Shown here piece after piece: positions 1 to 64,000 of a DNA stretch of 64,000 nt. The position numbers were made by a program, and so were the translations under genes. The notes beneath the pieces are model-generated. The model did no database searches. It saw only the letters and a list, made by a program, of their open reading frames with translations, and was not told the origin of the DNA. The stretch is taken from the NCBI RefSeq assembly GCF_000226975.2, contig NZ_CP019285.1:3472001-3536000 (forward strand), given 5' to 3'. Source of the DNA: Halobiforma lacisalsi AJ5 (lineage in GTDB: Archaea > Halobacteriota > Halobacteria > Halobacteriales > Natrialbaceae). How positions within the stretch are numbered: the first letter of the stretch is position 1; each line of letters starts with the position of its first letter.

Positions 1-78
1 AGGAGCGGGTGGGTTCGTCCCGTTACTCCCTTGCTGTGAGCGGTAACCCCGGCCATAACAATCAGTGCTCCCGGTGGG

Positions 79-1743
79 GTGACGAACGAACCCGCCTCTA
101 TGACTCGAACTGGAACTGGAAACGGAACTGGAAACGGTACTGGAGCGCGAACTCGAGCCAGCGATACGGACCGCGCCTTCGTCCTCGGCATCGACGGCGT
201 CCCCTGGAACCTCTTGCGGGACTGGATCGACGCCGGCGAACTCCCCTCGTTCCGTCGCCTCCGAGACGAGGGCGTCGCCGCGCCGCTCGAGAGCACGACG
301 CCGCCGACGACGCCCGCCGCCTGGCCGACGATCGCGACCGGTGCACGGCCGGACAACCACGGCATCTACGGCTTCCAGCGCGTCGAGGGCGACTACACCC
401 AGCAGATGAACACGAGCGCCGACCGGGAGCAACCGGCGCTGTGGGACCTGCTCTCGCCGGCCGTCGTCGGCAACGTCCCGATGACCTATCCCGCAAGCGA
501 AATCGACGGGAAGATGGTCGCGGGGATGATGTCCCCCGCGACCAACGAGCGGTTCGCTCACCCCGACGGCCTCGCCGACGAGATCGACGACGAGATTCCC
601 GACTACCGGATCGGGCTCAACTGGTACGACTACGCCGGCGAGGAAGCCCGGTTCCGTGACGACCTGAACTCCCTGGTCGCGGCGCGTCGTGCCCTCATGG
701 ACCGCCTCATGGACGTCGACGATTGGCGGCTCTTCTTCTTCGTGTTCACCGCGCCCGACCGCCTCCAGCATCTCATCTGGGACGAGAACGTCATCCTCGA
801 GCACTACACACTGCTCGACGACATCCTCGGGGACGTCCTCGAGTACGCCGACGAACACGACGCCAACCTCTTCGTGGCCTCCGACCACGGTTTCGGCCCG
901 ATCTCGACGTTCGTCAACCTGAACGCGGTCCTCGAGCGGGAGGGGTTCCTCTCGCGGAAGGACCGCAGCGCGGCCGGCAGCTCGCTGGCCAGCCTCGGCG
1001 TGACGAAGTCGAACGTCCTCGGCGCCCTGAAACGGGTCGGGATCGACGAAAAACGGTTCATCCAGTCGCTTCCCAAGGGACTGGTCGACGGCGTCGCCGA
1101 GCAGGTACCCGGCGACCACGGGCTGTACGACGTCGACTTCGACGACACGATCGCGTTCGCACACGGTCCGAGCTACGTCTACGTCAACGACACCGAGCGG
1201 TTCGCGGAGGGAACCGTCGCGCCCGCCAACGTGGACTCGGTCAAGCGCGAACTTCGAGACGCCTTCGAGGAGGTCACCGATCCCGAAACCGGCGAGCAGG
1301 TCCTGTCGATTTACGACGGCGACGACGCCTTCCCCGACGACGAGGCCTCGCCGGACCTGATCCTCGTCGGCGAGGACGGCTACGAGGAGAAGACGCGGCT
1401 CGCCGACGACGTCTTCGAATCCGCCGGGAAGAAGGCCGCGAGCCACCGCAGCGAGGGCGTGTTCTTCGCCCGCGGGCCGACGATCGACGGCTCGAGCGAG
1501 GCGGGGGGGCCCCCCGACCTCTCGGTTGCGGACGTGGCTCCGACGCTGCTGCACAGCATCGGCGAGCCGATCCCAGCCGGGGTCGACGGCGACGTGCGGA
1601 CCGAGTTGCTCGAGACCGACACGGATCCGACGGTCCGGAACGTGGGGACGCAGGCGGCCACCGGTGCTGGTGGAGACGGGAGCGAAGACGAGGACTTCGA
1701 CGACGTCGAGGAACGCCTGAAAGGCCTCGGATATATGGGGTGA
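79..1743 (+). CDS. Alkaline-phosphatase-superfamily phosphodiesterase
   Basis: The protein (about 554 aa) has the alkaline phosphatase / type I phosphodiesterase-nucleotide pyrophosphatase fold. A first metal-site strand with LGIDGVPW lies near residue 37, the TTPAAWPT stretch with the nucleophile Thr follows, then GARPDNHGIYG, ASDHGFGP near residue 267 and a late SHRSEGVFFARG metal site near residue 455. These enzymes hydrolyse phosphodiesters or transfer phospho-groups on nucleotides or lipids; the exact substrate is not visible. The start is uncertain: a GTG at 79 or the ATG at 100. The first 25 residues are a Gly/Thr/Asn repeat from purine-rich DNA. The C-terminus EERLKGLGYMG is typical of the haloarchaeal versions. 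It stands alone upstream of secreted proteins and a glycan gene group, so a role in envelope glycan or lipid processing is an inference. Confidence 0.85.
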   Translation: MTNEPASMTRTGTGNGTGNGTGARTRASDTDRAFVLGIDGVPWNLLRDWIDAGELPSFRRLRDEGVAAPLESTTPPTTPAAWPTIATGARPDNHGIYGFQRVEGDYTQQMNTSADREQPALWDLLSPAVVGNVPMTYPASEIDGKMVAGMMSPATNERFAHPDGLADEIDDEIPDYRIGLNWYDYAGEEARFRDDLNSLVAARRALMDRLMDVDDWRLFFFVFTAPDRLQHLIWDENVILEHYTLLDDILGDVLEYADEHDANLFVASDHGFGPISTFVNLNAVLEREGFLSRKDRSAAGSSLASLGVTKSNVLGALKRVGIDEKRFIQSLPKGLVDGVAEQVPGDHGLYDVDFDDTIAFAHGPSYVYVNDTERFAEGTVAPANVDSVKRELRDAFEEVTDPETGEQVLSIYDGDDAFPDDEASPDLILVGEDGYEEKTRLADDVFESAGKKAASHRSEGVFFARGPTIDGSSEAGGPPDLSVADVAPTLLHSIGEPIPAGVDGDVRTELLETDTDPTVRNVGTQAATGAGGDGSEDEDFDDVEERLKGLGYMG

Positions 1744-1904
1744 GTCCGTCCGAGCGGCGCCAGCTACTCGAGCGAGCGTCCGGCAGTCGTTGGAGATCGC
1801 TGTTGGGTTTGTACGGTGACCCGGTCGGGAAACCGGTCGCGACAGTACCGGAATTTGAAACGCGGCACAAGCTTCCTATGCCATAGTGATGTACCGCTGG
1901 CATA

Positions 1905-3830
1905 ATGGTCAACCGGGAGTTTTCGAGACGAAGGTGGCTGAAATTAGCCGCGGTCGGTGGCGGTGTCGCGACGCTTGCGGGCTGTAGCGATTCCGACCCG
2001 AGTGAAGCGCCGGCAGATAGGCCTCAGTCCGACGCTGACGGGGCAGCCTCGATCCCCGCACTCCGCCTGGAGACCGCCGGGTTCGCCTCTGCTCGGCAGT
2101 TCGAGAACGGCAACTACGAGCGTATACACGCCTCTCGAAAGCGACGGGCCATCGAGACGCTGCTCGCCGATCCGGAGGTCAACGACCTCGTTACCGACTG
2201 GATCGGCAGCTTCGAGGCCTACGAGGTTCTCACGAATCACCTGGAAACGATCAGTATTCAGGGGCCGACCTCGCTGCGTATCGACGAACAGGGGTTCCCC
2301 GACGGCGACGAGGCCGAATTCGAGGTGACGGCGGAGAATCGCCGAACCGTCTACGGACTCGTCGATCGCTATCGCGACGAGCTCGTCGCCCTCGAGATCA
2401 CCGAGCCCCAGGACGTGACGTGGACGGTAACGCAGAATCCCGCCCAGATGGAGATCGGGCAGCTGATTCATCGAACCGAGACGGTCCAGGACGCCTTCGG
2501 GGATATGACCGACCGGGAGTGGTATCCGTCCTGGAAGGGTGCAGCGGGCGGGTACGCTGGAATCGGCCAGGCGGATCTCCGCCACGGGGAGGGGTCGACT
2601 GCAGTCATGCACGTGAAAGACGACGGTGATCTCCGGGTTATCAGCGCGCTCATCGACGGTTCGGAGCCGGGAAATCCCGACCTCGTCGACGTTGCCGTCG
2701 TCGATCACGCGGTAGAGTATCCCCTCTACCGGCTGGCCGAGACGATCGAGCCGCGCTCGGAATCGATGCTGGCGGCCCTTCCCGACGTCCCGACGGAACA
2801 ACGACCCTACTATACGGCCAACGATGGCTACCACCGGATCGAACCGCCGGCGGAGTCCTTCGAGCAGGACGGGTGGACCATCGAGTGGGAGCAATCCGCA
2901 GTTCACGGCGCGACCGTTTCCGCTGCTTACAACGATAGCCCCGTTTTCGAGGCGATGGACTCCCCGATTACCTACACGGGCTACTACCTGCCGCCACGGG
3001 AGGGCCGGAACACTCGCGAGTGGTACTTCCCGGACGACGATACCGTCTTCAGCGGCGACCTCCTCTTCTGGGACGTCCACAGCTCGGTCACCGGCGGCCC
3101 GGGACTCCTCGGCAAACTCGACTTCCCGGCCCGCGAGGGCGTCCCGAACGGGTTCCAGTTGAAGAGCCACTATCACTCAAGCGCGATCGGACGGGAGAGC
3201 ATCGACTTTCACTCCGGCGTCCGGTTTGGCCCCTACAATTACGACATCGCCTACGAATTCTACGAGGACGGCGTACTGACGCCGGTCTTCCGTCGGGCCG
3301 GCCCAGGATTTATGACTCATTTCATGCAGAAGCTCGAGGAAAACGCCGATAGCTACGGCGAGAACGGCACCTACGAGGAGCCGGTCGTTCCCCACTACAT
3401 CTCCACCCAGGCCATCGACATCACTCCCGGGACGGAAGACGGCACGGCGGTGGAACTGTTCGACGGCGACGAGTGGACGACGCCCGAATCGGAGTTTTAC
3501 CTCGAGGGCGAACCGGGGACGATCGCCAGATTCAGCAACCCCGACGGGACGGAAACCGTCGACGTTCCGCTCGACGAAACGCTGGAACTCGTCGTCGTTC
3601 GTCGGGATAGTGACGAGATTGGACCGGGCGAGTATCCGGCCCATCGCCTGTACGACGAGGACGCGGTCTCCGAACTGTATCATCCGGCACAGTACGTCGA
3701 CGAACAGCCGATCCAGGGGGAGCGGCTCATCGTCTGGCTACTTATGCTCGGGTCGACGAACCAGCTGCCGTACCCGGCAGGAGTGACCAACTTCGTCACG
3801 ACTGCGCGGCTAACGCTGTCCGGGTACTGA
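1905..3830 (+). CDS. Tat-exported lipoprotein, copper-amine-oxidase-like
   Basis: The 641-aa protein starts with a twin-arginine signal (FSRRRWLK) and a lipobox ending at Cys27, so it should be exported folded and lipid-anchored outside the membrane. The region near residue 441 (FGPYNYDIAYEFYEDG) matches the topaquinone segment of copper amine oxidases, where the Tyr of N-Y-D becomes the cofactor (here Tyr446). About 50 residues later VVPHYISTQAIDI resembles the His-x-His copper site but keeps only one His. The C-terminal LIVWLLMLGSTNQLPYPAG resembles the last copper-His segment with the His missing. I read it as a divergent CAO-fold protein, possibly not a classical quinoenzyme. It lies 10 bp before a Dyp-like gene on the same strand, so they are probably co-transcribed. 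Alternative: an unrelated secreted protein with a chance match. Confidence 0.5.
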   Translation: MVNREFSRRRWLKLAAVGGGVATLAGCSDSDPSEAPADRPQSDADGAASIPALRLETAGFASARQFENGNYERIHASRKRRAIETLLADPEVNDLVTDWIGSFEAYEVLTNHLETISIQGPTSLRIDEQGFPDGDEAEFEVTAENRRTVYGLVDRYRDELVALEITEPQDVTWTVTQNPAQMEIGQLIHRTETVQDAFGDMTDREWYPSWKGAAGGYAGIGQADLRHGEGSTAVMHVKDDGDLRVISALIDGSEPGNPDLVDVAVVDHAVEYPLYRLAETIEPRSESMLAALPDVPTEQRPYYTANDGYHRIEPPAESFEQDGWTIEWEQSAVHGATVSAAYNDSPVFEAMDSPITYTGYYLPPREGRNTREWYFPDDDTVFSGDLLFWDVHSSVTGGPGLLGKLDFPAREGVPNGFQLKSHYHSSAIGRESIDFHSGVRFGPYNYDIAYEFYEDGVLTPVFRRAGPGFMTHFMQKLEENADSYGENGTYEEPVVPHYISTQAIDITPGTEDGTAVELFDGDEWTTPESEFYLEGEPGTIARFSNPDGTETVDVPLDETLELVVVRRDSDEIGPGEYPAHRLYDEDAVSELYHPAQYVDEQPIQGERLIVWLLMLGSTNQLPYPAGVTNFVTTARLTLSGY

Positions 3831-3840
3831 TCGCACACCG

Positions 3841-5151
3841 ATGTCCCCACCAACGGACGATCGGACGGAGACGAGTGAAACCCGGGTGCGTTCCCGCCGG
3901 GCGTTTCTGCGCTCGGCGGTCGCTACCGGCGGAACCGTCGCTCTCGCGGCGTGTCTCGAGAACGGCGCCGCACTCGAGGTCCCCGACGGCGTCGCCGAGC
4001 CGCTCTCGCTTCCCGAGCGACAGCACGCGTGGAACGACGTGCTGGAGACGGATCGAGACGGGAACGTCGAGCCGCCGTCCCATCACGTGTTCCTCAACCT
4101 CTCGCTGTCCAGCGACCCGGATTCCGCCACCCGGGAAACCGTCACTGCCGCGTTACAGGGGGTCGAACGGGCCATCGAGTGGAGCAGTTCCGGACTCCTC
4201 TTTACGCTCGGGTACACGCCGGCGTATTTCGACCGGTTCGACGCGACCCTCGACGAGGCCGTCGATCTCCCGACGCCGGACCCGATCGTCACGCTCTCCG
4301 CCGAGAGCGACGTGACGGTGGACACGACCGATGCGCTGTTACACCTCGGGAGCGACGAGCCTGCCGTGGTACTCGCGGTCGAGGAGGCGCTGTTCGGGGA
4401 CCGAACGGAACTCAACGGACACTCGCTGTCGACGTCTCTCGAGAGCGTTTTCGAGCGGACTGACCGCCGAACGGGGTTCGTCGGACGGGGCCTTCCGGCC
4501 GAACGACAGCGCGGCCTCGAGGGGATCCCTGACAGCGAACCGGTTCCCGAGGAAGCCCCGTTCTTCATGGGATTCCGCTCCGGCTTTCGCGAGAGTCAGG
4601 CCACCGAAGACCGGGTAACGATCCAGGAGGGGCCGTTCGCCGACGGATCGATCCAGCATTTCGAGACGCTCGAGCTCGAACTCGGCGCGTGGTTCGAGGA
4701 GAGCGACCACGAGCAACGCGTGGCGCAACTGTTCAGCCCCAAGCACGCCGAGCGAAACGCAGTCGGCGAGTACGGTGAGCGACTCGGGAGTTCGACCGGC
4801 ATCGACACTGTCGTCGACGACGTTCACGAGCACGCTCGCGAGCGCAACACCGTCGGCCACGCCCAAAAGCTCGCCCGGGAACGCGAAAACGGGCAGCCGG
4901 TGTTGCTACGACGGGACGTGAATACGACTGACGGAAATCGTTGCGGTGTCCACTTCGTCTCCCTCCAGCGGACCATGTCCGAGTTCAGGCGCGTACGGGA
5001 AGCGATGGTCGGCGAGGAATTCCGACAGCACGGGCTCGGTCCACGCCAAAGCAACGGCATTCTCCGGTACCTCCGGCTCCGGCACTGGGGGAGTTATCTC
5101 GTCCCGCCGCGGACACATCGGGCGCTACCGAGACCAGATCCCGAACGGTAA
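3841..5151 (+). CDS. Tat-exported Dyp-type-peroxidase-like protein
   Basis: This 436-aa protein has a Tat signal (SRRAFLRSAV) with a Cys38 lipobox. GSIQHFETLELELGAW (from about residue 269) and GHAQKLARERENGQPVLLRR followed by GVHFVSLQRTMSEF (about 339-385) match the order of conserved segments in Dyp-type haem peroxidases, and His340 sits where the proximal haem ligand is expected. The GxxDG signature is changed to GFRSG (244-248), losing the catalytic Asp. It may therefore bind haem with altered activity. The ATG is 10 bp after the stop of the CAO-like gene, so the two form an operon of exported, apparently redox-related lipoproteins. The C-terminal 30 residues are basic and Pro-rich, which could mean a shifted end. 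Function is inferred only. Confidence 0.6.
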   Translation: MSPPTDDRTETSETRVRSRRAFLRSAVATGGTVALAACLENGAALEVPDGVAEPLSLPERQHAWNDVLETDRDGNVEPPSHHVFLNLSLSSDPDSATRETVTAALQGVERAIEWSSSGLLFTLGYTPAYFDRFDATLDEAVDLPTPDPIVTLSAESDVTVDTTDALLHLGSDEPAVVLAVEEALFGDRTELNGHSLSTSLESVFERTDRRTGFVGRGLPAERQRGLEGIPDSEPVPEEAPFFMGFRSGFRESQATEDRVTIQEGPFADGSIQHFETLELELGAWFEESDHEQRVAQLFSPKHAERNAVGEYGERLGSSTGIDTVVDDVHEHARERNTVGHAQKLARERENGQPVLLRRDVNTTDGNRCGVHFVSLQRTMSEFRRVREAMVGEEFRQHGLGPRQSNGILRYLRLRHWGSYLVPPRTHRALPRPDPER

Positions 5152-5188
5152 GCGGGACGCCAGTTCCGACACTCGGCGGTCAAACGGC

Positions 5189-6208
5189 TCATTTCAGCGA
5201 GCCACTCACCCGCTGGTAGGCCGACTTCGCCAGTTGCATCTCGAGGCCCGACGATTCAACCACGTAGTAGGGCCGTAACTCACCGTTGAACTTCCCTTTG
5301 TACTCACAGAGCCGTTCCGTGTTCGCGCCGACGAGGTCGTACCCCTCGATCGACTCGAGGTCCGGATCGGTAACGACGTCCTCGAGGATCCGCCGGTGCA
5401 GGAGGTTGTTGACGCTGACGTGCTCGTAGGATGCGGTCACTCCGCCCTGCCAGTAGTAGGCCAGGTCGTTGGAAAACAGCGTGAGGATGCCGCTCTTGTA
5501 CTCCCCGTCGGGCGTCCGGGCGACGTAGGTTCGCCACCTGTCGTCGTCGAGGGTCACGAGCAAGTCACGGAGGAACTGCGGGGTCATCGGCGCTTCGTCG
5601 TCGTACTCCGCGTACTGGTCGACGACGTCGTCGTAGATCCGCAGGGCGGCGTCGATTCCCTCCGTCTCGATCGTCAGATCGACGTCGTCGTAGCGGCGCA
5701 TCTCGTTTCGCAGACTCTTGCTGAAGCCGGCCATCGCGTCCTCGAGGTTGCTACAGCCCTCGAGGTCGACGACGTAGGTGAACTGCGGTTCGACCGAAAG
5801 ATCGTTCCAGCCGTACGGTCGCGGGTCGTCGTAGCCGACGGAACAGGTCATCCGGAACAGCGTCGATCGCCGGTCGGCCTCGACGTCCTCGAGGACGCCC
5901 GCCGCCAGTTCGGCGTTGATCCGCTCCCACTTGCGTCGCTTCGGGCTGTTGGGGTCGATGATCGGACCGAGCCGGGGGACACCCATCGAAACCGGCGGCG
6001 AGAAGACGGTTCGACCGACGGCGTTTTCGTCGACGAAGACGGGGAGGAGGCCGACGGCTTGCTGACCCTTGAACGCGCCGTAGAGCCGCAGTTCGGCGTC
6101 GGTGTGGGCGTCGAGCACGGCCAGCGCGTCCGGATCGTGGAAGACTTCGAACCCCGACCTGGGAAGCGCGTCGCCCCACCGCTCGAGGTCCAGTCGTTCG
6201 ATGTCCAT
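5189..6208 (-). CDS. FemAB/GNAT-type acyltransferase
   Basis: The 339-aa protein has the FemAB-like double GNAT architecture (BioF2-like acetyltransferase). The N-terminal GNAT half includes LRLYGAFKGQQAVGLLPVF, and the C-terminal half contains the basic SLRNEMRR segment, then YVARTPDGEYKSGILTLFSNDLAYYWQGG and a final YDLVGANTERLCEYKGKFNGEL, which is the typical FemAB/CelD ending. Family members acylate amino-sugars or peptide moieties of surface polymers. Neighbouring genes on the same strand encode a GT4 glycosyltransferase and a toroid protein, so modification of a surface glycan in the cytoplasm is likely. The start ATG at 6208 gives the standard family length. A 154-bp gap with purine-rich repeats separates it from the upstream GT4 gene. 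Confidence 0.8.
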   Translation of the reverse strand: MDIERLDLERWGDALPRSGFEVFHDPDALAVLDAHTDAELRLYGAFKGQQAVGLLPVFVDENAVGRTVFSPPVSMGVPRLGPIIDPNSPKRRKWERINAELAAGVLEDVEADRRSTLFRMTCSVGYDDPRPYGWNDLSVEPQFTYVVDLEGCSNLEDAMAGFSKSLRNEMRRYDDVDLTIETEGIDAALRIYDDVVDQYAEYDDEAPMTPQFLRDLLVTLDDDRWRTYVARTPDGEYKSGILTLFSNDLAYYWQGGVTASYEHVSVNNLLHRRILEDVVTDPDLESIEGYDLVGANTERLCEYKGKFNGELRPYYVVESSGLEMQLAKSAYQRVSGSLK

Positions 6209-6362
6209 GTAGGTCGTCGTACTGGGAGTGTTCGTTTTGTTATCGCGTCGCTACCGGCGATAACCCGCCGCCTTCCACCTCGTCGGTCGAAAGTAAGTGG
6301 GGGAGATCCAGTTACGCCTCGGTCGCTCGAGATCGAGATCGAGACCGAGACCGGGACTGAGG

Positions 6363-7658
6363 TCAGGAACGGGAACGGGGACGGGGACAGGGACGGGACC
6401 GGACGAGCGTCGCCAGGATCCGCCGCCAGTCGTCGCCAGCCTGCTCGTACGAGAACGAGGATCGTACCGCGGTCGCGTTCGTCCCCGGATCGGCCCACCC
6501 GTCGCGTTCGTCGGAATCGGCCAGACAGCGATCCATCGCCGCCGCAAAACTCCGGGGGTCCCGATCCGGAACGACGATACCGTTCTCGCCGTCCGTGACG
6601 ACGTCGGGGACCGAACCGACCGACGGCACCACCGGCGGCAGTCCCGACGCCATCGCCTCGAGCATCACGAGCGGCAGGGCGTCGCGACGGGAGGTGAGGA
6701 CGAAAGTCGCGGACCGCCGGTAGTAGGGACGGGGGTCGTCGACCCAGCCGGGAAGATCGACCCGGTCGCCCAATCCGTGGGCTTCGAGGGTCGCGGCGAC
6801 GGCGTCCCGGAGCGGGCCGTCGCCGACCATGACGGCCCGGAACTCGCCCGTCGAGTCCCGCTTCTCGAGCGCGACGAGGGACTCGACGAACCGCATGGGG
6901 GCTTTCTCCTCGCTGAAGCGGCCGACCCAGATGAACTCGTAGTCGTAGTCGTAGTCATGGTCGTCCTCGGCGTCGCCAGTCCCACGATCGGCCGGCCGAT
7001 ACCGCTCGACGTCGATCGCGTTCGCCAGGATCTCGATCCGCTCGCGGGGGACGCCACAGTCCTCGAGGTCCGCGGCGTGGGAGGGCCCCGGCACGGAGAC
7101 GGCGTCGAAGCGTCTGAACGCCCACCGCGGCAGCGGGCCGTACCACTGCCGAGCGTGGTGGTCCAGGTCGATCCCGATGATCCCCAACGAGGCCGGATAG
7201 CCGTAGACCGCCTTCAGGGCGAGCGCGTAGAGCCCGTAGGGGAACAGCGAGATCGAGGCGACCGCGTCGTACTCGGTTCGGTACCCCTCGAGCAGCGCCA
7301 CGAAAAACAGGAGGACGAGCCGCAGCGGCCGCGGGCCGACGTCGGGCACCTCGCGGTATTTCGCAGACTCTACATCGTGACGCGGATTCAGGCAGACGAG
7401 CGTCGTCTCCCCGGCGACGTCGGAAAGCGGGCCGTAGTGGCGCTCGTTCTTGTGACCGAGTCCGGAGACGACGAGGACCCGCGCCTCCTCGGGTGCCGGA
7501 TCGGCGTCGTCGACGGAACCCGCGAGATCCGAGCCGAACGGGTCCGGCGGGGTCCGGCCGGGGCGGTCGTCGCTCGAGGCGTCGTTCGCTTCCGTGTCCG
7601 GCCTCGAGCCCGCGTCCGGGAGTGTGTCGGCCGGACCTTCCGTGGCGGGGCGGCTCAT
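6363..7658 (-). CDS. GT4-family glycosyltransferase
   Basis: Starting at the ATG at 7658 the protein is 431 aa. The start overlaps the stop of the upstream gene by ATGA, which favours it over a longer Arg-rich extension to 7808. GT-B fold signs are a C-terminal Rossmann strand FIWVGRFSEEKAP, VMVGDGPLRDAV and the EX7E donor-binding motif DALPLVMLEAMASGLPPVV, followed by VPDVVTDGENGIVV. It should transfer a sugar from a nucleotide donor to a lipid-linked or cell-surface acceptor. A DYDYDYE run precedes the C-terminal domain, and the last residues (Pro/Arg/Ser/Cys repeat) come from purine-rich repeat DNA. It is translationally coupled to the toroid protein gene. The exact sugar is not predictable. 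Confidence 0.85.
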   Translation of the reverse strand: MSRPATEGPADTLPDAGSRPDTEANDASSDDRPGRTPPDPFGSDLAGSVDDADPAPEEARVLVVSGLGHKNERHYGPLSDVAGETTLVCLNPRHDVESAKYREVPDVGPRPLRLVLLFFVALLEGYRTEYDAVASISLFPYGLYALALKAVYGYPASLGIIGIDLDHHARQWYGPLPRWAFRRFDAVSVPGPSHAADLEDCGVPRERIEILANAIDVERYRPADRGTGDAEDDHDYDYDYEFIWVGRFSEEKAPMRFVESLVALEKRDSTGEFRAVMVGDGPLRDAVAATLEAHGLGDRVDLPGWVDDPRPYYRRSATFVLTSRRDALPLVMLEAMASGLPPVVPSVGSVPDVVTDGENGIVVPDRDPRSFAAAMDRCLADSDERDGWADPGTNATAVRSSFSYEQAGDDWRRILATLVRSRPCPRPRSRS

Positions 7659-9076
7659 GTCTCGGGCGTCGGTGCGGCCTCCCGTCGGTCGATCTCTCGG
7701 TCGCCTCCGGCTGGTTCGGCATCGAGAGGACGTTCCGGGTCTCGGTCCCGCCGGGCACAGGCCAGCAGGAACTCCGACGTCGCGTACGACATCCAGCCCT
7801 GACACCACCGCATCAGCGTGACCCGCTTCGTGTGGTGGCGGTACTTGCGGTAGTAGAACCGGCCCTGCTCGCCCTCGACCTGGAGGTTAGCGAGGGTCCA
7901 CCGGAGGATACGCTCGGCGAGTTCGAGCTCGCCCTCCCGGGCGAAGACGAGCATCCCCTGAGTGCTCGCGTGAATGTCTCGCGGATAGTCGTTTTCCTCG
8001 TCGAAATTCGGCGCGCCGTCGAGTGCGAACAGTTCGTCGCGGTAGAACTCGAGTGCGTCCTCGAGGGTCTCCTCGTACCGGTCGTCGCCGACGATGTCGC
8101 GGTACCGCTGGAACGACTCGACGACGAACCCGTTGTGATGGTTGTCCATCGAGAGGTGGGAGGCGTCGGCCGGGAGCCGGTAGGGCCAGCCGCCGCGGTC
8201 GGTCTGGCAGGCCGCGACGTGGTCGAGGATCTTCGTCGCCCGCTCGCGGAGGTCGTCGTCGCCGAAGTAGTCGTAGAGATCGACGAGCATGGATGCCCCG
8301 AGCGCCGCGGCGTTGATCGTGTAGGAGTCGTCGGGGTGGTTCATGTGGTAGTCGATCTTCGCCCCGTCATCGACCTCGCGGTAGTTCAGGTCCTCGACGA
8401 GAAAGTCAACCGCCGTCCGTGCGAGCTCCGCGTGAGAGGCGTACTTTTCGCGGGTCTCGGGGTCGAGATCGACGTCCTCGCGCCCGGCGAACCGCGCGAC
8501 CTCGAGCAGCGCCCGGACCGCGTAGGCCGTCGACACGATGTCGGGATCGCTCGGGACCCCCTTCGTGTGGAGGTGCTGGATCGGATGACGGTGGCCCCCA
8601 CAGAAGCCACTGTAGTCGGTGATGCGTTCCTCGATCAGCCAGTCCGCGAGCCGATCGGCCTCGAGCAGCGGGTCGAACGCGGCAAGCGAGGGATCCGTCT
8701 CGGTGCCGTCACCGACCAGGTCGTAGTAGTTCAGGTTCGCCATCGTAAACAGCGCGGCCCCCTTGTAGTTGCGCCGTTCCTCGACGCGGAAGATCGGTCT
8801 GACGTCGACCGGGGAGCGTTTGACCGTCTCCTGGACGGCCAGGTTGAGCCACCTGTTGTCGATCGGCAGCGCCTGCAACAGCCGGCTACTGAGCCCGTCA
8901 CCGTAGTCCGGGCCGACGTAATCCCGGCGACGAGCGTACGCGAGCGTCGAATCGAGTACGGAAAGATATCGCTCGCGTCGGTCTCCGCCCACGTCGACGT
9001 CGCCCTCGTCCTCGAGTCGGTACATACCCGCCGGTCGCGTCTCGCCGTCCGTGTCGCTACTACCCTGAGACTGCAT
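7655..9076 (-). CDS. Alpha/alpha-toroid protein of glycan cluster
   Basis: The 473-aa protein is mostly helical with repeated hairpins typical of six-hairpin alpha/alpha-toroids (N-acylglucosamine 2-epimerase, terpenoid-cyclase and glycoside-hydrolase-like folds). Conserved-looking stretches include YSGFCGGHRHPIQHL, SYTINAAALGASMLVDLYDYF, CQTDRGGWPYR, DNHHNGFVVESFQRY and the aromatic/basic RFYYRKYRHHTKRVTLMRWCQGWM. Related haloarchaeal proteins are sometimes labelled antibiotic ABC transporter permease, but no transmembrane segments are visible, so that name is not supported. It is the first gene of an ATGA-coupled pair with the GT4 enzyme, pointing to polysaccharide synthesis or trimming. 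Catalytic residues cannot be assigned. Confidence 0.7.
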   Translation of the reverse strand: MQSQGSSDTDGETRPAGMYRLEDEGDVDVGGDRRERYLSVLDSTLAYARRRDYVGPDYGDGLSSRLLQALPIDNRWLNLAVQETVKRSPVDVRPIFRVEERRNYKGAALFTMANLNYYDLVGDGTETDPSLAAFDPLLEADRLADWLIEERITDYSGFCGGHRHPIQHLHTKGVPSDPDIVSTAYAVRALLEVARFAGREDVDLDPETREKYASHAELARTAVDFLVEDLNYREVDDGAKIDYHMNHPDDSYTINAAALGASMLVDLYDYFGDDDLRERATKILDHVAACQTDRGGWPYRLPADASHLSMDNHHNGFVVESFQRYRDIVGDDRYEETLEDALEFYRDELFALDGAPNFDEENDYPRDIHASTQGMLVFAREGELELAERILRWTLANLQVEGEQGRFYYRKYRHHTKRVTLMRWCQGWMSYATSEFLLACARRDRDPERPLDAEPAGGDREIDRREAAPTPET

Positions 9077-9254
9077 CTACGGACACCTGGCAACGTATTC
9101 CTATTATTATACGCTCGCTACCGCCGGTCCGCCCTCGCGCCGCGACGGTCAGGAGGGGACTGTCCCGCCGTCTGGTGGTCGTTACGGTCGGTACGAGCCC
9201 GATAACAAACCCCCTCGGCCGCTCACCGTTCGGTCAGGAGACGATACCGTCAGC

Positions 9255-10373
9255 ATGAGATACCTGTTCTTTACGAATACGCCGGCGCACGTCCACCTGT
9301 ACAAGCACGCGATCGGGCGGCTCGCGGCTCGCGGGGACGACGTCCTGGTCCTCGCGCGGGATTACACCTGTACGGTCGACTTGCTCGAGTGGTACGACCT
9401 GCCCTACGAGGTCTACGGCTCGTGTGACACCTCGAAGGGGTCGCTGTTGAGTCGGTTACCGGCCCACTACGCCCGGGCGATCCGCCTCGCCAGGCGGTAC
9501 GACCCCGACCTGATCTTCGGGATGGGCGGGTACGCCGCCCACACCGGGGCCGTCGTTCGGACGCCGACGGTGTTGCTCATCGACTCCGAGCCGGCGTCGT
9601 TCGACCACACGATCTCGACGCCGTTCGCCCGAGCGATCCTCACGCCCAACACCTTCCGCAAGAACCTCGGCGAACACCACTACGTCTTCCCCGGATTCAA
9701 GGAGTGTGCGTACCTCCATCCCGACACGTACGAGCCTACCCCCGAGGTCCGGGCAGAACTGGGACTCGAGCCCGACGAGCGGTTCGCCCTCCTTCGGCTC
9801 AACGCCTTCGGCTCCCAGCACGACGTCGGCAAGCACGGCCTGACCGGCGCGGATCGCCGCCGGATCGTCGAGCGCCTCGCCGAGGACGTCACCGTCCTGG
9901 TCTCCGACGAGAGCGGCAAGGCCGACCTCGAGGGGCTGCCGGCTCGCCGGTTCGACCTCCACCCGGCGCTGATGCACGACGCGCTCGCCGAGGCGAGCCT
10001 GCTCGTGGCCGACACCCAGACGATGGTGACCGAGGCAGCCCTGCTCGGGACGCCCGCGATCCGCTCGAACTCCTTCGTGGGCGACGACGACATGGGCAAC
10101 TTCGTCGCGCTGGAGAACCAGGGACTGATCCACAACGTCGCCGAGGCCGACGCCATCCTCGAGCGCGTCGAGGAGTTGCTGGCCGACGACACCGTCGAGG
10201 ATACCTGGCAACGCCGCCGTGACGAGTTCCTCGCGGGGACGGCGAACCTCACGGAGATCATCGTCGACGTGGCGAACGTCCGCGGCCGAGTCGAGGAGGT
10301 GGAGTCCGTTCGTCAGTTCGGACGGCGGCCGGAACAGGAGCCGGCACAGTCGGTCGGCATCGGCGGCGACTGA
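9255..10373 (+). CDS. DUF354-family GT-B-like protein
   Basis: This 372-aa protein has the DUF354 pattern, a GT-B-like fold related to UDP-GlcNAc 2-epimerases and glycosyltransferases. The N-terminus MRYLFFTNTPAHVHLYKHAI is followed by DLIFGMGGYAAHTGAVV, a PTVLLIDSEPASFDHTI segment, the KECAYLHPDTYEP region and LVADTQTMVTEAALLGTPAIRSNSFVG. These resemble nucleotide-sugar binding loops. It is transcribed divergently from the toroid/GT4 operon (178-bp gap) inside the surface-glycan region. It probably acts on an activated sugar in the cytoplasm; the reaction is unknown. The last 30 residues are low-complexity and not conserved-looking. Confidence 0.8.
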   Translation: MRYLFFTNTPAHVHLYKHAIGRLAARGDDVLVLARDYTCTVDLLEWYDLPYEVYGSCDTSKGSLLSRLPAHYARAIRLARRYDPDLIFGMGGYAAHTGAVVRTPTVLLIDSEPASFDHTISTPFARAILTPNTFRKNLGEHHYVFPGFKECAYLHPDTYEPTPEVRAELGLEPDERFALLRLNAFGSQHDVGKHGLTGADRRRIVERLAEDVTVLVSDESGKADLEGLPARRFDLHPALMHDALAEASLLVADTQTMVTEAALLGTPAIRSNSFVGDDDMGNFVALENQGLIHNVAEADAILERVEELLADDTVEDTWQRRRDEFLAGTANLTEIIVDVANVRGRVEEVESVRQFGRRPEQEPAQSVGIGGD

Positions 10374-10407
10374 CCGGGGAACGGTTCGTCGCGAGCCTCG
10401 AAATCGG

Positions 10408-11229
10408 CTACGGTACCTCGTCGAGAAACTCCAGGACGGCTCGAGTTGCTTCCTCGCGAGCGTCACGCACGACCGTATGGCCCGCCCCGTCGACGTGATA
10501 GAGACGACCGTTCGGAAGGCGGGCACACCGGGTTCGGTCGCGCTCCCGCTGTCGTTCGTCGCCGTCCGCACGGAGGACCAGCGTCGGGGCAGCGATCTCC
10601 GGATAGATTTCCTCGGGATCGGCGAACCCGTGACGGGTGACCGCGGCGGCGCGGGGATGCACGCGCTGTCGGGCACGTGTGAGCAGCCGTGCGAGTCGTT
10701 CGTTGCCCGTCGCTACGAGGTCCTGGAGACCCTCCTCGACGGAAAGCAACTCCTCGACCGACAGCTCGTGCCACTCCTCGATCCGCTCGCGAGTGCGACG
10801 CTCGCGCACCTTCGGGTCCGGCTCGAGATCGAGCAGGCCGGCGGGATCGATCGCCACGATCGCGTGCGGTCGCTCGGGCCGGCGAGCCCCAGCCGCCATG
10901 ACCGTGTTCCCGCCGGTCGAGTGACCCAGGAGGACCGGCGACTCGAGGCCGAGTTCCTCGAGGAGCCCGAGGAGGTCGTCGATTCTGTCCGCGACCGAGT
11001 ACCCCGTCGGCGGCGCGTCCGACAGCCCGTGACCGCGGGCGTCGTACGCGACGACGTCGTACTCGGCGTCGAGGTCCGAGACGAGCGGCAGTCAGCTCGG
11101 CACGTCGTCGTAGAGGCCGTGTGCGACGACGAGCGGCCTGCTCGACCCACCGGTCCGAAGGTAGCGAATCCGGACGCCGTTTACCCTGACGTCGTCGTCC
11201 ACCCAGTCCTCCGGCAACCGTTCGTTCAC
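10408..11229 (-). pseudogene. Alpha/beta hydrolase with in-frame TGA
   Basis: Read from a GTG at 11229, the frame gives NERLPEDWVDDDVRVNGVRI, then RPLVVAHGLYDDVPS, then TGA at 11094-11092. It continues in the same frame as LPLVSDLDAEYDVVAYDARG, HGLSDAPPTGYSVADRIDDL and LLGHSTGGNTVMAAG, ending with HTVVRDAREEATRAVLEFLDEVP. The full reading is a normal-length (about 270 codons) alpha/beta hydrolase with nucleophile GHSTGG, an Asp in RADGDERQ and a catalytic His in DGAGHTVV. Homologues usually have Trp where the stop lies (W-x-P-L before the second strand), so TGG to TGA is the simplest explanation. Haloarchaea are not known to use selenocysteine. This is either a recent nonsense pseudogene or a sequencing error. 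The C-terminal part alone could restart at the ATG at 10899 but would lack the nucleophile. Confidence 0.8.
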
Positions 11230-11300
11230 GTTGCGTTCGACACTCGACCGCGCGGGATATACCTTCCCCTGGCCACCGTTCGCGGTCGACCGGGTGTCGG

Positions 11301-12917
11301 CTACGCCCGGTACCGTGACATTATCCCGACGAGGTCCTCGCGGTAACGGACGGCGAGTTCGCTGACGACGAGCCGATCGCGGGGATCGACCCCTAACAGG
11401 TGCAACGTCGCCACGTAGGCGAGGAGCCCGACGACCATCCCCACTGCAACGGCGGGCGCTCCGTCCGCCGCCGACCGCACGCCGAGCATCGCTCCGGCCA
11501 TGACGACGCCGCCCCCCAGCGGCTTGAGGTACGTGGCGTCGAACGGCCACAGCCCCTCGAACCGACGGAGCAACAGGACCTGCAACGAGTTCTGGACGGC
11601 GATCGCGAGCGAGGTGCCAAGCGCCGCGCCGACGAGTCCGAACGCCGAAACGAACGCGTAGGTCAGCGTGACGTTCAACGCCGCGAGCAGCCAGTCGAGG
11701 GCCATCCGGGCGTACTGGTGGTCCGTCATCATCAGGAGCCAGCCAGTCGCTCCGACGGCGCTGCCGACGAACACGCCGCCGAGGTAGACGACCAGCGGGA
11801 GGTATCCCCGGGCGTAGGTCGCCCCGAACAGCGCCAGCAGTTCCCTGCCGAACACCGCCTGGACCGCCAGGACCGGAACGACGGCGGTGACGATGAGACG
11901 GGTCACCGACGAGTAGACCGCGTTGAGCGTCTCCATCCTGTCGCTCGAGTGGAGTTCGGAGGCGACCGGGGGCAACAGCTGATTGAACGAGAGCAGGGGG
12001 ATCCACGCGATCGAGATCAACACGAGGACGACGTTGTAGACCCCCGCAGCCGTCGCCGAGAGTAGCGCGCCGACGAGCAGGATGTCGACGCGGTTCTGGA
12101 ACACCTTCCCGAGGCTGCTCATCGCTACCGGCGCCGCGTGATCGTAGAACCGGCGGACTTCGGCCCGCGCGCCCCTGAGCCGCGGCCGAATGCCGGTCGC
12201 GCTCGTCGTCGCCGGAAACCCGACGATGACGAGGGCGGCGGCACACGCGACGAACGCGCCGGCGACGCCGACGACGGAGTAGCCGAGCGCGAGGGCGACG
12301 AGCGCGCCGACCAGCCGCACCGCCGGTCGGAGGAGTTTGTTGAAGATCACCTCACCGCGAGCCGAACCGACGGCGCGAAAGAGCGCGGCGTAGATCATCA
12401 GGACGCCGAGCAACAGGACGAGAACGCCGAACAGCCGCATCGCCGGCGGGAACGATGGGTGGTCGACCGTGGCCGCGTCGATCCGCGGCGCGAGGACCCA
12501 CACCGCCGCGGCGATGGCCAGGCCAAAGCCCGTCGTGGTGGCGTAGGCCAGTCCTGCGACCCGCGACCGCCGCGCGGGATCGTCCTCGAACGCGGGCACG
12601 TACCGCTGGAGGGTCGGTACGCTCCCGAACGTGACCAGCCGAACGAGCAACTGTGCGATCCGCCAGGCGAGCGCGTACACGCCGTACGCGACGGGGCCGA
12701 GCCCCCGCGCGAGGACGAACTCCGTCGCGGCGACCAGCCCGCGCTGGACGGAGACGCCGCCGGAGGTGACGACCGCGCCGTGGGCGATCGTCAGCAGGGC
12801 CTCGCGCTCGTCGGGGGCAACGTCCGTGCGTGGCTCGGTCTCGGTCTCGGGCTCGGCTCCCGGATCCGCCCCGTCCTGCTCTTCTCCTCTCGGCTCCTCG
12901 CGTAACTCGCTGCTCAC
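11301..12917 (-). CDS. Polysaccharide flippase (MOP superfamily)
   Basis: The 538-aa protein has a 40-residue acidic cytoplasmic N-terminus followed by about 12-14 hydrophobic segments, as in oligosaccharide flippases of the Wzx/PST branch. TLQRYVPAFEDDPARRSRVAG, KVFQNRVDILLVGALLSATAAGVYNV and a C-terminal polysaccharide-biosynthesis domain with LLALFGATYARGYLPLVVYLGG are family-like. It should move a lipid-linked oligosaccharide across the cytoplasmic membrane. It lies downstream of the deacetylase and PGF-protein genes on the same strand and upstream of the broken hydrolase, within the glycan region. Polymerase and ligase genes are not seen here, so the final polymer is unknown. Confidence 0.85.
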   Translation of the reverse strand: MSSELREEPRGEEQDGADPGAEPETETEPRTDVAPDEREALLTIAHGAVVTSGGVSVQRGLVAATEFVLARGLGPVAYGVYALAWRIAQLLVRLVTFGSVPTLQRYVPAFEDDPARRSRVAGLAYATTTGFGLAIAAAVWVLAPRIDAATVDHPSFPPAMRLFGVLVLLLGVLMIYAALFRAVGSARGEVIFNKLLRPAVRLVGALVALALGYSVVGVAGAFVACAAALVIVGFPATTSATGIRPRLRGARAEVRRFYDHAAPVAMSSLGKVFQNRVDILLVGALLSATAAGVYNVVLVLISIAWIPLLSFNQLLPPVASELHSSDRMETLNAVYSSVTRLIVTAVVPVLAVQAVFGRELLALFGATYARGYLPLVVYLGGVFVGSAVGATGWLLMMTDHQYARMALDWLLAALNVTLTYAFVSAFGLVGAALGTSLAIAVQNSLQVLLLRRFEGLWPFDATYLKPLGGGVVMAGAMLGVRSAADGAPAVAVGMVVGLLAYVATLHLLGVDPRDRLVVSELAVRYREDLVGIMSRYRA

Positions 12918-13016
12918 GACGGTATCTACTCACCGGGAGTCCGCTCCGGGAGTTAAAATTCTCGATAACTGATAGACGTGGCCGTACGGCCCGTGGGTGG
13001 CCCGACCGGTCCGGAT

Positions 13017-14390
13017 CTACTCCGATCCCGATCGGGACCGATATCTCACCGCCAGCGCGACGGTCAGCAGCGCAATCACGCCGGCGGCCGCACCGAGTTC
13101 GAACCCCGGAATAGCCGAGGCATAGCCGCCGTCCGTGGCCGGGGCCTCTCCGGTCTCCGCGACCGTCAGCGCCTCGAGCGAGGAGACCTCCGCGGTGTAG
13201 TAGTAGGCCGTTCCCGTCTCGTCAGTTAGTGACGTGTCGGCCTCGCTCCAGCCGTCGTCCCCGTCGGCCTCGTAGAGTGCCACGCGGTCGGGATCGAGAC
13301 CCCGTTCCTCGAGCACGTCGGCCCGGACGCTGACGGTGACCGTCGCCGTCACGTTCCCGCTCGCGGAGCCGTCGAGCGATCCCAGCGATTCGCGGTCGGC
13401 CGGCGAGGCGGGGAGGTCGTCGGGTTCACGGCTCTCGAAGGTGACCGTCTCCTCGCCCTCGAGGCCGGTCACGTCGACGTGATCGAACCTGACGGCGTCG
13501 CCCGTTCCGTTGGTCGGCTGGAGGCGAACGACGTCGTCCGGCGACGCGCCGTCGATCGTGGCGCCGATCCCGTCGTCGGTGCGGTCGTAGCTCACCGACG
13601 GGTCGTCGCAGGTTCCCGTCCGAATCGTCACCGGCTCCTCGAGCGAGGAGAAGGCTGCGCGCTCGGGGTCGTCGGCGTCGCCGGAGAGGACGTGCCACTC
13701 CTCGATCTCGCCGCCGTCGTACCAGTCGGGGACGGAGAGGTCGTCGTTGTCGTAATACTCCGCGTCCTCGTTGAACGCCGGGTGAATCGTCGCGGCGAAC
13801 GGTTCGTTCAATCCGCCCTGGATCGCGCCGCCGGCGGTCCGGCTCTCGATCCAGATCCAGGAAGCGCTCGCCCAGCCGTCGCCGCGGTCGAACTCGTCCA
13901 TGTTGGTCGGTCCATCGTAGTCATCGTTCTTGACGACCCACTCGGACTCGTGGGGAAGCCCCACGATGTCGAACGTCGCGACGCCGCCCGTCGTGTTGCC
14001 GTCGACGCGGTCGTGGACCATGACGAGACTGATCCCGTCGGTCCCCTCGTGGAGGAAGAGCAGGCTCGCGTTGTTCTCCTGGAGGTGTTCCGTGCCGTAG
14101 GAGCTGTACATCCGGTCGACCCCCTCGGGGTGGGTGTCGTGGTTCCGGTAGTCGTAGAACGACTCGACTGACTCGGCGGTCGATAGCGGCTCGATCTGCC
14201 GGCAGGCGTCGCCCTGTTCCACGACGTAGGAGTCGGCAGACAACTGGGCCGACGCGCCGGTTCCGATCACGGCGCCGCCCGCGCCTGCCCCCGATCCGCT
14301 CTGGGCCGTCGCGATTCCGGTCGCGCCGACTGTCCCGAACACGACGAGCGCGACGACGGCGACGACCGTCGCGGGGTTCGATCGGGTCAC
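13017..14390 (-). CDS. PGF-CTERM-sorted surface protein
   Basis: The 457-aa protein has a Sec-type signal (hydrophobic run to ATAQS near residue 30) and a C-terminal PGF tripartite tail: IPGFE, a hydrophobic helix and RYRSRSGSE. Before it lies a PGF-pre-PGF-like domain (about residues 270-415; VEERGLDPDRVALYE-type stretch and YTAEVSSLEALTVAE). Archaeosortase ArtA would cut at the tail and attach archaetidyl lipid, leaving the protein on the outer face. Several N-glycosylation sequons are present (NAS, NTT, NGT, NVT). The ATG overlaps the stop of the deacetylase gene (ATGA), so the two are coupled. The central ectodomain (about 45-260) is not recognised. PssA, needed for this sorting route, is encoded at 37056-37784. 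Confidence 0.8.
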   Translation of the reverse strand: MTRSNPATVVAVVALVVFGTVGATGIATAQSGSGAGAGGAVIGTGASAQLSADSYVVEQGDACRQIEPLSTAESVESFYDYRNHDTHPEGVDRMYSSYGTEHLQENNASLLFLHEGTDGISLVMVHDRVDGNTTGGVATFDIVGLPHESEWVVKNDDYDGPTNMDEFDRGDGWASASWIWIESRTAGGAIQGGLNEPFAATIHPAFNEDAEYYDNDDLSVPDWYDGGEIEEWHVLSGDADDPERAAFSSLEEPVTIRTGTCDDPSVSYDRTDDGIGATIDGASPDDVVRLQPTNGTGDAVRFDHVDVTGLEGEETVTFESREPDDLPASPADRESLGSLDGSASGNVTATVTVSVRADVLEERGLDPDRVALYEADGDDGWSEADTSLTDETGTAYYYTAEVSSLEALTVAETGEAPATDGGYASAIPGFELGAAAGVIALLTVALAVRYRSRSGSE

Positions 14391-15511
14391 GATTCACCCC
14401 TCGCCGTCGGCGAGTCGGTGCCGACCGGTTCCGACTCGGTCGGGTCGGCAGCGTCCGTGACTCCACCGGGGTCGGTTTCTCGAGCGGGGCGGGTTTTCCC
14501 GTCCGAGTCCGCTTTCGACCCTGTCACCGGCGTCACCTCCGGGTCGTCCCGGGCATCCAACTCGGCGTCAGCGTCGGATTCGGCTTCGGCTTCGACTTCG
14601 ATTTCCCCCTCGAGGTGCTGGCAGAACGCACCCGGAGAGCCGATCCACGCGCCCATTTCGGCCGCCCGCTCGACGAGCCACCGGTAAAGGCGTCGATGGC
14701 CGGGGAACTCCCGCTCGTTGAAATATCGCGGGTGCCAGAGGACGGTCATCACGGCGTCGTTTCTCGCGGCGTCGAGCAACAGGCGTTCGCAAGTGCGCCG
14801 CGCGGCCTCGAACTCGGTCCCGGGGTCCGGCAGCGCCTGGTCCATGATCGTCAGCGGGAACACGAGGAAGTCGCTCCCATTGTCCTCGAACGGCCGAATC
14901 GGGCGATACCCGTAGTGGAACCCACACTCCGCCGCCGAGCCGAGGCTCGCGTCGTACTCGAGGCCGATCGAACGGTGGTGGTCCCACGTGTCGGGCACCG
15001 CCAGCCGGAGATGGTGCTGTCGGCCGCCCGCAACCGGTTTCCCGAGGACGCGCTCGAGGGTTTGCTTCTCCTCCCGAAGCCGGTCTCGGTCGTCCCGGGT
15101 GTGGTACGACCCGTGCAGGCCGACCTCCCAGCCGCCGTCGTCGAGCGCGCGGATCGTCTCGACTACCTCGTCGGCGGTGACGTCGTACCGGCCGAGATGC
15201 TGTACCCAGTTCGACGGGGAGAACCACTCCCGGACGGGTCGTTCGGCCAGCAGGTGCTGTTCGTTGAGGAAGTAAAACGCCGACCGTACCCCCAGGTCGG
15301 CCTCGAGTTCCATGATCGACTCGAACTGCCAGTAGGGGTTCGATCCCGGCAGTAGCGTCCGGAGGTGGTAACCGGGCCGTTCCTGGGTCGCATAGTACAA
15401 CCCGCGGAGCCCCTTGTAGGGGCGATCCACGTCGTGGGTGAGACAGAGCGCGAACTCGGCGTCGTCGGGGAGGGCGTCGGCCTCGAGGCGACGACTGCGA
15501 TCCGTCCTCAT
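14387..15511 (-). CDS. Polysaccharide deacetylase (NodB-like)
   Basis: From the ATG at 15511 the protein is 374 aa. ALCLTHDVDRPYKG is the metal/catalytic Asp motif of NodB-like carbohydrate esterases, and GLHGSYHT supplies the His-x-x-x-His metal ligands. TVLWHPRYFNEREFPGH is the later catalytic-His segment. The enzyme would remove N- or O-acetyl groups from a sugar polymer or lipid-linked precursor. The reading frame stays open upstream to 15727, but that extension is Arg/Lys-rich (a KRKRKRK run from hexamer repeat DNA), unlike haloarchaeal coding sequence, and a GGGGGG-rich ribosome-binding stretch precedes 15511. The last 70 residues are low-complexity and acidic. The stop overlaps the PGF-protein start. 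Confidence 0.85.
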   Translation of the reverse strand: MRTDRSRRLEADALPDDAEFALCLTHDVDRPYKGLRGLYYATQERPGYHLRTLLPGSNPYWQFESIMELEADLGVRSAFYFLNEQHLLAERPVREWFSPSNWVQHLGRYDVTADEVVETIRALDDGGWEVGLHGSYHTRDDRDRLREEKQTLERVLGKPVAGGRQHHLRLAVPDTWDHHRSIGLEYDASLGSAAECGFHYGYRPIRPFEDNGSDFLVFPLTIMDQALPDPGTEFEAARRTCERLLLDAARNDAVMTVLWHPRYFNEREFPGHRRLYRWLVERAAEMGAWIGSPGAFCQHLEGEIEVEAEAESDADAELDARDDPEVTPVTGSKADSDGKTRPARETDPGGVTDAADPTESEPVGTDSPTARGES

Positions 15512-15931
15512 GGTCGTCCCCCCGTTCCGTTTCTGTTTCCGTTTCCGTTTCCGTTTCCGGAATCGGTTCCGGTTCCGGTGCCGTGGATGTCGACGCCATC
15601 GCGCGCGAACGAGTCCGAGCGGCGCCTCGTCGACGATCGGCCGCAATCGGCCCGAACGACGCCTTTGCACGGCGGCGGGGACGGGCGGTACCTGTTCGCA
15701 ATCGGTTCGGTCATCTCGTCCGTACACTCTCCGCGATCGATACGATAGTAAATGAGGCCGTACTTCCGGACCGGGCCGACGGCCACGTTCGGGCGGGGGT
15801 TACGGCCCGCCTACCGCGGTTTCGTCCGAGCGGGGGAGGTGCGACCGTGTTCGACCTGTCCGTCGCCCCCTCGAGTGTGATGCCACGACGAAGAGGAGCG
15901 TACTCCCGACTCGAGCCCGTACCCCCACCCG
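15512..15931. other. Divergent intergenic region with hexamer repeat
   Basis: This 420-bp space separates the leftward deacetylase operon and the rightward hydrolase. It has a low-complexity block at 15524-15572 made of GTTTCC units (four exact copies at 15535-15558) shading into GGTTCC. A TTTACTA-like TATA element for the leftward operon lies at about 15747-15755, which would give a roughly 215-nt leader before the ATG at 15511. I see no convincing gene; apparent reading frames are Arg-rich shadows. Confidence 0.5.
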
Positions 15932-16684
15932 ATGCCCGAAACCCACGACGTTCCCGTCGCCGACGGCGAGTCGGTCGTCGCGGTCCACCACCGACCCGAC
16001 TCGAGCGCGACCGCGAGCGACCGGACCGATCACGGCGCGACCGACGCCTGGTTCGTCTGCTGCCACGGCTTCCTCAGCGACAAGTCCGGGAGCTACGAGC
16101 GCCGCTGTCGGCGCGCCGCCGCCGAGGGGTACGAGGCCGTCCGGTTCGACTTCCGCGGCTGTGGCGACGCCGACGGTTCCTTCGCCGACGCGACGCTCGG
16201 CAACCGCATCGCCGACCTCGAGGCCGTCCTCGAGTACTTCGATCCTCCGTCGACCGTCCTCTTCGGCTCGAGTTTCGGCGGCAAGGTCGCCTTCCACGCC
16301 GCACTTGACCGAGAGGACGTCGCGGCGATCGTCGCCCGAGCGCCCGTGACCTACGCGCGGGCGTTCGACAACTATCGAGCCACGGTCCACCGGGAGGGCG
16401 AATGCCGATTCGACGAGGGCCGGTCCATCGACGGCCGGTTTTTCGAGGATCTCGATTCGTACGCGTTCGAGAACGTCGTGAACGCCCTTTCGGTGCCGGT
16501 CCTGATCGTCCACGGCCGCGAGGACGGATCGGTCGCGATCGAGGACAGTTTCGAGGCTGCCCGCCGGCTCGAGACGGACGTCCTCCTCCGGGCGGTTCCG
16601 GGCGAAGGACACCGCTTCTCGAGCGTCGCCGAGGATCGACTGCTCGAGTCGACGGTCGACTGGCTGGCCCGGCTGGACGTGTGA
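15932..16684 (+). CDS. Alpha/beta hydrolase (S9-like)
   Basis: This 250-aa cytoplasmic alpha/beta hydrolase has the oxyanion region CCHGFLSDKSGSYERR, strand-turn FDFRGCGDADGSF, nucleophile motif GSSFGGK, acid HGREDGSV and catalytic His in PGEGHRFSS. It resembles the small uncharacterised hydrolase family related to acylaminoacyl peptidases and osmotically inducible esterases. Substrate unknown. It is a single gene: the nearest downstream gene has its own TATA element, and a dyad-containing motif lies at 16718. The ATG at 15932 gives the normal family length. Confidence 0.85.
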   Translation: MPETHDVPVADGESVVAVHHRPDSSATASDRTDHGATDAWFVCCHGFLSDKSGSYERRCRRAAAEGYEAVRFDFRGCGDADGSFADATLGNRIADLEAVLEYFDPPSTVLFGSSFGGKVAFHAALDREDVAAIVARAPVTYARAFDNYRATVHREGECRFDEGRSIDGRFFEDLDSYAFENVVNALSVPVLIVHGREDGSVAIEDSFEAARRLETDVLLRAVPGEGHRFSSVAEDRLLESTVDWLARLDV

Positions 16685-16717
16685 AGGCGAAAACCGGAAC
16701 GAACGACCGGTTGTGTC

Positions 16718-16744
16718 GGGCGTTTTCTCGGTCAGAAAAACCGG
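16718..16744. promoter_or_regulatory. GGGCGTTTTCT motif upstream of wHTH gene
   Basis: The stretch GGGCGTTTTCT-C-GGTC-A-GAAAA is an imperfect dyad, repeated with two changes at 17833-17854. It lies between the hydrolase stop and the TATA-like TTTGATACT (16751-16759) of the winged-helix gene. It could be a terminator for the hydrolase or an upstream operator; its reappearance before the stress-protein gene favours a regulatory site. Confidence 0.4.
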
Positions 16745-16782
16745 ACCGTTTTTGATACTACTGCCGGAACGACCGGGTACCA

Positions 16783-17130
16783 GTGAGTGAGGAGTCGGAT
16801 CTGTCGACGGTGCTCGCCGTTCTCGACGACGAGTACGCCCGGGAGATCCTCACCCATACGAGCGTCGAACCCATGTCTGCCAGCACCCTGAGCGAACGGT
16901 GTGACGCGTCCCTGCCGACGATCTATCGCCGCCTCGATCGCCTCGAGGAGTGTCGGCTCGTCACCGAAGAGACGGAGCTCGCCCCCGACGGGAACCACTA
17001 CAGCGTCTACAGCGCGAACCTCGAGCGACTCGAGTTGACGCTGGAGGACGGCGCCTTCGATCTCGAACTATCCTACCGTGAGGAAGACGTCGCGGACAGA
17101 TTCACCCGAATGTGGGAGGGGATACGATGA
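16783..17130 (+). CDS. Winged-helix transcription regulator
   Basis: This 115-aa protein has an ArsR-like winged helix: helix 1-2 LSTVLAVLDDEYAREILTHT, recognition region LSERCDASLPTIYRRLDRLEECRLV and wing ELAPDGNHYSVY. It should bind DNA as a dimer and repress its targets. The start is GTG at 16783, supported by a TATA-like TTTGATACT about 27 bp upstream, so the mRNA is probably leaderless. Its stop overlaps the start of the next gene (ATGA), a three-helix membrane protein; this regulator plus membrane protein pairing is common in haloarchaea. The effector is unknown. Confidence 0.85.
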   Translation: MSEESDLSTVLAVLDDEYAREILTHTSVEPMSASTLSERCDASLPTIYRRLDRLEECRLVTEETELAPDGNHYSVYSANLERLELTLEDGAFDLELSYREEDVADRFTRMWEGIR

Positions 17131-17501
17131 TCGGGGACGGAATCAGTATCCGTACTGGGTTCGAACCGGAGGCCGTAACGGGCCCCGGAGCCAGCGCGGA
17201 CGTCGTCAGGATCGACGAGGCGACGATGTTCGAACTCCTGACCGTCGCGAGCCTCTTTCTCGTCGCCTTGATCGGGACGGTCATCGCGTACCAGGCGTAT
17301 CGGGGGTACCGCCGTAACGATGCGCCGTCGATGTTCTACCTCGCGATCGGCCTGCTGTTGCTCACCCTCTGTCCGTTCCTCGTGAACGTGACGATCAACA
17401 CGTTTACCGACGCACAGCAGGTCGCGACCGTCTTCTTCGAGAACGTGAGCCGACTGCTCGGGCTCGTGGCGATCACCTATTCGCTGTACGGGCGGCATTG
17501 A
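17127..17501 (+). CDS. Small three-helix membrane protein
   Basis: Starting at the ATG at 17127 (ATGA overlap with the winged-helix gene, preceded by GGGAGGGG), the protein is 124 aa. Three hydrophobic helices are visible: FELLTVASLFLVALIGTVIA, FYLAIGLLLLTLCPFLVNV and FFENVSRLLGLVAITYSLY, with a basic YRGYRRN loop after helix 1. Such proteins are regularly paired with ArsR-like regulators in haloarchaea (I recall DUF7521). A role as membrane sensor or partner for the regulator is possible but not shown. Coupled translation suggests matched amounts. Confidence 0.75.
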   Translation: MIGDGISIRTGFEPEAVTGPGASADVVRIDEATMFELLTVASLFLVALIGTVIAYQAYRGYRRNDAPSMFYLAIGLLLLTLCPFLVNVTINTFTDAQQVATVFFENVSRLLGLVAITYSLYGRH

Positions 17502-17927
17502 CCCGGACGCCGAATCTCGAGGCTTCCGACGTTCGATTTCGCCAGAGACGTGACAGTGAGAGAAACCGGGTCCAGACGCAGGCGTATCGGGGCCGACTGC
17601 GCCGGTTCGGTCGGGCCGAAGCGAAGCGGAGCGGACCACAGGGCGGACGAAAGGGGGCGAGGGGACCGAACGACGGACGCGAGGTCACCTGGCGGGGCAG
17701 AGGTGGCGGGCTCCCGCGTGCGGACTGTCGCTCGATCCGGCGGTCGGGAAGCGGGGGATCACGTGGTGTGAGGGAACCGGACCTGTGATCTCCCCAGCCT
17801 TTCCTTTACTGGGGGTACTAATAGAGTCGGGAGGGCGTTTTCTGGGTCGGAAAACGCCGCCGGCGAGCAGTGAGGCAAGAATCGATCGATCCCGTACGTT
17901 CTTCTTCGATCGGCCGCTCGAGCGGGT
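17502..17927. other. Intergenic region, no gene seen
   Basis: This is 426 bp between the membrane-protein gene and the stress-protein gene. The first 300 bp have only Arg-rich open frames that look like noise. The right part holds a perfect 9-bp hairpin at 17834-17858 that matches the motif at 16718. A start-proximal promoter for the stress protein is expected near 17900 but no clear TATA is visible. Confidence 0.45.
17834..17858. promoter_or_regulatory. Perfect hairpin, GGCGTTTTC stem
   Basis: GGCGTTTTC (17834-17842) pairs exactly with GAAAACGCC (17850-17858) around a 7-nt loop. It lies 70 bp before the stress-protein ATG. The same core with two base changes sits before the winged-helix gene at 16718. 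There is no T-run, so a classic terminator is less likely than an operator or RNA hairpin. Confidence 0.5.
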
Positions 17928-18452
17928 ATGCAAGTGTATCTCGTCGGCACCGACTCCGTACACGCCACCGCGGCGGTCTGTGATTACCTCGAGCGACGGG
18001 GTGCCGGTGACGGCAAGGAAATCGAGGTTATCGCCGTCGCCGCGTCCGGCGACGAGGACGGCGACAGGGTCGGAGACAGGGTCGGCGACAGGGTCGGCGA
18101 CAGGGTCGGCGACGGGGAGGAACCGGGTGAACGCGACGCCCGCGAGGCGCTAAACGTCGCTCGTGTCAGGCTGCCGTTCGTCGACACGCTTCGGACGGAG
18201 TATCGCGACACTGCCCTCGCCCCCGCCCTCGCCGAGGTCGCCGCTGAGCACGAAGTCGACGAAGTGATCGTGGGGCGGACGACCTCCTCCAGCGAAACCG
18301 AAGCGAACGGCGACGGTTCGACCGGCGCGGGATCGGTCGTGGACGGCGTTCTCGAGGGAACGTCCCGGCCGGTCGTTGTCGTTCCCGTGCCCGATGCGAC
18401 GGCAGAATCGGAGTCGGAGTCGAATTCGGAGTCGGAGTCGGAGTCGAAATGA
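17928..18452 (+). CDS. UspA-like protein with GDRV tandem repeat
   Basis: The 174-aa protein starts MQVYLVGTDSVHATAAVCDY and contains VARVRLPFVDTLRTEYRD, EHEVDEVIVGRTTSSS and SRPVVVVPVPD. It follows the beta-alpha order of a universal stress protein, but the usual ATP-loop G-x2-G-x9-GS is absent or degenerate. Residues 45-60 are four copies of (G/R)D-R-V encoded by a 12-bp tandem repeat, inserted in the loop after strand 2. The tail ESESESNSESESESK is also repeat-derived. Stress or nucleotide sensing is inferred from the fold. It converges with the MATE gene, only 6 bp between stops. Confidence 0.6.
   Translation: MQVYLVGTDSVHATAAVCDYLERRGAGDGKEIEVIAVAASGDEDGDRVGDRVGDRVGDRVGDGEEPGERDAREALNVARVRLPFVDTLRTEYRDTALAPALAEVAAEHEVDEVIVGRTTSSSETEANGDGSTGAGSVVDGVLEGTSRPVVVVPVPDATAESESESNSESESESK
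18060..18107 (+). repeat. Four 12-bp tandem repeats inside UspA-like gene
   Basis: Units of GGCGACAGGGTC at 18060, 18072 (one change), 18084 and 18096, followed by a decayed fifth unit. The period is a multiple of three, so copy-number change keeps the reading frame. The repeat encodes GDRV units. Near identity of copies points to recent expansion. Confidence 0.9.
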
Positions 18453-18458
18453 CGGCCC

Positions 18459-19976
18459 TCAGTCGTCGCTGGGCACCGAGTCCGGCCGATAGTCGCGACT
18501 GATCGCCTTCCACCGGCCGGTCCAGAACCGGTAGTAGTTGATGGCTGCGGGAACGGCGGTTTCGGCGAGGAAGGCCAGATAGAGCCCGAGCAGACCGATC
18601 GCCGGCAGGGAAACCGCGGGGGTCGTTGCCTCGAGCCCCGGGATCGGGACGGTCCAGGACGGGATCTCGAGGCCGACGGCCCCGAGATACGTTAGCGGGA
18701 TCGCGAGCCCGAACATCCCGAGCAACTGGCTGTAGAAGGGCCACCGCGTATCGCCGCTCGCCCTGAGGGCTCCGGCCGCGCCAGTCGAGACCCCCTTCAG
18801 GACGACTGCCACGCAGGCGACCTGGACGAGCGTCACCGCGGTGCCGACGGCCAGTTGGGCCGGTTCGTTCGTGAACGCGAGGACGATCGGCTCCGCGAAG
18901 GCGAAGACGATCGCCGCCCCGACGGCGTAGACTGCCGTCGAGAACAGGACGATCTCCCGGCCGAACCGTTCGGCGCGTAGCTCGTCGCCGTCGCCGAGTT
19001 CCTGTCCGACGAGGCTCGAGGCCGCGAGTCCGAACCCCCAGCCCGGCGTGTTCATCAGCCCCAGGATGCGGCGGGCGATGACGTAGGCCGAGACGGTCCG
19101 CTGGCCGAACAGGTCGACGATGCCGAGCAGCGGGAACTCGGCGGCCGTCCAGACGAGTTTCGACCCGAGCACGGGGAGCCCGATGGTCGTCAGATCGCGG
19201 ACCGTCGGCTCGTGGACGTAGCTCCCCGTCGGGTCGACGCTGATCGGGAACTCCCCGGCTCCCGGCAGCCGGCCCGCGATCAGTCCGACGGCGAACGTCG
19301 CCGTCACCGCGACGTTCGCGAGCACGGTCCCGATCGCCGCACCGGTGACGCCAAGCCCCAGACCGAAGATCAACACGGCGTTGAGGACGATGTTCGCGAC
19401 CGCACCGCCCGCGCGGACGACCATCGGCGTCCAGGCGTCGTCCATCCCGACGAAGGTCCTGCTCCCGACCAGATTGAGCCCCGCGAAGGGGACGCCGAGG
19501 CCGACGATCCGCAGGTAGGTCGCCCCCAGTTCGATCGCCTCGGCGTCCGAACTGAGAAGCGAGATCAGTTTCGTCGGGACGAGCCAGAAGGTCGCGGTGA
19601 TCGGGACCGTGATTACCACGACCAGCAGGGCGCTCGAGCGGACGGCTTGTCCGAGTTGATCGTACGTCTCCGCGCCGTAACGCTGGGAAACGAGCGCGAT
19701 CGTTCCGCCGGCGACGCCGCCGCCGAAGGCAAACGCCAGGCCCCAGAACGGCGAGGCGAACCCGACGCCGGCGATGGCCGCCGATCCGACGCCGACGCCG
19801 ACCATCGCGACGTCGACGGCGTTTTTCGACATCCGGGCGAGCCCGGTGACGATCCGCGGCCAGGCGAGGTCCGTGGTTCGGCGCGCTCGCTCGGCCTCGA
19901 TCAGGCCGAGCTTCGCGAGCCCGAGCCCGATCCAGAGGATCGCGAGCCGAAACGGGTTGGGAACGGTACGAACCAC
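18459..19976 (-). CDS. MATE-family efflux transporter
   Basis: The 505-aa polytopic protein has about 12 membrane helices in two similar halves. MATE signs are MVGVGVGSAAIAGVGFASP in the first helix pair, GGTIALVSQRYGAETYDQLGQ, RTFVGMDDAWTPMVVRAGG, and in the second half AASSLVGQELGDGDELRAERFGRE and GALRASGDTRWPFYSQLLG. Family members export cationic compounds or metabolites using a Na+ or H+ gradient. Start is a GTG at 19976. It is a single gene, convergent with the UspA-like gene. The substrate cannot be predicted. Confidence 0.9.
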   Translation of the reverse strand: MVRTVPNPFRLAILWIGLGLAKLGLIEAERARRTTDLAWPRIVTGLARMSKNAVDVAMVGVGVGSAAIAGVGFASPFWGLAFAFGGGVAGGTIALVSQRYGAETYDQLGQAVRSSALLVVVITVPITATFWLVPTKLISLLSSDAEAIELGATYLRIVGLGVPFAGLNLVGSRTFVGMDDAWTPMVVRAGGAVANIVLNAVLIFGLGLGVTGAAIGTVLANVAVTATFAVGLIAGRLPGAGEFPISVDPTGSYVHEPTVRDLTTIGLPVLGSKLVWTAAEFPLLGIVDLFGQRTVSAYVIARRILGLMNTPGWGFGLAASSLVGQELGDGDELRAERFGREIVLFSTAVYAVGAAIVFAFAEPIVLAFTNEPAQLAVGTAVTLVQVACVAVVLKGVSTGAAGALRASGDTRWPFYSQLLGMFGLAIPLTYLGAVGLEIPSWTVPIPGLEATTPAVSLPAIGLLGLYLAFLAETAVPAAINYYRFWTGRWKAISRDYRPDSVPSDD

Positions 19977-20084
19977 GGGAATCGACTCGGGCTAATCAAC
20001 ACCGGATAAAAGGCCTTCTCGACCCGGCAGACGGATCCGGTTTCGAATCGATACACTATGCCACGGGTCGCGGTCCCACCCTCG

Positions 20085-20486
20085 CTACTCGACGACCAAC
20101 ACCGGCCTCGAGGCTGACTCGGCGACCTGGTCCGAGACGCTCTTCCGGAGGAACCGTTCCAGGCCGCGGTTCCGGCCCATGACGATCAGGTCGACGTCCG
20201 CCTCGTCGGCGTACTCGAGGATGGCTCGGTGGCGAAGGCCATGCTGGACCGTGGTCCGGACGTCCTCGACGCCCGCTGCTTCGGCCCGGGTGGCGACGTG
20301 TTCGACGGCCTCCTCGCCGATCGGCTCGAGGTCGTCGAAGTCGATCCCCGGCGCGACCTGTGCGGAGTTGATGACGTACAGCGCGTGGAGGGTAGCGTCG
20401 TGGGCGACGGCGAGGCCGACGGCTTCCTCGATCGCTCGCTCGGTGTTGTCCCGCCCGTCGGTCGGGACCAGGATAGCGTCGTACAT
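20085..20486 (-). CDS. Universal stress protein (UspA family)
   Basis: This 133-aa protein from the ATG at 20486 begins MYDAILVPTDGRDNTERAIE and ends GLERFLRKSVSDQVAESASRPVLVVE, a clear UspA fold with LHALYVINSAQ and DVDLIVMGRNRG. The ATP motif (G-x2-G-x9-GS/T) is altered: GRNRG has an extra residue and the GS is KS, so ATP binding is uncertain. A longer upstream frame (to 20825) is Arg-rich and rejected. It lies 50 bp downstream of an unknown acidic protein gene on the same strand. Confidence 0.88.
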   Translation of the reverse strand: MYDAILVPTDGRDNTERAIEEAVGLAVAHDATLHALYVINSAQVAPGIDFDDLEPIGEEAVEHVATRAEAAGVEDVRTTVQHGLRHRAILEYADEADVDLIVMGRNRGLERFLRKSVSDQVAESASRPVLVVE

Positions 20487-20536
20487 CGTGGGTGAATCAT
20501 TCGATGGGCGTGCTAAAGACGGTTCCCAGCGGTCCG

Positions 20537-21235
20537 CTATCGCTTCCGCTCCGAGCCCTCGGAGTCCGGGAACGGCCCCTCGAGGTCCCCGGGGCCGTCG
20601 TAGCGGTCGCGAACGCGCTCGATACACCGCTCGAGACTGGGGTTCGAGACGGTCCAGTCGCCGTTGCCGGGGACAGTCGGCGTGCCGGCCCGGAACCCCT
20701 GGACCTCCGACAGGATCGGTCCGTGAGCGAACGAGCCGAACGCGTCGGAGACGCTGATGACTCGTTCGCCGTCGACGCCGCCGATCGGCTCCGCGATCGT
20801 CCCGAGGAGGCCGGATTCGTCCCACCAGAACGCCGCAAGAATCACCTCGTCGACCGATCCCTCGATCCGGACGGTCTCGCAGTCGTGGACCGTCACCTCG
20901 ACGCCGTCGGTCTCGACCTCATCGGTCGCCTCGAAGCCGCCTTCGTCACCACCCTCGAGTTCGGTTTCGTCCGTCGACACGCTCGAGGCTGGGTTCGATT
21001 CGCTGGCCCTTTGTCCGCCCTCGTTGGGGCCGGAAGAACGATCGCTCGCCGCCATGGTCGGTCTGTCGTCCGGATCGCGATCCGTTCGCACCAGGAAGTC
21101 GGGAAGGCTACCACCCAGCCGCGAACCCGGGTCGACGCCGTCGAGCAGGAGCGACTCGAGTCCGAGCGCGCCGACGGCGGGCAGGGCCATGCGATCGGTC
21201 GACCGCTTCGTCACACGCCGCTCGAGGTGTGGCAT
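20537..21235 (-). CDS. Conserved-looking protein of unknown function
   Basis: The protein is 232 aa from the ATG at 21235, or 173 aa from a later Met (MAASDRSS). The N-terminal third is low-complexity and acidic. The C-terminal part is a compact domain: VEVTVHDCETVRIEGSVDEV, AAFWWDESGLLGTIAEPIGG, RVISVSDAFGSFAHGPI and NPSLERCIERVRDRYDG. I do not recognise the family. It shares an upstream region with the divergent polB gene and precedes a UspA gene. No membrane segment or signal is present. Confidence 0.65.
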   Translation of the reverse strand: MPHLERRVTKRSTDRMALPAVGALGLESLLLDGVDPGSRLGGSLPDFLVRTDRDPDDRPTMAASDRSSGPNEGGQRASESNPASSVSTDETELEGGDEGGFEATDEVETDGVEVTVHDCETVRIEGSVDEVILAAFWWDESGLLGTIAEPIGGVDGERVISVSDAFGSFAHGPILSEVQGFRAGTPTVPGNGDWTVSNPSLERCIERVRDRYDGPGDLEGPFPDSEGSERKR

Positions 21236-21374
21236 ACTCCGGCCTTTTCCGACCGGACCAATCAATCATTTTTCACCGGTACGGGACAGTCATCGACGCC
21301 GGAACCGGCCGGCGAGGACGACGGCGTCCGCGGATTGCGGGGGTTTTTATCCGGCGACTGCAAAGCCAGCTATC

Positions 21375-24095
21375 ATGACTGAGGCGGGCCAGACCGGACT
21401 CGCGGAGTTCTCGTCCCCACCCGAGTCCGAGGACCGACCGGAGGAAGAGGCGGTCGCCGTCGCCGGGGACGGCGGCGGCGCGGCCGACGTGATCGACGTC
21501 GTCGAAGAAACGCTGCCCGAATCCGACGGCGAACTCGACCTCGCCGTGATGCAGGTCGACTACACCGTCGCGGGCTACGGCGACGAGGAACGGCCGATCA
21601 TGCACGTCTTCGGACGGACGCCCGACGGCGAACTGGAGCACGTCCAGGTCGTCGGCTTCCGGCCGTACTTCTACGCGCCGACGGACAGCCTCGAGCGGCC
21701 GCCCGAGGAGGAGTACGACCGGCTGACGGGCAGCGAGGAGACGGACGACGACGGCGAGCCCTACGAGAGCATCCGCGGGGAGCGACTGACCAGGATCTTC
21801 GGTCAGACTCCCCGTGACGTCGGGAAGGTCCGCGACGAGTTCGAACACTACGAGGCCGACATCCTGTTCCCCAACCGGTTCCTGATCGACAAGGACATCC
21901 GGAGCGGGCTGCGGGTACCCGAGCGCCGCGCCGAGGACGGCTCGCTCGTGGTCCCCCACGAGGAGGTCGAACCGGCGGACGTCGACGCCGATCCCCGGAT
22001 CTGTACGTTCGACATCGAGGTCGACGACCGTTCGGGGTTCCCCGAGGACGGCGAGGAGCCGATCGTCTGTCTCACGAGCCACGATTCCTACCGCGACGAG
22101 TACGTCATGTGGCTCTACGAGGCGCCGATCGGCGACGGCGAGATCCCGGCCGAGATCGAGGAGTACGACCCGATCGAGGGCGAGATCGACCACGAAGTCC
22201 GGGCCTTCGAGGAGGAGGAGGCGATGCTCGAGGCGTTCGTCGACTACGTCGAGGAGACCGATCCCGACGTCCTCACCGGCTGGAACTTCGAGGATTTCGA
22301 CGCGCCGTACTTCCTCGACCGCCTCGAGGAACTCCAGGGGACCCACGACTACGATCTCGAGATCGATCGGCTCTCGCGGGTCGACGAGGTCTGGCGCAGC
22401 AACTGGGGCGGCCCCGACATCAAGGGCCGGGTCGTCTTCGACCTCCTCTATGGCTACCAGCGGATGGTCTTCTCCGAACTCGACTCCTACCGGCTCGACG
22501 CCGTCGGCGAGGAGGAGCTCGGCGTCGGCAAGGAGCGATACGCCGGCGACATCGGCGACCTCTGGGAGGACGACCCCACTCAGTTGCTCGAGTACAACCT
22601 CCGGGACGTCGAACTCTGCGTCGAACTCGACCGCCAGCAGGAGATCATCCCGTTCTGGGACGAGGTGCGGTCGTTCGTCGGCTGTAAACTCGAGGACGCC
22701 CCGACGCCGGGCGACGCGGTCGACATGTACGTCCTCCACCAGGCGTACGGCCGCTTCGCGCTCCCATCGAAGGGCCAACAGGAGGGCGGCGAGGAGTACG
22801 AGGGCGGCGCCGTCTTCGAGCCGATCACGGGGGTCAAGGAGAACGTCACCGTGCTCGACCTGAAGTCGCTGTACCCGATGTGTATGGTGACGATCAACGC
22901 CTCGCCGGAGACGAAGGTCGACCCCGAGACGTACGACGGCGAGACCTACGAGGCGCCGACGGGGACCCACTTCCGGAAGGAACCCGACGGCGTCAACCGG
23001 GAGATGATCGAGGAACTGCTCGCCGAGCGCGAGGAGAAGAAGTCGCTGCGCGACGAACACGAGCCCGGCACGCCCGAGTACGAGCAGTACGACCGTCAGC
23101 AGGGCGCGGTGAAGGTCATCATGAACTCGCTGTACGGCGTCTCCGGCTGGGAGCAGTTCCGGCTCTACGACAAGGAGGCCGCATCGGCGATCACCGCGAC
23201 CGGCCGCGACGTCATCGAGTTCACCGAAACCGCCGCCAACGAACTCGACTACGAAGTCGCGTACGGCGACACCGACAGCGTCATGCTCGAGCTCGGTCCC
23301 GACGTCTCGAAGGACGAGGCCCTCGAGCAGTCCTTCGAGATCGAGGAGTACATCAACGAACGCTACGAGGACTTCGCGCGCGAGGACCTGAACGCCGAGG
23401 ACCACCGCTTCCAGATCGAGTTCGAGAAGCTCTACCGGCGGTTCTTCCAGGCGGGCAAGAAGAAACGTTACGCCGGTCACATCACCTGGAAGGAGGGCAA
23501 GGACGTCGACACGATAGACATCGTCGGCTTCGAGTACCAGCGCTCGGACATCGCCCCGATCACTAAGGAGGTCCAACACGAGGTCATCGAGACGATAGTC
23601 AAGGAAGGCGACGTCGAAGGGGCCAAGGAGTACGTCAACGGCGTTATCGAGGACGTGCTGGCCGGCGACGTGAGCCTCGAGGACATCGCCATCCCCGGCG
23701 GGATCGGCAAGCGACTCGACAACTACGATACCGATACCGCACAGGTCCGCGGCGCGAAGTACGCCAACCTCCTGCTCGACACCAACTTCCAGCGCGGGAG
23801 CAAGCCAAAGCGGCTCTACCTCGAGCGGGTCGATCCCGCCTTCTTCCGGCGGATGGAATCGGAGGAGGGATTCGATCCACAGCGCGATCCGCTCTACGGC
23901 GCGTTCAAGCGCGACCCCGACGTGATCTGCTTCGAGTACGAGGACCAGATCCCCGAGGAGTTCGAGGTCGACTACGACAAGATGCTCGAGAAGACCCTGA
24001 AAGGACCGATCGAGCGCATCCTCGAGGCGCTGGACGTTTCCTGGGAGGAAGTGAAGTCGGGCCAGGAACAGACCGGCCTGGATAGTTTCATGTGA
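21375..24095 (+). CDS. polB: Family B replicative DNA polymerase
   Basis: The 906-aa protein has all family B motifs: Exo I TFDIEVDD, Exo II GWNFEDFDAPYF, Exo III YNLRDVELC, Pol A LDLKSLYPMCM, Pol B KVIMNSLYGVSG and Pol C YGDTDSVML, plus the KKKRYAGH motif. It replicates DNA with 3'-5' proofreading. Motifs A, B and C are uninterrupted, so there is no intein at the sites commonly occupied in haloarchaeal polB. The start is the ATG at 21375; TTTTTATCC about 27 bp upstream suggests a leaderless mRNA, and longer frames (to 20757) are shadow sequence. QTGLDSFM at the C-terminus is a PCNA-binding PIP box, and QTGLAEFS at residues 5-12 is a second look-alike. Confidence 0.97.
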   Translation: MTEAGQTGLAEFSSPPESEDRPEEEAVAVAGDGGGAADVIDVVEETLPESDGELDLAVMQVDYTVAGYGDEERPIMHVFGRTPDGELEHVQVVGFRPYFYAPTDSLERPPEEEYDRLTGSEETDDDGEPYESIRGERLTRIFGQTPRDVGKVRDEFEHYEADILFPNRFLIDKDIRSGLRVPERRAEDGSLVVPHEEVEPADVDADPRICTFDIEVDDRSGFPEDGEEPIVCLTSHDSYRDEYVMWLYEAPIGDGEIPAEIEEYDPIEGEIDHEVRAFEEEEAMLEAFVDYVEETDPDVLTGWNFEDFDAPYFLDRLEELQGTHDYDLEIDRLSRVDEVWRSNWGGPDIKGRVVFDLLYGYQRMVFSELDSYRLDAVGEEELGVGKERYAGDIGDLWEDDPTQLLEYNLRDVELCVELDRQQEIIPFWDEVRSFVGCKLEDAPTPGDAVDMYVLHQAYGRFALPSKGQQEGGEEYEGGAVFEPITGVKENVTVLDLKSLYPMCMVTINASPETKVDPETYDGETYEAPTGTHFRKEPDGVNREMIEELLAEREEKKSLRDEHEPGTPEYEQYDRQQGAVKVIMNSLYGVSGWEQFRLYDKEAASAITATGRDVIEFTETAANELDYEVAYGDTDSVMLELGPDVSKDEALEQSFEIEEYINERYEDFAREDLNAEDHRFQIEFEKLYRRFFQAGKKKRYAGHITWKEGKDVDTIDIVGFEYQRSDIAPITKEVQHEVIETIVKEGDVEGAKEYVNGVIEDVLAGDVSLEDIAIPGGIGKRLDNYDTDTAQVRGAKYANLLLDTNFQRGSKPKRLYLERVDPAFFRRMESEEGFDPQRDPLYGAFKRDPDVICFEYEDQIPEEFEVDYDKMLEKTLKGPIERILEALDVSWEEVKSGQEQTGLDSFM

Positions 24096-24117
24096 GCCCG
24101 GGTCGGCTACGCCGGGT

Positions 24118-25974
24118 TTAGTCGACGAGAGACGGGGGCTCCTGGGACGATCCTCGATCGTCGAACGGTTCCCGGTCCCGGCGGTTCACGGGGGGCTCGG
24201 TGCTCGCGCTCTCGGTGTCGGCATCGGCATCGCCGTCCTCGTTCCCGGTGACGACCTCGAACCGGGCACCGCCGCCGTCGCTCTCGAGTAGCTCGATCGA
24301 CCAGCCGTGAGCATCCGCGACGCTCGAGACGATGGCCAGTCCGAGGCCCGTCCCGCCCTCGCTGGTCGTGTACCCCTCCTCGAAGACCGTCTCGCGTTCG
24401 GACTCGGGGATCCCGGGGCCGTCGTCCGCGACGTAGAATCCCCCGTCCTCGAAGTCGCTCACGTGGACGGTGACGTCGTCCGGGCCGTGATCGATCGCGT
24501 TCCGGAACAGGTTCTCCAGCAGCTGTCGGAGACGACTCCGGTCAGCGCGGATCGTCCGGTCAGTCTCGACGACGAGGGAGGCGTCTTTCGTCGCGGTCCC
24601 GTTCCAGGCGTCGGTGGCGACGGCCCGCAGGTCGACGGGCTCGCGGTCGGTCGGCTCGCTTTCCTGGCGGACGAGCGTTCGCACGTCGTCGACGATCTCG
24701 TCCATCCGGTCGAGCGACTCCTCGATCGCTGCCAGCCGTTCCGGATCCGGCGGTCGGTCCTCGTCCATGGTCTCGACGTACCCGCGGGCGACGGTAAGTG
24801 GGTTCCGGAGGTCGTGAGAGAGAATGCTCGCGAACCGATCCAGCCGCTCGTTCTGCCGTTCGAGTCGGTCGGTCTGGGTCTCGAGTTGTTCGGTGCGGCG
24901 CTCGAGTTCGCGCTGCCGTTGGCGTTGCTCGGTAACGTCACGGAAGAGGACGACGTGGCCGGCGTGGTGACCGTCCCGAACCGCGATCGGCGAGACGTCG
25001 ACGGTGAAGTGTCGCGCGCCGTCCCCGACCGATACCGTCACCTCGTCGTGGACCGGTTCCTCCCGTGCGAGGCGCTCGGCGAGGTCAGGGGGTGAGTTCG
25101 GCAACGACCCGGCGTCCGACCCGACGAGGTCGACCCGGGAGCGACCGAATACCGACACTGCAGTCTCGTTGACGTCGACTACGCGGCCTTCGGCGTCGAC
25201 CACGACGACGCCGTGCTCGATCTCGTCGACGACGGTGCTCCTGGCGATCGGTCCCAGGTCGAGCAACTGGAACCAGAACAGCGATGCGTAGAAGGCGATC
25301 CCCGTCACGACGAGGCCGACGCCGGTGAGATCCACCACCGTCGTTCCTCGAAGGTACAGCGCGTTCAGTACCCACGGGACGAGCATCCCCGTCACGAGCG
25401 TCGCACACTGGCGACGATACACCCGGCCCTGCGTCCTGAGCATTTCGAGCAGGTACAGCGCGAGCGCGGTCGCGAGTAGCGTGTAGGAGTAAGCAGCGTT
25501 GAGGTAGAAGGCGGGGCCGAACGCGAACTCGGCGACGGCTAACCCGTCGACGACGGCGAGTTCCACGCTCGTCCTGATCAGATCGTGAGTCGCCGTGTGA
25601 TCGGTCCAGACGAGGACGAGCGTCACGAGAAACGGCGCGCCCAGCGCCGCGGCCGTGCGCGTCGTGACCCGCTCGTCGCGATTCGTATACTCGAGGGTAA
25701 AGAGCAGCGTGGAGAGGACGAGCAACGTCGACCCGACGAACCGGACGTTGTGCAGGAGGAATTTCGCGGCGAGATCGGTACGCGCAAGCCGTAGCGCGTC
25801 GGCCCCTGCCCAGATCCCGGCACCCAGCAACACGCCGACGACGAGCGGGACCGCTCGTTCGTCCCGTTGTCGATTCCGGATCGCGAGCACGCAAAGGATC
25901 ACAGCGAGGGTCGCGGCGACGAAAAGCGGGAGAAAGCGAGCGGTAAATTGCCAACCCATCGGATGGATCCCCAT
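24118..25974 (-). CDS. Sensor histidine kinase, 7TM-PAS
   Basis: The 618-aa protein has seven N-terminal membrane helices (histidine kinase N-terminal 7TM type, about 1-225), a PAS domain (VVDEIEHGVVVVDAEGRVVDVN to HVVLFRDVTE, about 240-360), a coiled coil, a HisKA domain with phospho-accepting His in ILSHDLRNPLTVARG (about 390), and an ATPase domain with NLFRNAIDHG, YVADDGPGIP and GGTGLGLAIV. It senses a membrane or cytoplasmic signal and autophosphorylates. No response regulator is adjacent, so it is an orphan. Start is ATG 25974 or the Met at 25959. It is divergent from sufC. Confidence 0.92.
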   Translation of the reverse strand: MGIHPMGWQFTARFLPLFVAATLAVILCVLAIRNRQRDERAVPLVVGVLLGAGIWAGADALRLARTDLAAKFLLHNVRFVGSTLLVLSTLLFTLEYTNRDERVTTRTAAALGAPFLVTLVLVWTDHTATHDLIRTSVELAVVDGLAVAEFAFGPAFYLNAAYSYTLLATALALYLLEMLRTQGRVYRRQCATLVTGMLVPWVLNALYLRGTTVVDLTGVGLVVTGIAFYASLFWFQLLDLGPIARSTVVDEIEHGVVVVDAEGRVVDVNETAVSVFGRSRVDLVGSDAGSLPNSPPDLAERLAREEPVHDEVTVSVGDGARHFTVDVSPIAVRDGHHAGHVVLFRDVTEQRQRQRELERRTEQLETQTDRLERQNERLDRFASILSHDLRNPLTVARGYVETMDEDRPPDPERLAAIEESLDRMDEIVDDVRTLVRQESEPTDREPVDLRAVATDAWNGTATKDASLVVETDRTIRADRSRLRQLLENLFRNAIDHGPDDVTVHVSDFEDGGFYVADDGPGIPESERETVFEEGYTTSEGGTGLGLAIVSSVADAHGWSIELLESDGGGARFEVVTGNEDGDADADTESASTEPPVNRRDREPFDDRGSSQEPPSLVD

Positions 25975-26273
25975 ATTCCATTCCGTTTGATAAGTCTTCG
26001 CATGATTTATCAGGGACTCGACGACGAGAAGCGAGTCGAGAGGACGTCCTGCGCCGCTGTAGTCCCGACCGATTCGGCGATCGAAACCGAAACCGACGTA
26101 CGAACGGTTTTTATATCGTTGGCCGTTCGGGTTCTCGAATCCCGTCCGACAAGTACTACGAATAAAAGTGGAGTTACGTATTCAAAAAATTATTTTGCGG
26201 ATAGGATATCGTATCCAATTGGATACGAAACCGTTATCAGTGATACGACCCACTCTTCAGGTGACAGAGTACT
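25975..26273. promoter_or_regulatory. Divergent regulatory region before sufC
   Basis: About 300 bp separate the kinase and sufC. The right half is strikingly AT-rich and holds the 20-bp palindrome at 26209-26228 and the overlapping GGATATCGTATCC. The left half has TTTGATAAG and GATTTATCAG elements for the kinase promoter. GGTGA just before the sufC ATG is a plausible ribosome-binding site, so sufC probably has a leader. Confidence 0.5.
26209..26228. promoter_or_regulatory. Perfect 20-bp palindrome upstream of sufC
   Basis: TCGTATCCAATTGGATACGA reads the same on both strands. It lies 46-65 bp before the sufC ATG, a distance fitting an operator near or just upstream of the promoter. It differs from the TTAGG-type iron box seen at 39743. 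The Fe-S or iron regulator that binds it is unknown. Confidence 0.6.
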
Positions 26274-27182
26274 ATGGCACGTCTCGAACTGAGCAACCTG
26301 CACGCTGAAGTAGCAGAGGGCGACGAGAAGATCCTCGAGGGCGTCGATCTCGAGGTCGAGTCGGGCGAAATCCACGCGCTGATGGGGCCGAACGGCTCCG
26401 GGAAGTCCACGACCGCGAAGGTCATCGCGGGCCACCCTGCCTACGAGGTCACCGAAGGTGAGGTTCTCTTGCACCTCGAGGACGAGGAGTTCGGCGAGGA
26501 CGTCGAGATCGACGAGGACCAGCGCACCTGGGACCTGCTGGACCTCGAGCCCAACGAGCGTGCGGCGCTCGGCATCTTCCTGGGCTTCCAGTACCCGGCC
26601 GAGATCGAGGGCGTCACGATGACGAACTTCCTGCGGACGGCGCTGAACGCCAAGATCGAGGAGCGCGAGGAGCTCTTCGAGGAAGAGGAAGGCGAAGCGG
26701 ACGAAGACGAGGAGGAAGGCTTCGAGTCCTCGCCGATGGAAGGGGACGTCGACGAAGGCGAGGTCGGCGTCGCCGAGTTCCAGGAGATCCTCCAGGAGAA
26801 GATGGAGCAACTGGACATGGACGAGAAGTTCGCCCAGCGCTACCTCAACGCCGGCTTCTCCGGCGGCGAGAAGAAGCAAAACGAAGTGCTGCAGGCTGCC
26901 ATCCTCGAGCCCTCGATCGCCGTCCTCGACGAGATCGACTCCGGGCTCGACATCGACCGACTGCAGGACGTCTCGAACGGCATCAACGCCCTTCGCGACG
27001 AGCAGGGCACCGGCATTCTCCAGATCACCCACTACCAGCGCATCCTCGACTACGTCGAGCCCGACCACGTCCACGTGATGCTCGACGGTCAGATCGCAAA
27101 GAGCGGCGGTCCCGAGCTCGCCGAACAGCTCGAGGACAAGGGGTACGACTGGGTCCGCGAAGAGGTCTACGGCACCGCGTAA
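26274..27182 (+). CDS. sufC: Fe-S assembly ATPase SufC
   Basis: The 302-aa ABC-type ATPase has Walker A GPNGSGKST (about 38-46), Q-loop GFQYPAEIEGVT, signature NAGFSGGEKKQNEVLQ and Walker B IAVLDEIDSGLD, with the H-loop in ILQITHYQRIL. SufC drives Fe-S cluster assembly on the SufB-SufC-SufD scaffold. A very acidic insert of about 45 residues (EELFEEEEGEADEDEEEGFE) lies between Q-loop and signature, as in other haloarchaeal SufC. It is the first gene of sufC-sufB-sufD. Confidence 0.97.
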   Translation: MARLELSNLHAEVAEGDEKILEGVDLEVESGEIHALMGPNGSGKSTTAKVIAGHPAYEVTEGEVLLHLEDEEFGEDVEIDEDQRTWDLLDLEPNERAALGIFLGFQYPAEIEGVTMTNFLRTALNAKIEEREELFEEEEGEADEDEEEGFESSPMEGDVDEGEVGVAEFQEILQEKMEQLDMDEKFAQRYLNAGFSGGEKKQNEVLQAAILEPSIAVLDEIDSGLDIDRLQDVSNGINALRDEQGTGILQITHYQRILDYVEPDHVHVMLDGQIAKSGGPELAEQLEDKGYDWVREEVYGTA

Positions 27183-27243
27183 CCGGATTCGGCTAGAACA
27201 ACGGTAATAACCCTACAGCCGTAACCACATACACAATCAAATT

Positions 27244-28674
27244 ATGAGTTCCGAACAAGACCACCTCAAAGAAACCGACACCGAAGCGCGGTTCGAGTTC
27301 AAGAAAGACCAGAACGCCGCGGTGAAATCCGAGAAGGGGCTGACCGAGGAGATCATCCGCATGATCTCCGAGGACAAGGACGAGCCCGACTGGATGCTCG
27401 AGCGTCGTCTCCGCGCGCTCAAGCAGTACCAGAACATGCCGATGCCGACGGACTGGCCCGGCCAGCCGGACCTCTCCGGCCTCGACATCGAGGAGATCGT
27501 CCCCTACATCCGCCCGGACGTCGACAAGCGCGAAGGCGTCGACGACTGGGACGAACTGCCGGACGAGATCCAGGACACCTTCGACAAGCTGGGCATCCCG
27601 GAAGCCGAGAAGAAGGCGCTCTCGGGCGTCGGCGCGCAGTACGAGTCCGAGGTCGTCTACCAGAACATGCAGGAGCAGTGGGAGGAGAAAGGCGTCGTCT
27701 TCATGAACATGGACGAGGCCGTCCAGGAGCACCCCGACCTCGTCAAGGAGCACTTCATGACGACCTGCGTGCCGCCGAGCGACAACAAGTTCGCCGCGCT
27801 GCACGGGGCCGTCTGGTCCGGCGGCTCGTTCGTCTACGTCCCCGAGGACGTCACCGTCGAGATGCCCGTCCAGGCCTACTTCCGGATGAACTCGGAGGGG
27901 ATGGGCCAGTTCGAGCACACGCTCATCATCGCCGAGCCCGGTAGCGAGGTCCACTACATCGAGGGCTGTTCCGCACCCAAGTACGGGACCCACAACCTCC
28001 ACTCCGGCGGCGTCGAAGTGTTCGTCAAGGAGGACGCTCACGTCCAGTACTCGACGGTGCAGAACTGGTCGAAGAACACCTACAACCTCAACACCAAGCG
28101 CGCCATCGTCGAGGAGAACGGAACGATGGAGTGGGTCTCGGGCTCCATGGGCTCGAAGGCCACCATGCTCTACCCGAGCTCGATCCTCAAAGGTCGCGGC
28201 GCGACTGACACCCACATCACCATCGCCTTCGCGGGCGAGGGCCAGGACATCGACACCGGCGCGAAGGTCTACCACAACGCGCCCGACACGAGTTCGACCA
28301 TCGAGTCCAAGTCGATCTCCAAGGACGGCGGCCGCACCAACTACCGCGGCCTCGTCCACATCGCCGACGGCGCCGAGAACTCCTCCACTGCGGTGGAGTG
28401 CGACGCGCTGATGTTCGACAACGAGTCCACCTCGGACACCATGCCGTACATGGAGATCGAGGAGTCGAAGGTCGACGTCGCCCACGAGGCGACCGTCGGC
28501 AAGATCGGCGACGAGGACATCTTCTATCTACAGTCTCGCGGACTGGACGACGACGACGCCAAGAAGATGATCGTCGCCGGCTTCATCGAGCCGATCACGG
28601 AGGAACTGCCCATCGAGTACGCGGTCGAACTCAACCGCCTCATCGAGCTCGAGATGGAGGGAAGCCTCGGATAA
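27244..28674 (+). CDS. sufB: Fe-S assembly scaffold protein SufB
   Basis: The 476-aa protein is SufB: PDWMLERRLRALKQYQNMPMP near residue 40, VPEDVTVEMPVQAYFRMN, YIEGCSAPKYG with a conserved Cys (about 242), a right-handed beta-helix core, and the C-terminal VGKIGDEDIFYLQSRGLDDDDAKKMIVAGF. SufB with SufC and SufD receives sulfur and iron and builds clusters in the cytosol. The gene starts 61 bp after sufC; TAATAACCC in that gap may be an extra promoter. Only one base separates it from sufD. Confidence 0.97.
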   Translation: MSSEQDHLKETDTEARFEFKKDQNAAVKSEKGLTEEIIRMISEDKDEPDWMLERRLRALKQYQNMPMPTDWPGQPDLSGLDIEEIVPYIRPDVDKREGVDDWDELPDEIQDTFDKLGIPEAEKKALSGVGAQYESEVVYQNMQEQWEEKGVVFMNMDEAVQEHPDLVKEHFMTTCVPPSDNKFAALHGAVWSGGSFVYVPEDVTVEMPVQAYFRMNSEGMGQFEHTLIIAEPGSEVHYIEGCSAPKYGTHNLHSGGVEVFVKEDAHVQYSTVQNWSKNTYNLNTKRAIVEENGTMEWVSGSMGSKATMLYPSSILKGRGATDTHITIAFAGEGQDIDTGAKVYHNAPDTSSTIESKSISKDGGRTNYRGLVHIADGAENSSTAVECDALMFDNESTSDTMPYMEIEESKVDVAHEATVGKIGDEDIFYLQSRGLDDDDAKKMIVAGFIEPITEELPIEYAVELNRLIELEMEGSLG

Positions 28675-28675
28675 T

Positions 28676-29893
28676 ATGAGCACGACGCAGGTACACGCCA
28701 ATCTGACGGAGGAACAGGTACGCGAAATCAGCGAGGAACTCGACGAGCCCGAGTGGCTCCTCGAGCGACGCCTCGAGGCCCTCGAGGCCCTCGAGGAACT
28801 GGACATGCCCGACGTCATCCGGACGCCGGGCCGAGACTGGACGAACCTCCACGAACTGGACTTCGAGTCGCTCGTGGATCCGCTGAACGCGGCCGAGGAC
28901 AAGGACCAGGTCGGTCCCGACGAGGCCGAGGTCCTGCCATGGTCCGAGGCAGTCGCCGAGCACGAGGACCTCATCCGGGAACAGTTCGGCTCCATCGTCG
29001 ATCCCCAGGAGAACTATCTGACGGCGCTGTCGACGGCGCTTTTCAGCACCGGGACCGTCGTCTACGTCCCCGAGGGCGTCGACGCCGAGGACGTCACGAT
29101 CCGCACCGAGCAGAACTCCCGCTCGCTGTTCAACTACACGCTCGTCGTCACCGAGGAGTCGTCCTCGGTCACGATCCTCGAGCGGCAGTCGACCGGCGAG
29201 AAGCAGGACGAGCAGTACTACAGCGGGATCGTCGAGGTCGTCGCCGGCGAGAACAGCCGCGTCCAGTACGGCAGCCTCCAGAACCTCTCGGAAGACGCCT
29301 ACAACTTCACCGTCAAGCGCGGTGACGCCGACACCTACGCGACGATCGACTGGATCGAGGCCAACCTCGGCACGCAGCTCACGAAGACCGAGGTCTCGAC
29401 GGAGCTCAGCGGCGACTCCTCCGAGACCCAGATCGTCGGGGCCTTCTACGGCCACAACGACCAGCACTTCGACCTCGACACGAAGGTCTGGCACCGCGCC
29501 GAGCACACGACGGCCGACCTCGTCACCCGCGGGGTCACCGACGACGTCGCCCGCTCGGTCTACGAGGGCGTCCAGGACGTCGGCAGCGAGGCCTGGGACA
29601 CCAGCTCCTACCAGCGCGAGAACACGCTGATGCTGAGCGACGAGAGCGAGGCCGACGCCTCGCCGAAGCTGATCATCAACAACCACGACACCGAAGCGTC
29701 CCACAGCGCGACGGTCGGCCAGATCGACCAGGAGGACATGCTGTACATGACCTCCCGTGGCCTCGATCCGCGCTCCGCGCGCAACATGCTCGTCGAGGGC
29801 TTCTTCGTGCCCGTCCTCGAGGAGATCGACGTCGACGAGCTTCGTGACGACCTCGAGGAACTGGTCGCGGCTCGTCTCCGCCAGCGGGACTGA
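28676..29893 (+). CDS. sufD: Fe-S assembly protein SufD
   Basis: The 405-aa protein is a SufB paralogue with the same beta-helix core: TGTVVYVPEGVDAEDVTIR, YYSGIVEVVAGENSRVQYG, HDTEASHSATVGQIDQEDM with the conserved His, and YMTSRGLDPRSARNMLVEGFF. The N-terminus LDEPEWLLERRLEALEALEEL mirrors SufB. It forms the SufBC2D complex and is needed for iron entry. ATG at 28676, one base after the sufB stop, so translation is coupled. Confidence 0.96.
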   Translation: MSTTQVHANLTEEQVREISEELDEPEWLLERRLEALEALEELDMPDVIRTPGRDWTNLHELDFESLVDPLNAAEDKDQVGPDEAEVLPWSEAVAEHEDLIREQFGSIVDPQENYLTALSTALFSTGTVVYVPEGVDAEDVTIRTEQNSRSLFNYTLVVTEESSSVTILERQSTGEKQDEQYYSGIVEVVAGENSRVQYGSLQNLSEDAYNFTVKRGDADTYATIDWIEANLGTQLTKTEVSTELSGDSSETQIVGAFYGHNDQHFDLDTKVWHRAEHTTADLVTRGVTDDVARSVYEGVQDVGSEAWDTSSYQRENTLMLSDESEADASPKLIINNHDTEASHSATVGQIDQEDMLYMTSRGLDPRSARNMLVEGFFVPVLEEIDVDELRDDLEELVAARLRQRD

Positions 29894-29977
29894 CGGAACG
29901 ACTCGACTCCCGTCTCCGTTCTCGTCTCTCCTCTCAACTCTCGGTTCCGTTTCCCTCGTTTCGCTTCTCTCCCCGAA

Positions 29978-30040
29978 TCCCAGACCCCAGACCCAGACCC
30001 AGACCCAGACCCCAGACCCCAGACCCCAGACCCCAGACCC
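29978..30040. repeat. CCCAGA / CCCCAGA short tandem repeat
   Basis: About nine units of ACCCAG or ACCCCAG run in the sufD to ferritin-like gap. One strand is pure C/A and the other G/T, a composition that can adopt G-rich structures. Mixed 6- and 7-bp units show slippage. It lies in non-coding sequence. Confidence 0.85.
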
Positions 30041-30142
30041 GGAGAACCGTCTCCGGCGTTCGTCTCTCCATTGTCGAGTATCTCTCGATCCCCGAAACCA
30101 CGGTCCGGGACGACTAAGTGCCACCGGCTCTCTTGTGGGGAT

Positions 30143-30637
30143 ATGAGTCTGGGACAGCGCGTCTCGAGCGACCACCAGCTCGCCCGGTTGCTCCAGATCG
30201 GGGTCGTGCTGGAGGAGGTCGTCGAGTCACGCGCCGCCCACCACCTCGATTCGCTCTCGCCGGAAGAGCGTGCGGACGTCCACGAGGAGGTGCGGGAGTT
30301 GCTCGTCGAGGCCAGCGAGGAGTCGGCCGAACACCGCGAGCGACTCGAGGCGCTGATCGACGATCTCGACGCCGAGACGGTCGCCTACGAGGAAATAAAC
30401 GCCCTGGTCGATGCCCAGTACGGGCCGCCCGAGGACACGGACGGCGTCCTCTACGACCAGTTGGCCAACGAAGAGACTGCCTACAAGTTCTACGACGACC
30501 TCATCGACGCGATCGAGGCCTCCGACGCCGACTACGGCCTGGACGAGGACAGGCTTCTCGATACGTTGTACGGCATTCGGGAGGAGGAGAAAGAGGGCGT
30601 CGAAGAGGTCACCGAGATCATGGAGCACAGAGCATGA
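30143..30637 (+). CDS. Ferritin-like four-helix protein
   Basis: This 164-aa protein begins MSLGQRVSSDHQLARLLQIG (ATG 30143) and is all-helical. Glu/His pairs spaced as in ferritin-like bundles are seen: VVLEEVVESRAAHHLDSL, LLVEASEESAEHRERLEALI, YDQLANEETAYKFYDDLIDAIE and VTEIMEHRA. It probably binds a di-metal centre for iron storage or redox defence, though I cannot confirm all ligands. It sits between sufCBD and the DtxR-type regulator, an iron-homeostasis context. Its stop overlaps a mini-ORF start by ATGA. It has a 249-bp upstream gap, so its own promoter is likely. Confidence 0.7.
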   Translation: MSLGQRVSSDHQLARLLQIGVVLEEVVESRAAHHLDSLSPEERADVHEEVRELLVEASEESAEHRERLEALIDDLDAETVAYEEINALVDAQYGPPEDTDGVLYDQLANEETAYKFYDDLIDAIEASDADYGLDEDRLLDTLYGIREEEKEGVEEVTEIMEHRA

Positions 30638-30738
30638 TCGGGGCGACCGCGACGACGGGAACGAGTCCGGGATCGACCGCCCGCGAGAGACAGCACGCGA
30701 ACGCGCACGCGCACGTCACCGACGGAGGGATGCGATGA
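30634..30738 (+). CDS. 34-codon mini-ORF linking ferritin-like gene and sirR
   Basis: An ATG at 30634 overlaps the ferritin-like stop (ATGA), and the mini-ORF's TGA (30736-30738) overlaps the regulator's ATG at 30735 (ATGA). The 34-aa product is Thr/Gly-rich then His-rich (RERQHANAHAHV). The double overlap would let ribosomes pass straight from the ferritin-like gene to the regulator. It may be only a coupling device, a small metal-binding peptide, or chance. No homologue is known to me. Confidence 0.35.
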   Translation: MIGATATTGTSPGSTARERQHANAHAHVTDGGMR

Positions 30739-31169
30739 ACACCGCAGACCAGTACCTCAAGGCCATCTACCTCGCCCAGCGAATCGAAGACGGCCCCGCG
30801 TCGACCGGCACGCTCGCCGACCTGCTCGAGGTGAGTCCGGCAAGCGTCAACGAAATGATCGGGAAACTCGAGGACCGCGACCTCGTCGACCACGAGAAGT
30901 ACAAGGGCGCCAGCCTGACCGACGAGGGACTCGAGCGCGCTCACGACGCCCTCCAGACGTACTGTATCATCGAGCGGTTCCTCGCGAACGTCCTCGAGGT
31001 CGAGGAGTTTCGGGAGGAGGCCCGCGCGCTGGAGAGCGTCATCGACGATACGGTCGCGGAGCGGCTTGATACGATCATCGACCGCCCGGAGGAGTGTCCC
31101 GACTGTTTCGACCCCGAGAAGGACTGCTGTGAGCGACTCGAGGCCGAGTTGAGCGGTTGCGCTGACTGA
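30735..31169 (+). CDS. DtxR/SirR-type metal-dependent regulator
   Basis: The 144-aa protein begins MNTADQYLKAIYLAQRIEDG and has the DtxR winged helix (STGTLADLLEVSPASVNEMIGKLEDRDLV) followed by the dimer/metal domain (YCIIERFLANVLEVEEFREEARALESVIDD). The family represses iron or manganese uptake genes when metal is bound. The usual His of the EH metal pair is absent (ALES), while the C-terminus is Cys-rich: CPDCFDPEKDCC. This suggests a different metal site in this branch. It lies in a likely unit with the ferritin-like gene. There is no SH3-like third domain. Confidence 0.88.
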   Translation: MNTADQYLKAIYLAQRIEDGPASTGTLADLLEVSPASVNEMIGKLEDRDLVDHEKYKGASLTDEGLERAHDALQTYCIIERFLANVLEVEEFREEARALESVIDDTVAERLDTIIDRPEECPDCFDPEKDCCERLEAELSGCAD

Positions 31170-31197
31170 TTCGTTCGTCTCCTTCCGTTTGGTTTGT

Positions 31198-31956
31198 CTA
31201 TTGGCCGGTTCGTCCCGGCGGCCCTCCGTCGTTTGACGGTCCGGCGTCATCGGGTGGTCCGGCGCTATCAGGGGGGCCAGCGTTATCGGGTGGTCCGGCG
31301 TCATCCGCCGGTCCACCATCCTCCGGCGGTCCGGCGTCAATCGGTGGGCCAGGATCGTCCGCCGGCCCCGAATTCCTCCGTTGATCATCGTCAGTAGAGG
31401 GACCATCGTTGTCTGACTCCCCCGAATCGCTCGGCTGTCCCGCACCATCGGCGGACCCGTCGTCGACCGGCGGTTCGTCGTCGAGCGGCCCGGGCTCGTT
31501 CGGCGGGACGGATACCTCGCCCTCCGATCCGACGGCCGCCTGTGCATCCGACCCTCGCTCGTCGGGTGCCGACTCCAGTCCTCCGCCCGGCGGGGCGTCG
31601 GATCGATCGGCCGGGTTTGCGTCGCCATCGTCCTCGTCGCTGGAATCCGTCTCCGACGCGCTATTCGCGGCCAAATTCGTCGTTTCGGTCTCCGTCCCGT
31701 CGTCCTCGTCGACCTGGCCTGCTGTGCTCCCGGAACCGTAACCGTCCCCGCTCGAGGGTTCGGTCGGTAGGTCGTTCGTCTCCTCGAACTCGGGCGGCTC
31801 CGTCACCTCCGCTTCGGGGCCCTCGTCGACGGTCAGTTCGGGGACCAGTAGCCACGTCACGGCGGCCATCGATGCCCCGACGAGACAGACGACTGCGATC
31901 AGGTACGCGCTCGAGGTCGGCGAGTCGGCGTCGGTACCGGGTCCGGTGCCGGACAT
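31198..31956 (-). CDS. Membrane-anchored protein with Gly-Pro-Pro repeats
   Basis: The 252-aa protein has one N-terminal membrane helix (YLIAVVCLVGASMAAVTWLLV, about 18-38) followed by an acidic disordered region. It ends in repeats of the type DAGPPDNAGPPDSAGPPDDA encoded by 18-bp DNA repeats. No folded domain is recognised. The extracellular part would be a flexible, highly charged stalk or a surface-attached polymer-like tail. It is a single gene convergent with the regulator. Function unknown. Confidence 0.6.
   Translation of the reverse strand: MSGTGPGTDADSPTSSAYLIAVVCLVGASMAAVTWLLVPELTVDEGPEAEVTEPPEFEETNDLPTEPSSGDGYGSGSTAGQVDEDDGTETETTNLAANSASETDSSDEDDGDANPADRSDAPPGGGLESAPDERGSDAQAAVGSEGEVSVPPNEPGPLDDEPPVDDGSADGAGQPSDSGESDNDGPSTDDDQRRNSGPADDPGPPIDAGPPEDGGPADDAGPPDNAGPPDSAGPPDDAGPSNDGGPPGRTGQ
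31238..31345 (-). repeat. Six 18-bp tandem repeats (GGTCCGGCGTCATCGGGT)
   Basis: Imperfect 18-bp units run at 31238, 31256, 31274, 31292, 31310 and 31328. They encode six-residue Gly-Pro-Pro-Asp repeats at the C-terminus of the anchored protein. The unit length keeps frame, so repeat number can change without breaking the gene. Confidence 0.85.
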
Positions 31957-32133
31957 GGAGACGGGTCGACCGATGCCGCGGTCCGGCTTTAGTAGTCAGC
32001 GGGTACACGTCGCGTTCGGCGACGGAATCGAGCCCCGGGGACACGGGGACGTCCTCGCCTCGTTCCCGACAGGACGCTCCTCGTCGTGTCGGATATCGTT
32101 GGGATCGACGAACCGGGAAGCGCACCGACCAAC

Positions 32134-33915
32134 TCACGCACCGGGCGGTTGCTCGTCCCCAAACCGCAGGTACCGGCGGCCGACGAGTGCTGCGGCGACG
32201 AGGACGAGAACGGCAGTCGCGCCGAACTCGAGCGGAAGTGTCCACCCGCCGTCGCCGCTCCAGTCGTCCTCGAAGACCGCGGCGTAGAACTCGGCGACCT
32301 CGGTCCCGTGGGCGGCGACGAGCACCTCGCGGTTGTTCCGGAAGGCGTTGTCGTTCCAGTTGGCGCTGCCGACGACCGCGACCTCGCGGTCGATCACCAC
32401 TCCCTTGGCGTGGATCTTTTCGAACCGATCGGTGTCCTCGACGAGTCGTACCTCGAGCGGTAGCGCTTCGTTTCCGGCGATCCGCTCCAGTTCCGTCGCG
32501 AGCGCGGCGTTTTCGTCCTCCCGGTACCACGTCGAGTCGAGCAGGATCCGGACGTCGACGCCGCGACGGGCCGCGTCGACGGCCGCCTCGAGTACCCGCG
32601 CGTCGGGGTCGATGCTGCCCTGGACGACGAGGAGTTCGTCGTCGGCCCCGTCGATGAGTTCGACCAGCCGTCGCTCGACGTTGTCGGGCGCGATCAGCAG
32701 TTCGGCCGACTCGAGTTCGACCGCTGTCGGATCGTGGACTGCGGGGAACTCCCGTGGCGGCGGCCCGTCGTCGGCGACGAACGACGTCTCGCGGCGGAAC
32801 TCGGCTCCACTCCGGGTGTCCCGTCCCTCGAAGTCGGTTTCGAACACCGTCGCGAGCTCCGCGGCGAGGGTTTCGTCTTCGAGGACGATCCCCCAGCCGC
32901 GGTTCGACTCGCCGCCGACCCCGGACTGTTTCCAGTTCTCGGTGGTGACGAGGAGTCGGTCGTCCGCGACCGCGTACTTCGGGTGGTGGTACCGGTATCG
33001 CGCGCCCTCGCCGCCGATTGCCCGCACGTCGACGCCGGCGTTCTCGAGGCGCTCGAGGACCGGTGCGGTGTCTTTCGGTGTGCCGCCGACCGGACCGGAC
33101 TCGAGGAGCACGGCGACGTCGACGCCCCGCTCGGCGGCCGCGATCAGTTCGTCCGCGACCGCCTCGGAGGTGACAGTGTAGCCGGCCAGCAGGAGGCGTT
33201 CGTCGGCGCTCCGGATCGTCTCGAGCGGAATTCCGGGTGAGTCGGGGAGGACGAACGCGGTAGCTTCGTCCGCGTCGCCGGTCACGACGGGGCGACACGT
33301 CGCGTCACGGGGCCACCAGTAGCCGCTGGCGGGAGTGGCGGCGTCCGCAGTGGCTTCGGTGTCCGCCCGGTACCACCGGTCCCCCGTCGGTGCCCGGTCG
33401 TAGCTCACCGCGTCGAGGCGTTCGGTTCCCCCGTCGGCCTCGGTCCGGAGTTCGAGGTCGTCGCCGTCGACGGCGAGTCTGACCGCACCCTCGAGTTCGA
33501 CGATCGGGACGTCGGTCAGCGGTTCCGTGGCGTCGGGATCGACGCTGGCCGCAACCCTGCCCGAAACGGTTTCGTTCGGGAACGACGCGGTCCGGTAGCC
33601 GTCCGTGAGCGTCCAGTTCCCGACGGGCGTGTCGGGGGGCGTCTCGAGGAGCACGTATTCGCCGACGTTTCCGTGGGTCGTCGGGTTGGGGTAGAGTTCG
33701 ATAATCTGTGGCTCCGAGACGGGTTCGGGTTTGGGTTCGGGTTCGGGCTCGGTTCCGCCCGGCTCGAGAACGGTTTCTTCGTGGGGGCAGCCGACGACCC
33801 CGTCGGTCGCGGGAGCGGACGCCGCGACGGAGATCCCGCCTCCGAGAGCGACGATACACGTGATTGCGACCGCGAGGACGATCGTGGGGACAGCTGGGGT
33901 CGGGTCCCGAACCAT
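32134..33915 (-). CDS. Secreted PLD-family protein with two HKD motifs
   Basis: From the ATG at 33915 the protein is 593 aa. It has a signal/anchor helix, a Pro/Glu linker (EPEPEPKPEPVSEP), a lamin-tail-like beta domain (IIELYPNPTTHGNVGEYVLLE, about 75-180) and two phospholipase-D domains. HKD motif 1 is HPKYAVADD with TTENW, and motif 2 is HAKGVVIDREVAVVGSANWN. A C-terminal helix (about 560-580) anchors it. It would cut phosphodiesters in lipids or DNA outside the cell. TATA-like TTTAAATA about 27 bp upstream supports a leaderless start at 33915, rather than 34008. Confidence 0.9.
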   Translation of the reverse strand: MVRDPTPAVPTIVLAVAITCIVALGGGISVAASAPATDGVVGCPHEETVLEPGGTEPEPEPKPEPVSEPQIIELYPNPTTHGNVGEYVLLETPPDTPVGNWTLTDGYRTASFPNETVSGRVAASVDPDATEPLTDVPIVELEGAVRLAVDGDDLELRTEADGGTERLDAVSYDRAPTGDRWYRADTEATADAATPASGYWWPRDATCRPVVTGDADEATAFVLPDSPGIPLETIRSADERLLLAGYTVTSEAVADELIAAAERGVDVAVLLESGPVGGTPKDTAPVLERLENAGVDVRAIGGEGARYRYHHPKYAVADDRLLVTTENWKQSGVGGESNRGWGIVLEDETLAAELATVFETDFEGRDTRSGAEFRRETSFVADDGPPPREFPAVHDPTAVELESAELLIAPDNVERRLVELIDGADDELLVVQGSIDPDARVLEAAVDAARRGVDVRILLDSTWYREDENAALATELERIAGNEALPLEVRLVEDTDRFEKIHAKGVVIDREVAVVGSANWNDNAFRNNREVLVAAHGTEVAEFYAAVFEDDWSGDGGWTLPLEFGATAVLVLVAAALVGRRYLRFGDEQPPGA

Positions 33916-33961
33916 CACCGACGGTGGCCCCGCGATCGTATTTAAACGTGTGTGCGACGCG

Positions 33962-35398
33962 TCAGACGTCGCCCTCGAAAGACCCGTCCGCGACGGCGGT
34001 CCTGACACCGGTAAAGACGAACCGTGCGCCGCCGTCGCGGCCGTCTTCGATCTCGACCGTCCAGTCGTGGGCGCGAGCGACCTCGGAGACGATATTCAGG
34101 CCGAGTCCCGTGCCGTCGGCGGCGGTCGTCCAGCCCGGTTCGAACACGTCGTCGCGGTCCGCCGGCGGGATACCCGGACCGTTGTCCTCCACGTAGAAGC
34201 CGTCGCCGTCCTCGAGCAGGCCGATTCTGACGGTCGCATCCGTTCCGGCGTGCTCGGCAGCGTTGCGAAAGAGGTTCTCGAAGAGGTTCCTGACCCGGTC
34301 CGGGTCGGCGTAGACGAGCCCCTCGGACTCGATCTCGAGGTCGACGTCGGCTCCTGCTCGGTTCCAACACTCCGTGACGACCGACTCGACGTCGAGGGGA
34401 TCGACGGACTCGACCTCGTAGCCGTGCCGGACCATCGTCAGCACGTCGTCGACGATGTCCTCGATGCGCTCGTGTTCGGCTTCGACTCGATCGAGGTAGT
34501 CGGGATCGCCGGTCTCGCGGGCCTGCTCGAGGTAGCCGCTGGCGACCGACAGGGGGTTCCGGAGGTCGTGGGAAAGGAGGTGTGCGAACCGTTCCAGTCG
34601 ATCGATCTGATGGTGGAGCTTTTGCTCGTACTCTTTCTGGGGCGCGATGTTCCGGAAGGCGCCGATGACGATCGACCCCTCACTTTCGACCCGGGACTCG
34701 AGCACCCGGGCGCTGATTTCGACGGGGATGCGCTCGTCGTCGTCGGTGACGATGTGGAGTTCGTCGTCTTCCTCACACGAGCGCAACTGGACCGGTTCGT
34801 CCGACTCCGTGGCAGTCTCGAACAGTTCCCGGTATCGGTCGCGCTCGTCCGGCGGGTGCAACTCCGTCTGGTGTCGCCCCACGAGATCGTCTTTGGGAGC
34901 GCCGATCAGATCGGCCGCGCGCCGGTTGACCTCGAGCAGTTCGCCGGTTTCGGCGTCGGCGATGAACATGGCGTCCGGGGCGACCTCGAAGACCGCCCGG
35001 TACTTTCGCTCGAGGGTTTCGCGCCGGCTGATGTCGCGGATCGACGCCATGACCAGGCGATCCGAGCCTGCTTCGGTTTCGATCGAACTCAGACTGATGT
35101 CGACCGGGACGGTCGACCCGTCCGTTCGCCTCCCGCGCAGATCGAGGCCGGCCCCCATCGAGCGCGTTTCCGGGTCCGACATGTAAGCCTCGCGCAAGGG
35201 AGGGTGATCCTCGCGGTCCTCCTCGGGGATGAGTCGCTCGACAGGTTCGCCCACCAGTTCCTCGGGAGCGTACCCGAAGAGGTCTTCGACGCGATCGTTC
35301 GCGTGGCTGATCTCGCCGTTCTCCCGGACGATGACGATCGCGTCGGGTGAGCGGTTGAAGAACGCTTCGAGGTGAGCTCTGTCGAGATCCGGTGCCAT
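33962..35398 (-). CDS. Cytoplasmic PAS-PAS histidine kinase
   Basis: From the ATG at 35398 the protein is 478 aa with no membrane helix. PAS 1 (AFFNRSPDAIVIVRENGEIS, about 10-120) and PAS 2 (VAPDAMFIADAETGELLEVN, about 130-250) are followed by HisKA with HLLSHDLRNPLSVASGYLE and an ATPase domain with NLFRNAAEH, YVEDNGPGIP and DGTGLGLNIV. It autophosphorylates on the H-box His in response to a cytoplasmic cue, perhaps redox or a ligand. No partner response regulator is adjacent. It is 46 bp from the PLD gene on the same strand. Confidence 0.92.
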   Translation of the reverse strand: MAPDLDRAHLEAFFNRSPDAIVIVRENGEISHANDRVEDLFGYAPEELVGEPVERLIPEEDREDHPPLREAYMSDPETRSMGAGLDLRGRRTDGSTVPVDISLSSIETEAGSDRLVMASIRDISRRETLERKYRAVFEVAPDAMFIADAETGELLEVNRRAADLIGAPKDDLVGRHQTELHPPDERDRYRELFETATESDEPVQLRSCEEDDELHIVTDDDERIPVEISARVLESRVESEGSIVIGAFRNIAPQKEYEQKLHHQIDRLERFAHLLSHDLRNPLSVASGYLEQARETGDPDYLDRVEAEHERIEDIVDDVLTMVRHGYEVESVDPLDVESVVTECWNRAGADVDLEIESEGLVYADPDRVRNLFENLFRNAAEHAGTDATVRIGLLEDGDGFYVEDNGPGIPPADRDDVFEPGWTTAADGTGLGLNIVSEVARAHDWTVEIEDGRDGGARFVFTGVRTAVADGSFEGDV

Positions 35399-35582
35399 TC
35401 TCCGTTCTGCAGACGAACAGGGCCGCGAAATATAACAAGCCACCGGTCTCCCCGACGGACGGGAACGGGCGCGAATCGATCGATTACGGTCCGTTGGCCC
35501 GGTCCAACTCAGCTGTCCGTCAGTTCCGCCGCAACCCCTCCAGGTAACGATTGCGCCGGGAAAATCGGCACAGAGATCCGTA

Positions 35583-36983
35583 TCAGGCCGCGGGCTCCTC
35601 CGAGAGGTCGACGCTCTCGGCTTCGACCTGGACGAGGTACGCCCGGTCGTCCTCGTACTCGGCGACGATCTCTACGGCGTCTTTCGTACCGATTCGGTTG
35701 AGCGCCCAGGCCGCGCTGGCGCGGACGCGGTCCGCTTCGTCGTCCTCGAGGACGTCCGCTAGCGGCTCGATGGCGCGGGTGTCGCCGATCAGACCGAGCG
35801 CGCGGGCGGCCCAGCTTCGAACGTCGGGGTTCTCCGCGACCAACTGTTCGGCCAGCGGCTGGACGGCCTCCTCCGCACCGATTTCACCGAGCGCGCGGAA
35901 CGCCGGCTTCTGGAGGTCGGGGTTGGAGTCGACGTAGTCGACCAGAGCATCGACGACCTGGTCGTCGGCGACGCCGATCTTGCCGAGAATGCGGATCGCG
36001 GCCTGGTCGCGGCGGCCGGCCTTCTGGACCATCGGCTCGATCGCCTCCTCGGGGCCCATGCGCTCGAGAGCCTCGAGGCAGTGTTCCTCCATGAATTCGG
36101 AGCCCAGCGAGTCGTAGGCCAGCAGGATCTGGTCGACGTTGCCGCGTTTCTCGTGGACCTTGAGCGCGTGCCACTCCGGCGGGAAGTCCTTGACGTGATC
36201 GAGGACGTCGTAGAACCCCTCGCGGCGGAGCTGTTCGCGGACCTCGAGGTCGGTCCACTCGGTCGCGTCGTCGACCGCGCTCTCGTAGTCGTCGGTCGCC
36301 TCGAGCAGGCCGGCGATCGTCTCGGCGTCCTCGTCCGGATCGAGGTCGGCGTCCTCGACGGCGTCCGTGGCGTCCTCGAGGGTCGCAGCGAGGTCGTCGG
36401 GGACGGTCTTCTCCTCGTCGCCCTTCTCCCCGAGTTCCGCGCCGCTTGCGGGCTCTAGGTCCTCGGGGAGCGACACCGAACTGCCCAGCAGGTCGTTCAG
36501 TTCGGCGAGGAAGGCGTCGGTCGCCTCGATCAGTTCCTCGTCGCCCTCGACCGTCCAGCGGGTGCCCGTGATCGTCCCGCTGACGCCGTCGATCTCGCCG
36601 ACGACGTCCTCGGCGTAGGGCCCGCGCTGGTCCTCGAGGTCGTCCTCGAGGTCGCCCAGGTCGCTCTCGATGTCGTCGTAGCGGTCCTGCAGTTCCTCCT
36701 CGGGTGCGGGTTCGTCGTCCTCGTCCTCGTCTTCGTCTTCCTCTTCGGTTTCCGGCGGGTCGGGAATCTCGACGTCCTCGAGTTCCTCGCGGAACGCGTC
36801 GAGGTCGGCCTCGACGACGTCCAGATCGTCCTCGGTCTCGGCGGCCTCGAGGTCGGCCTCGAGGTCCTCGAGGTCGCTCTCGAAGCGCTCGAGGCGGTCC
36901 CGGATCGCCTCGAGGTCGCGGTCGCGGTCGCGGTCGACCGACTCGGTCCCGTTCTCGTCATCGTTCCCCTCGTCTTCGCTCAT
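35583..36983 (-). CDS. HEAT-repeat protein with acidic coiled-coil N-terminus
   Basis: The 466-aa protein has an N-terminal coiled coil (LERFESDLEDLEADLEAAE), a long acidic segment (EEEDEDEDEDDEPAPEE), a middle helical domain and C-terminal HEAT-like repeats (about 275-450), for example RDQAAIRILGKIGVADDQVV, QKPAFRALGEIGAEEAVQPL, RSWAARALGLIGDTRAIEPL and RASAAWALNRIGTKDAVEIV. HEAT repeats bind partner proteins or phycobilin-like cofactors. No enzymatic motif is seen. A structural or scaffolding role in the cytoplasm is likely. It is a single gene. Confidence 0.85.
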   Translation of the reverse strand: MSEDEGNDDENGTESVDRDRDRDLEAIRDRLERFESDLEDLEADLEAAETEDDLDVVEADLDAFREELEDVEIPDPPETEEEDEDEDEDDEPAPEEELQDRYDDIESDLGDLEDDLEDQRGPYAEDVVGEIDGVSGTITGTRWTVEGDEELIEATDAFLAELNDLLGSSVSLPEDLEPASGAELGEKGDEEKTVPDDLAATLEDATDAVEDADLDPDEDAETIAGLLEATDDYESAVDDATEWTDLEVREQLRREGFYDVLDHVKDFPPEWHALKVHEKRGNVDQILLAYDSLGSEFMEEHCLEALERMGPEEAIEPMVQKAGRRDQAAIRILGKIGVADDQVVDALVDYVDSNPDLQKPAFRALGEIGAEEAVQPLAEQLVAENPDVRSWAARALGLIGDTRAIEPLADVLEDDEADRVRASAAWALNRIGTKDAVEIVAEYEDDRAYLVQVEAESVDLSEEPAA

Positions 36984-37055
36984 GGTACCACCGTCGCTGG
37001 GAGACGACGCCGACGCGTGACAGAGTCCATACGCTACGGTCGTGGCAGGATCGCC

Positions 37056-37784
37056 CTAAGCGTTTCCATGCGCGTCGAGTTCGGCGGGGCGCGGATCGGT
37101 ACGCCAGTAGAACCAGGGGCTCAGCGTCATGTAGGCAAGTCCCAGCAGGAGCAACGCGAAAGGGAACGACCGGTCCGCGAACTCGGGGACGACCACGGCC
37201 AGGACGTGGACGACGCCCATGATCCCCGCGTCGCGGGCCAGCAGATCCGGGTAGGTGATCCGCGAGACCATCAGGTAACAGAACGCGCCCGTGATCGCGA
37301 GGACGAGCCAGGCGTCGGCGACCCGCGCGAGGATGGCGGCCCCGAGGATCGTCGCCGCCAGCGTGGTCTGGATCCCCTCCGTGTAGTTGGCCGCCGTGTC
37401 GTAGGCGGTGTACATCCCCAGGCGGGTGACCGCCGTCGCGACGAACAGCGCACAGACGGCGGTTACGAGCGCCAACTCGAGGGTGACCCCGCCGTCGAAG
37501 CCGATGCCGAACCCGTCGGTCACCACGACGAACGCGAGGACGGCGGGCGCGACCGCGAAGGAGGCGACGTCGGCCAGCGAGTCGAGATAGGGGCCGGCCT
37601 CGGTGCCGCCGTAGCGCCGCGCGAGAATGCCGTCCAGCCCGTCGGCGACCGCAGCGAGCAGGATCAACCGGGCCGCGAGATCGATGTCGACGAAGGCGAT
37701 GACGGTCGCGACGAACCCCAGGGCGGCGTTGGCGACCGTCACCCCGTCGGCGACGCCCAACCGGCCGACGAACCGCGGGAGCAT
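37056..37784 (-). CDS. pssA: Archaetidylserine synthase (CDP-alcohol PTase)
   Basis: The 242-aa membrane enzyme has the CDP-alcohol phosphatidyltransferase motif as DGLDGILARRYGGTEAGPYLDSLADVASF. The usual eight residues between AR and G are seven here. About seven hydrophobic helices surround it. It transfers serine to CDP-archaeol. In Haloferax, PssA and PssD are needed for archaeosortase-dependent lipid anchoring of PGF-CTERM proteins, one of which is encoded at 13017-14390. It lies in no obvious operon. Confidence 0.85.
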   Translation of the reverse strand: MLPRFVGRLGVADGVTVANAALGFVATVIAFVDIDLAARLILLAAVADGLDGILARRYGGTEAGPYLDSLADVASFAVAPAVLAFVVVTDGFGIGFDGGVTLELALVTAVCALFVATAVTRLGMYTAYDTAANYTEGIQTTLAATILGAAILARVADAWLVLAITGAFCYLMVSRITYPDLLARDAGIMGVVHVLAVVVPEFADRSFPFALLLLGLAYMTLSPWFYWRTDPRPAELDAHGNA

Positions 37785-37975
37785 ACTCGCGGATTCGGCG
37801 GGCGGGTGCCTTACGTGTTTTCGTTTCGCCCGTGTCTGGAGGGGGTTCGGGGGGGAGAGACTCGAGGGGAGGAACGCGAGTCAGGTAACGGTAACGCGTG
37901 TGCTGGCGCGATCACGAAATCGAGCTGCTTCCGCGAACCGGGCCGGTTATATTGCGCCTCTGCTAACGATTTCGC

Positions 37976-38416
37976 ATGAACCGGCGCGTCTATCTCGCGG
38001 CCGTCGGCACCGCCGCCACGAGCGGGCTGGCGGGGTGTACGTCCGCTCTCGGAATCCTCGAGGACGAGGGCTGTGATGGAGAGGCGTGTGACATCGGGAT
38101 GACCAGGAACGCGTTCGTCCCCGAGGAGTACGAGGTACGCGTCGGCGACACCGTCGTCTGGAAGAACACGAGCGGTGCCGATCACACGGTCACGGCGCGT
38201 GAGGGGACGCTCCCGGACGGGGCCGAGTACTTCTCGACGGGCGATTTCGAGGACGAAGACGCCGCCTACGACGCGTGGTTCGACGACCGCGGTGGACGGC
38301 TCGGGACCCGCCAGACGTTCGAGCACACGTTTACGGTGCCGGGCGAGTACACGTACGTCTGTATTCCGCACGAACGCGCCGGAATGGTCGGGACGATCGT
38401 CGTGACCGACGACTGA
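37976..38416 (+). CDS. Halocyanin-type blue copper lipoprotein
   Basis: The 146-aa protein has a signal ending at lipobox GLAGC (Cys21), then a plastocyanin domain. Copper ligands are His in GADHTVTA, Cys and His in YVCIPHERAGM, and the axial Met in the same segment, the full type I set. It carries electrons on the outer face of the membrane, probably to a terminal oxidase. It is a single gene. A related domain with a changed axial ligand is encoded at 39763-41274. Confidence 0.9.
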   Translation: MNRRVYLAAVGTAATSGLAGCTSALGILEDEGCDGEACDIGMTRNAFVPEEYEVRVGDTVVWKNTSGADHTVTAREGTLPDGAEYFSTGDFEDEDAAYDAWFDDRGGRLGTRQTFEHTFTVPGEYTYVCIPHERAGMVGTIVVTDD

Positions 38417-38644
38417 CGGGCTGAAGTCGATTTGCCGCCGCCTCGAGACGTCTGCACCACGTCTCGAGCGTCGCATCCACCCAGCTACTCCCGCGAACGC
38501 TCAGCCTTCTCGCGAGCGATCCGTTTTCCATCAGTTCCGTTCGGGGCTACCGTAACATCCCCGGACGGGATCTCTCAGTTCGGTTTTCGACACCGTCCAG
38601 CCACGGTACTCGTCACGACAGACTTTTCACCACCAAAAGATACC

Positions 38645-38656
38645 ACCTAGTTGTAT
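38645..38656. promoter_or_regulatory. Thi4 start-overlapping 12-bp motif
   Basis: ACCTAGTTGTAT overlaps the thi4 ATG. Its reverse complement ATACAACTAGGT occurs at 42265-42276, six bases before the ATG of another gene. A shared element at two starts could be a regulator site, ThiR being a candidate for thi4. Confidence 0.35.
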
Positions 38657-39584
38657 GAGCGACTTCGATCAGTTCAGTCAGGTCGGCGAAGCCGACGTAA
38701 CGCGTGCCATCGGACAGGAGTGGACCGAGGAGTTCATGGACTTCTCGGACTCGGACGTCATCATCGTCGGCGGGGGGCCCTCGGGGCTGACCGCGGCCAA
38801 GGAACTCTCCGAGCGCGGCGTCAAGACGATGGTCGTCGAGAAGAACAACTACCTCGGCGGCGGGTTCTGGCTCGGCGGGTTCCTGATGAACAAGGTCACC
38901 GTCCGCGACCCCGCCCAGTCGATCCTCGAGGAACTCGACGTCTCCTACAAGGAGTCCCAGGACAGCGAGGACCTCTACGTCGCGAACGGGCCCGAGGCCT
39001 GTTCCGGGCTCATCAAGGCCGCCTGTGACGCGGGCGCGAAGATGCAGAACATGACCGAGTTCACGGACATCGTCATCCGCGAGGACCACAAGGTCTCGGG
39101 GATCGTGATGAACTGGACGCCGGTCCACGCCCTGCCCCGCGAGATCACCTGCGTCGATCCGATCGCCGTCGAGGCGGACCTGGTCATCGACGCGACTGGC
39201 CACGACGCGATGGCCGTCAAGAAACTCGACGAGCGCGGGGTGCTCGACGCCCCGGGGATCGGCGACGCCGAGGCCAACGCCACCGGCATGGACCAGACGG
39301 GCGACGACAGCTACGGCGCGCCCGGCCACGACTCGCCCGGCCACGACTCGATGTGGGTCGGCAAGTCGGAGGACGCCGTCGTCGAACACACCGGCCTCGT
39401 TCACGACGGCCTGATCGCGACCGGCATGGCGACCGCGACGACCTACGGCCTGCCCCGCATGGGCCCGACCTTCGGGGCCATGCTCGTCTCGGGCAAGCGC
39501 GCGGCCCAGGAAGCCCTCGACGAACTCGAGGTCGACGCCGAACCGGTCGACATCACGTCGCGAGCGACGCCGGCCGACGACTGA
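38655..39584 (+). CDS. thi4: Thiazole synthase Thi4 (Cys-type)
   Basis: This 309-aa FAD/NAD-binding protein has the GxGxxG motif in [15 protein letters not shown] (about 34-48), [11 protein letters not shown] and the C-terminal [27 protein letters not shown]. It makes ADP-thiazole carboxylate for thiamine. Cys166 in REITCVDP matches the sulfur-donating Cys of yeast Thi4 and the essential Cys of Haloferax Thi4, so it is likely a suicide enzyme, not a sulfide-dependent one. The start overlaps the ACCTAGTTGTA element. ThiR, its expected repressor, is encoded at 44303-45202. Confidence 0.93.
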
Positions 39585-39742
39585 AACGAGCGATCGCCAG
39601 CCCACCGCTTTCGTCCGCAATTCGCCGGTTCACGCGGACCGCGACCGAAACCTTTCTGCGGACGGCGTCGAAAGCGATCCTACGCTGACTCGTTCTATCG
39701 GCTCTGCCCAGTTCGTGGGAACGACCGAAACCCATACTACTT

Positions 39743-39760
39743 TTTTAGGCTGACCTAAAA
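39743..39760. promoter_or_regulatory. DtxR/IdeR-like iron box
   Basis: TTTTAGGCTGACCTAAAA has a 7-bp perfect inverted repeat (TTTTAGG / CCTAAAA) around CTGA. It matches the TTAGG-N-CCTAA core of DtxR/IdeR boxes. It lies 2 bp before the ATG at 39763, with a TATA-like CCATACTAC at 39731-39739, so it would cover the start of a leaderless transcript and block it when metal is present. Confidence 0.7.
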
Positions 39761-39762
39761 CT

Positions 39763-41274
39763 ATGCCAACGAGACGGAACGTACTGGCGGTCGCCGCAGC
39801 GGTAACGGGGACGAGCATCGCGGGCTGTACCGACGACTCCGGCGCGGAAGCGGCCGAGGAGAGTCCCGACGAGGAGGACGACGATGACGGGACCGAGGAC
39901 GCCCTCGGTGCCGAACTCGGGGTTGCGGCCGAGTGGAACGCCATCCGGTCGCGCGTCGACGACGCGCTCGCGCTGGGGATCGCCGAGGAGTTCTCGGTCG
40001 GCGCGGCCGTCACGGGCGACACGCTCGCCCGGTTCGAGGCCGCGACCGACGAGTGGGGCGCACACGAGCAACTCGAGGAGACCGACCACGACGCCTACGA
40101 GGAGTTCGAGGAGGCCCTCGAGGAACTGCGACTCGAGGCCCTCGACGAGGAGGACCTCGAGCGCGCCCACACGGAGGCCGAAATCGCCGACGAACAGCTC
40201 CGGGAGGCACAGCGACAGCGCCTCTCACACCGGAACGCCCTGGCGTTCGACATGGGGCTGTTCGCTGCACGGATCGCCGACGTGGCGACGCTCGGAATCG
40301 CGGGTGAGTTCGACGGGGCGGCGGAGATCGCCCACGAGACCGACGAGCGCTGGGAGAACTCGATCGTCCACGACGAGGTCAGCGCGGCCGACGGGGACCT
40401 GTACGCCGCCTTCGAGGGCGAACTCCCCGGACTCGAGGAGGCCGCAGAGGACGAGGACCTCGAGGCGCTCGAGGAGGGTGCCGACGCCGCGATCACGGCC
40501 GCGTTCGACGCGGCGTACGTCCTCTCGGAGGACGACGCGGCGGCCCACGCGGCCACCCTCTCGGCGATGCAGGCACGCGCCTGGGACGCGGCGGTTCTCG
40601 CCTCGCTCGAGGGGGTCGAGCCGGAAACGGCCGCCGACGTCGCCCGCGGGGCCCTCGCCCGGTTCGAAGCCTCCCGCGCCCACGACGCCGTCGGGGCGGC
40701 CGACCACGACACCTACGAGGCCTTCGAGGGCGAACTCGAGGCCGTTGCAGACGCCCTGTCGGCCGACGAGGGCGTCGACGAGGCGATGGCCGAGTTCGCC
40801 GACGCCGCGTTGCGGGCACAGTTCGCCGTCGCCGGTGCGCTCGAGAAGGCACCGGGCGACGGCGGCGGTCACGACGGCGAGCACGGCCACGGCGATCACG
40901 ACGATCTCGAGGGTGGCCCGAACGTCGTGGAGGGCGTCCCAGACGACGCCGACCACGTCGTGGAGATGCACGCCGCGAGCTTCGAACCCGAGGAACTGAC
41001 GATCGAGGCCGGCGAGACCGTCGCCTTCGAACACGTGGAGGGCGAACCCCACACCGTCACGGCCTACGAGGACGGGGTTCCGGACGGGGCCGCCTACTGG
41101 GCGTCGGGCGGCTTCGAGGACGAGGACGCGGCCCGCGAGGGCTGGAAAGACGGCCGCGGGGCCGTCGTCTCGGGGCAGTCGTACGTCCGGACGTTCGAGG
41201 CCACGGGTACCCACGAGTTCTGCTGTATCCCCCACGAGGCCGCCGGCCACGTCGGACGGGTCGACGTGGAGTAA
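39763..41274 (+). CDS. DUF5059-like lipoprotein with plastocyanin domain
   Basis: The 503-aa protein has a lipobox (GTSIAGC, Cys23), an acidic linker, three alpha-helical repeats of the ARFEA...HDA...YEAFEGEL type (about 75-355), a His-rich linker (GGGHDGEHGHGDHDD) and a C-terminal plastocyanin domain (about 390-503). Copper ligands are His in GEPHTVTA and Cys/His in FCCIPHEAAG; the axial Met is His (AAGHVG). It is exposed at the outer membrane face. An iron box at its promoter suggests expression when iron is scarce. Role: electron transfer or metal capture, unproven. Confidence 0.8.
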   Translation: MPTRRNVLAVAAAVTGTSIAGCTDDSGAEAAEESPDEEDDDDGTEDALGAELGVAAEWNAIRSRVDDALALGIAEEFSVGAAVTGDTLARFEAATDEWGAHEQLEETDHDAYEEFEEALEELRLEALDEEDLERAHTEAEIADEQLREAQRQRLSHRNALAFDMGLFAARIADVATLGIAGEFDGAAEIAHETDERWENSIVHDEVSAADGDLYAAFEGELPGLEEAAEDEDLEALEEGADAAITAAFDAAYVLSEDDAAAHAATLSAMQARAWDAAVLASLEGVEPETAADVARGALARFEASRAHDAVGAADHDTYEAFEGELEAVADALSADEGVDEAMAEFADAALRAQFAVAGALEKAPGDGGGHDGEHGHGDHDDLEGGPNVVEGVPDDADHVVEMHAASFEPEELTIEAGETVAFEHVEGEPHTVTAYEDGVPDGAAYWASGGFEDEDAAREGWKDGRGAVVSGQSYVRTFEATGTHEFCCIPHEAAGHVGRVDVE

Positions 41275-41333
41275 CGCCGCCAGTACGGTCGCGAACCCAC
41301 ACCGTTTTCGCGGTTCGAACGTAGCCCTCCTGC

Positions 41334-42224
41334 ATGAAGATCGTCGTCACCGGTGCGACCGGCGGCGCTGGCAGTTGGATCGTCGACCACTTCGCGATCG
41401 AGGGCCACGAGGTTCTCGGACTCGACCTCGAGCGGCCGGCGGGCGAGCACGAGAACGCCTCTTTCCTCGCGGTGGACCTCGCCGAGCAGGGGCAGGCCTG
41501 GGAGGCCATCCTCGCGCACGATCCCGACGCCGTAGTCCACGCCGCGGGAATTCCCCGCATGGGCGAGACGACGGGGACGGAGACGTTCCTGACCAACGTC
41601 GAGACGGCCTACCACGTCTTCGAGGCCGCGGGCCGGGCCGGCGCGGACGTGGTCTGGACCTCGAGCGAGAGCCTCTACGGAACGGCCTTCGCCGCGGAGC
41701 CGTTCCTTCCCGACTATCTCCCGATCGACGAGGCCCACCCCCAGCGACCCGAGGACGGCTACGGGACCTCGAAGCTCGTCGGCGAGGAACTCGCCGCGAA
41801 GACGGTCCGGAAACACGGCATCTCGGTCGCCTCGATCCGCCCGTCGTGGATCCAGTACCCTGGGGAGTACCACACCGCGGACGAACGGGAGGCGTTCGAC
41901 CCCGAAACGGCCGACCCCGCCGGCCACTTCTGGTCGTACGTCGACGTCCGCGACGTCGTCTCGATCGTCGAGGCCGCCCTCGAGGCCGACGTCGACGGCC
42001 ACGAGGCCTACCACGCGATGGCCGCGGAGAACTACCTCGGGCGGCCGACCACCGAGACGATCGAGGCCGCCTTCGGCGACCTCCCCGAGGACTGCGCCCT
42101 CGAGGGCGAGGAGTCGGCGTTCTCGACGGCGAAAGCGCGCCGTGACCTCGGCTGGGAGCCCGCCCACTCCTGGCGGGACGCCGAGACGGCGGCCGTCGAC
42201 GGTCCGGCGTTTCTCGCGGACTGA
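41334..42224 (+). CDS. NAD-dependent epimerase/dehydratase (extended SDR)
   Basis: The 296-aa protein starts MKIVVTGATGGAGSWIVDHF with the NAD-binding GxxGxxG. WTSSESLYGTAF carries the catalytic Ser, and EDGYGTSKLVGEEL gives the YxxxK motif. HFWSYVDVRDVVSIVEAALE is typical of UDP-sugar epimerases and related extended SDRs. It oxidises or epimerises a sugar nucleotide or similar metabolite in the cytoplasm. It stands 59 bp after the iron-box lipoprotein gene; a shared transcript is possible but not needed. Substrate unknown. Confidence 0.9.
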   Translation: MKIVVTGATGGAGSWIVDHFAIEGHEVLGLDLERPAGEHENASFLAVDLAEQGQAWEAILAHDPDAVVHAAGIPRMGETTGTETFLTNVETAYHVFEAAGRAGADVVWTSSESLYGTAFAAEPFLPDYLPIDEAHPQRPEDGYGTSKLVGEELAAKTVRKHGISVASIRPSWIQYPGEYHTADEREAFDPETADPAGHFWSYVDVRDVVSIVEAALEADVDGHEAYHAMAAENYLGRPTTETIEAAFGDLPEDCALEGEESAFSTAKARRDLGWEPAHSWRDAETAAVDGPAFLAD

Positions 42225-42264
42225 TTCGCGGAACCGGGCGGGACCGCAACTGATTCACCGTGTG

Positions 42265-42276
42265 ATACAACTAGGT
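42265..42276. promoter_or_regulatory. Inverted copy of the thi4 12-bp motif
   Basis: ATACAACTAGGT lies 6 bp before the ATG at 42282, in opposite orientation to the thi4 copy. It may be the operator of the downstream unknown gene. Confidence 0.3.
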
Positions 42277-42281
42277 ACTAC

Positions 42282-43088
42282 ATGGTCGATCGAGTCACGC
42301 TCTATCGCCCGAAGACCGTCGCGGACGGGGATAGCGAGCGCCCGGAGCGGGCGGGGCAGGACGGAGTCGTAGACACGGACGAGATCGCGGACTGGCTCGC
42401 GGGCCGCGTCGACGCCGAGATCGAGGTCCGGGATCGGTTCCTCGAGGTTCACCGAAACGACGACCTCCCGGAGCGGTTCGCCGCCGCTCGGATCACCTCG
42501 CCGTACGACCGCGAGACGGGCAACACGATGCTCGGGACGATCCGGTACGAGGAACGCGCCCTCGAGAACCCCGAACGGGCGGGCGGCGTCCTCTACGACG
42601 GCGTCGCCGTCCAGCGGGCGCTCAACAGCGCCCTCCCGGACGGGGAACGCGGCCTCGAGCGGTTGCACGTCCCGATTCTGGACCGGGCGATCGGCACCTG
42701 GGGGGACCACGACGGCCGCTGGCACAAGCGGGTGAACGTGCTCGGTCAACCCGCGCTCGTGTCGGTGCCCGGGCTCTACGAGGCGCCGGCAAAGCCCGAG
42801 GAGTACTACCAGGAAAAGCAACGTCACGCCCTCCTCTCGGGCGATACGCCGCCCCGGGAGGTCCTCGAGAACCAGGTCGACGGCGAGTTCCTGATCGAGG
42901 ACGATCCGCGGACCACCGACGCCCTGAAGGGGTACGTCCTGCAGGCGTACCACTACCTCGAGACGGGAGAGGCCTTTTGCGAACGGGAGGAATGCCGGCT
43001 CTACAACGCCCACTACCACGAGGACCTGATCCGCGCGCAACTGTCCGAGCCGGAGTTCTGTGCCGAACACGCGCGGCTGTACGAGTAG
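42282..43088 (+). CDS. Unknown protein with C-terminal Cys/His cluster
   Basis: The 268-aa cytoplasmic protein contains YRPKTVADGDSER, SPYDRETGNTMLGTIRYEER, IGTWGDHDGRWHKRVNVLGQ and PGLYEAPAKPEEYYQ. Its C-terminus CEREECRLYNAHYHEDLIRA ... EFCAEHARLY has a Cys/His arrangement suited to zinc, reminiscent of archaeal metallopeptidase-like proteins (I think of DUF6775), but no HExxH is visible. I cannot assign function. It shares a 12-bp promoter motif with thi4. Confidence 0.7.
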   Translation: MVDRVTLYRPKTVADGDSERPERAGQDGVVDTDEIADWLAGRVDAEIEVRDRFLEVHRNDDLPERFAAARITSPYDRETGNTMLGTIRYEERALENPERAGGVLYDGVAVQRALNSALPDGERGLERLHVPILDRAIGTWGDHDGRWHKRVNVLGQPALVSVPGLYEAPAKPEEYYQEKQRHALLSGDTPPREVLENQVDGEFLIEDDPRTTDALKGYVLQAYHYLETGEAFCEREECRLYNAHYHEDLIRAQLSEPEFCAEHARLYE

Positions 43089-43171
43089 CGAGCGACGCCG
43101 ATGCCGTCGGTTTCGATCAGGGAGTGCCGGAACCGGTACCCTCTTTTCTCTCAGCCGAGTCCCGACAGACG

Positions 43172-43585
43172 ATGAACGAGTGCGAGTTCACGACCGATAT
43201 CGTCGTCCGCTATCGCGATCTCGACCCGCTGGATCACGTCAACCACGCGGTCTACGCGAGCTACCTCGAGGCCGCCCGTACCGACTACCTCGAGGCGGCC
43301 CTCGACGTCGCGCCCGAGGAGATCAACTTCGTCATCGCGAACCTCGAGATCGACTACCGGCGTCCGATCGTCAAGGGCGACGATCCCGAGGTCGCGCTGT
43401 GGGTCTCCCGGCTGGGCGACTCGAGTTGTACCATGGAGTACGAGATCCGGGTCGGCAGCGAGGTCGCGGCGACCGCTGAGACGACGATGGTCCACGTCGA
43501 TCCCGACTCGAAGGGGCCGTCGCCGCTTCCCGAGGAAACGCGTGAGGCCCTCGAGATGTCCGGCGCGGTCGAGGCGTCGGCCTAG
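43172..43585 (+). CDS. Hotdog-fold acyl-CoA thioesterase
   Basis: From the ATG at 43172 the protein is 137 aa. VRYRDLDPLDHVNHAVYASYLEAARTDYL is the 4HBT motif with the catalytic Asp of DHVNH, and YRRPIVKGDDPEVALWVSRLG follows. It hydrolyses acyl-CoA thioesters in the cytoplasm. The 83-bp upstream gap allows co-transcription with the unknown gene. The ORF upstream of this ATG is noise from another frame. Confidence 0.88.
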   Translation: MNECEFTTDIVVRYRDLDPLDHVNHAVYASYLEAARTDYLEAALDVAPEEINFVIANLEIDYRRPIVKGDDPEVALWVSRLGDSSCTMEYEIRVGSEVAATAETTMVHVDPDSKGPSPLPEETREALEMSGAVEASA

Positions 43586-43615
43586 CGTCTAGCGCAGGTC
43601 AGGGTACCGTTCCTC

Positions 43616-44302
43616 TCAGGCGAGCCGGCCGCCGGTCAGCCGCACCACGCCGAAGAGGTGGCGCTCGTCGGCGACCGCGCTCGAGCGCTCCCGCAGCCGC
43701 CCGTGAGCGGCGTCGATCTTCGCGTCCAGGCGACCGGTCGGATCGTCCTCGTACCGAAGCCGAGTGGTGGGCGGGGTCGAGAGCACGACGATCGCCCGGA
43801 AGGCGGCGTTGACCGCGGGCGCGTACCACTCCCCGCCGTCGTTCCGAGCCGCGTTCGCGAGGACGACGTGGCCGTCGCCGACCATGTCACACCAGTCGTC
43901 GACCGCGCCGGCCGGGTCCTCGAGCATGCCGACGACGAACGTCGCGAGGAGGGCGTCGACGTCCTCGGCCGCGTCGAGCGGCGGTCGCGTCGCATCGCCC
44001 CGGACGACGTGGACGTTGTCGTACCCGCTCACCAGGTCGCGGGCCCGCTCGAGCACCGGGCCCGTGAAGTCGATCCCGATCACGGTCCCCTCAGGGCCGA
44101 CCGCCTCGCGGAGATAGGGCAGGTTCGCGCCGGTGCCACAGCCCATCTCGACGACCGTGTCGCCGGGCTCGAGCCGGCAGGCCGCGGCGGCCCGGCGGCG
44201 CAGGTGCGCAACGCCGGGCGTTTTCCGTGCGATCAGGTCGTAGAGGGCCGCCCAGCGGCCGTAGAACTCCCGTGCGGACTCGGGACGCTCGCTCGCGCTC
44301 AT
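43616..44302 (-). CDS. Class I SAM-dependent methyltransferase
   Basis: The 228-aa protein has motif I VVEMGCGTGANLPYL, acidic motif II VIGIDFTGPVLERAR, HVVRGDATRPPLD and VDALLATFVVGML. It resembles ubiquinone/menaquinone-like methyltransferases, so a small-molecule or lipid-quinone substrate is possible. Its ATG touches the stop of the thiR gene (TAAATG), so the two form an operon. Substrate not known. Confidence 0.87.
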   Translation of the reverse strand: MSASERPESAREFYGRWAALYDLIARKTPGVAHLRRRAAAACRLEPGDTVVEMGCGTGANLPYLREAVGPEGTVIGIDFTGPVLERARDLVSGYDNVHVVRGDATRPPLDAAEDVDALLATFVVGMLEDPAGAVDDWCDMVGDGHVVLANAARNDGGEWYAPAVNAAFRAIVVLSTPPTTRLRYEDDPTGRLDAKIDAAHGRLRERSSAVADERHLFGVVRLTGGRLA

Positions 44303-45202
44303 TTACAGCAGCGACCGCACGGTGTCCGCGACCGACTCCGCGTCAGTGCCCAGAACGTAGATCAGGGGTTCGATCCCCATGCCGCCGGTCTGGTAGAGCA
44401 CCGTCGCCTCCGGCTGTTCCTCGATGGCCGCGCCGACGCTCGAGGCCACGTCGTCTCCCTCGTCGAACTCCGCGGTGACGTGGCCCGCATCGGAGAGGGC
44501 CGCCAGCAGGTCGGGATCGTACGCGATGTTGATCGCCGCCGCGGCGTCCGTGCCGTGTTCCCGCGCCGCGAGCAGGACGGTCGCGACGTGTTCGGAGACG
44601 CCGAACTCCGGGTCGGAGGGCACCGTCGTCTGGCCTTTCACGTCGAAGATCCGCCCGGGAACTCCGGCGACGTCGTCGACGTCCTCGGCGTCCGGCGTGC
44701 AGGCGACCAGGTTCGACCCCACCGCGGGGATCAGTCGCGCGAACCCGCTCGCGTTCTCGAGGATACGGAGCCCGCGCCGCAGCGACGAGAGGACCCGTTC
44801 GCTGGTCCGCAGGTCGCTCTCGGGATCGTGAACCCGAAAGCCCGAGCCGTGATCGGCGAGTTCCGGGACCGCCTCCTCGTGGAGTTGAGCCAGCAGGTCG
44901 CCGCCGCTCTCGAGGTCGCGGATCAGGACCTCGATCTCGATTAGCGCCTGGACCGGCGTCACGTCGCCGGCGGCGAGTCCCGCTCCGAGGTCCTCGACGA
45001 GGGCTTCGACGCGTTCGTCCTCGGCGATGCGATCGTTGATCGTGACGTCGCCGTGAGCGTACTTCGAGACCGCGCTCTGGCTGATTCCAAGCACTTCGGC
45101 GACTTCGCTCTGGGTGAGTCCCTGCTCGCGGAGTTTCCCGGCCAGCATCGACCGGACGGTCGGCAGGAACTCGTCGACGACGATTTCCTCGACGAATTGC
45201 AT
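44303..45202 (-). CDS. thiR: Thiamine-responsive regulator ThiR (HTH-ThiN)
   Basis: The 299-aa protein has an N-terminal HTH (LTQSEVAEVLGISQSAVSKYAHGDV, about 29-53) and a C-terminal ThiN-like domain (about 125-299; ENASGFARLIPAVGSNLVACTP, VSEHVATVLLAAREHG and TGGMGIEPLIYVLG). The ThiN domain senses thiamine phosphates. In Haloferax, ThiR represses thi4 and thiC. The thi4 gene is 5.6 kb to the left. It is first in an operon with a methyltransferase. Confidence 0.87.
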   Translation of the reverse strand: MQFVEEIVVDEFLPTVRSMLAGKLREQGLTQSEVAEVLGISQSAVSKYAHGDVTINDRIAEDERVEALVEDLGAGLAAGDVTPVQALIEIEVLIRDLESGGDLLAQLHEEAVPELADHGSGFRVHDPESDLRTSERVLSSLRRGLRILENASGFARLIPAVGSNLVACTPDAEDVDDVAGVPGRIFDVKGQTTVPSDPEFGVSEHVATVLLAAREHGTDAAAAINIAYDPDLLAALSDAGHVTAEFDEGDDVASSVGAAIEEQPEATVLYQTGGMGIEPLIYVLGTDAESVADTVRSLL

Positions 45203-45312
45203 TCAACGGCTCTACGCCCGCCCAGGGGATAACTTGTTGGCCCTCGGGCCGACGAACGCGGACCGAAAAGATCCACACTTATCGGGCCTCGGGATGACCG
45301 TCCAGACGATCG

Positions 45313-45699
45313 ATGTCCGCCAAAGCCGCCGTACTCGCGCTCGTCTCCGGTCTCACCGCGTTCCTCGGCATCGGTATCGCCACGACCGTGATCACCGGCC
45401 CGATGGTCGAGTTCGAACTGCTGCTCGGTCTGCTCACCGGTACGTTCGCCGGCCTCGTCGCGACGGTCGCCGTCAGTATCGCCTTCACGCCGGACTCGCC
45501 GCCGGGCCGCCGCCGCGCCGCGGGCGCCGTGACGGGGTTCGGCGCGGGGTTCTTCGTCGGGGTCGTTGGCGGCGTCGTCGTCGCCCACCTCGGCACGATC
45601 CAGTCGATCGGTGCCGGGCTCGCGCTCGGAATCGTCGGTGCCTACGCCGTCTCGCGGTCGGGGTTCGGGACGGCCCCGGAAAGCGACGTCGTCGAGTAG
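45313..45699 (+). CDS. Four-helix membrane protein of unknown function
   Basis: This 128-aa protein is almost wholly hydrophobic with four helices (VLALVSGLTAFLGIGIA, LLGLLTGTFAGLVATVAVSI, GFGAGFFVGVVGGVVVAHL and GAGLALGIVGAYAVS) and a Pro/Arg loop. It resembles short haloarchaeal DUF5518-like membrane proteins. No function is visible. Single gene, divergent from thiR. Confidence 0.7.
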   Translation: MSAKAAVLALVSGLTAFLGIGIATTVITGPMVEFELLLGLLTGTFAGLVATVAVSIAFTPDSPPGRRRAAGAVTGFGAGFFVGVVGGVVVAHLGTIQSIGAGLALGIVGAYAVSRSGFGTAPESDVVE

Positions 45700-45741
45700 T
45701 CCCCACCCCGACTCGAGCAACACGAAAAGAGCCGGACCGTT

Positions 45742-46338
45742 TCAATCCTCGAGCTGGTCGCCGCCGAACTCGTGGTCGCCCTGGATGCGGGAGGCCTGCG
45801 GGCCGTCCTGGTCCTGGTACTTCGACCCACGCTCGCTTCCGTAGGGTCGGTCGGCCTCGGTTTTGAGTTCCGTAAACGTCAGCTGGGAGATGCGCATCCC
45901 GGGCGTGAGCGCGACCGGCGCGGTCCCGAGGTTCGAGAGTTCGAGCGTGATCTGGCCGCGGTAGCCGGGGTCACACAGCCCTGCCGTGGCGTGGACGACG
46001 ACGGCGAGTCGGCCCAGGGAGGACCGGCCCTCGACGTGGGCGATCAGGTCCGGCGGGATCTCGACGCGTTCGTGGGTCGTCCCGAGCACGAAGTCGCCCG
46101 GGTGGAGGATGAAGTCGTCGCCGTCGTCGACGACCGTCTCGTTGACGTACTCGTCGACCTCCTGCTCGGAGTCGGGGTGGATACAGGAGATGTTCGTTCG
46201 CTGGAACTCGAGGAACTCCCGGCCAAGGCGCAGGTCGATGCTGGCCGGCTGGATCTGCAGTTCGGGATCGTCGAGCGGTTCGACGACCAGGTCGCCCTCC
46301 TCGAGTCGATCGAGGATGTCCGCGTCTGAGAGGATCAT
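45742..46338 (-). CDS. dcd: dCTP deaminase
   Basis: The 198-aa protein has [51 protein letters not shown] and GMRISQLTF, the conserved dUTPase-fold deaminase segments. The Glu in QITLELSN is the catalytic base region. It converts dCTP to dUTP for thymidylate synthesis in the cytoplasm. Single gene next to a thioredoxin-like lipoprotein gene. Confidence 0.94.
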
Positions 46339-46399
46339 ACCCGTCGAGTCGAACGGCGCGGGTGTAAACGGTTCGATCCGGTACGGCCCTCGTTCGAGT

Positions 46400-47026
46400 T
46401 TACTCGAGGGCCGCGTCGATCGGCGCGGACACCCGCTCGAACGACAGTGCCTGGAGTTCGACCTGCTCGCCGTCGACGAAGATCGCGGGTGTCCCCCGGA
46501 CGCCGTTCTCCCGTCCGTAGGACTTGTCGGCCTCGAGCGTCGACCGGTGCGTGACGTCCTCGGCGGCCTCGCGGACGGCCGCCGCGTCGAGTCCCTGCTC
46601 CTCGGCGACCCCCTCGATCGTGTCGTAGGAGTAGGACATCTGGCGTTCGAAGATCGCGCTCGAGAACGACCAGAACGCCTCGTCGCCCTCGCTCTCGTAG
46701 GCTTCGCGGGCCGCGCTGGCGACCGCCCACGACCAGGTGTCGTCGACCGGGATGGGGAAGTCCCGCTGCTCGAACCGGATCCGACCCGGTTCGATGTACG
46801 TCTCCACCAGCTGCGGGTAGATCTCTAGTTTGAACGTCCGACAGTGCGGGCACGCGAAGTCGTCGTAGACCGTCACCGTCACGTCCGCGTCGGGGTCGCC
46901 GGCGACCGGCGGTTCGGGAACCGTATCGTCATCGTCGCCATCGCCGTCGCTTCCCAGACAGCCCGCAGTCACACCAGCAGCGAGGGCGGTGGTCGTCGCG
47001 AGGAACGATCGCCGCGTGTTGTCCAT
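46400..47026 (-). CDS. DsbA-like thiol oxidoreductase lipoprotein
   Basis: The 208-aa protein has a Tat-type N-terminus ([16 protein letters not shown]) with lipobox TAGC (Cys22), an acidic linker and a DsbA/thioredoxin domain with active site FACPHCRTF and cis-Pro in [11 protein letters not shown]. It should catalyse disulfide exchange outside the membrane. ATG at 47026. It is transcribed divergently from pth2. Confidence 0.9.
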
Positions 47027-47128
47027 ATCTACCCTATCGATGCGTTCGTCAAAGGGGTGTCGACTCCCGACCCGCTCCGCGTCACAGGGATCGTCGCTGC
47101 TTTACCGTTCGCCCTCGAGAGCACGGGT

Positions 47129-47467
47129 ATGAAACAGGCCATCGTCGCCCGGACGGACGTCGGGATGGGCCAGGGAAAGCTCGCCGCACAGGTCGCCCAC
47201 GCGTCGCTGTCGGCCTACGAGAAGGCCGACAGGCGGGCCCAGGACCGCTGGAAACAGGGGGGACAGAAGAAAGTCGTCCTGAAAGGGGAAAGCGAACGCC
47301 AACTGCACGAACTCTCCGAGATCGCCGACAGCAAGGGGATTCCGAACGCACTGATCCGCGACGCGGGGCACACGCAACTCGAGCCCGGGACCGTCACCGC
47401 GCTGGCGGTCGGTCCCGCAGAGGAGGACCTGGTCGATCGCGTGACCGGCGATCTGTCGTTGTTCTAG
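47129..47467 (+). CDS. pth2: Peptidyl-tRNA hydrolase Pth2
   Basis: From the ATG at 47129 the protein is 112 aa, normal for archaeal Pth2. [35 protein letters not shown] and [21 protein letters not shown] are the conserved segments. It recycles tRNA from peptidyl-tRNA dropped by ribosomes. The downstream gene follows by 41 bp, and TruD is further along, a translation-related group. Confidence 0.94.
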
Positions 47468-47508
47468 CCGGCAGCAGCTACTTGGGCGGCGGCGTCGACT
47501 CGAGGACG

Positions 47509-47766
47509 ATGGCAGTTCTCTCGACCGAAGACGAGGGCAAGTTCCTGATGGACGTCAGGGGCGAACAGATCGGGATCATTACAGAAGTCGACCCCGACAG
47601 ACAGGTCGCGTACGTCGACCTCGATCCTGGCCTGGCTGAAGCCTGGATGGAGAGTCTGGGCCGCGGCGAGGCCGGAGCCGACGACGCCGAAGTACCGAGC
47701 GAGAACGTCGAGACGATCACGGACTCGGAGGTTCGGGTGGACGCGGACCTCGGCTCCGGAGCGTAG
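47509..47766 (+). CDS. PRC-barrel-like small protein
   Basis: From the ATG at 47509 the protein is 85 aa. It reads [41 protein letters not shown], then an acidic tail, a compact beta barrel like the PRC-barrel (RimM/photosystem H type). PRC barrels mediate protein or RNA interactions in ribosome maturation. It sits between pth2 and truD, so a role in translation or RNA processing is a reasonable guess. Confidence 0.75.
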
Positions 47767-47921
47767 CACGAGTCGGCACGAGTCGACTCGAGTCGCCTCG
47801 AGTGCGGTTCGCCTCGAGCGGCCTGTCCGAGAACGTCGGCTGTGATGGCCGGAGCGACCGGGTTCCGGAGCTACGAGAACGAACCGATTTATCCCCCGCG
47901 GCCGAAGCGCCGGTAACGACC

Positions 47922-49268
47922 ATGCGTCCGGCACACCCTACGGAGCAAGCCGTCGGCCTCGAGTACTACGTCAGCGACACCGACGGCGTCGGCGGCCGCC
48001 TTCGCGAGGACGACGACCAGTTCCGGGTCTGGGAACTCGAGCGGTTCTCGACCGAACCCGTCGACGCGGACGTCGACGCCTACCCTCACCTCGTCTTCCG
48101 GGCGACGCTGCGGGGCTGGGACACCAACGACTTCGCGGCGCGGCTCTCCGACGCCCTGGGAACCTCCCGCGAACGTGTCGACTGGGCCGGCACGAAGGAC
48201 AAGTACGCCGTGACCACCCAGCTCTTTTCCGTCTACGGCGCAGACCCGGACGACCTCCCCGAGATCGACGGCGTCGAGATCGAGGTACTCGGCCGGGCGG
48301 GACGGGGCCTCGAGTTCGGCGACCTCGCAGGTAACGCCTTCGAGGTCGTCGTCAGCGACCCCGCCGAACCCGACAACGCCGACGAGATCACCGACGAGTT
48401 ACACGCGTTCGGCGGCCGTGACGACGAGCCCCGTGAGATCGGCGTCCCCAACTTCTTCGGCCAGCAGCGGTTCGGCAGTCGCCGCCCGATCACTCACGAG
48501 GTCGGCCTCGAGGTCGTCCGCGGCGACTGGGAGGGTGCGGTGATGGCGTACCTCGGCCGGCCGACCGAGGCCGAACCCGAGGGAACCCAGGAGGCCCGGA
48601 CGTTCCTCGAGGAGACCCGCGACTGGGCGGAAGCCCTCGATCGCTTCCCGAACCGCCTGCGATACGAGCGGTCGATGCTCCACGAACTCGCCGAGTGCGA
48701 CGGCGAACCCGGACCCGACGAGTTCCGGGCCGCCCTCGAGCGGGTCCCGTCGAACCTCCAGCGGCTGTTCGTCCACGCCGCCCAGTCGTACGCGTTCAAC
48801 CTGATGCTGAGCCGACGGCTCGAGCGCGGTCTCCCGTTCGACCGCCCCGTCGCCGGCGACGTGGTCTGTTTCGCCGACACCGGCGGCGACGTCCCCGAGG
48901 AGATCCTCCTGCCTGACACCGACAGGCTCCAGCGCGTCGACGAGCGCCGCGTCGACTCTGTGACCCGCCACTGCGAGCGCGGCCGCGCGTTCGTCACCGC
49001 GCCGCTGGTCGGCACCGAGACCGAACTCGCCGACGGCGAGCAGGGCGAGATCGAACGAGCGGTGCTCGAAGACCTCGACCTCGCGCCCGGCGACTTCGAC
49101 CTCCCAGGCGAGTTCTACTCGAGCGGCACCCGGCGTACGATCCTCCTTCGGACCGCCCTCGAGGTCGACCGGGACCCGCTCGCGCTGTCGTTCGCGCTTC
49201 CGAAGGGGTCGTACGCGACGGTCGTGGCGCGGGAGTTCCTCAAGGTCGATCCGATCGATCTCGGCTGA
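47922..49268 (+). CDS. truD: tRNA pseudouridine(13) synthase TruD
   Basis: From the ATG at 47922 the protein is 448 aa. Family motifs are [15 protein letters not shown] (catalytic Asp), [13 protein letters not shown], and the [20 protein letters not shown] segment. It isomerises U13 of tRNAs. The earlier frame start at 47802 adds an Arg-poor leader without conservation, and TTATCCCCCGC-like promoter sequence lies before 47922. It is at the end of the pth2 cluster. Confidence 0.95.
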
Positions 49269-49492
49269 GTCTCGACCGCACCGACCGCGCTCGAACGGTC
49301 CACTGGGAGTGGTCCTCCGATAGTCGTTGTGCTCGAGTGTCGGCTCGCCGTAGCCAATGTGGAAGCGGCTGGCCGGCGGTCTCCGTCGAGGGTCGGTCGA
49401 GGATCAAAACAGGTCTCCGACTGCGTGCCTTCCGACGGTCGTGACGGAGTCGGAACGACACCGCCACCGTGCCGATCAACCGTCGGGAGCGA

Positions 49493-49678
49493 TCACTGCC
49501 ACGTCCCGAGTTCGACGGCGTAGTCGGATTCGATCCATCGCGTGTTCGGATGGCGTGGGCTATAGAGGAGATACAGGTCAGATACGACCACGTCCAGTTC
49601 GTCGCCGGGAATCCCTTCGGGTTCGGCCTCGTCCCAGCTCTCGTTCCACCCATCCGCTCCCGGATCTGCGTCACTCAT
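49493..49678 (-). CDS. Small acidic protein, hypothetical
   Basis: The 61-aa predicted protein is acidic and Trp-rich (MSDADPGADGWNESWDEAEP, then LDVVVSDLYLLYSPRHPNTRW). It has an ATG at 49678 after an open promoter-like stretch, haloarchaeal composition and no overlap with other genes. I cannot recognise it. Coding is plausible rather than shown. Confidence 0.4.
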   Translation of the reverse strand: MSDADPGADGWNESWDEAEPEGIPGDELDVVVSDLYLLYSPRHPNTRWIESDYAVELGTWQ

Positions 49679-49858
49679 ACTGCTCTCACTCTCTATCGGT
49701 ATTTCGTCATCGATCCGGATGCCCCGTGTTCCTAACAGTGTCAGTCTGGCCCCGCTTTCCGTATCCTCGGTCGTCGGACTCCTCTACGCGTACGTACTCG
49801 GGTAAGAACCGATAGCCGTCAATAAATGGTGAAAACGGTCGAATTACGTGGAAGCGGG

Positions 49859-50500
49859 TTAGTCGCCCGTCGCGACGTCTTCGTCGTCGACGTCGACGGA
49901 AGTCGCCTCTTCCTCGGCGACTTCCTCGGGGTGGGCCTCGAGAGTAGCCTTCTGGATCTCGACGCGGCGAAGCGGGTAGATCGTCTTGGCCTCGCCGTAG
50001 ATCGCCGAGGAGAGTCGACCCTCGACGACGCTGTCGATCAGTTCCTCGAAGGTACGCTCGGCGGCGGCCTCCCGGACCATCGCCACCATCTCCTCGCGGA
50101 TGGCCTTCTCCTGGCTCGCGTCGGCCTTCTTGGTCGTGAAGGCGACGGGCTGGATCTGGACGCGGTAGTCGTCCGTCGTGAGGACGGTGACATAGGCCTC
50201 GATCTTGGAGGCGCCGCGTCGGACCAGCGAGCGGAGGTAGTCACGGGTCAGCGAGTGCTGCTTGAACTCCGTGTACGCCGTGTCGCTGCCGACGTCGTTG
50301 ATCTTGAAGGTGAGCTTCGTGTTGTTCTCGCTTGCGGCACCCTTCAGGTCGCCGAGCGTCGTTTCGATAGTTCGGTCGTAGAGCTTTTCCGGTTCGTCAG
50401 CGGGGGTTTCACCGAGTTCTTCCCGGTCGAACTGCTCCGGGGCGAGGACGGTGTACCACCGCTTTTCCTGTTTCGCGCGTGAAACTGAGCGTTCACTCAT
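49859..50500 (-). CDS. rps3ae: 30S ribosomal protein S3Ae (eS1)
   Basis: The 213-aa protein has the eS1 pattern: KQEKRWYTVLAPEQFDREEL, GETPADEPEKLYDRTIETTL, NTKLTFKINDV and RRGASKIEAYVTVLTTDDYR. It is part of the small subunit near the mRNA exit. Its ATG overlaps the last codons of pcc1 (8 bp), so it is translated with that gene. It ends the rps15 operon. Confidence 0.96.
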   Translation of the reverse strand: MSERSVSRAKQEKRWYTVLAPEQFDREELGETPADEPEKLYDRTIETTLGDLKGAASENNTKLTFKINDVGSDTAYTEFKQHSLTRDYLRSLVRRGASKIEAYVTVLTTDDYRVQIQPVAFTTKKADASQEKAIREEMVAMVREAAAERTFEELIDSVVEGRLSSAIYGEAKTIYPLRRVEIQKATLEAHPEEVAEEEATSVDVDDEDVATGD

Positions 50501-50786
50501 TGTTGTTGGTATGGTCTTGGTCGGACGCAGGTCCCGCGTCCGTCGGTTGTCGGTGCTTTACGTTTCCGTCGGTCGCGTCCGCCGTAACGTCGATCGCTAC
50601 GTCCAGGTTGATCACGTAATCGTCGACAGTCGAGTGGAGTCCGCTCGTGGTCTCCCGTTCGATGTGGGTGACGAGGGTTCCATCGTCTTCTACGGTCGTC
50701 TCCATCTCCGCGGTGTTGTCGGGCTCGAGCGCCCGTGCGAGGAGGTCCGGGTCGTCGTGGTCCGTCCGGATCGTCGCTCGTCTCAT
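50493..50786 (-). CDS. pcc1: KEOPS complex subunit Pcc1
   Basis: From the ATG at 50786 the protein is 97 aa. It begins MRRATIRTDHDDPDLLARAL and has LEPDNTAEMETTVEDDGTLV and DDYVINLDVAIDV, the small alpha/beta Pcc1 fold. Pcc1 dimerises KEOPS, which makes t6A on tRNAs. The ATG overlaps the stop of the DHH gene (ATGA). An apparent longer frame to 52028 results from frameshifts in the upstream gene, not a fusion. Confidence 0.9.
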   Translation of the reverse strand: MRRATIRTDHDDPDLLARALEPDNTAEMETTVEDDGTLVTHIERETTSGLHSTVDDYVINLDVAIDVTADATDGNVKHRQPTDAGPASDQDHTNNNE

Positions 50787-52028
50787 AGTACCTCCCTCGC
50801 CGCCGCGATGACGGTCGATTCCTCGAGGCCGTCGTACCGCAGGTAGCCCCGCCGAGTGCCGACGTCGTACTCGACGGCGTCCTCGGCCGCGCTCTCGCCG
50901 CGGAGTTCGCGGGCGAGTCGCTCGAGCGTCGAACCGAGCGGTCCCTCCCCGCGGGTCACGAGCGCCGCCTCGCCGGAGCCGTCCGACTCCGCGATGGCGA
51001 GGACGGTTGGCTCCGGCGACCGGTAGTCGGCGGCGAGACGGGCGACGGCCTCGACGGGGCCGTCGCCCTGGCCGATCCCGACGACGAACAGCCCGTCGTA
51101 CCGTCCCGTCGACGCCCCCTCGAGCGCCTCGTGGGCCCGACGTCCGTACTCCCGCCAGGCGGACAGGGCCGGCTCCCGGGCGTCGTGGCCCAGCGCGAGC
51201 GCGACGCCGGTCCCCGGATCGCTCCGGCCGTCGCCTCGAGGACGTCGGCGTAGCCGCCGACGGTGGCGAACGGCGCGTCGCCTGGGTCGCGTAGGGCTTG
51301 AGCCCGCGCCGGACCGCGTCGGCCGCGGTCTCGGTCGCCCCCTCGTCCCCGACGGCGTCGAGGGCGACGACGGAGGCGATCGTCCGGTGATCGTCCGACT
51401 CGAGGGCTGGTTCGGTTCCGTCGGCTTCGACCGCGACGCCGGCGTCGGCCAGCGCCCCGCGGACCGCGTCCGGGTCGCCGGACCACGGTCCGCGCAGGCG
51501 GGTCGAGTGGGCGATCCCGTCGGCCGGGTCGGCGGTCGGCACCGCGACGCCGGGCCGGCGGTCGACGAGGTCCCGTTTCCGGGCCGCCTCGAGGACCCAC
51601 TCGCTTTCGCCCGCGCCGGGTTCGACGCCGGCCGCGACGAGGCCCGCGAGGGCCAGTACCGGATCCGGCGTCGCGCCGAGTTCGCGGACGCGGTCGACGG
51701 CCGCGAGGGTTGCGGGTCGGTCGGGCTCGTCGAGTCGTGTCGCGTCCCCGTCGACGGCGCCGACGACCATCGTCAGGTCGTCACTGTCGTCGTCGACGGC
51801 GTCTCGAGCGTCGGCCTCGTCCGTCCGCGTCGCCCGCTTCGTCCGCTCCGAGACCGTCCTCCCGACCGTCACCTGAAACGGCGTCCCGCGGTCGGCAAGC
51901 GCCCGCGCGACGATGCCACTCGCGGCCAGCGCGTCGCCGTCGGCTCGCGGCACGAGCCGGACGAAGGCGGCGCTCTCGAGACCGGGTGCGGCGTTCGTCG
52001 CGTCGGTGGAACGACCCTCGGTTGCCAT
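50783..52028 (-). pseudogene. DHH/RecJ-like phosphoesterase with two frameshifts
   Basis: The gene starts at ATG 52028 and should end at TGA 50785-50783, overlapping pcc1. Frame 1 gives AAFVRLVPRADGDALAASGI (a degenerate DHH motif) to RRGLKPYATQ. Then a G is missing near 51281; the next frame reads GDAPFATVGGYADVLEAT. A second base is missing near 51226, and the third frame reads RSDPGTGVALALGHDAREPA ... YDGLFVVGIGQGDGP ... YLRYDGLEESTVIAAAREVL. Together the three frames give a normal-length (about 415 aa) RecJ-like/GINS-associated-nuclease-family protein. Both losses are in G/C homopolymers, so sequencing error is possible. Confidence 0.8.
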
Positions 52029-52104
52029 TCTGTTGTCGGCTCGATTACGTGTCGTTGGGTTCGCGTGCGGTCGTCGACGTCACAGCGTCACGACTCGTCA
52101 CGAC

Positions 52105-52569
52105 TCACTCGAGCAGTTCCTTGGCCTGCTCGTAGGAGTACGTGAAGTCCGGCTCGAGCTCGTCGCCGCGGTAGTAGTCGACGAGACGGCGGACCTTCGA
52201 CTCCGTGTTCTGCAGGGCGCGCTTGTTCTGGTAGTCCTGGGGGTTCTGCTGGACGTGCTCGCGCAGGCGCACGGCACGCTTCATCAGGTTCCGGAGGTCC
52301 TCGGGGAACTCGGGTTCGGCGTCGTGTTCCTCGAGAATCTCGGTGATCTTCTTCCCGGTCGCCAGCTTGACGTCCGGGATGGGCGTGCCCGTGACGCCTT
52401 CGTCACGCAGCTTGATCCCGATCTGGCTGGGATCGTGGCCCTGCTCCGCTAGTTCGACGACCCGTTCTTCGATCTGCTCGGGGTCGACGTCGCTCCACTC
52501 CGGGGGTTCGTCTGCCGCCGGCTTGTCCGAACCGGACGAGCCGCGACGGCGGGTATGCATTCGTGCCAT
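52105..52569 (-). CDS. rps15: 30S ribosomal protein S15
   Basis: From the ATG at 52569 the protein is 154 aa, beginning MARMHTRRRGSSGSDKPAAD with the archaeal/eukaryotic S15 extension. Conserved segments are IEERVVELAEQGHDPSQIGI, LRDEGVTGTPIPDVK and RLREHVQQNPQDYQNKRALQ. It binds 16S rRNA in the small subunit. It heads the rps15-DHH-pcc1-rps3ae operon. Confidence 0.96.
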   Translation of the reverse strand: MARMHTRRRGSSGSDKPAADEPPEWSDVDPEQIEERVVELAEQGHDPSQIGIKLRDEGVTGTPIPDVKLATGKKITEILEEHDAEPEFPEDLRNLMKRAVRLREHVQQNPQDYQNKRALQNTESKVRRLVDYYRGDELEPDFTYSYEQAKELLE

Positions 52570-52875
52570 TGTTCGAGGATAGGAACCGCACTGACCGCAC
52601 GAGAGCGCGCCAGTCGTTGGAATCGACCGACGACTGGCGGTGCACTTCCGCAATCCCAAGCCACCCAAGAGCGACGGGTGACGAGTCGGATTTGCGGCCG
52701 TGCGCTTCCCACCGGACGTATCGTGAGCACCGACTAAAGGGTTGCGTAACCGTTCCGCGTCGGGACCGGAACGAAACCCACTCCGGCGCGACTGCCGTGA
52801 CAGTTATTCCCGCACGGTGTCGGGTGAATTCGTGGGGTTTATACTCGAGTGCGTGAAAGTGGGAGTTGCGAACGC
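52570..52875. other. Divergent rps15 / tRNA-Ala promoter region
   Basis: These 306 bp lie between the leftward rps15 gene and the rightward tRNA. TTTATA at 52838-52843 is a TATA box about 33 bp before the tRNA. Towards rps15 the sequence is C/G-rich without a clear TATA. I see no gene; small frames are shadows. Confidence 0.5.
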
Positions 52876-52947
52876 GGGCTCGTAGATCAGAGGTAGATCA
52901 CTCCCTTGGCATGGGAGAGGCCCCGGGTTCAAATCCCGGCGAGTCCA
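52876..52947 (+). tRNA. tRNA-Ala (anticodon GGC)
   Basis: The 72-nt gene begins GGGCTCG and ends CGAGTCC plus discriminator A. The acceptor has the G3-U70 wobble pair that marks tRNA-Ala. The anticodon stem CTCCC/GGGAG encloses TTGGCAT (anticodon GGC), and the T arm is CCGGGTTCAAATCCCGG. No intron; CCA is not encoded. It is the probable integration site for the element to its right. Confidence 0.97.
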
Positions 52948-52973
52948 CTCGTAATTTTCCGTTTCAGGCCTTC

Positions 52974-53002
52974 TACCCTTAGAATTCCGTTCCCTAAGGG
53001 TA
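52974..53002. repeat. Inverted repeat beside tRNA-Ala
   Basis: TACCCTTAG (52974-52982) and CTAAGGGTA (52994-53002) are a perfect 9-bp inverted repeat with an 11-nt spacer, 27 bp after the tRNA. It could be an integrase core or arm site, or a terminator. Its position between tRNA and the int gene favours an att role. Confidence 0.5.
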
Positions 53003-53061
53003 TTCTGACGGCTATCGATACCACGGTGCTGACAGCTGCGTTCTCGAGAGTCATGTTCCTG

Positions 53062-54069
53062 TTATAGGTCTTCGATGAAGTCGCGTCGCTGTTCCATCTT
53101 CTCACGGTCTGTACGTCGGTCGTAGTGGCGATCGAGGACTTCCGAGGAAACGTCGCACCGATCGCTGACGATCTCCTCGGGGATGTCCTCGCGGAGTTGG
53201 TGCGTGATGGCTCCGCGTCGGATCGTGTGTGGCGATAGGCTGCTCGGACAGTCGTAGTAGTGCCCGTACTCTGTCGCCTCGCAGTCCGCGGGCTCGCGCC
53301 CGTGCGGGCAGTCTTCGATCATGCAGGGTTGGGTGAGCCGGTACACTTCGGAGCGGATCTGTCCGGAACTCAGCCGGCCGCGGTCGCTCGTCACCAGCGG
53401 TTCGCGGCCGTGTTCGTCGACGACGTCGTGGCGATGGAACCGAATGTACTCGTCCACGACGTCGCAGTAGTAGTCATCAAGCGCGATCGCGCGCTCGGCC
53501 GGTTCCTGGTTCTTGAGCGGCGTTCCAGTCTCCGGACGGTGGCGAAGCCAGAAACATCCCTCATCGGGTTCGTAGTCCTCGAGGTCGATCGCCCGGAGAC
53601 TCCCGAGGCGGATCCCCGTGTGCCAGAGGATCGCTACGATGACGTGGTCCCGGCTCGCGCGCTTGTACCGCTCGAGGTAGCCGATGATCTTGTGCGCGCG
53701 CTCGGCGTCGAGCAGTTCGTCGCGAGCCTCCTCGCCGCGGTCGACGTCAGGGAGCTTCACGCGCTCGCGCATCCCGGGTTCCACGGCGTCGATCGACGCG
53801 CAGAACTCGAGGAACACGCGCAGCGTCGCGAGTTGCCCGCGAAGCGTGACGACGTTCACGTCCTGCTGTCGCCAGACGCGGTACCGGTGGAGGTCCCGCC
53901 CGGTGAGGTCGTTGAGGTTGTCGATCCCGACCTCGTTGCACCACTCGACGAAGGCGTTGAGCCGGTACTTGTGGTTCTGGAGCGTCTTCTCGCTGATCTC
54001 GAGTTCACGGTGCGAGACGTAGAGGTCGACCGCCTCGCGTGGCGAAATCGGCTCGAGATCGTCGCTCAT
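53062..54069 (-). CDS. int: Tyrosine integrase with Cys-rich insert
   Basis: The 335-aa protein has an N-terminal SAM-like core-binding domain (about 8-95) and a catalytic domain with Arg154 (HTGIRLGSLRA), a likely Lys186, His281-x-x-Arg284 (SPHTIRRGAITH) and Tyr316 (LDRHYDRR). Between the Lys and His-Arg boxes is a Cys-rich insert (CMIEDCPHGREPADCEATEY, ending YYDCP) likely to bind zinc, as in the SNJ2-type haloarchaeal integrases I recall. It recombines element att with the tRNA. It is the last gene of a five-gene ATGA-coupled operon, 115 bp from tRNA-Ala. Confidence 0.93.
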   Translation of the reverse strand: MSDDLEPISPREAVDLYVSHRELEISEKTLQNHKYRLNAFVEWCNEVGIDNLNDLTGRDLHRYRVWRQQDVNVVTLRGQLATLRVFLEFCASIDAVEPGMRERVKLPDVDRGEEARDELLDAERAHKIIGYLERYKRASRDHVIVAILWHTGIRLGSLRAIDLEDYEPDEGCFWLRHRPETGTPLKNQEPAERAIALDDYYCDVVDEYIRFHRHDVVDEHGREPLVTSDRGRLSSGQIRSEVYRLTQPCMIEDCPHGREPADCEATEYGHYYDCPSSLSPHTIRRGAITHQLREDIPEEIVSDRCDVSSEVLDRHYDRRTDREKMEQRRDFIEDL

Positions 54070-54317
54070 GCTTCCACCTCTCCGAGTTCAGACTGATCGT
54101 CGGCAAGTCGACGACGCCCGCGAGAGTTCTCCGGCTGGATGTTTCGGATCTCGTCAGCCCAGTCCTCGAGCTGGCGACGAACGCGCTCGAGTTTGGCGTC
54201 GAGTTCGTCGACGGACTCGGCGCTCACCTCGGCGCGGATCTTGTCACGATCGTCGGTCGACGTCCCTCGAGTGAGTTCGGTCGTGATCGAAATCGCATCG
54301 TCGTCGTCGTCGCTCAT
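54066..54317 (-). CDS. Small coiled-coil protein of the int operon
   Basis: From the ATG at 54317 the protein is 83 aa. It is acidic at the N-terminus (MSDDDDDAISITTELTR) with a predicted coiled coil (VDELDAKLERVRRQLEDWAD). It overlaps the int start (ATGA) and the next gene's stop (ATGA). It may help the integrase, like the small accessory proteins described for SNJ2 Int, but this is inference. Confidence 0.75.
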   Translation of the reverse strand: MSDDDDDAISITTELTRGTSTDDRDKIRAEVSAESVDELDAKLERVRRQLEDWADEIRNIQPENSRGRRRLADDQSELGEVEA

Positions 54318-54520
54318 GCTCGGACCCTCCGAGTTGCGTAGTTCCGAAGCGGTTGGAAGACGCCGCCGTGGCGGATTTCCTCGCCATCGTCGTAGGTGAT
54401 GTGTCCGCCGGCGTGACACCCAGTACAGCGGTAGCAGGTCGCCTCGGTCGGCCCCCAGGTAGCCCGGCGGGCGGTTCCGCCACAGGTCGCACAGGTGACG
54501 GTCTCAGGATCCGGGCTCAT
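54314..54520 (-). CDS. Zinc-finger-like small protein of the int operon
   Basis: The 68-aa protein contains TCATCGG, TCYRCTGCHAGGHITYDDG: two CxxC pairs and a CHxxxH set that form a zinc-ribbon-like unit. Start ATG 54520. It overlaps both neighbours by ATGA. Likely DNA- or protein-binding. It could be a directionality factor for the integrase; unproven. Confidence 0.72.
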   Translation of the reverse strand: MSPDPETVTCATCGGTARRATWGPTEATCYRCTGCHAGGHITYDDGEEIRHGGVFQPLRNYATRRVRA

Positions 54521-54987
54521 CGGCCACCTCCGTCGGCGTCGGCGACCTCGAGGCCGCAGGCCTCTGCCCGTCGTTGTACGCTTTCCTCGAGCAGCGTCTC
54601 GCCCTCGGGTGTCAGCGTGTAGCTGTTCGTCCGGCCGTCGAGTTCACCGCTCTCGAGCAGGCCGTCGTCGATCAGACTGTCGAGGTTCTGGTACAGCCGA
54701 CCGTGGAGAACGTCGTCGTGGTACTGCTCGAGTTCCTCTTTGATCGCGAGTCCGTAGCACTCTTCGCCGGCTGCCTTGAGGCGGGCAATCTCTTCGAGGA
54801 TGTCGCGCTGGAAGCCGGTGAGGTCGCCCCACGCGACTCCGCCGTCGGCGACGATCTCGGGCTCGGCTTCGTACTGGGCCTCGAGTTCGTCAGCGCAGTC
54901 TTGACAGACGTAGCCGTCGGGGGTGATGATCTCCTTCAGGCCACTACACTGTGGCGTGTCGCAGGAATAGAGCGGATGTCCCCTCAT
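54517..54987 (-). CDS. PadR-like regulator with N-terminal zinc ribbon
   Basis: From the ATG at 54987 the protein is 156 aa. The first 40 residues hold a Cys cluster (YSCDTPQCSGLKEIITPDGY, then VCQDCADEL), and residues 55-140 are a PadR winged helix (LTGFQRDILEEIARLKAAGE, CYGLAIKEELEQYHDDVLHG and SLIDDGLLESGELDGRTNSY). It probably controls the operon or the element. It overlaps both neighbours by ATGA. Confidence 0.85.
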   Translation of the reverse strand: MRGHPLYSCDTPQCSGLKEIITPDGYVCQDCADELEAQYEAEPEIVADGGVAWGDLTGFQRDILEEIARLKAAGEECYGLAIKEELEQYHDDVLHGRLYQNLDSLIDDGLLESGELDGRTNSYTLTPEGETLLEESVQRRAEACGLEVADADGGGR

Positions 54988-55367
54988 CGGCTCACCCCCT
55001 GCTCGTCCCGGGTAACCGCGTGGTCGTCGATCGCGGTGTTGATCGCAGTTGGCGAGCGGAAGCCCTCCCCGTGGATGGCGTCGAGCGTACTGATAACCTC
55101 GGTGAGAACTGCGTTCTGGTAGCGGAGTTCGGTCGCGATCTGCTCGAGCGCGTCGGCTTGTCGTGCTTCGGGTGAGCCTCTGTTCGGGCCACCGTCTGCT
55201 CGAACGGTCGCACACGAGCGACAGGCTGGTTCGTTGCGGCGGACGTCGTACCCGTCGGGTTTCGCGCCGCAGGCGCAGCGAGCGTCAGATCTTTTGGCCG
55301 GCGATGCCTCTTGCCGTGCGTGGGGTGCGGTCCCCACATTGGTTCCGGAATTCATCTTGGTCCTCAC
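54984..55367 (-). CDS. Zinc-ribbon helical protein, first gene of int operon
   Basis: The 127-aa protein (ATG 55367, or Met at 55355) has a Cys cluster RCACGAKPDGYDVRRNEPAC, then CRSCATV, followed by a helix ALEQIATELRYQNAVLTEVI. Low-complexity N-terminus. It is first in the operon and overlaps the PadR gene by ATGA. Function unknown; DNA binding through a zinc ribbon is plausible. Confidence 0.7.
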   Translation of the reverse strand: MRTKMNSGTNVGTAPHARQEASPAKRSDARCACGAKPDGYDVRRNEPACRSCATVRADGGPNRGSPEARQADALEQIATELRYQNAVLTEVISTLDAIHGEGFRSPTAINTAIDDHAVTRDEQGVSR

Positions 55368-55380
55368 GGAGCCACCTTCT

Positions 55381-55402
55381 GGGCGGCGTTCCAGCGCCGC
55401 CC
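55381..55402. promoter_or_regulatory. Perfect hairpin before the int operon
   Basis: GGGCGGCG and CGCCGCCC form an 8-bp stem around TTCCAG, just upstream of the first int-operon gene. In the space between the leftward operon and rightward repressor genes it may be an operator or a leader hairpin. Confidence 0.45.
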
Positions 55403-55565
55403 GGTCTCACATACCAACAAGAGTCATCTTCAGCCGGGTTGGTAGCTCCGCACTCCCATGTGTATCCTCTCGGAACATGAATGTTACGACGACTCGCTAA
55501 AATGCTATAGGTGTGTGAACGCTATTTTACGTATATTTAGACACCTTCGAAGCGTCTACGAGAGT

Positions 55566-55880
55566 ATGCGCTATTCAGGGGACTGGATGTCCCTCGTGGA
55601 CGATCGAATATTGGAATACATCCACGAGAATGATTCTGGGTCACCGAAAGAAATGAAGGATGAAGGACGAATTCGTTACTCTCGGCAACATATCGCCCGT
55701 AGGTGTAGGAAACTTAATGAGAAAGGCCTTCTAACCCATCTCGGTAACGGTGTTTATGTCATCACTGACGAAGGAGAAGCGTATCTTGAAGGCAAACTTG
55801 ACACGGAGACCTGGACTCGAGTTAGCGAGAATGGGGATGAAGGGAACCCGTCACCAGGTAGTGTTCAAAATTCGACCTAA
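55566..55880 (+). CDS. PhiH1-repressor-like winged-helix protein
   Basis: From the ATG at 55566 the protein is 104 aa: MRYSGDWMSLVDDRILEYIH, RIRYSRQHIARRCRKLNEKG and LLTHLGNGVYVITDEGEAYL form the winged helix known from phage PhiH1 repressor relatives. TATATTTA at 55532-55539 about 27-34 bp upstream supports a leaderless start. It faces away from the int operon and may repress it. Confidence 0.82.
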   Translation: MRYSGDWMSLVDDRILEYIHENDSGSPKEMKDEGRIRYSRQHIARRCRKLNEKGLLTHLGNGVYVITDEGEAYLEGKLDTETWTRVSENGDEGNPSPGSVQNST

Positions 55881-55889
55881 TTTCCCCGT

Positions 55890-56162
55890 ATGAAACAGCG
55901 CCACTCCGCGTCTTGGATGGAGCAACTTGACGATCGGATACTCGAGCACCTAGATGAAGAGCCTTGGTCGTCGGTATCAGTAATGGCTTCTCGGTCGTGC
56001 TTTAGAGCGTCAAAAGCCCGAATCCGGGAACGCTGTCAAATGCTTGCTCGTGCGGGACTAATCGCACCAGTTCACCACGACATGTATGAAATTACGACGT
56101 GGGGGATACGCTATCTCGAGGGGGAGATCGACGCAGATCACCAGCCGCGCCCAGTTGCTTAA
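55890..56162 (+). CDS. Second PhiH1-repressor-like winged-helix protein
   Basis: This 90-aa protein begins MKQRHSASWMEQLDDRILEH and continues RASKARIRERCQMLARAGLI and MYEITTWGIRYLEGEID, clearly related to the preceding gene but only moderately similar. It follows by 9 bp, so it is probably co-transcribed. Two such regulators may compete for the same operator. Confidence 0.8.
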   Translation: MKQRHSASWMEQLDDRILEHLDEEPWSSVSVMASRSCFRASKARIRERCQMLARAGLIAPVHHDMYEITTWGIRYLEGEIDADHQPRPVA

Positions 56163-56231
56163 GAACGCGCAATTGAGTTCAGTATTCTATTCCGGAAGTT
56201 TATATCAGAAGCCGCAACCAAGCCCAGTGGA

Positions 56232-56420
56232 ATGAGGTATATCCACTACCCAGACGATTGGGAACCGCAGGATTGCATCCTCGTTGCTGACGCACTCGTT
56301 CGATATGCCCGCTGGGACTGTGAGGGCGATCGCCAAGAGCGAGCGATACAGCTCGCTCACGAAGTAGCAGCGAGTGAAGGGCTGACGCTCGAGGAAGCCG
56401 TCCATCAGGTCAATATATAA
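56232..56420 (+). CDS. Small helical protein, unknown
   Basis: The 62-aa protein MRYIHYPDDWEPQDCILVAD ... ALVRYARWDCEGDRQERAIQ ... LTLEEAVHQVNI is helical. TTTATAT at 56197-56204 about 28 bp upstream supports a leaderless start and so a real gene. No family recognised. Located between repressors and Shedu. Confidence 0.6.
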   Translation: MRYIHYPDDWEPQDCILVADALVRYARWDCEGDRQERAIQLAHEVAASEGLTLEEAVHQVNI

Positions 56421-56500
56421 TCTCTAATATTGTTCTAAACGGGAATCTACATTACGAAAATAATAAATGGGCTACATTCGAGAGTCTATCATAGGTAGTA

Positions 56501-57568
56501 ATGAAAATAGAACAAGAATTTGAGGGGGAGACCTTCGAGGTCGACGTTCGAATGGAGGACAAAGAGAATCTCCGACATGTCGCTCATTATCCAATCAAGA
56601 GCGGACCAAGGACATATAAATCAGTTAATGTTTTTGAGATTAAGGCTTCTTCTTCTGGTAAAAAAATAGTGAGTTTTTGGAAGGCGGAAAAGGATAGATA
56701 CGAACTAAATGTTGTGGAAGAACGGAAATTTGAATGTCAACCGGATGAATTAGAGAAACTTGTTGCTCTTATTGATAATATCGAAGAGGTAACAGACCTT
56801 GACAGAGGCGACTACATATTTTTGAAAAAAGATTCCCCCTCAGCAGAAGCTGCTACTGCAGCGATTAATAGTATTCAGTCAGCAGATTCGGCGGAAGCAG
56901 AAAGATTAGCAGCCTTATTGATCGAAAGTGTTGGTAAGGTAGAAAAAGACATTCATGATTTTGAGGAATTCTCAGATAATGTTTCAGATGATATATTTAA
57001 AGTGGAGAATTTAGTAGGGTATGCTCGTACCGAAAGAGCAGTTAATAAATTCAAAGGTCTGATACAAGAGAATGCAGTCGAAGATGAATATCAAGATTTC
57101 TTGGAAGAACATCCCTGGCTCTTTGGAAATCGGTATATCGAGCCGACCGAAAATAGAGAGTTTACAAGAGACGAAGAAGTAGACTTCTGTCTAGAAACCA
57201 TAGATGGATATTATGACATATTTGAAATAAAACGCCCTGGACATGAGGTTATGAACTACGATAGTAGTCATGATACATACTACCCTTCACATAGATTGTC
57301 AAAAGCAGTTGCTCAAACAGAAAATTATATTAAAGAGATTGAGGCTAATCACGGCGATATCTTACGGCGAGATGGCTTAGATCTTCTGAAACCGCGTGGA
57401 ACGATTGTGATTGGTTCTGATCTTGGTTCTGATGAGAAAGAAGGACTACGTGTGTTCAACAGCTATTTGAACAGAGTTCGTGTTAGAACATATACTGATA
57501 TTGCGTCTATGGGGGAAAGGCTACTAGAGATGTATGATGAAAATTCTGATCTCCAAGATCAAAGCTAG
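56501..57568 (+). CDS. sduA: Shedu defence nuclease SduA (DUF4263)
   Basis: The 355-aa protein has a variable N-terminal domain and a C-terminal Shedu/DUF4263 PD-(D/E)XK nuclease: EDEYQDFLEEHPWLFGNRYI (Glu195 region), EEVDFCLETIDGYYDIFEIK (Asp228 and Glu242-x-Lys244) and LSKAVAQTENYIKEIEANHG with the Q-x3-Y motif (Gln272, Tyr276). Shedu protects cells from phage by nuclease activity, usually after sensing at the N-terminus. Here the N-terminus (about 1-170) is AT-rich coding and unrecognised. It converges with the unknown gene at 57642. Confidence 0.88.
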   Translation: MKIEQEFEGETFEVDVRMEDKENLRHVAHYPIKSGPRTYKSVNVFEIKASSSGKKIVSFWKAEKDRYELNVVEERKFECQPDELEKLVALIDNIEEVTDLDRGDYIFLKKDSPSAEAATAAINSIQSADSAEAERLAALLIESVGKVEKDIHDFEEFSDNVSDDIFKVENLVGYARTERAVNKFKGLIQENAVEDEYQDFLEEHPWLFGNRYIEPTENREFTRDEEVDFCLETIDGYYDIFEIKRPGHEVMNYDSSHDTYYPSHRLSKAVAQTENYIKEIEANHGDILRRDGLDLLKPRGTIVIGSDLGSDEKEGLRVFNSYLNRVRVRTYTDIASMGERLLEMYDENSDLQDQS

Positions 57569-57641
57569 GAAGATAACCAGTAGAATAGATATATTGAACT
57601 TTCTTGTGAGAGCCAATATTGGGTCTGGTTAATTTATAATA

Positions 57642-58460
57642 TTAAAGATAGGGCCTGACGCGCGAGCGAATAGTCTGTGCGCGATTTCGTGCCGCTACGT
57701 CTTCTCCCCAATCGTTTTCATTCCAAGAGATCGTGAGCCTTCCAGACTCTTTTACAGTAACAGTGTTTTCATCGCCCTTTTTCGTGTTTAGTTGCTTGAC
57801 TTCCAAGGCTTCTACAGCGGAATCGATAATTGAATTCCCGCTTAAATCTCCTTCTCCTTGGCCCGTACTGAAGGTGAGTCCTTCACAAATTTCTGCAAGA
57901 TATTCCATGTCACCGTCAAGACTAGAACCACTTAGGTCTCCATTATCACTGGGGTGATTGAAACTTATTTTGCTAACGGCATCAGATCTTTTATATATTT
58001 GTTCTATGGTGCCCTGGTCAAATGATTTACGCGTGAAGTAGTCATTATCTACGTTGAGATCAGAGACTTCTGCAATAAAAGCAGGAATCCATGCCTCTGC
58101 CATGTCTTGTCTGGTTTGGAAGACAAATTCCCCAGTGTCAAAGTAAACAACAAACGAAGATTCTAGAACAGTCTCATTTTCTTCTACTTCTTCATTGTTC
58201 TCATTCCTGATTCTGAAACTTTCATCAGTGTCAGTCACATATGTGAAATAGCAGAAATTGTGCGAATCTCTTTCAGATTCATAGTATATATCTCTACCTT
58301 TTTCTAGGTATTCTAACTCCTCACCACTCACCGGGTCTTCACCGATCTTCCGTGTGATGAACTTGTCATCATCTATATTTTCAGCCAGCTCCTCTGGCGT
58401 GGGGAGCTCATTTTGCGCCAAATCAAACTCCGCCAGCCGGAAAGTGGTTCTCACCGTCAT
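57642..58460 (-). CDS. Unknown 272-aa protein in the defence segment
   Basis: The soluble protein begins MTVRTTFRLAEFDLAQNELP and has DIYYESERDSHNFCYFTYVT, FVVYFDTGEFVFQTRQDMAE, AWIPAFIAEVSDLNVDNDYF, RLTISWNENDWGEDVAARNR. No catalytic motif, signal or membrane helix is visible, and I recognise no family. It has low GC like its neighbours and lies between Shedu (convergent) and the restriction-modification pair (divergent). A defence role is inferred from position only. Confidence 0.75.
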   Translation of the reverse strand: MTVRTTFRLAEFDLAQNELPTPEELAENIDDDKFITRKIGEDPVSGEELEYLEKGRDIYYESERDSHNFCYFTYVTDTDESFRIRNENNEEVEENETVLESSFVVYFDTGEFVFQTRQDMAEAWIPAFIAEVSDLNVDNDYFTRKSFDQGTIEQIYKRSDAVSKISFNHPSDNGDLSGSSLDGDMEYLAEICEGLTFSTGQGEGDLSGNSIIDSAVEALEVKQLNTKKGDENTVTVKESGRLTISWNENDWGEDVAARNRAQTIRSRVRPYL

Positions 58461-58742
58461 GTATTGGATATTGTCTTTTCTAATTATAAGTTCTTTTTGG
58501 CAATCTGTATGTTAGTAAGTAACAATAAATACAAATTTTGTTTAGTACTCCGTCTCCTCGTGTAGTTGATCAGTAGCCGGTCAAAGCCACCCATGGAAAG
58601 ATTACGTGGTGAACCACAATCAGCTTCTCGAGCCGATAATCTCCAAGTAGATAGATATCATCAGACTCTACTTCCAGTCTGGAAACTCAATTCTTAAGTG
58701 GGTCCTTTGGCTCAACGTATGTAACGCAGATTCACCATATCC

Positions 58743-59888
58743 ATGTCTAAAGAACCAGCCGTCACGGACTTACTGGACGATTCTGACCCGTTTTACACAA
58801 CTGGAGACGGAGCAGCATATCTTGGCGACAGCCGAGAGTTGCTTGATGAACTCCCAGAGGAAAGTATCAATCTGATTGTTACATCTCCCCCGTTTGCACT
58901 CCAAAAAAAGAAGGAATACGGAAATAAGGATCAAGACGAATACAACGAGTGGTTTCTGGAGTTTGCGGAGGCTGCGTACGATGTTCTAACTGAAGACGGA
59001 TCCTTCGTGGTTGATATTGGTGGTGGATGGGAAAAAGGAAAACCCGTTCGTTCACTCTATCATTTTGAACTTCTCACTCAACTCGCCGGTGAAGATGGAC
59101 CGTTCCACCTCGCTCAGGATTTTTACTGGTACAACCCTGCCAAGCTACCAACGCCTGCCCAGTGGGTGACGATCGAGCGTATTCGAGTCAAAGATGCTGT
59201 CAATCATGTTTGGGTACTCTCGAAAAGCGAGCGCCCAAAGGCAGACAACCGTCGCGTATTGAAAGAGTATAGTGAATCGCAGAAGACCCTAATGGAAGAA
59301 GGATACAAGGACAAAAAGCGTCCGAGCGGTCACGACATCAGCGACACGTTTGACGACCCTGAGGATGCAGATGGTGCCATCCGTCCTAACCTCTGGAACA
59401 GTGCCGATAGCCCAGACTACGCCCCTGACTTCATTGAACTATTACAAAACGCGAATATCCCTCCGAAACTACTTGAGGCCGCTGAAAAACATGATGTCCT
59501 CGACGAGTTGGCAGAAACAGTTCTCTCGCAGCACGTTTCAGATAATGTCCTAGAACTCGCGAACACGGCATCGAATACGCATTATCTCGAGGCTTGCCGA
59601 ACGGCAGATGTTGAACCACATCCAGCACGTTTCCCGCGTGATCTTCCGGAGTTCTTCATCAAGTTTCTGTCTGAACCCGGTGATACTGTCCTCGATATCT
59701 TTGCTGGGTCTAATATAACGGGCCGTGTAGCACAGGATCTAGAACGGGAATGGCTGGCCTTTGAACTACAGAAAAAGTACCTTCAGACGTCTCAATTCCG
59801 GTTTATGGATATCAAGGAAATTGAGCGAATGCAGGATGAAGATCAAAGCGGGATGGAAGATTTCGCCGATATTGAGCCGACGGACTAA
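58743..59888 (+). CDS. Site-specific DNA methyltransferase (beta class)
   Basis: The 381-aa enzyme has motif IV TSPPF (47-51) before motif I VLDIFAGSNITG (316-327), the order of beta-class amino-methyltransferases. TSPPF is typical of N4-cytosine enzymes. Between them lies a segment (about 170-300) with LLEAAEKHDVLDELAETVLS that is longer than usual and may be the target-recognition part. It probably protects host DNA from the Mrr-like enzyme at 61283. Both genes point the same way, with an IS in between. Confidence 0.9.
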   Translation: MSKEPAVTDLLDDSDPFYTTGDGAAYLGDSRELLDELPEESINLIVTSPPFALQKKKEYGNKDQDEYNEWFLEFAEAAYDVLTEDGSFVVDIGGGWEKGKPVRSLYHFELLTQLAGEDGPFHLAQDFYWYNPAKLPTPAQWVTIERIRVKDAVNHVWVLSKSERPKADNRRVLKEYSESQKTLMEEGYKDKKRPSGHDISDTFDDPEDADGAIRPNLWNSADSPDYAPDFIELLQNANIPPKLLEAAEKHDVLDELAETVLSQHVSDNVLELANTASNTHYLEACRTADVEPHPARFPRDLPEFFIKFLSEPGDTVLDIFAGSNITGRVAQDLEREWLAFELQKKYLQTSQFRFMDIKEIERMQDEDQSGMEDFADIEPTD

Positions 59889-59936
59889 CTGAACCCGTTG
59901 TCCGCTGTTTTCGATTCTACCACTATCGATCTAACT

Positions 59937-59942
59937 CCGTAT
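59937..59942. repeat. IS target duplication, left copy
   Basis: CCGTAT directly before the left inverted repeat, identical to 61222-61227. It shows transposition rather than recombination and lets the pre-insertion sequence be rebuilt. Confidence 0.9.
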
Positions 59943-61221
59943 ACTCAGCTTTGCACGTTAGCGTCAGCGGTTGAGTGAACGAAGAGGTGGTCGATCTCGG
60001 TCATCAAGTCATCGATACCGCGATCATCGTTGTCTCGAACCCACGAGAGAAGGTTGTAGACGGCTTCCTTCAGGGAGTGTTCGAGGTTCGCTCGAAGCGA
60101 TGACGCCTTCGAGCGAACAGTCCCCAAGGCGCTCGACTCAGGATCAAGACGAACGAGACTGTAGGCAGCCATCAGAAGGTGCCAGTGACGACTGGCACCT
60201 TCGTCGGTCTGCATCTCGCAGTCTCCAAAGCCGAGATCCTGCTTCGAGTCCTCGAAGAACGTCTCGATGCGCCAGCGCATCCCGTAAGAGCGGATCACGT
60301 GCTCGGTCGGTGCGTCGATTTTGTTCGTAGCGAGGTACTTGACCGGATTCTCTTCGTCTTCATCGGTCTCTTTCTCGGCGATAACCAGCTTCACGTCTCC
60401 CAGCTGGGAGACGGGAAGCTTCTTCGTCCAGATGTGGTAGGTATCGTCCTCGATGTTGCGCTCTGCGGTGTCGATGCGCTCTGCCAGCGCATCGACGCTT
60501 AGCTCTTCTCCGCCGTAGGTCACCTGTCGATTGCTCCGGAGCGGGCCGATCCAGTCCTTGCCGTAGGATTCGATGTGTTCAACGAGACCAGAATCGTGAG
60601 CGAACCACGAGTCGAAGAGGTAGGTGTCCGCAGGCACACCTACCTCTTCTTCGAGTTCGGTGACGATCTCGCGGGCGAGATCGTACTTGGTGTCGTGGTC
60701 TTGGTCATCTTCGTCCTGTTTTTCGTAGAGGCGGAAAGTGAGTGGGTAGGCGGTTTTATCGTCGGCGTAGAAGGCGTAGATGAGGTCTTGGCCCCAGACA
60801 GTGTCACCTTCAGCGTGATCGTAGAAGTGGCCGACGCCGGGGACTTCGTCCCCGGCTTTCTCGGTGATCGTGTCGTCGAGGATGATGTAACCACCCTGTG
60901 ACCAGCGCGTTTCACCGTGTTTTTGGAGTTCTTCGAGGCGTTCGTGGTTGAATTGCTGTTCGTCCCAGTCGTACTCGGTGAAGAACTTGTTGAGGGCGCG
61001 TTTGCCCTTGGCTGGAAGGACTTCGCGTGCGATGCCTGCCACGGTCTTGTTGCTGGCCGCAACAAGACCGGTGGCGTAGGTTTTCGCGTGATGGCGCTGG
61101 GCTGGAGACAGCGACTCGAACTCGTCGAACACACGCGTACACGACAAGAACTCCGTAATCGGCATCATCCGTCCTTGCCACCGCCTACGTCATGCACCTA
61201 CTTCAACGTGCAAAGCTGAGT
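59943..61221. mobile_element. Insertion sequence (IS701/IS4-like), intact
   Basis: The 1279-bp IS has perfect 17-bp terminal inverted repeats (ACTCAGCTTTGCACGTT at 59943-59959; its complement at 61205-61221) and a 6-bp duplicated target CCGTAT (59937-59942 and 61222-61227). One transposase gene fills it. It is inserted between the methyltransferase stop and the restriction gene start, breaking neither. Confidence 0.95.
59945..61168 (-). CDS. IS transposase (IS701/IS4-like)
   Basis: The 407-aa DDE transposase starts MMPITEFLSCTRVFDEF. The first Asp is in GYIILDDTITEKAG, the second in TYLFDSWFAHDSGLVEHI, and the Glu is in SYGMRWRIETFFEDSKQDLG, the Y-(2)R-(3)E-(6)K type signature. It cuts and joins the IS ends. 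The stop codon lies inside the left inverted repeat. The gene looks intact. Confidence 0.93.
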   Translation of the reverse strand: MMPITEFLSCTRVFDEFESLSPAQRHHAKTYATGLVAASNKTVAGIAREVLPAKGKRALNKFFTEYDWDEQQFNHERLEELQKHGETRWSQGGYIILDDTITEKAGDEVPGVGHFYDHAEGDTVWGQDLIYAFYADDKTAYPLTFRLYEKQDEDDQDHDTKYDLAREIVTELEEEVGVPADTYLFDSWFAHDSGLVEHIESYGKDWIGPLRSNRQVTYGGEELSVDALAERIDTAERNIEDDTYHIWTKKLPVSQLGDVKLVIAEKETDEDEENPVKYLATNKIDAPTEHVIRSYGMRWRIETFFEDSKQDLGFGDCEMQTDEGASRHWHLLMAAYSLVRLDPESSALGTVRSKASSLRANLEHSLKEAVYNLLSWVRDNDDRGIDDLMTEIDHLFVHSTADANVQS

Positions 61222-61227
61222 CCGTAT
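61222..61227. repeat. IS target duplication, right copy
   Basis: CCGTAT directly after the right inverted repeat, identical to 59937-59942. Confidence 0.9.
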
Positions 61228-61282
61228 AGAAAAGAAATGCTAGAAGTATATATCTTAGAACTATCATTACTTGTATCACCTA

Positions 61283-62788
61283 ATGGCTCGAGAGGATACG
61301 GATCTACCCTTTGGTGATGCCTTTTCTCCAAAACAACTTGATACGAAAGATGAACGTGGCCCTCTCTCGGTTGTTCTCGAGATGGTTGAGGAATATGAGG
61401 GAAGACCGGAAGAGTTCGATACTGCCATCCAAGAACGGTTTTTTCCCGAAGACGATGGTACTCGAGCGAAAAACGTCCGTCTCGGTCTTGAGCCAAGTGG
61501 CTACCAAATAGTTGGTTCTGGCTTTGAATTCACCAGTCTTGGGAGGCAACTCTATGAACTCCGAAATCAACCGGATGAACTACATGACCGCTTTGCTCAA
61601 CACATTCTTCGGAACCTGCACGGACTCAAGGGGATCGAAATCGTTGACGATCTTCGAGCGCAAGGCAAGAGTACCACAAATAGTAACGTCAAGCAGGAAT
61701 TCCGTGACCAGTACGGCTTCCACATCGATGAAACCTCGAATCACTGGTCTCAAATGCGTGCATGGCTCTCAGAGGCCGGTGTTGTAAACACTGGGACACA
61801 TCACTACGATATTGATCGGTCCCGGATCCAGGAACTCATCGGTGTCGATTCGAACGAGGTCATCGCTTTGGACGACTTAACAGATGAGCAGCAATCTTTC
61901 CTCCGCGCCTTAGCCCTCATCAATCCAGATGGACCGATTAAGAACAGTGTAGTCCGAAAAATAGCTGAAAACGCATACGGTGTAGATATCGACCAAAGCG
62001 GAATTGGCCGGAAAACCTTAGATCCACTCGAAGAAGCAGGATACATCGAGTGGACACATGTTTCTGGGAAACCGAATCTTGTAGAACCGACGGATGAATT
62101 CGATGCAGAGATCCTCAAGCCGATACTGGATGATCTAGCGGAGCGAACTGGTGTCCCTCGATCAGTTCTTCGAAAGTCCTACAAAGAACTACTTGAGGAG
62201 ATGGATGAAGGGAATAGTCATGAAAGGGGGGTCGCCCTGGAGACTCTTGCCGTAAAGATCGGCCGAACGTTAGGAATGGAGTTTGTCGGATGGCGCGTTC
62301 GCGGTCGGAATACCGGGGGATCAGAGGTTGATGTAGTGTTTGATGATATTGGGCCCCTTTTCAATCGAGTACAAATCCAGTGCAAAAATACGAAGAAGCA
62401 AATCAGATCAAAACACGTCGCTCGAGAAGTGGGTATTTCTCGAATGCTACAGACAAACTCTATTTTAATGATTGCTCGAGGCGGAGTAAGTTCGGAAGCA
62501 AAGCGGTTCTCTAACCGAGTTATGCAAAAGGAGAATATTTCTATTGTCTTTTTGACTGGCGAAGATATCAAAAAGTTAGATACAGATACGGATCATCTAC
62601 TTTACTCTCTAGAAGGTGAATCAAGGCGGGTTCACAGCCTAAAGCAAATGGACAAAAAAAGCGGTGTGGAAGAAGAAGAAGAGCAAAGTCAGTTTACGAA
62701 AGAACAGCAGGCACTCGAAAAGTTTGAGGACGAATTAGAAGTAACTGAAACTCACGAAGATATGGATCTCACTACATTTACTGAATAA
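61283..62788 (+). CDS. Mrr-like restriction endonuclease
   Basis: From the ATG at 61283 (a TTG 12 bp upstream is the alternative) the protein is 501 aa. The N-terminal 300 residues are winged-helix-like recognition domains; the C-terminal PD-(D/E)XK nuclease has Glu320, Asp350 (GSEVDVVF) and Gln366-x-Lys368 (VQIQCKNTKK), the QxK variant of Mrr-type enzymes. It should cleave unmodified DNA, the methyltransferase at 58743 being its partner. An IS separates the pair. The acidic C-terminus is Glu-rich. Confidence 0.85.
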   Translation: MAREDTDLPFGDAFSPKQLDTKDERGPLSVVLEMVEEYEGRPEEFDTAIQERFFPEDDGTRAKNVRLGLEPSGYQIVGSGFEFTSLGRQLYELRNQPDELHDRFAQHILRNLHGLKGIEIVDDLRAQGKSTTNSNVKQEFRDQYGFHIDETSNHWSQMRAWLSEAGVVNTGTHHYDIDRSRIQELIGVDSNEVIALDDLTDEQQSFLRALALINPDGPIKNSVVRKIAENAYGVDIDQSGIGRKTLDPLEEAGYIEWTHVSGKPNLVEPTDEFDAEILKPILDDLAERTGVPRSVLRKSYKELLEEMDEGNSHERGVALETLAVKIGRTLGMEFVGWRVRGRNTGGSEVDVVFDDIGPLFNRVQIQCKNTKKQIRSKHVAREVGISRMLQTNSILMIARGGVSSEAKRFSNRVMQKENISIVFLTGEDIKKLDTDTDHLLYSLEGESRRVHSLKQMDKKSGVEEEEEQSQFTKEQQALEKFEDELEVTETHEDMDLTTFTE

Positions 62789-62807
62789 CTACTTCTCATA
62801 GAGAGTT

Positions 62808-63395
62808 CTATAACCATTCGACCTTGCTTCTTTCCCGCTGCTGGGCTTCTGGACTGTAGCTTCCTCGATAGTGCTCGAGGAACGTCTCGAGATCGTTCCA
62901 GCCACCCCAGTCACACACCAAGAGCGGATCGACGTCGGCTGATGCGAGCGCGGTCGCCCAGGTTCGACGGAGGTCATGGAACCCAAGGTGGGACCATCCA
63001 GCGTCGCCGGTCTCATCGTAGAGCTGGTCAGCGGCCGAGCGAAGCCAGCGCCGAAGCGATCGCGTACTCGAGACCTCGACGAGCGACGAACTGGCTGATG
63101 CGTCGCGATAGTCGTCGATCGTCCGGATGGTCGTCGCGAGTTCTTGCGGGACGGGCGTCTCCCGGAACTGGTCACCCTTCCCGTGCCAGATACGGAGCAT
63201 CGTTCCGGCGTCGGTATCGACGACGTCCTCGGGAGCGACGTCGAGCACTTCGTGGGACCGGAGCCCGCAACGCGCACCGAGTGCGAAGGCGATCCGCTGC
63301 TGGGTGTCGTCGGCAGCCTCGAGAAGTGCCGTCACTTCGTCCTGACTGAGCCACACTTTCATGTCGTCGCGCTTCTCGTGCTGTTGGAGATTCAT
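62808..63395 (-). CDS. Catalytic-domain-only tyrosine recombinase
   Basis: The 195-aa protein has the full catalytic set: Arg (GARCGLRSHEVLDV), Lys (IWHGKGDQFRE), His-x-x-Arg (GFHDLRRTWATAL), Trp/His (DWGGWNDLETFLEHY) and the Tyr of EHYRGS. It lacks the N-terminal core-binding domain, so it is about half-length. It may be a complete short recombinase (such versions are common in haloarchaea) or a truncated integrase. It converges with the restriction gene, 19 bp between stops. Confidence 0.85.
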   Translation of the reverse strand: MNLQQHEKRDDMKVWLSQDEVTALLEAADDTQQRIAFALGARCGLRSHEVLDVAPEDVVDTDAGTMLRIWHGKGDQFRETPVPQELATTIRTIDDYRDASASSSLVEVSSTRSLRRWLRSAADQLYDETGDAGWSHLGFHDLRRTWATALASADVDPLLVCDWGGWNDLETFLEHYRGSYSPEAQQRERSKVEWL

Positions 63396-63482
63396 GGTGT
63401 CCGTGATGCCTGCATGTCGGACAAAAATCGCCAGGAATCTAGTTTTTTCGGTGGTGCTCGAAGCCGCGATCGGGGTGAATCT

Positions 63483-63508
63483 GTCCGAGACTGTCCCAAT
63501 TCTCGGAC
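63483..63508. promoter_or_regulatory. Inverted repeat upstream of the short recombinase
   Basis: GTCCGAGA and TCTCGGAC form a perfect 8-bp inverted repeat, 88 bp upstream of the recombinase ATG. A related GCATGTCGGA lies at 63412-63421 and its near-complement at 63503-63512. These could be recombinase arm sites or an operator. Confidence 0.4.
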
Positions 63509-63671
63509 ATGCCTATTTGAATAACTAGAGTGTTCTCTGTGAGAATACACCGTTTTCTGAACTGAGTAGGTCGGCGGAAGAGCCTAACCAGAATAGTCCA
63601 ACCGGTACTGGCAACTATGCCTGCGATTCCTTGGTTCTGTTCCCTGCCAAAGTTCAGTGGATGAACTACAC

Positions 63672-63797
63672 TTATTCTCCGAGTTCATCCAACAAATCAT
63701 CGAGACTCCGGTCTTCCTCTTCCTTATCCGAAATCCTACTAAATCGGTCTGCTAATTCTTTATTCACGTTATGTTCGGTTGGATATTCTGGGTTCAT
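63672..63797 (-). CDS. 41-aa acidic protein
   Basis: The predicted protein MNPEYPTEHNVNKELADRFS, then RISDKEEEDRSLDDLLDELGE, has an ATG at 63797 overlapping the stop of the upstream gene (ATGA), which supports it as real. It is helical and acidic. Unknown function; an antitoxin-like or regulatory role is a guess. Confidence 0.5.
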   Translation of the reverse strand: MNPEYPTEHNVNKELADRFSRISDKEEEDRSLDDLLDELGE

Positions 63798-64000
63798 TGG
63801 TCTGACCCCTGATCATCAAATATAGACTCCTGGTCAATAGTGTTTTGCCTTGTGTCAGACTTCTCTTCCCTAATTGTTGAAAGCATTTCTTTAAGATTCT
63901 GGAGTTCACTGCTATCAAGTTCCTCATATTCGCCTTCTCTAATCACAGCTATGTCCAAATTCCGTCCAACTCCTTGAGCTTCTTCAGCTCTCCGCTTGGC
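63794..64000 (-). CDS. Partial CDS, runs off right edge
   Basis: An open frame ends at TGA 63796-63794, with the visible 68 residues AKRRAEEAQGVGRNLDIAVI, REGEYEELDSSELQNLKEML, STIREEKSDTRQNTIDQE and so on. It is helical and charged. The N-terminus lies beyond 64000. It is coupled to the small gene at 63672. I do not recognise it. Confidence 0.6.
   Translation of the reverse strand, partial: AKRRAEEAQGVGRNLDIAVIREGEYEELDSSELQNLKEMLSTIREEKSDTRQNTIDQESIFDDQGSDQ

Follow-up and report, generated by a model that had tools for sequence, protein, structure and literature searches.

The window analysed here, a stretch of 64,000 nucleotides from Halobiforma lacisalsi AJ5, carries on its forward strand (39763-41274) the gene for a putative exported protein of 503 amino acids that joins DUF5059 to a blue-copper domain. 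By inspection, the product begins with a signal peptide (amino acids 1-22; 39763-39828, forward strand) that has a twin-arginine start (TRR) and a lipobox-like AGC at Cys22. This is followed, all on the forward strand, by tandem four-helix bundles (amino acids 46-358; 39898-40836), a His-rich linker (HDGEHGHGDH, amino acids 370-379; 40870-40899), and a blue-copper domain with the plastocyanin/amicyanin fold (amino acids 398-503; 40954-41271). The bundles are taken from an AlphaFold2 model, with a pLDDT of 92.9 and a pTM of 0.91 for the helical part. DUF5059 (PF16502) matches amino acids 54-288 and, beyond them, another stretch with 248.6 bits (gathering cut-off 25), and Copper-bind (PF00127) matches amino acids 401-503 with 50.8 bits (cut-off 21.2). 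The window protein, a short form, leaves the central portion of the PF16502 profile unmatched. In a long-form relative (L127, 837 amino acids) PF16502 spans amino acids 69-691 and precedes the copper domain, and DUF5059 therefore denotes the helical part alone. The original prediction spoke of a copper electron carrier; the blue-copper domain it implied is present, but covers only the last fifth of the product, and the halocyanin model TIGR03102 scores 24.2 bits against the protein, far below its cut-off of 93.8.

Ninety-seven DUF5059 proteins were aligned, two of 99 being left out as too short. His101, Glu102, Leu104, Tyr112 and Glu116 are invariant, and Glu92, Glu105 and Phe115 nearly so. 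The pattern F-E...H...E....Y..F/E to which they belong recurs in every helical repeat, and the window protein has three such repeats within its bundles, around amino acids 91-116, 198-218 and 301-322. The copper ligands His430, Cys488 and His491 are conserved. At the fourth ligand position, the window protein has His496 in place of the usual axial Met; this position is Met in 89 proteins, His in 4 (window included), Gln in 2 and a gap in 2. The corresponding segment of the window (41224-41250) encodes Cys-Cys-x-x-His, and the exchange of axial Met for His or Gln is confined to a small clade (6 of 97), which offers a natural series for studying redox tuning. Axial Gln occurs in some cupredoxins.

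Immediately before the gene lies an 18-mer box, TTTTAGGCTGACCTAAAA, at 39743-39760. It is the single match in the window at up to three mismatches, and none was obtained in 100 shuffles. Its core TTAGGCTGACCTAA (TTAGG-CTGA-CCTAA; 39745-39758) ends four bases 5′ of the ATG, and two bases separate the full 18-mer from the ATG at 39763. Further upstream on the forward strand are a weak TATA-like element, CATACTAC, at 39733-39740 (-30 to -23 from the A of the ATG), and CCGAAA at 39725-39730, which we take to be a possible TFB recognition element (BRE). The box thus has exactly the position given in the original prediction, downstream of the TATA-like element and upstream of the start codon, an arrangement that fits a leaderless transcript. 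No RNA element was found across the gene start.

The DtxR/IdeR-type core ascribed to the box is also there, in the form of inverted CCTAA repeats with a 4-bp spacer. As described in PMC10317159, such repeats bind a single IdeR dimer, and IdeR boxes of repressed genes overlap the start of transcription. By that definition the window box equals the published single-dimer half-site; the full 19-bp IdeR site, TTAGGTTAGSCTAACCTAA, is absent here, where the half-site stands alone. The box is real, and judged by its sequence it is an operator of the DtxR/IdeR type and of the half-site kind.

The box before DUF5059 genes and across the genome

DUF5059 is present in 99 of the 391 genomes of the class, 98 of them above the cut-off. 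The promoter set, made up of 98 loci and the window, comprises 99 promoters; 98 genomes are represented, one of them twice. It leaves out the locus of G145, which scores below the cut-off and has an internal stop, and a contig-end fragment (G189:C5). Near the start, 93 of the 99 promoters have an exact box as their best match and the other 6 one with a single mismatch, and the most downstream box begins 14-22 bp 5′ of the start codon in all but one (98 of 99). A second box was found within 200 bp in 84 promoters, and in 81 of them it lies 34-37 bp further upstream. Forty-one different N4 spacer tetramers occur among these promoters, and the conservation of the box therefore goes beyond shared ancestry of one stretch. 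In 88 non-redundant promoters, a T-rich element lies 7-10 bp 5′ of the box start, and the window's CATACTAC aligns with these columns; in tandem promoters the two boxes therefore flank the TATA-like element. The lineage of the window has kept the start-proximal box, and the upstream one is absent. The haloarchaeal operator would thus be an IdeR half-site, arranged in tandem in most DUF5059 promoters.

A palindrome arisen by chance was considered, since a site with at most one mismatch is expected in about one fifth of shuffled windows; with the exact box recurring among so many different spacers, and its placement relative to the start also conserved, we regard this explanation as practically dismissed. 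Elsewhere in the DUF5059 loci, 24 exact boxes were counted among 543,242 positions, with just 4 one-mismatch sites. Within one group of relatives, many exact boxes lie directly 3′ of the DUF5059 gene. At 17 loci (L028-L047, L052, L053) another exact box, itself followed by an ATG, is seen about 40-70 bp behind the gene. One of the extra exact boxes precedes a gene that on inspection resembles those for FhuD-type binding proteins. The search for related loci yielded only three named homologues. Gene-neighbour clustering gave no conserved iron operon partner of DUF5059 beyond a few; clusters that were lineage-specific or made of spurious antisense frames were discarded, and DUF7551/7552 alone stood out.

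The original prediction had also called for a scan of the genome for the same box. In the 4.38-Mb genome of H. lacisalsi AJ5, exact TTAGGN4CCTAA occurs at 15 sites, compared with 0.19 expected under a first-order model built on 181,700 of its own bases. The longer form TTTAGGN4CCTAAA has 12 sites and its reversed control none. When one mismatch is allowed, the reversed control becomes the commoner of the two (50 vs 21), so that exact sites alone are informative and degenerate matches carry no weight. Six of the 15 exact sites precede genes that Pfam assigns to ABC transporters: two Peripla_BP_2 genes, a FecCD permease, an SBP, a BPD permease and an ABC ATPase with a TOBE domain. Several of these have their ATG about 12 bp past the box centre, as the window gene does. 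Other boxed genes were assigned by Pfam to ScdA/hemerythrin, DUF7551/7552 (two boxes), glycosyltransferases and a cupin and, less clearly, to a methyltransferase and a Macro domain. Among the 15 exact sites, no copper gene other than that of DUF5059 was seen to carry a box, and the halocyanin gene of the window (37976-38416), 1.8 kb upstream of the DUF5059 gene, has none. A Thi4-family gene (38655-39584) stands between these two.

These data place the DUF5059 gene almost certainly in an iron-type regulon. The original prediction held that the placement of the box would silence the gene when iron is plentiful; the position would indeed block transcription once a repressor is loaded, and membership in the iron regulon, as far as sequence can tell, supports this. 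We accordingly regard repression of the gene by iron as very likely.

Two further members of the boxed set are recorded as observations. A ScdA/hemerythrin gene of the iron-sulphur repair type has an exact box nearby, at an uncertain distance from its start (L002; contig C1:425437). The DUF7551/DUF7552 gene (L007:1516-2514; contig C1 near 1211102) stands alone in this genome with two iron boxes, and in 9 of the 99 loci such a gene follows directly behind DUF5059 without a box of its own. Going by its boxes, DUF7551/DUF7552 belongs to the iron regulon as well, another uncharacterised protein beside DUF5059.

The two DtxR-family proteins and the metal signal

The genome encodes two proteins with PF02742. 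The first, of 144 amino acids, is a SirR-like relative of DtxR encoded in the window at 30735-31169 on the forward strand, and was named in the original prediction as the regulator. The second is a DtxR protein of 226 amino acids with an FeoA domain, whose gene lies outside the window (contig C1, 3229073-3229750). The 226-residue type is found in all 50 of the DUF5059 genomes sampled (50 of 98), with the short SirR type alongside it in nearly all. Because both types are near-ubiquitous, presence or absence does not discriminate between them, and ligand residues were used instead.

At IdeR positions 10, 79, 83, 98, 102, 105 and 106, the residues of the SirR-like protein are Q, Y, E, R, R, E and S, and five of the seven DtxR metal ligands are lost in 20 of 20 sampled relatives. 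The 226-residue protein has D, H, E, H, D, E and H at the same positions in 30 of 30 relatives, a metal site that looks complete. A DtxR-family protein is encoded at 30735 as claimed, with a DtxR-type DNA-binding domain, and its gene lies 9 kb from the box and 6-10 kb from it in some close relatives; with its ligands lost and its gene adjoining that of SufD, it is nevertheless an unlikely repressor at the box, and its proposed role as the sensor is not supported. Its relatives share a conserved, Cys-rich CPxCF...C tail. The gene stands directly behind SufD, which suggests regulation linked to Fe-S, and the protein could be an Fe-S or thiol sensor. The plausible sensor is thus corrected to the 226-residue protein, which we infer to be the probable repressor at the box. 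The original observation was right, and stronger than had been stated; its regulatory reading was right in substance, and its choice of regulator was probably wrong.

The ligand set of the 226-residue protein also bears on which metal is sensed. Asp replaces Met10 and Cys102 of IdeR, which is the variant of manganese regulators and is seen in all 30 relatives; the nearest NCBIfam model is the manganese regulator MntR, with a score below its cut-off; and on inspection a metal-transporter-like ORF follows the regulator gene. A manganese signal, or iron and manganese together, would account for these features, but the boxed genes include FecCD, Peripla_BP_2 and ScdA, the DUF5059 gene of Haloferax volcanii moves with siderophore genes in the datasets described below, and the titles of cited works give TroR an iron role in that species. 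We therefore consider manganese, alone or with iron, an improbable signal.

Expression, siderophores and the role of the protein

The DUF5059 protein of H. volcanii is HVO_1228, alias hcpE (PMC7714728). In an endA knock-down its gene rose by 4.2 log2 and was among the ten most up-regulated, a set that also includes siderophore genes (iuc) and an iron transporter (Table 2 of PMC7714728). In a cas1 fen1 double mutant it fell (-2.92), as did iucA, bdb, dat and the gene of an iron transporter (Table 1 of PMC9051519). Since neither perturbation was aimed at iron, what both tables show is co-regulation and no more. The H. volcanii proteome under iron starvation makes no mention of HVO_1228 in its main text (PMC11349517). 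In the part of the literature that was covered, we found no printed link of DUF5059 or halocyanin to iron regulation, and an earlier description is possible.

IucA/IucC was found in 37 of the 98 genomes with DUF5059 and in 74 of the 293 without it (counted after removal of G145 and G179, which score below the cut-offs of the families), and in the genome of H. lacisalsi AJ5 it is absent. The association is weak, with a Fisher p of 0.02 before any correction for relatedness, and DUF5059 is not tied to siderophore synthesis.

Our preferred explanation, to which we give a probability of roughly 0.55, is an iron-repressed surface lipoprotein that handles iron through its helical bundles and a copper redox step. 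With iron plentiful, a metal-loaded DtxR-family repressor would occupy the box, downstream of the TATA-like element and just before the leaderless start, and so block transcription; with iron short, the DUF5059 gene would be expressed. The exported lipoprotein would then most likely bind iron at the cell surface via its tandem bundles, and the copper centre may carry out a redox step, probably the conversion between Fe(II) and Fe(III), on the way to an ABC importer. Action in iron acquisition at the surface is suggested by the combination of export, invariant His/Glu/Tyr repeats, His-rich linker, copper domain and iron regulon, and we put the odds that this is the function of the protein at about even.

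The original prediction left two functions open, a copper-for-iron swap and metal scavenging. The second comes close to the preferred explanation, with iron as the metal; the first fares less well, as it ignores the larger, helical part, in which the invariant residues resemble a binding site. In such a swap, a copper electron carrier would replace an iron-containing one (a cytochrome or a ferredoxin-dependent step) under iron shortage. The conserved His430, Cys488 and His491 and the plastocyanin/amicyanin fold would suit it, halocyanin is described as a one-electron carrier of haloarchaea (PMC8305020), and the proteome of iron-starved H. volcanii has lower levels of cytochromes and ferredoxins (PMC11349517). 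But a carrier needs no helical part of 300-600 residues with invariant His/Glu/Tyr repeats, and halocyanin is already the normal haloarchaeal carrier (PMC8305020). No box precedes the second halocyanin gene of the window (37976), and an axial ligand that is His here and Gln in sister proteins (6 of 97) would be odd for a conserved carrier. We hold a swap to be doubtful, and iron handling at the surface to be the likelier role.

The His-rich linker, the acidic repeats and the export of the whole protein would also suit protection of the surface under iron stress, with the protein acting as a copper or metal sponge or as a redox buffer and not as a component of uptake. The H, E and Y positions fixed in each repeat argue instead for a defined site, and no second box-bearing copper gene was seen among the 15 sites; we hold this role to be quite unlikely.

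DUF5059, a named family without a function, is placed in the iron-starvation response by its near-universal iron box, and its role is directly testable in H. volcanii via HVO_1228.

Comparison with known systems

The operator resembles those of DtxR/IdeR in its inverted CCTAA repeats, its 4-bp spacer and its overlap with the start of repressed genes (PMC10317159). It differs from the 19-bp overlapping IdeR site in that most relatives carry two half-sites 34-37 bp apart around the TATA-like element. The ferR regulon (Leyn and Rodionov 2015) was described in haloarchaea, the same class of organisms as the host of the window, and its signal was reported before fhu genes (Leyn and Rodionov 2015, cited in PMC11349517).

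The C-terminal domain is like halocyanin, plastocyanin and amicyanin in its fold and in its His, Cys and His copper ligands, whereas the window protein as a whole differs from them in its fusion to DUF5059 and in the replacement of the axial Met by His.

The closest functional parallel is EfeO/EfeM, described as an exported, iron-regulated cupredoxin joined to paired four-helix bundles with a His/Glu motif (PMC9174327, PMC3143127). Membership of the EfeO/imelysin family was rejected after a family search and fold searches with the whole protein and with the helical domain, which returned no significant helical match. M75 (PF09375) has no match in the protein (E 0.1) and none in the genome of H. 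lacisalsi AJ5, FTR1 permease was found in 0 of the 391 genomes of the class, and a Foldseek search of the PDB with the helical domain alone gave no match under E 0.001. The VIA-align rows consist of generic four-helix bundles (PsbQ, vinculin, talin, NarQ, SMBP, imelysin) in the 'common arrangement' range; imelysin 3n8u, at row 43 with Z 9.7 over 103 residues, ranks level with numerous four-helix bundles of unrelated proteins. The DUF5059 protein thus resembles EfeO by analogy at most, and is not a member of its family.

A tentative extension of the preferred explanation, which we advance with less assurance than its parts, is that DUF5059 lipoproteins are a means of acquiring iron which haloarchaea evolved separately from EfeO, P19 and Fet3. 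The bundles would capture iron, the copper domain would oxidise or reduce it, and a siderophore-type ABC importer would take it up without FTR1; in the lineage of the window the array would have been shortened, and the change of axial Met to His or Gln may retune the copper site. The window protein shares with EfeO its export, the combination of cupredoxin and helical bundles, a His/Glu pattern and iron-type regulation, whereas its domain order is reversed, its copper ligands are the classical blue-copper ones and its helical repeat pattern is different. If DUF5059 handles iron, it would represent a third kind of iron protein built from a cupredoxin and a helical bundle, and an archaeal one.

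Follow-up and report, generated by a model that had tools for sequence, protein, structure and literature searches.

The betapleolipovirus SNJ2 integrates at a tRNA-Met gene and carries its integrase gene in the order orf3-orf2-int, with a divergently oriented regulator. To our knowledge, regulatory RNA switches have rarely been documented in archaea, and the accessory proteins of SNJ2 are the only factors known to control the level or direction of a haloarchaeal integrase. These two proteins, the coiled-coil protein Orf2 and the MarR-like Orf3, are cotranscribed (operon from Wang et al. 2018, as given in PMC8371274), non-essential enhancers of IntSNJ2; they raise integration by 30% and inversion 70–180-fold, and IntSNJ2 is active alone (PMC8371274).

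Two further kinds of system invite comparison with the integrase operon described here. Overlapping gene pairs are common in prokaryotes, and for such pairs strict translational coupling was found in 13 of the 14 tested, nine of the 14 being from Haloferax (PMC6728339). Our operon resembles this termination-reinitiation arrangement (PMC6728339, PMC10666635) in having 4-nt overlaps with Shine-Dalgarno motifs, and differs from it in that the chain leading to the integrase is kept unbroken while its members are exchanged. With riboswitches and other structured leaders, the RNA at the head of this chain shares a covarying junction, conserved loops ahead of the first AUG and a putative competitor helix; unlike them, it lacks an Rfam family, is restricted to Halobacteria in our sample, and has an output that would run along overlapping genes to an integrase.

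An integrase operon related to that of SNJ2

The window analyzed here, a stretch of 64,000 nucleotides from Halobiforma lacisalsi AJ5, contains five minus-strand ORFs at 53062–55367. A preliminary description of this DNA had reported that the five are tied together by four ATGA overlaps and that they recall the SNJ2 Int operon. Both points were borne out: upon re-reading the window, all junctions (54984, 54517, 54314 and 54066) proved to be ATGA, the integrase is 49% identical to SNJ2 Int, and homologues of Orf2 and Orf3 are present.

Int (53062–54069, minus strand) is a tyrosine integrase of the SNJ2 family, having SAM_1 and Phage_integrase domains (PF02899, 2e-9; PF00589, 7e-8). The 49% identity extends over residues 1–335, i.e., over the full length, and the residues of the R..HxxR..Y pattern (within TGIRLG, SPHTIRRG and DRHYDRR) align to SNJ2 Int. 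These values lie above the limits set for SNJ2-type integrases, for which 30% or more identity across no less than 60% of the protein is required (PMC8371274), and the element also shows the integration at a tRNA 3′ end that is typical of this family, using a short (15-bp) att at tRNA-Ala. The Cys insert that had been noticed in the integrase (CMIEDCPHGREPADCEATEYGHYYDC) is indeed there and is covered by the alignment; SNJ2 Int has it too, and it is evidently a trait of the integrase family, common to both proteins.

Two of the four small genes, all of which lie on the minus strand, correspond to the SNJ2 enhancers. Gene 1, the leader ORF (54984–55355), encodes a Cys domain and an Orf2-like coiled coil (C-terminus 43% identical to SNJ2 Orf2 over 65 aa), while gene 2 (54517–54987), the protein previously called PadR-like, encodes an N-terminal Cys domain and a PadR winged helix-turn-helix (Pfam PF03551, E 4e-11, residues 75–135) and is 56% identical to SNJ2 Orf3 over 123 aa. 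Gene 3 (54314–54520) is zinc-ribbon-like, with a weak match to Zn_ribbon_recom that is under the cut-off, and gene 4 (54066–54317), a variable occupant of the operon, encodes a DUF7389 protein (Pfam E 3e-13) with a predicted coiled coil. The cysteine features earlier attributed to three small proteins are those of genes 1, 2 and 3; gene 4 has no such cluster. Against relatives, median pN/pS is 0.13–0.43 for the small genes and 0.12 for int; because these values indicate purifying selection, we consider the small genes to encode real, selected proteins.

As in SNJ2, int is the last gene, the target is a tRNA 3′ end and a divergent regulator lies upstream. The latter (55566–55880, plus strand) encodes a winged-helix protein with weak Pfam similarity and a conserved start codon region, and is a probable repressor of the putative switch region described below. 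The operon differs from that of SNJ2 in that the accessory genes are in swapped order, each with an extra N-terminal Cys domain, in that two further genes are present, and in that it belongs to an SH1-like rather than a pleolipoviral element, with tRNA-Ala as its target.

A single run of ATGA junctions is ordinary, as 4-nt overlaps also follow one another in the operon for this element's structural genes (82326–85832). The products of many of the operon genes have DGGxR at the C-terminus, where GGAGGT, read in frame, supplies a Shine-Dalgarno sequence right before the ATGA (e.g., 54517–54540). DGG is also found at internal domain borders, and Cys and winged helix-turn-helix domains may be shuffled at such points; its enrichment at these Shine-Dalgarno-encoding shuffling points is modest (2.5-fold, p 0.014).

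A conserved RNA upstream of the first gene

The preliminary description, correct as to the operon genes, had overlooked a conserved RNA upstream of them. Approximately 85 nt in front of the first gene are conserved more strongly than gene 1 itself, and comprise an 83-nt leader RNA (55367–55449, minus strand; z −4.35) that folds into a three-way junction: P1 (9 bp) is the closing helix, P2 a hairpin with the triloop CUC, and P3 (8 bp) a GC-rich hairpin. The motifs GACUCU, CUGG and AGAAGG are conserved in loops or single-stranded stretches. Across 22 loci aligned without supervision, pairing in P1 and P3 is 100%, with compensatory changes. When 78 members were aligned by fitting to the covariance model, both-side changes were found in 24 of 26 pairs, amounting to 226 both-side cells as compared to 66 upon shuffling and at most 39 with the register slid; in an independent, free MAFFT alignment, P1 shows 69 such cells, against a shuffle maximum of 32. 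We regard the covarying fold of the leader RNA as well supported by these alignments. No matching family was found among the curated covariance models of Rfam, nor did a literature search reveal a description of such a leader RNA.

Across 84 loci, an AT-rich box is evident at positions −32 to −28 relative to the P1 start, often inside the palindrome TTGCATTTATGCAA; in the window, this TATA-box position of the operon promoter is 55477–55481 (minus strand), the box reading approximately ATTCA. Given the usual archaeal TATA spacing, we infer that transcription starts about 5 nt ahead of P1. With its leader position derived from that of the TATA box and from this inferred start, the element is a conserved, covarying 5′ leader structure, as expected of a cis-regulatory RNA.

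The covariance model matches 96 of 394 haloarchaeal genomes (102 with a refined model), distributed over 42–43 of 86 genera, as well as the virus HHPV4 (E 8e-15). In a sample of 247 genomes representing the phylum, matches were obtained in Halobacteria only; searching plasmid DNA for the leader gave no match, and covariance model R3 did not detect the RNA in SNJ2. In HHPV4, the annotated ORF2 (L086 2653–3018) covers the leader RNA in antisense orientation and is unlikely to be a real gene.

At 53 of 60 further loci, a SNJ2-family int lies 0.1–3.2 kb downstream of the RNA on the same strand, the encoded proteins being 31–87% identical to the window or SNJ2 Int; at the other seven, no related int was found within about 14 kb. 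In the reverse direction, the RNA was detectable at only about six of 60 distant integrases chosen by Int similarity. Since approximately 54 of these 60 SNJ2-type integrases come without a detectable RNA, Int itself does not require it. The RNA can rather be taken to mark some lineages of integrase operons: found in HHPV4, a virus in culture, and in about a quarter of the haloarchaeal genomes sampled, this covarying RNA accompanies integrase operons of several diverged lineages.

The leader ORF and the chain of overlapping genes

In most loci, the leader ORF starts 8–15 nt past P1, and its product is as a rule a small Cys protein (M..GT..G..PHARQEAS...C.CG..ADGYDA...P.C..CA). In the N-terminal codons of this ORF the nucleotides themselves are constrained, the unusual synonymous codons GGA, GGG, CGG, CAA and GCA being fixed. 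Fixed synonymous codons also form a covarying hairpin within the leader ORF, P4 (GTGGGG..CCCCAC; 55320–55337, minus strand), which is 86% paired and shows 44 both-side changes against a shuffle maximum of 23.

Directly after the AUG lies anti-P1 (CGGAACC; 55341–55347, minus strand), a copy of the P1 5′ strand and a candidate competitor for the P1 3′ strand. As a run-length test was confounded by P4, column and partner-swap tests were used instead. In diverged loci, the anti-P1 duplex has −11.84 kcal/mol with its own partner and −9.92 kcal/mol with the best swap (0/300), while an unrelated segment pair showed no effect in this test; the column test yielded 43 both-side cells against a maximum of 28. 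At many loci, pairing in the anti-P1 helix is incomplete (69% of cells paired), and in this window it has a mismatch. Taken together, P1 and anti-P1 appear to be alternative helices around the AUG, each excluding the other. When the 177-nt region was folded by energy, the probability of P1 was low for the majority of sequences, and in the structures listed hairpins formed by the AUG region and P4 took its place. A long-range helix between P2 and codons 12–22 is strong in close relatives but did not reach significance among diverged loci (62/300), and we make no claim for it.

A path of overlapping or nearly touching ORFs links the leader AUG to the start of int without a break in 75 of 75 loci, as compared to 10 of 68 reverse-complement and 11 of 68 shuffled controls (approximately 15%). 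In these 75 loci, 136 of the chain junctions are 4-nt overlaps. At the int junction, 20 of 25 close loci have a Shine-Dalgarno sequence that is 5 nt or longer, as compared to 5.5% of control positions. The chain is thus conserved far beyond chance, though the genes in between differ. Because such junctions couple translation strictly in Haloferax (PMC6728339), Int would depend on initiation at the leader AUG.

A proposed RNA-led relay to the integrase

On balance, and with somewhat better than even confidence, we favor the view that the integration module of this SH1-like provirus is an RNA-led translational relay to Int. Transcription would start about 5 nt ahead of the 83-nt RNA, and P1 would end 8–15 nt before the leader AUG. 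If the P1 3′ strand pairs with the 5′ end of the transcript, the three-way junction would form, leaving the AUG outside; if it pairs with anti-P1 beyond the AUG, the AUG would be enclosed within a hairpin. The choice between the folds, which might be triggered by a ligand, a protein or the state of the element, would set the frequency with which ribosomes start on the leader gene. Ribosomes would then be handed from gene to gene via the 4-nt stop/start overlaps and their Shine-Dalgarno sequences, such that Int, encoded by the last gene, would be produced only in proportion to leader translation. The genes between leader and int (Orf2/Orf3, zinc ribbons, DUF7389 and unrelated cargo) could be swapped as long as the relay stays intact.

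These features suggest that an RNA switch, rather than fixed partner proteins, controls the amount of integrase in many integrated viruses and related elements of haloarchaea. More tentatively, and with confidence somewhat short of even, we propose that the RNA represents a new class of archaeal RNA switch, widespread among proviruses and other integrative elements of haloarchaea and sensing a small molecule, an ion or a protein; start-codon gating and the relay would set the amount of Int, i.e., the decision to integrate or leave, and an exchangeable cargo slot would lie between the RNA and int. A signal carried by the chain is a possible reason why stop/start overlaps are kept despite gene swaps. 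The link between leader RNA and integrase also opens an immediate genetic test. One locus (L055), in which the 5′ half of the leader RNA is replaced while int and a truncated leader ORF are intact, constitutes a natural half-deletion.

Alternatively, one of the operon's own proteins (Int, Orf3 or the leader protein with its Cys domain) could bind the RNA for autoregulation, in which case the RNA would provide feedback on integrase synthesis instead of acting as a metabolite switch. RNA and Cys-domain first ORF co-occur in most loci, and small Cys proteins are plausible RNA binders. In four loci (L228, L250, L265, L271), however, the leader ORF is truncated ahead of the Cys residues while the RNA and the N-terminal codons are kept, and Orf3 and DUF7389 are missing from most loci; we therefore consider autoregulation possible, if on the unlikely side.

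Leader structures in haloarchaea could also affect RNA stability only, a role that counts against a switch. The RNA would then be a passive 5′ stability or standby structure, and the relay ordinary operon packing; structured leaders are often protective of mRNA, and 4-nt overlaps are common in prokaryotes (PMC6728339). This explanation appears doubtful to us, as the conserved loop and single-stranded motifs, the constraint on the post-AUG codons and the covarying competitor helix exceed the needs of a stabilizer, and the relay is unbroken in every one of the loci traced.

Exchange of the genes between leader and integrase

An RNA-led relay would tolerate changes in the genes that it passes through, whereas the preliminary description had proposed that the five proteins form one recombination machine, consisting of integrase, accessory factors and a directionality factor, and had recommended a search for the same five-gene order. 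In this search, we traced operon genes by junction directly, codon-usage gene calling having missed the zinc-ribbon genes. The gene set is shared by none of 24 close loci, in which Int is 80–93% identical, nor by any of 60 more distant loci, so that a fixed five-gene operon was rejected.

In the close loci, the gene overlapping int by 4 nt encodes a DUF7389, zinc-ribbon, PAPS-reductase-domain, DnaJ-domain, C5-methylase or other, unassigned protein, or it is a small HTH gene that follows one for PCNA; in some loci (L055, L059) just a 46-aa leader ORF is found ahead of int. Two features stay constant in this set, namely int as the last gene and, at the opposite end, the Cys domain at the N-terminus of the first gene's product. 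Among the 60 more distant Int homologues, the Orf3 domain was found at six loci, the Orf2 coiled coil at four and DUF7389 at two, and the zinc ribbon at none. DUF7389 as a general partner of Int was likewise rejected: the best 30 DUF7389 loci, each covering the gene and about 1.5 kb on either side, all lack a SNJ2-type int. Upstream of the zinc ribbon, three loci (L047, L053, L058) encode a recurring protein, about 180 aa long (VTASGPVTRV...), which has no match in Pfam and is sometimes fused to the gene 2 Cys domain.

A joint machine would accord with the homology of genes 1 and 2 to Orf2 and Orf3, enhancers of IntSNJ2 (PMC8371274), and with the enrichment of complex subunits among overlapping pairs (PMC10666635). 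We nevertheless consider it very unlikely, given that near-identical integrases lack a conserved gene set, that PCNA, methylases and PAPS reductase occupy the same relay, that the sole gene before int is in some operons the 46-aa leader, and that IntSNJ2 works by itself (PMC8371274). A role of the conserved element at the DNA level, in the form of arm-type Int sites or replication origin hairpins, might be suggested by its strong inverted repeats within an integration module, but appears highly improbable in view of its extensive G-U pairs, strand-specific loops, synonymous-codon constraint and fixed position after the promoter and before the AUG.

The provirus and its attachment site

The tRNA-Ala(GGC) gene that serves for attachment (52876–52948, plus strand; ARAGORN) has its 3′ end towards int, and the same tRNA gene neighbours int in almost all of the close loci that were checked. 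The attL core CCCGGCGAGTCCACT (15 bp; 52935–52949, plus strand) repeats the tRNA 3′ end, and attR lies 36,240 bp to the right, past the window (89175–89189 in the window frame; L067:5175–5189). In another genome of the same genus (G322), which has an empty site, both flanks join with an overlap of exactly 15 bp and the tRNA-Ala gene is intact. The operon thus lies at attL, one end of an SH1-like provirus of 36.2 kb that occupies tRNA-Ala(GGC).

As the element encodes an SH1-type packaging ATPase (55–59% identity to those of SH1, HCIV-1, PH1 and HHIV-2) and a major capsid protein VP4 (51–53%), we classify it as an alphasphaerolipovirus-like provirus; a 188-aa ORF (78051–78617) occupies the VP7 position. 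Proviruses of this type with an integrase at a tRNA gene were already known (PMC5332951); the four isolates are not described in that study as having such an integration module, whereas the window element has a defined 15-bp att and an empty site. The same Int module is also found in elements whose ATPases are only remotely similar, and therefore moves between element types.

A 60-codon ORF that starts 8 nt past int and spans attP is whole only in the circular form, its 5′ part being located at 52935–53054 (minus strand) in the provirus. In the circular form, it leads via ATGA to a 40-aa CxxC ORF, which in turn overlaps the gene for a 143-aa SWIM-type Cys protein; at the other end of the provirus, this arrangement occupies 88568–89174 in the window frame (L067). 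Integration cuts this chain of ORFs, which continues past int through attP. Pleolipoproviruses have a similar bridging, attP-spanning CDS and CxxC gene in the circular form (PMC7911831); the window element differs in that the ATGA chain extends into the SWIM-type Cys protein.

Part of the element (window 55900–64000 and L066 1–4500) is low in G+C (40–57%) and contains a probable DNA methyltransferase gene (58743–59888), a transposase-like gene (59945–61168), a second recombinase fragment (62808–63395) and possible defence genes. The same genome encodes a second integrase, 44% identical (G000:C1:4159803–4160804; L014, L063), about 16 kb from tRNA-Ala(CGC) and without the leader RNA. In one further genome, two near-identical int modules lie approximately 22 kb apart (L056 and L057; G057:C1:907728 and 930011), only one of which has a tRNA next to it, an arrangement that looks like a tandem double integration.
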